Shown here: positions 1-11,713 of the stretch, piece by piece | How positions within the stretch are numbered: position 1 is the stretch's first letter | Layout of the letters: the number at the start of each line of letters is the position of its first letter | NCBI GenBank assembly: GCA_024276815.1 | Contig: JAJRWM010000053.1 | Location: 1 to 11,713, forward strand | Length of the DNA stretch: 11,713 bases | From: a bacterium | Lineage (GTDB): Bacteria; JACRDZ01; JAJRWM01 | Direction: 5' to 3' | Program-made: the position numbers and the translations under genes | The notes under the pieces: generated by a model | The model's database searches: none | Told to the model about the DNA's origin: nothing | Seen by the model: the letters and a program-made list of their open reading frames with translations, nothing else

Positions 1-555
1 GGCTTGTTACAATATATGAGAGCTTTGGCTTTGTCGCCCCGGCTACGGCAGGAGATGGGAAACGCCGGGCGTAAATTTATCGAGGAGGAATTTTCCGCGG
101 CCGCGTTGAGAGAAAGGCTGGCGGCTATGTATCGGGAGGCGACAGATTCTTTTTCCCTGCCATCTGGAAAAAGAAAAAAGAAAAACGGGGCGGAAATAAT
201 TCTGCTCTACCGGATTGTTCCCATGTGTAACCTGTATTACCATTTATTTAACCTCAAAAAATTATATCCAGAATCCCGGGTTATTGTCTTTTCGCCTGAC
301 TCCACCGCGCCCAGTTGCGAGGCGGCGCCTTTTGTTGAGGAGGTTGTTGTCAATCAAGGGGAGAGATTTTCTGTTTCGGACTGTGAACCGGCAACCCTTG
401 GCTACCTGAAGGAAAAAAATATCAGCCGTGCGGTTATCCCCTTTGCCGGTGAAATTAATGATAAAGCCGGCAACCTGATAGAATTAAGCCGCTATCTTGG
501 CTGCCGGAATATCCAGTTGATTGACGACAAGTTTGGTTGCTTGAAAGCTGACTAA
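1..555 (+). CDS. GT4 glycosyltransferase C-terminus fused to a GT9-like half-domain (5' partial)
   Basis: The frame is open at the left edge, so the start and most of the catalytic domain lie outside the window. The first ~50 residues are the typical closing helices of a GT4 (GT-B fold) glycosyltransferase, including 'LRQEMGNAGRKFIEEEFS' and 'LAAMYREA'. After a basic linker (KRKKKN) comes a Rossmann-like stretch of about 120 residues: a beta strand 'EIILLYRIVP', then 'LKKLYPESRVIVFS', 'APFVEEVVV' and 'ISRAVIPFAG'. This order matches the N-terminal half of heptosyltransferase-type GT9 proteins, without their C-terminal half. The same GT4 + half-GT9 layout recurs in the next gene, so the two are tandem paralogues. 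Unlike that paralogue, this protein stops right after the half-domain and has no membrane anchor. Expected role: sugar transfer to a lipid-linked or surface glycan; the sugar cannot be told. GT4 is well supported; the GT9 resemblance is inferred from pattern. Confidence 0.75.
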   Translation, partial: GLLQYMRALALSPRLRQEMGNAGRKFIEEEFSAAALRERLAAMYREATDSFSLPSGKRKKKNGAEIILLYRIVPMCNLYYHLFNLKKLYPESRVIVFSPDSTAPSCEAAPFVEEVVVNQGERFSVSDCEPATLGYLKEKNISRAVIPFAGEINDKAGNLIELSRYLGCRNIQLIDDKFGCLKAD

Positions 556-558
556 GGG

Positions 559-565
559 AAGAAGG
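559..565 (+). promoter_or_regulatory. Ribosome binding site for the second glycosyltransferase
   Basis: AAGAAGG ends six bases before the ATG at 572. This purine-rich site supports 572 as the true start of the second glycosyltransferase, rather than the TTG at 646 in the frame of the main body. The frame-2 peptide that follows begins MQYKIVHFYPNQLKHPG, a classic GT-B first strand and loop, which strengthens the choice. Confidence 0.6.
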
Positions 566-571
566 GTTACG

Positions 572-2208
572 ATGCAATACAAGATAGTTCATTTTTACCC
601 CAACCAGCTCAAACACCCGGGTTTATCTATGCCTACATTGGTGAGTTGCTGGACGGGCAGCCTGACTTAATAAACGCCTACTTCGCAACTGGTTCCCTCG
701 ACAAGCTCAAGGGTTACTTTAAGGCCGGACTTGTTGTCAAAACCAATGAATCTTTGTATGACAGTGAGTTGCGTAATGTTAAGCCCCGGGTTGTTCACGC
801 CCACGGATTAGAAACCAGCGCGGCCGGTTTGGTCTACGCGATTCTTCTTAACATCCCTTTGGTCGTTTCTGTTTATGATGATCCGGCGACCCGTATTTTA
901 ACCGATCCTCCCTGGCCTGATTACTTCGTCCCCCTTTTCCGGCAAGGCTCCGAATTTATCGTCCCGTCAAATATCATACGAAATCAGCTCATTAGCCAGG
1001 GCTGTCCTCAAGAGAAGATCTCACTGATCGAGACCGGCGTAAATTGGGCAAAGCTTCAACTTCCTGATAAAAAACCGGCTGCTAGAACAACCAGTTTTTT
1101 AGCTCTTCTGCCTTTGACCGGTTCCACGGAGCTTAAGCTGGTAATCGATGCTTTTACCCGGCTTGTCAAGACAACCTCTAATATCCGGTTGACAATTTTT
1201 AGCGAAGCGCGGCCGGCTATCGAGGTCCTGAGCTATATCAAAAAACAAGACTATAGCGACAAAATCTCCTTGGTCAGAATTACCGACACCGGAAAACACC
1301 GGCAATATTTACAATCCTCGGATGTCTTTATCGTCGCGGGAGCGGCTTCTTCTCTGAACGAACAAAGGATAACCCTGGAAGCGATGGCTCGTGCTTTGCC
1401 GGTAATCGCGGTTAACAGCCCGGAGCTGGCTGAAATTATTCAAGACAAGCTGACCGGTTTCCTGGTCGCCAAAGATGGGCACGAAGCGTTGCTTCAACAC
1501 ATGAAAGAGTTGCGGGCCGCGGAGCCTCTGGCCGCTGAAATGGGAGCCAGGGCCCGGCAATTTGTTGGCGATTGCCATAATATCAAAAACATACGTCAGG
1601 AATTAGCCGCTTGTTACCTGAGTCTGATTAAATCAAAAAGGAAAATATATAACTTTAAAAAAGAGGAAAATTACTGTCAGAAGATACTCCTAATCCGTTC
1701 AATCCCCTTAATCGATTTTCTGCACAAGCTTTTCTTTATTAAACATGAATTCCCTTACTCCGAGATTTTCGTCCTGACCAACTCGTCAACTCTCGCGCAA
1801 TGCCAGGCTCATCCGCTGATTGACGGGGTGATTGAATTCAGCGGCAACCGCTTCAGCCCCTTTCAATTGAAAGCCAAGCAGAGGAGAATCCTGAACAAGA
1901 GGTTTGATAAAGTAATTGTGCCCTTCACAAATGAGCAAGGTCAGGGGTTTGAAAACGTCGCGGCCATGGCCAAACTATTAGGCGGCAGAGAGACTTTAGG
2001 CCTCAACGAGCATAACCAAACAACCAGGCTTGGCTGGTTTTTCATGTTTAGGCCGATAATGAATAAAAAACTGTTCGCCCGGCTTATGAAGAAGGCTGTC
2101 ATTCTGATCGGCGTTTCCCTGGCGATTGTTTTTTTAAGCGTATGTTATCTCTTGATAAAACTGGTGAACCGCTTTAAAAAGACTGAATCGGGGAGCGAGA
2201 CTTACTGA
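572..2208 (+). CDS. Membrane-anchored GT4 glycosyltransferase with GT9-like C-terminal half-domain; frameshifted near its start
   Basis: A GT-B fold glycosyltransferase of the GT4 type, probably adding a sugar to a surface glycan at the inner face of the membrane. The main frame is open from 556 to 2208. The natural N-terminus (MQYKIVHFYPNQLKHPG) is read from the ATG at 572 in another frame; restoring one base near 619-625 joins them into about 545 residues. Visible in the main body: 'VVHAHGLETSAAG' (acceptor-side loop), 'YDDPATR', 'FIVPSNIIRNQL' and 'EKISLIETGVNW'. The donor-site region 'NEQRITLEAMARALPVIA' has its two Glu five residues apart instead of the usual seven. After a basic linker, from about 1678, comes a Rossmann half-domain ('KILLIRSIP', 'HPLIDGVIEF', 'RFDKVIVPF') matching the one in the preceding gene. 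A single transmembrane helix at about 2095-2157 with a basic tail ends the protein. It follows its paralogue by 16 bases, so the two are probably co-transcribed. The sugar is unknown, and the GT9 similarity is by pattern only. Confidence 0.75.
616..625 (+). other. Apparent -1 frameshift site in the second glycosyltransferase
   Basis: Reading from ATG 572 the codons are CAC CCG GGT TTA, and this frame then ends at TAA 668-670 after 32 codons. Moving back one base here continues as IYAYIGELLDGQPDL and runs to 2208. One missing T in the run at 622-624 would explain it. The bases 619-625 (G GGT TTA) also fit the X XXY YYZ slippery pattern, in the correct phase. The nearest possible hairpin (GCTG 648-651 with CAGC 658-661) is short and about 22 bases away, so programmed frameshifting is only weakly supported. 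Confidence 0.7.
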
Positions 2209-2267
2209 AATTCAGATACTGTTTGAAACAACCGATAAGGTAAAATTGAATCATAAAAAATATCTCT

Positions 2268-2271
2268 GGAG
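2268..2271 (+). promoter_or_regulatory. Ribosome binding site for the radical SAM gene
   Basis: GGAG lies six bases before the ATG at 2278 and fixes that start. It sits at the end of a 69-base AT-rich gap after the preceding stop. No convincing promoter is visible in the gap: TTGAAA at 2223 and TAAAAT at 2241 are only 12 bases apart. Confidence 0.65.
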
Positions 2272-2277
2272 CTTATC

Positions 2278-3813
2278 ATGAAAATTGGCGACAACGTCAA
2301 AGTTAATCTTTATGGAGCAGGAAAGAAAAAACATAAAAGTCTTGTCCTGAATAAACATGGCGAGTTAACCTATCTGGAACATTTGCTTAAACGGTTAAAA
2401 AGCATTCCCCGGCTGGAGATTGTTCTCAGCGCCAGCCCCGGGGATAACTGTGAGGAGTTAACCAGAATCGCCCAAAAAGCAAAGTGCCCGCTCTTTTTCG
2501 ACTCGGAAACGGAGCGCCATCAACGCTTGTTAAACACCATGAAAAAATTTAAATTCGACGCCATGCTGGATCTGCCCGCCATCTATTGCGCTCTGGGTAT
2601 TGAGCACACCAAGGCAATGATAAACGACCATTGCCAAAGCGGCGCCGAGATAACGGTTCCCGTAAACTTTCCCGCCGGGGGCACACCTTTATCCGTTCTC
2701 TCGCTGAAGGCGTTAGAGAAAATGGTCAAGATTGGTTATGATAAACCATACTACAAGGACTTGGAAGCGTTATCCGATGATCTGGAAGTTAATTTTTATG
2801 AATTGGAAGGTCAGCGGACCTATTTTGAAACCAGTTTGATTCTGGCAACCGAGAAGAACAGAGTACGGGTAGACTATCTGTTAACCCTGAACCCGGCAAC
2901 AATGAAAGACGAAGAAAAAACATATGAGGAGTTAAATAAACAGGACAAGCATGATCTTTTTTTTAAAAAAACAACCTGTTTCACGTTGGAAACGACCAAT
3001 CTTTGTAACCTGCGCTGTATCGGCTGCGTACACGGTATGAAATTGTTGACCAGGGAAAAGGGGATCATGTCACTGGATGATTTCAAAAGAATAATCCGGG
3101 ATATTCCCGAAGGTTCAGGCCTGAACATGTTTGGTTTTGGCGAGCCGTTTATTAACAAAGACATCTATCAGATGTTCAATCTGACGAAAAATATGCGTAC
3201 CAACACCTCGACCAACGGTCATTACTTCCACTCCGAGAAAAACAGAAACAGGTTGGTTGAATCGCACTTGGACCATCTTGTGGTCGCCATTGACGGAGCG
3301 AGTGAAGAAACCTATTCCAAGTATCGCAAGCGAGGCATGTTCACCCGTATCATCAATGATATCAGGAAGTTAATTGAATTACGGGATTCGAAGGGGGTTG
3401 AAACGCCCCAAATAGACATGCAGTTTATTCTTTTTAAATTTAACGAGCATGAGGCGGAGTTGGCCGGAAAGCTGGCTGATGAAACAGGGTTTGATAATAT
3501 TTTATACAAAACAACCCTGGGAAAATTAAAGGGCGCGTCTAAAATGCGGGTGAAGAAGGATCGCAGCCTCCGGGTTTTTGCCAAGTCACACTTCCTCTCG
3601 CCCTTTCGCAGTTGTCTCACGCCAATGATTATGTGGAATGGCGATGTCAGTCCCTGCTGTCATCTTTTTAATGGCGACCTGGTCATTGGCAATATGGTCC
3701 GACAAACTTATGACGAAATAAAACAAACAGATGTTTTTAAAGAGTTTGTTCAGCGCCGGGTAGCTCTTGAGGAAGATGCCTGCGCTAAACACGCTTGCTA
3801 CTGCTATTCTTAA
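2278..3813 (+). CDS. Radical SAM/SPASM protein with N-terminal SpsF-like nucleotidyltransferase domain
   Basis: A 511-residue fusion. Residues about 230-440 are a radical SAM domain. The cluster motif is C243-x3-C247-x2-C250 (CNLRCIGC), expected to hold the 4Fe-4S cluster that cleaves S-adenosylmethionine, followed by 'FGFGEPFINKD' in the GGEP position and 'HLVVAIDGASEETYSKYR'. The C-terminus (from 'SCLTPMIMWNGDVSPCCHLF') is a SPASM-type extra-cluster domain with Cys residues near 502, 507 and 509. Residues 1 to about 225 resemble SpsF/CMP-KDO-synthetase cytidylyltransferases in order: 'LEIVLSASPGDN', 'SETERHQRLLNTMKKFKFDAM', 'NFPAGGTPLSVLSLKALE', 'VRVDYLLTLNPA'. The usual N-terminal nucleotide-binding signature and the acidic motif after the second strand are not recognisable, so this half may bind a sugar nucleotide without catalysis. 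Lying downstream of two glycosyltransferases, it may modify a nucleotide-activated sugar or glycan; the substrate is unknown. The radical SAM part is certain; the SpsF assignment is moderate. Confidence 0.85.
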   Translation: MKIGDNVKVNLYGAGKKKHKSLVLNKHGELTYLEHLLKRLKSIPRLEIVLSASPGDNCEELTRIAQKAKCPLFFDSETERHQRLLNTMKKFKFDAMLDLPAIYCALGIEHTKAMINDHCQSGAEITVPVNFPAGGTPLSVLSLKALEKMVKIGYDKPYYKDLEALSDDLEVNFYELEGQRTYFETSLILATEKNRVRVDYLLTLNPATMKDEEKTYEELNKQDKHDLFFKKTTCFTLETTNLCNLRCIGCVHGMKLLTREKGIMSLDDFKRIIRDIPEGSGLNMFGFGEPFINKDIYQMFNLTKNMRTNTSTNGHYFHSEKNRNRLVESHLDHLVVAIDGASEETYSKYRKRGMFTRIINDIRKLIELRDSKGVETPQIDMQFILFKFNEHEAELAGKLADETGFDNILYKTTLGKLKGASKMRVKKDRSLRVFAKSHFLSPFRSCLTPMIMWNGDVSPCCHLFNGDLVIGNMVRQTYDEIKQTDVFKEFVQRRVALEEDACAKHACYCYS

Positions 3814-3845
3814 GCTCCCGGGAGGCGAGGTCACTATATCCGTGG

Positions 3846-5105
3846 TCAGGGCGTGCCGGTCAAAGTAAACGCGGCCCAGTAAACCGGGTGCGGATAGTAC
3901 TTTTTCACTAAAAGCTGGGCTTTCTGAAGAGCCGCCGCCCGGTCGTTACCTGATAAATAACGGTAGAACCGCTTGGTGATAACCGCGGCGGTGACATCGT
4001 TAACGCGCCAGAGCGTTGAGACCACGCCGGGAACGCCGGCGAAAAGAAAGGCCCGGTTCAGCCCGCTGATCTCTTCGCCCTGATACTGGTTGCCCAGGCC
4101 GGTCTGGCAGGCGCTTAAAGTAACCAGTTGAGCCGTCAGCTTCATCCCTAATATCTCTCTGACCCTTAAATGGCCATCGTTGTCCTCATCGGGAGCCAGT
4201 TCAAGGGCTGAGAAAAGAGGGCTTTGGGGCGCGAGTTTCCCGTGCGAGCCAAAATGGACAGCCTGGTAGCCGCCGGCCAGTTTTTTAAAAACGCTTTCAG
4301 TCGCTTTTTCGCCCACCAAGCCGGTCGTCCGGCTGAAGGAACGGGCAATACTCTTCACTTCTTTTTCCGAGAAGGGCAATTGATCGTTTTTCCGCCCTGT
4401 TTTGGGATTGCCAAAAGCAAGTACGTTTTGGATACCGGGCCTGCTTAAAGAGCGGCAATAGGGTAAGAGGTTCGCCTGGGGCAACTGGATTAACTGAAAT
4501 TTCTCTACTAAAAATTTTTCCCCGTCGTAAAGGCTGGCAAAGGGCAAATAGTGCAGATTGAGATGGGGAACCAGGTAAATCCTGCCAATCTGAGTTAATT
4601 CTTTTTCCAGAGGCGCGAACAGGGTTTGATATAAGGACCGGGATAATTGCCGGTAGCCGGCGGTTTTTTCTATCTGTGACCGGTAGGCCGCGATCAGCTC
4701 AAGCAGTTTGGCTTTTTCAATTCCGACTGAATACATCTTTAAGTCGGTCCCGGTCAGCAACCATAGATATAGTTCTTTTTCACTGATAAAATAAGCGAGT
4801 ACCGCTTCGTCGGCGGCCAGATTGTCTTGCAGGGCGTTCAGCCCTACCCGGTCCGAGGCGACCAGGTAGTAGAGGTTGGGATGATCTTTTCGCCAGCCGG
4901 CCAGGATAGTTTCTTTTTGTTCTTTTGTTTTACGTAGCCGCGGTGCAATCGCCGGGCCTGGTATCGCGGCGGCCAACTGGCTGTTTAAAGAGTTTTCCCG
5001 CCGCCACAGCTTCAGATATTCCTCCCAGGTTTCGCCGGCTTCTTCACTGGCGAACTTGATCTCCCGGGCGGATATCAGGTTTAAAAAGGCGGCCGCCTTG
5101 GCCTG
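3846..5105 (-). CDS. C-terminal segment: CHAT domain with intact His/Cys dyad
   Basis: CHAT (caspase HetF associated with TPRs) is a caspase-fold cysteine peptidase family. This 419-codon segment starts in the pre-CHAT helices ('QAKAAAFLNLISAREIKF') and holds a complete CHAT domain. In order: 'AVLAYFISEKELYLWLL', 'SLYQTLFAPLEKEL', 'IYLVPHLNLHYLPFASLYDG', 'VLAFGNPK', 'LPFSEKEVKSIA', then the catalytic motifs 'VHFGSHG' (His codon 4244-4242) and 'LVTLSACQTG' (Cys codon 4109-4107), 'EISGLNRAFLFAGVPGVVST' and the closing 'HPVYWAAFTLTG'. All hallmarks and a normal end are present, so as a domain it looks active. The best available start on its own is a TTG at 4976, without a ribosome site and inside the linker; the segment is better read as the C-terminus of the giant protein behind the TAA at 5108-5106. 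The target is unknown; family members cleave proteins when a TPR partner senses a signal. Confidence 0.85.
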   Translation of the reverse strand, partial: QAKAAAFLNLISAREIKFASEEAGETWEEYLKLWRRENSLNSQLAAAIPGPAIAPRLRKTKEQKETILAGWRKDHPNLYYLVASDRVGLNALQDNLAADEAVLAYFISEKELYLWLLTGTDLKMYSVGIEKAKLLELIAAYRSQIEKTAGYRQLSRSLYQTLFAPLEKELTQIGRIYLVPHLNLHYLPFASLYDGEKFLVEKFQLIQLPQANLLPYCRSLSRPGIQNVLAFGNPKTGRKNDQLPFSEKEVKSIARSFSRTTGLVGEKATESVFKKLAGGYQAVHFGSHGKLAPQSPLFSALELAPDEDNDGHLRVREILGMKLTAQLVTLSACQTGLGNQYQGEEISGLNRAFLFAGVPGVVSTLWRVNDVTAAVITKRFYRYLSGNDRAAALQKAQLLVKKYYPHPVYWAAFTLTGTP

Positions 5106-5108
5106 TTA
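5106..5108 (-). other. In-frame TAA stop before the C-terminal CHAT
   Basis: Minus-strand TAA lies in 'LSFRYS*QAKAAAFLNLIS'. This is the pre-CHAT helix, which in the family commonly reads like 'xxERxKARxFLDLL'. A Glu codon (GAA, one base different) is therefore the likeliest original. The frame continues to the end of the CHAT domain. Confidence 0.75.
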
Positions 5109-5384
5109 ACTGTACCGGAAGGATAAGGCGGACTCTTTTAAACGCCAGCCCAGCGCGATCGTTTTTTCATATAAAAGCGCCGGCGTTTCCGCCAGTTCGT
5201 AAGCGCTTGACGCTCCCCGGGCCTTGGGCGCTCTTCGGGAAAGGATTTCCAGGGCTTGCCCGTAAAGAGAATAAGCTTCTCTCGCCAGACCTTTTTTTTC
5301 ATTGATTAGCCCCAGCTTAAAAAGCGCCCGCCAGCGGAACTCGCCAAACCCCGACGCTTTCGCCAGTCTGGCCGCTTGCTGATA
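5109..5384 (-). pseudogene. Short TPR segment between two in-frame stops
   Basis: A 92-codon open stretch in the same frame as its neighbours, continuing the second TPR array: 'RWRALFKLGLINEKKGLARE', 'AYSLYGQALEIL', 'AYELAETPALLYEKTIALGW'. It contains no start codon with a ribosome site and would not be translated unless the stop at 5387-5385 is suppressed or is an error. It is the evidence that the middle and C-terminal segments belong to one protein. Confidence 0.7.
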
Positions 5385-5387
5385 CTA
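5385..5387 (-). other. In-frame TAG stop within TPR helix
   Basis: Minus-strand TAG falls in 'NESEAVE*YQQAARLAKA', a TPR helix that continues in the same frame past the stop. A Gln or Glu codon differing by one base (CAG or GAG) would be normal at this place. It is followed by 92 sense codons before the next stop. Confidence 0.75.
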
Positions 5388-7689
5388 TTCAACGGCCTCG
5401 CTTTCGTTTTGCCGGGCATAAGAATTCCCCAACTGGAGCAGGATTAAAAGTCGCTCAGGAATATTGTTGAGCTGACGGGCATATCCGAGCGCGGTTTTTT
5501 GATAGTTAATAGCCTCGTCGATTTGTCCCCTTTTAAAGGAATTAAGCCCGAGATTACGATAGTCATACATCTGTCCCCAGGCCGAGTTCAGTTCCTTGTC
5601 AATAGCGAGCGCCAGCTTGAAGGCGTCAAACGCTTCCCTTAACTGGTTATTCTTTTGATAGGTCAGGCCCTGGTTGTTAAAGGCTGTCGCCAGTTCGGCC
5701 TGATCGTTGATCTGCCGGGCCAGTTTGACAACTTTCTCTTGCTCGGTCAGCGCTTCAGCCAGGCGACCTTCGTCACGTAAAATCAGGCCCAGTAACGTCC
5801 TGGCGGTTAGCTCCAGCTTGGAATCAGCCCTGAGTTGACCGGCCCGCTCCAACGCCAGCCGGGTCAGTTCCCGGGCTTTTTGTCGGTCGCCCAGCTTCCA
5901 GTAGGCGTTGGCCTGGTCAACCAGGGAAGCGGCGTAAAGGTTTTCTGCCTGCAGGGCTTCAGCGTCTTTCGCCGTGGCCCGGGCTTTATTTAAAGCCTCT
6001 TGGAATTTGCCGGATTTTAACAGGGTACGCCCTGCGCCCTGTTCGACCTGGATCATTTTGTCAGGCAAATTCAGTTTTGTATAAATTTCCAAAGCCTTGT
6101 TGAAGTCGCTGAGTGCGCCCTCGTAATCGTCCCGGTCAACTGTTTTGAAATTCGCCCGCTCAAAATAGTTTTGGGCCAGCAATTCATCCAGGCGTTCTGC
6201 CCGGCAAATAGTTATGCTTTTTTGGAAGAAGGTTAGAGAATTCGGGAAATCACGTTTCGCCTGATACATTTTGGCCAGATTGTTATATGTTTCAGCCAGG
6301 GCTTGGGCGTTTTGATATTTCAGCAGATAGCGGACAAGAGCTTCCCCAACGGCGGCGGCTTTGGTAAACTGACGGGCCTTGCTTCTCAGGTAAAACAGTT
6401 TTTGCCGGGCTGGATAGATTTTCTCCGGGGGCTGGCCGTCGGCCCCGGCCTCCCTGACCAATATCTCCTGGTAATCCGCCGCCTTGGCGTACGAAGCGTT
6501 GTTTATACCGGCCAGAATAATCGCGGAGTAAATTTTGTCTCGGTCCGCCGCGCTGGTCCCGGGGATATCCTTAGCCATCGAAGCGGCTAACTCGAAGAGG
6601 TTCAAAGCGACCTCCCATTTCTTTTTGGCGAAGGCTTGCAAGGCCTGCTTTAAAGTTTTGGAGTAGATTTCTTCTTTGAAAACCGCTTGTTCCCCGGTCG
6701 TCAGTCCTCCGTAACCGTAGAGCTGTAAACCGGCCCAGTCGCGCGGAGCCGGATGCTTGACTTTAAAATCCCGGATGATTTCTCTCAGAGCCTGGGCTTC
6801 CGGTTGCTTTTTTAAACGGGAGTAGTATTGTTCAAGCAGCTCCAGCTGAAGCGCGGCCGGTATTGGCCAGCCTGATATGACGGCTTGCGGACAGCCGCTG
6901 TAAAGCAGCGCCCGGAGAAAGAGCCGCTTCGACATTTCGTTTTCATTCGTTAGTTGCCGATTGGGTAATACCAACAAGGCGCAGTCAAGCCGCTTTTGGA
7001 ATAACAAATCGTTGGCTAACCGGCCGTTCCGGGTTTCAATCCCGCTTTCCCAGGGATTTACCTGAGCAAAATCCGGGGCGTCAAACCAACTGATGACGCC
7101 ATAACTGGCAATTTTGTCTGACAGGTTATGAATATCCTTGTTGGTATACCGGCTTTGGTGCAAAAATAATTTGGCGGCGGCGGTGGTAAACCGGTCGGTT
7201 TTTGCCCGGTCCGCCGGCCCGACATCTTCCGGGAGATTCACGATTAGGTGGCTGGTATAGTTCAGGTTTTTCTTGCGGAAGCTGCTTAGCCACTGCTTCA
7301 GACTGAAATTGCTGACGAGTTCAAATTGGTCGATCAGGTAGCCTTGCCCGTAGGGCAGCGCGCCGAAAGGTATTCGGGAGATCACTTGATCGTTAACCAG
7401 GTGAACGCGGGTATGTTTTTCCAGTTTTCGGGCCAGCGGTTCGATTAGAAGCCTGGAAAGCTCTTCCCCGGCTTGCCGATAATTTTTACCGGCCTGAACC
7501 GCTGACAGAAAACCATTAATCTTTTCCTTGAGATTACCTTGGTTAACTTCTTGGTAATAATAATTAATTTCATCTTTTGCGATTAACCAGATATTGATTC
7601 CCTTTTCCGTGACCTGATAGTCTAAAAGAGCGGTTTTTTCGTTAAGCTCACTTTGGATCTGGGATAAGAAAACGGCGTAACCCAGTAAA
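5385..7689 (-). CDS. Middle segment: inactive CHAT-like domain and second TPR array
   Basis: Continuation of the giant protein after the frameshift. From about 7660 to 6710 it follows the CHAT layout: 'KTALLDYQVTEKGINIWLI', 'LLIEPLARKLEKHTRVHLV', 'IPFGALPYGQGYLIDQFELV', then the core. Where the C-terminal CHAT domain has 'VHFGSHG' and 'LVTLSACQTG', this one has 'VISWFDAP' (around 7091) and 'LLVLPNRQLT' (around 6970), so both catalytic His and Cys are missing. It keeps the fold markers 'FLRALLYSGCPQAVISGWPI', parallel to 'FLFAGVPGVVSTLWRV'. From about 6690 on it is TPR repeats, e.g. 'AETYNNLAKMYQAKRDFPNS' and 'EGALSDFNKALEIYTKLNL'. It ends at TAG 5387-5385 in the middle of a TPR helix ('EAVE*YQQAARLAK'). 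The first possible start is a GTG at 7385, deep inside the domain and without a ribosome site, so it is not an independent gene. Confidence 0.8.
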
Positions 7690-10600
7690 GCGCGGCGAGG
7701 TCAGGACTCTCCGTTATGGTTTTTTCTTTCAGGACAAGATATGCCCGCCAGAGTTCCTCCCTTTCCCGCCGGTCCTTATCCTTAACAGAGTAAAGCAGGC
7801 TGGCTATTTGCCGCTGGTGATATTCAATGTCTCTCGCGGTAATATTGTCTAGTTCGCTTTTAAGAGACAGCTTCTTGCCGGCGGTAAGCCGGATTAAGTT
7901 GAAATGTCGTTTCCGTTCCAAAACCTCTAAAGCCCGGCGCTGTTGGTTTTGGCCAAGATAATAATCAATCAGCCCCTGGTAAAGCGTGGCGGCGTCAACG
8001 TCCGGGCGGACCCCTTCCCGCCCGCTTAAAAAATAACTGTTTTCCAGTACATCCAGGGCCGCTAAAAACAGTTTTTCCGCCGCCCGGGGATTGGCCGGCA
8101 ACTCAAGCTCCGCCTTTAATTTCAATAAACGCCATTTTAAAAGCCGGTCGCCGCTGGTCTTTGTCTCCGCTAAAAGTTGTTCCAGTTCTGTGGCCGCTTG
8201 TTCGTATTCACCCAGGGCAAGCTGCAGGTTAAGCAGGTTAAAACGCAATGCCGCCGCTCCCCTGAAGTTCTTTTGCCGCTCCAGTTTTTTGCCGCCGTTT
8301 CGCCAGTGGCGTTCCGCCTGGTAAAAATCGCGCAGAGAGGAATCCTGCCATTTGATGATATCAGCCAGTTCCCGGCTCTCAAGCGAGGTCCTCCGGGCAG
8401 AATAACCCCGCAGGTAAAATAAAATACCGAGCAGGTTGTCAGCGTAACCAAAATTATTTTCATATCCCAACTCCCTGATTACTCCCAGGGCTTTTTCGCC
8501 GTACTTGATCGCCATCTGAAAACTGCGCGGCGGCGGGAAAGATTTCTCGCTGAACTCCGCGTAGCTTCGCTCAACCGCTATCCGGGCCAGGTTAAGGAAA
8601 TCAATCAGTTTTCCGTAAGGATCATGGCGGCGTATTTTACCCAGGGACTCAAGAGTTTTCTCCCGCGCGCTTTCAAGCTGATTGGTCAGGTAGTAAATAA
8701 AACCAAGGTTGTTCAGTATGATCGCTTGTTCTTTTTGCTCAGCCGAAAAGCTCAAAGCGTTCAGCCGTTTGTTCAGGATGGCGGCCGAATCGCCGTAATT
8801 TTGCCTGTTTGAATAGATCTTCGCTAAATAACTGTAGATGAGTTTTCTCTCTTTGTCGATGCTAAATCCCCGGGTTGCCGAACTCTGTTGCCCGCCTAAT
8901 CCTACCTGGACCGAAAAACGTAAAAGGCCCTCCCGCGCGTTGTCCGACTCTTTAACCCGCTCGAGCTGTGAGAGCGCGTCTTTCAGATAGCGTTCCGCTT
9001 CCTGTTCTTCATCCAGCACAAAATAGTTGCGGCCAATATTCAGGTTGATAATGTGCCCCGGTACCGCCAGACCTTTTTCTTTCCTGAGGGTCAGTATCTC
9101 CCGGTAGAGATTAATCGCCGCGATATAGTCTCCGGCGGTTTCCTGAGCGAACGCTTCCAGGGCCAGGACCTGGCTGTATTTGTCCCAGAGAGACTGTGTC
9201 TTGTATAGCGCCGCCGCTTTTTGGTAAACAGCCAAAGCCTGCCGGTTGAGGTTGAGCATACTTAAACTGCGGCCCCAGTTACGGTAGAACAAGGCTTCGG
9301 TGTTTAAATCGGGCTTGTGGACCGGCAGTTCAGAGCGCAGTTGGTAGTAAAGGGCGGCCAACTGGAAATTCCCCTTGAAATAGCTGATATTGCCGAGAGC
9401 CAGGTTGATATCGGCTTCCAACTCGGGGTTTGTTTTCTGATCATTTATCGCCCGGGCCAGACCATAATTATCCAGAAAAGCCTGGTAAAAAGTCTCGTTG
9501 ATCGAATCCCTCTGTTCTCTTTCGGCAATCAGTTTTTGTTCATAGATCCAGCCGCGGGCCAGATAGGCGTAAAGCAGGCGGTTGTCCAGTTCCAGGGCCT
9601 TGGTCAGTTCCTTGACGGCGAAAGCGAAGAACTCCCCGCCCTGATAGGTGAAGGAAAGCCCCAGGGCGTAATGCAGGGTCGCGGAGTTTTTGTTTACAGC
9701 AAGGTTACTTTTTATCAGCTTGATTAACGGATTTAATTTACCCTGCTTGGCGTAGCATTTGACAATCTGGCGATAAGCCCCGGCCGAGTCGGGAAAAAGG
9801 TCGAGCGTTTTTTCGAAATAATTGGCCGCTAACGGGAAATCGTCCTGCCCAATCGCTTGGAATCCCTGCCGGAAATAAATATCCGCCGCTCGCTGACGAG
9901 CCTGTTTCCTCTTCTCCGGATCGGGAAAGCCGAAGAGCCGCTGATAAAATTTTATCGCCGCTTCGTCCTGGTTCCTGTTTTGCGTAATGACTCCGCTTTG
10001 ATAGGCCGCGCGGAAGTAAAATTCATGTTCAGCCGGCAACCTGGTCAGGATTTTTTGGTATTCCGATAAAGCCAAATCCCAATCCCGGTCGGTTTCATAT
10101 TCGGAGGCGATTAAGGCCGTTACGCGGGCGAACAATTCGCTGCTTTGGGGATGCTTGTCCAGGATCCCGCGGTAAAGCGAGAGCCTTTTCCCCCGGTTGG
10201 GCTCGGTCCTGATATCGGCGATTAAAGCCTGCAAAGCCTTTTCCACCCACTTGCCAGCGGAAGAATAATCGGTAATGACCTTCAGATAACTTTTTTGCGC
10301 TTCGCTGGAAAAGTTGAGCGCGCTTTGCACCCGCCCCATTTTGTAAATCGCTTGCGCTACTTGCCGTTTTTCGTCAGGATAAAGAGCGGGAACGCTCTGG
10401 TAAGCTGATAACGCCTGGTCCAGAAACCCCTGCTCCAGCAGGATATCCGCCTTTAAAATGACCATTTCCGCTAAAATATCAGGAAATTCGGCATAGTCTG
10501 AGGCCAGGTTGTCAAGTCTGGCGAAAAGCCGATTCCCGGAAGCGCTTATTTTTTGATTGATTCGCAGTTGATAGATATGAGCGGTGGCGGCTCGTTTTTT

Positions 10601-11713
10601 CAGCGAGGAGTAATCTGATTGTACGCGCTGAAAGGCCCGCCAGGCGGCTAAATAATTCTTGTTCTCCGCTTCAAGCTGACCTGAAATCATTAGGGCCCGG
10701 CTGGCTTCGGCCACTGAGCCGGGAAATTTGGCGACAACCTTTTCCAGCGCTAAAGCTTTCAGTTTCAGGTCTTGGATGGCAAGCGCCAGTTCCAGTTGCT
10801 CTCCGGCGTCCGCCATATCGGGAATCAGCCCGTCTGATTTAAGTGACAGAATGTCGCTGGTCGCGTCTTTTTGCCTGGTGAAATAAATCCTCTCCCGCGA
10901 GACCGCCGGGTAGTAATCGAAATGCTCCGGCAGAGTTAACCGGCTTTCCTTCATGGTGTTTAAATCAATTTTCACCAAGTGGGGGAAATCCTCAAGGTTA
11001 ATCTTGTTATCGCCGTTGGTGTCATCGGAGTAACGATAAAAATATATCCGGTCGTCAAACCCGAAAACCGGGAAAGCGTCGATGTTAATGCCGTCGGTCA
11101 AGGCGGTTGAAAAGCCATTTTGAAGGTCAAGCAGGATGAGGCTGGCGCCGGTTTCGGTTTTGCTGGCGAAAACAAGCCAACTGCCATCAGGCGAGATGTC
11201 GGGGTTAAGGCCGTTTTCCCATATTTTCTCGGGTTCTTCGTTTCCTCCCAGCCTTAAGCGGTAAATATCCGTTATCTCGGCGTTACCACGAGTCCTGGTA
11301 TAGATTACGCCGCGGCCGTCCGGGGTGAATTTCGGACTATGCTCTTCCCCTTTGCCGGAAGTCAGTTTGCGCGCCGTGCCGCCAAAAGATTTAAGATATA
11401 TTTTGCCGAAGGCGTTATCCCGCCGGGAAACAAAAACCACTCTTTTACCGGTTCGGTCTATATCGGGTTCGTAATTATCACCGCTGTGAAAAGTCAATTG
11501 TTTCGCCGCGCTGTTTTGGCCGGATTTGTACCAGATGTCCTGTTGTCCGCCGCGGTCGCTGACAAAAACGATTAATTCGCCGTTCCAGGAAACCGCGCTT
11601 TGAAAATCGTCCGCCGGATGAGTCGTGACGGGAAGGGGCCGGCTCGCTCTCAGCGCCGCGGAATAATCCCGGGCGGCCAGACCGGGCGGTTTAATGATGA
11701 AAAACAACCAGGA
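7622..11713 (-). CDS. N-terminal segment: TolB/PD40-like propeller and TPR array (5' partial)
   Basis: Longest uninterrupted piece of the giant gene; the frame is open at the right edge. The first residues (SWLFFIIKPPGLAARDYS) look like the end of a signal peptide or membrane helix, so the protein is probably exported, and the true start is likely off-window rather than the TTG at 11707. About 30-295 residues in are PD40/TolB-type propeller blades, each with a 'D-x-x-G-x-x-(V/L)-V/I-F/Y' core ('ISPDGSWLVFAS', 'FTPDGRGVIYTR', 'IDRTGKRVVFVS'). An EF-hand-like loop is inserted at 11023-10988. About 900 residues of TPR-type helical hairpins follow, e.g. 'GQDDFPLAANYFEKTLDLFP' and 'AVKELTKALELDNRLLYAY'. 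The last part ('ALEVLERKRHFNLIRL', then 'ESPDLAALL') is the helical lead-in usually found before CHAT domains. The final ~21 residues (from 'YWVTPF') are read out of frame after the frameshift and are not real. Confidence 0.8.
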   Translation of the reverse strand, partial: SWLFFIIKPPGLAARDYSAALRASRPLPVTTHPADDFQSAVSWNGELIVFVSDRGGQQDIWYKSGQNSAAKQLTFHSGDNYEPDIDRTGKRVVFVSRRDNAFGKIYLKSFGGTARKLTSGKGEEHSPKFTPDGRGVIYTRTRGNAEITDIYRLRLGGNEEPEKIWENGLNPDISPDGSWLVFASKTETGASLILLDLQNGFSTALTDGINIDAFPVFGFDDRIYFYRYSDDTNGDNKINLEDFPHLVKIDLNTMKESRLTLPEHFDYYPAVSRERIYFTRQKDATSDILSLKSDGLIPDMADAGEQLELALAIQDLKLKALALEKVVAKFPGSVAEASRALMISGQLEAENKNYLAAWRAFQRVQSDYSSLKKRAATAHIYQLRINQKISASGNRLFARLDNLASDYAEFPDILAEMVILKADILLEQGFLDQALSAYQSVPALYPDEKRQVAQAIYKMGRVQSALNFSSEAQKSYLKVITDYSSAGKWVEKALQALIADIRTEPNRGKRLSLYRGILDKHPQSSELFARVTALIASEYETDRDWDLALSEYQKILTRLPAEHEFYFRAAYQSGVITQNRNQDEAAIKFYQRLFGFPDPEKRKQARQRAADIYFRQGFQAIGQDDFPLAANYFEKTLDLFPDSAGAYRQIVKCYAKQGKLNPLIKLIKSNLAVNKNSATLHYALGLSFTYQGGEFFAFAVKELTKALELDNRLLYAYLARGWIYEQKLIAEREQRDSINETFYQAFLDNYGLARAINDQKTNPELEADINLALGNISYFKGNFQLAALYYQLRSELPVHKPDLNTEALFYRNWGRSLSMLNLNRQALAVYQKAAALYKTQSLWDKYSQVLALEAFAQETAGDYIAAINLYREILTLRKEKGLAVPGHIINLNIGRNYFVLDEEQEAERYLKDALSQLERVKESDNAREGLLRFSVQVGLGGQQSSATRGFSIDKERKLIYSYLAKIYSNRQNYGDSAAILNKRLNALSFSAEQKEQAIILNNLGFIYYLTNQLESAREKTLESLGKIRRHDPYGKLIDFLNLARIAVERSYAEFSEKSFPPPRSFQMAIKYGEKALGVIRELGYENNFGYADNLLGILFYLRGYSARRTSLESRELADIIKWQDSSLRDFYQAERHWRNGGKKLERQKNFRGAAALRFNLLNLQLALGEYEQAATELEQLLAETKTSGDRLLKWRLLKLKAELELPANPRAAEKLFLAALDVLENSYFLSGREGVRPDVDAATLYQGLIDYYLGQNQQRRALEVLERKRHFNLIRLTAGKKLSLKSELDNITARDIEYHQRQIASLLYSVKDKDRREREELWRAYLVLKEKTITESPDLAALYWVTPFSYPRSKVSLTKKPLF
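7687..7689 (-). other. Frameshift site in the giant gene
   Basis: Reading the minus strand, GCG CTT TAC TGG gives the nonsense tail YWVTPFSYP and stops at TAG 7624-7622. One extra T in the T-run gives GCG CTT TTA CTG GGT, and translation continues 'LLGYAVFLSQIQSELNEKT'. This completes the normal pre-CHAT/CHAT junction ('P-x-L-A-x-L ... IQ-x-x-L ... ALL-x-Y'). The second frame has a stop at 7703-7701, so the switch must lie between there and 7622. There is no slippery heptamer here. Confidence 0.8.
10988..11023 (-). other. EF-hand/dockerin-like calcium loop inside the propeller
   Basis: The translated 12-residue loop DTNGDNKINLED has acidic or amide side chains at positions 1 (D), 3 (N), 5 (D), 9 (N) and 12 (D), Gly at 4 and Ile at 8. 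This matches the canonical EF-hand/dockerin calcium-binding pattern. It sits between propeller strands ('IYFYRYSD' before, 'FPHLVKIDL' after), so it is an insertion in a blade rather than a dockerin module, which would need a pair of loops. Calcium binding is inferred. Confidence 0.65.

Follow-up and report, generated by a model that had tools for sequence, protein, structure and literature searches.

A giant, probably exported bacterial protein with a TolB-like propeller, a duplicated TPR-CHAT unit and a predicted pseudo-protease

The minus strand of the analysed DNA (the window, one whole contig of 11,713 nucleotides) codes from position 11713 to 3846 for a giant protein of about 2,620 residues, in which a TolB-like propeller, TPRs, a CHAT domain, TPRs again and a second CHAT domain follow each other. 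According to the sequence comparisons described below, this is one gene and one chain, its two TPR-CHAT units are the products of an ancient internal duplication, the middle CHAT domain is a predicted pseudo-protease across the family, and only the C-terminal CHAT domain can be a protease. The genome to which the window belongs comprises 2.39 Mb in 246 contigs and is estimated to be 91% complete; its phylum was represented by three other genomes in the comparison set.

Domain architecture of the giant protein

On the minus strand, the gene appears as three open stretches, which are located at 11713-7622 (1,363 codons, continuing past the contig edge), at 7676-5385 and at 5384-3846. Pfam analysis detected PD40 (E 4.8e-19) and TPR families in the first stretch, CHAT (PF12770, E 1e-17) and TPR_12 (E 2.5e-29) in the second, and CHAT (PF12770, E 2.2e-61) in the third. 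Thus, all elements of the initial annotation, which had placed a propeller, two TPR arrays and two CHAT domains on one minus-strand chain, were recovered. Genome-wide, PF12770 yielded exactly two matches, both in this gene (6714-7475, 66.1 bits, and 3855-4649, 210.5 bits; cut-off 24). The features of the gene are as follows:

11640..11713, minus strand: hydrophobic residues at the N terminus (SWLFFIIKPPGLAARDYSAA...), probably the last part of a signal peptide whose start codon is past the contig edge (sequence; hydrophobic signals at the matching place in homologues)
10814..11638, minus strand: TolB/PD40-like beta-propeller (PD40 E 4.8e-19; propeller of a homologue against solved TolB E 3e-14)
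10988..11023, minus strand: EF-hand/dockerin-type calcium loop of 12 residues (DTNGDNKINLED) inside the propeller (pattern D-x-[DNS]-x-D-x6-[DE] in homologues)
7964..10801, minus strand: first TPR array (TPR_19, TPR_12 and TPR_2 above cut-off)
7653..7676, minus strand: stretch in which the frame changes on passing from the propeller-TPR part to the middle CHAT part (list of open reading frames, frames, alignment of homologues)
6699..7652, minus strand: middle CHAT domain, putative pseudo-protease without catalytic His or Cys (PF12770 66 bits; AlphaFold2; fold comparison)
4827..6690, minus strand: second TPR array and linker with two in-frame stops (TPR_12 E 2.5e-29; homologues read through)
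5385..5387, minus strand: in-frame TAG in the second TPR array (read-through comparison)
5106..5108, minus strand: in-frame TAA in the TPR-CHAT linker (read-through comparison)
3846..4826, minus strand: C-terminal CHAT domain with intact His-Cys dyad (HFGSHG ... LSACQTGLG) and end of the gene (PF12770 E 2.2e-61; His-Gly and Cys throughout the family)

The TPRs, linker and CHAT domain before residue 1,670 are homologous to the stretch that follows (E 3e-17 in the window protein), and in a homologue (L110) the two TPR-CHAT units are likewise homologous over about 490 residues (E 2e-25). The architecture is therefore best described as a TolB-like propeller followed by a duplicated TPR-CHAT unit. 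The duplicate nature of the two halves had been missed in the initial annotation.

Distribution of the family and state of the window copy

The read-through protein of 2,620 residues aligned lengthwise with an intact protein of 2,886 aa from a genome of another phylum (G026; E 4e-96). More giants were then detected in the same taxonomic order and among 386 genomes sampled from across the domain. An intact Nitrospinota protein of 2,658 aa (L035) covered residues 26-2618 of the window protein in a single alignment (751 bits); the window protein thus carries propeller, TPRs, pseudo-CHAT, TPRs and CHAT in one chain and is colinear with L035 over its full length. A scan of named genomes by distant alignment yielded 78 homologous loci in Nitrospinota, Nitrospirota, Candidatus Nitrotoga, Magnetococcales, Desulfobacterota (Geobacter, Desulfuromonadaceae, Desulfobacteraceae, Desulfobulbaceae and Humidesulfovibrio) and one genome labelled Myxococcota. 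At 61 of these loci the gene is a single open frame of 2,249-3,178 aa, at three it is broken (L054, L057 and L106), and at the other 14 it is cut off by the end of the contig.

In 38 of 77 Nitrospinota genomes the middle domain was matched strongly, mostly within frames of more than 2,400 aa, and the domain is present in about 8 of the 386 genomes of the domain-wide sample. In the tree, the giants largely follow the phyla, and those of Nitrospinota form one clade. Our own family profile also detects the pseudo-CHAT domain in the window, a result that is partly given by construction. When the window's own sequence served as the single query against the genome contigs, no matches were obtained, as the identity to the nearest relatives is no more than about 27-31%; a short TPR block used as the query was insufficiently conserved. 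Eight other large CHAT proteins of the sample (e.g. L036, L041, L039 and L040), in which the pseudo-CHAT domain was undetectable, were not counted as family members.

All three breaks do exist in the given sequence, as had been annotated: one frameshift near 7653-7676 and the two in-frame stops TAG (5385-5387) and TAA (5106-5108). No other lesions occur in the 2,600 codons, and the rest is alignable. Taken as given, the frames stand apart and might represent two or three separate genes for a propeller-TPR, a CHAT-TPR and a TPR-CHAT protein. The intact homologues, for which a search had been suggested, are numerous and already refute this reading: splitting into separate genes, which would have spoken against a single chain of more than 2,600 residues, did not occur, 61 of the 78 loci are unbroken, and giants were found in other sampled genomes besides, so that separate genes are extremely improbable. 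An alternative genetic code was rejected, since the two stops differ (TAG and TAA) and the other genes of the window end normally. The breaks are peculiar to the window's contig, and they fit base errors of the assembly as well as a young pseudogene. One frameshift together with two stops speaks for a decaying gene; however, the 2,600 codons are open between the lesions and alignable from end to end, and breaks also occur in 3 of the 64 homologues that are not cut by contig ends. Moreover, a glycosyltransferase gene on the contig's other strand likewise appears to change frame near 610-622, which suggests base errors throughout the contig. Sequence errors in a functional gene are therefore favoured, and a pseudogene is somewhat unlikely. 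The conclusions on the family are unaffected by the lesions of this copy.

The two CHAT units

In the family alignment of 67 homologues, 64 C-terminal CHAT domains have the His-Gly motif and 66 have the Cys, and this dyad with its surroundings is the best-conserved part of the entire chain across the phyla. In the middle CHAT domain, neither motif occurs in any homologue examined; in the window protein, YGVISWFDAPDF and LLVLPNRQL are found where the catalytic motifs would be. The initial annotation had described a protease with two CHAT domains. Both domains are indeed present, but the middle one is most probably a pseudo-enzyme, so that proteolysis would be possible for the C-terminal one only. 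The loss of both catalytic residues had not been noticed there.

The CHAT-like nature of the middle region, for which a deviating structure would have been the refuting result, was confirmed by modelling. An AlphaFold model of the window's middle unit (own sequence and 61 homologues; pLDDT 85, pTM 0.87) is predicted to have the CHAT/separase fold; its best structural matches were Csx29, at Z 24.9 (293 residues, 3.2 A), and the separase of Chaetomium, at Z 24.4 (281 residues, 2.9 A). The middle unit of the most diverged branch, Humidesulfovibrio, gave a separate AlphaFold2 model with pLDDT 89 and a separase Z of 16.9, and was tied to the window's middle domain by profile comparison (88%). A search of PDB sequences with profiles of the C-terminal CHAT or the pseudo-CHAT domain retrieved no relative; these links are made by fold only. 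Csx29 has been described as holding a pseudo-caspase and an active-caspase part (PMC10028731). Since Pfam's single CHAT domain thus comprises both caspase-like parts of Csx29, the giant chain would contain two complete separase-type units, the first of which is dead throughout the family.

Envelope context and proposed function

The propeller of a homologue matches solved TolB structures (E 3e-14). The loop of 12 residues within it (DxNxDGxLxxxD, EF-hand/dockerin type) is kept in 43 of 67 homologues, among them 20 of 20 Nitrospinota, and was lost in Geobacterales and Desulfovibrionaceae. The calcium-loop propeller proposed at the outset, with the loop at 10988-11023, is thereby corroborated; the idea that the loop is incidental, which its absence from a Desulfovibrionales protein had raised, was ruled out by its conservation elsewhere in the alignment. 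An EF-hand-like stretch in the C-terminal CHAT domain (DEDNDGHLRVREI) is not conserved as an EF-hand-like motif in the family. The export postulated in the initial annotation gains support from the relatives, since 54 of the 61 intact homologues start with a hydrophobic N-terminal signal and most of the others have doubtful starts. The window opens inside such a hydrophobic stretch, and its start codon is therefore probably located just past the contig edge, which lies a few residues short of the expected position. Judged from these sequence features, the giant is probably exported; TolB-like propeller, N-terminal signals and calcium-type loop fit a location outside the cytoplasm.

Outside Nitrospinota, a recurrent gene order was found: an AsmA-like gene, a DUF1318 lipoprotein gene, the giant, a gene for a small SH3 protein and an M48 metalloprotease gene. 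The AsmA-like gene (about 1,200 codons) lies upstream in 30 of 37 loci with enough flanking sequence; its Pfam assignment is weak (E 0.02, under the cut-off). The DUF1318 gene is located immediately upstream in 32 of 40 loci and mostly overlaps the start of the giant by 3-27 nt. Downstream follow the SH3 protein gene (23 of 38 loci) and the M48 metalloprotease gene (26 of 35). None of these partners was seen around the Nitrospinota giants, and neither DUF1318 nor M48 had a match in the window's genome (91% complete), where the upstream side of the gene lies beyond the contig. An outer-membrane role therefore cannot rest on these partners everywhere. The giant had also been called self-contained; with this operon in Nitrospirota, Magnetococcales, Nitrotoga and Desulfobacterota, the term is doubtful.

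The E. coli locus ydbH-ynbE-ydbL, which serves AsmA-like intermembrane lipid transport, codes for the AsmA-like YdbH and for YdbL, a DUF1318 protein. It resembles the many homologous loci in which an AsmA-like and a YdbL-type gene precede the giant, whereas such partners were not found around the window or the Nitrospinota giants; the E. coli locus is not known to carry a CHAT giant. Outer-membrane lipid homeostasis requires YdbH along with YhdP and TamB (PMC8593681).

The sensor-scaffold-protease role proposed for the giant can be put into the following scheme. The protein would sit in the periplasm or at the envelope, where the calcium-stabilised propeller might dock on an envelope partner. 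Binding of a ligand or a damaged protein would switch on the C-terminal clan-CD protease, which the TPR coils and the pseudo-CHAT unit would otherwise hold latent; like pseudo-caspase domains, the pseudo-CHAT unit may assist the active unit allosterically or by docking substrates. Such a switch is modelled on Csx29, whose TPR/activation region sets the His-Cys dyad allosterically (PMC10028731); here too, the active site would be set from outside the active part. The activated protease would then cut specifically for outer-membrane or lipid-transport homeostasis, together with the AsmA-like, DUF1318 and M48 genes where these are present. Overall, the best explanation is a separase-like protease of the envelope that is regulated and contains its own pseudo-protease; we give this combined reading about an even chance. 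A role in the upkeep of the outer membrane or of lipid transport, suggested only by the neighbouring genes, is somewhat less probable. The boldest version is rather unlikely in its entirety: a conserved envelope system of several phyla, in which a separase-like protease, regulated by its own dead twin and tethered by a calcium-dependent TolB-like propeller, would control an AsmA-type intermembrane lipid bridge via specific proteolysis.

Two other functions have to be considered. The CHAT units could be mere binding modules of a non-proteolytic envelope scaffold, whose propeller and TPRs bind partners. It is consistent with this that one CHAT unit is certainly inactive and that the CHAT fold is also matched by DdvA, a solved transmembrane anti-sigma factor; but across the phyla no other part of the chain is as well conserved as the C-terminal dyad and its surroundings, and a pure scaffold is thus unlikely. 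Still less probable is a cytoplasmic effector or sensor of conflict and defence that acts on recognition of an invader, comparable to Craspase Csx29, gasdermin-cleaving proteases and further proteins of the TPR-CHAT and HEAT-CHAT types. CHAT proteins are frequent in conflict systems (Csx29: PMC10028731), and a relative from the same phylum (G003) possesses HEAT-TPR-CHAT genes adjoining a WD40-caspase gene. The giants, however, carry export signals at their N termini, defence models match them only through generic TPRs, the same envelope-gene operon recurs in several phyla, and the tree is mostly congruent with the phyla, with Nitrospinota as one clade. The regulated envelope protease remains the preferred reading.

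CHAT domains, TPRs and TolB propellers are known elements. Csx29 of the type III-E Craspase resembles the giant in its TPRs followed by CHAT and shares the fold of the window's middle domain (Z 24.9), but it comprises only about 650-750 aa with one CHAT unit, has a CRISPR partner, and lacks propeller and signal; membership was rejected, as NF041237 of NCBIfam scored 34.4 bits for the window's C-terminal CHAT domain and 41.2 for L035 (cut-off 300). Eukaryotic separase (peptidase C50) likewise combines large helical repeats with a CHAT-like protease at the C terminus (the window's middle domain matches the separase fold with Z 24.4), whereas in the giant the protease unit is duplicated, one copy is dead, a TPR array lies between the two, and the protein is probably exported; the score for PF03568 (C50) was 17.3 bits (cut-off 27.8). 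The homology to TolB of the Tol-Pal system is limited to the propeller, which in the giant is fused to TPR-CHAT units, and the TolB equivalog TIGR02800 reached 149.3 bits in L035 in the propeller only (cut-off 343). DdvA (PDB 8rot and 8rw5; Z 18.6 and 15.2) also has a CHAT-like fold in an envelope protein, but is an anti-sigma factor of about 900 residues with a single CHAT-like region. In NCBIfam, no equivalog covers the giant, and among open-access papers no description of the family was found. New to us are the twin unit with its conserved pseudo-protease, the fusion to a propeller and the envelope operon.

Most of what is known about the CHAT proteases of bacteria concerns defence systems such as Craspase and SAVED-CHAT. 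The present family points to a housekeeping-like envelope setting for such proteases in Nitrospinota, Nitrospirota, Magnetococcales, Nitrotoga and Desulfobacterota, with cultured members in Geobacter sp. OR-1 and Nitrotoga. It would link a protease to AsmA-like and DUF1318 genes, the control of which is, to our knowledge, poorly understood. The duplication, with one unit predicted to be dead in every member, may serve as a natural experiment on the regulation of separase-type proteases.

Plus-strand genes of the window

Beside the giant gene, the following features were located in the window:

1-2208, + strand, two glycosyltransferase-like units in tandem
2278-3813, + strand, Radical SAM/SPASM protein (PF04055, PF13186)

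The Radical SAM/SPASM gene and the giant gene are convergent, and about 30 bases lie between the end of the former and the stop codon of the latter. In the window sequence, the second glycosyltransferase-like unit possesses an apparent ATG start near 572 in another frame, and its frame apparently shifts near 610-622. This frame change appears to be a fourth lesion of the contig.

Related folds and loci

In structure comparisons, the CHAT fold of the pseudo-CHAT models was matched by the transmembrane anti-sigma factor DdvA (PDB 8rot/8rw5), which is another envelope protein that contains a CHAT-like part. A further locus was detected in genome G003, which belongs to the same phylum as the window:

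L024, 4659-18127, two adjoining HEAT-TPR-CHAT genes (1,960 and 1,396 aa) and, next in order, the gene for a WD40 protein

The WD40 protein carries a caspase-like C-terminal part, and this arrangement resembles conflict systems.

Genes accompanying the giants

Several Nitrospinota loci (L058, L063, L066, L110 and others) carry, on the downstream side of the giant, a conserved pair of genes with about 258 and 765 codons; the second and larger one encodes membrane segments and possibly a VWA part.

Three other giant TPR proteins (L039, L040 and L043; 2,315-2,353 aa) are predicted to end in an active CHAT domain at the C-terminus, and no pseudo-CHAT was detectable in them. Since a DUF1318-type gene is nevertheless located upstream of the giant in L040 and L043, the operon link with the giants may extend beyond the twin-CHAT family.
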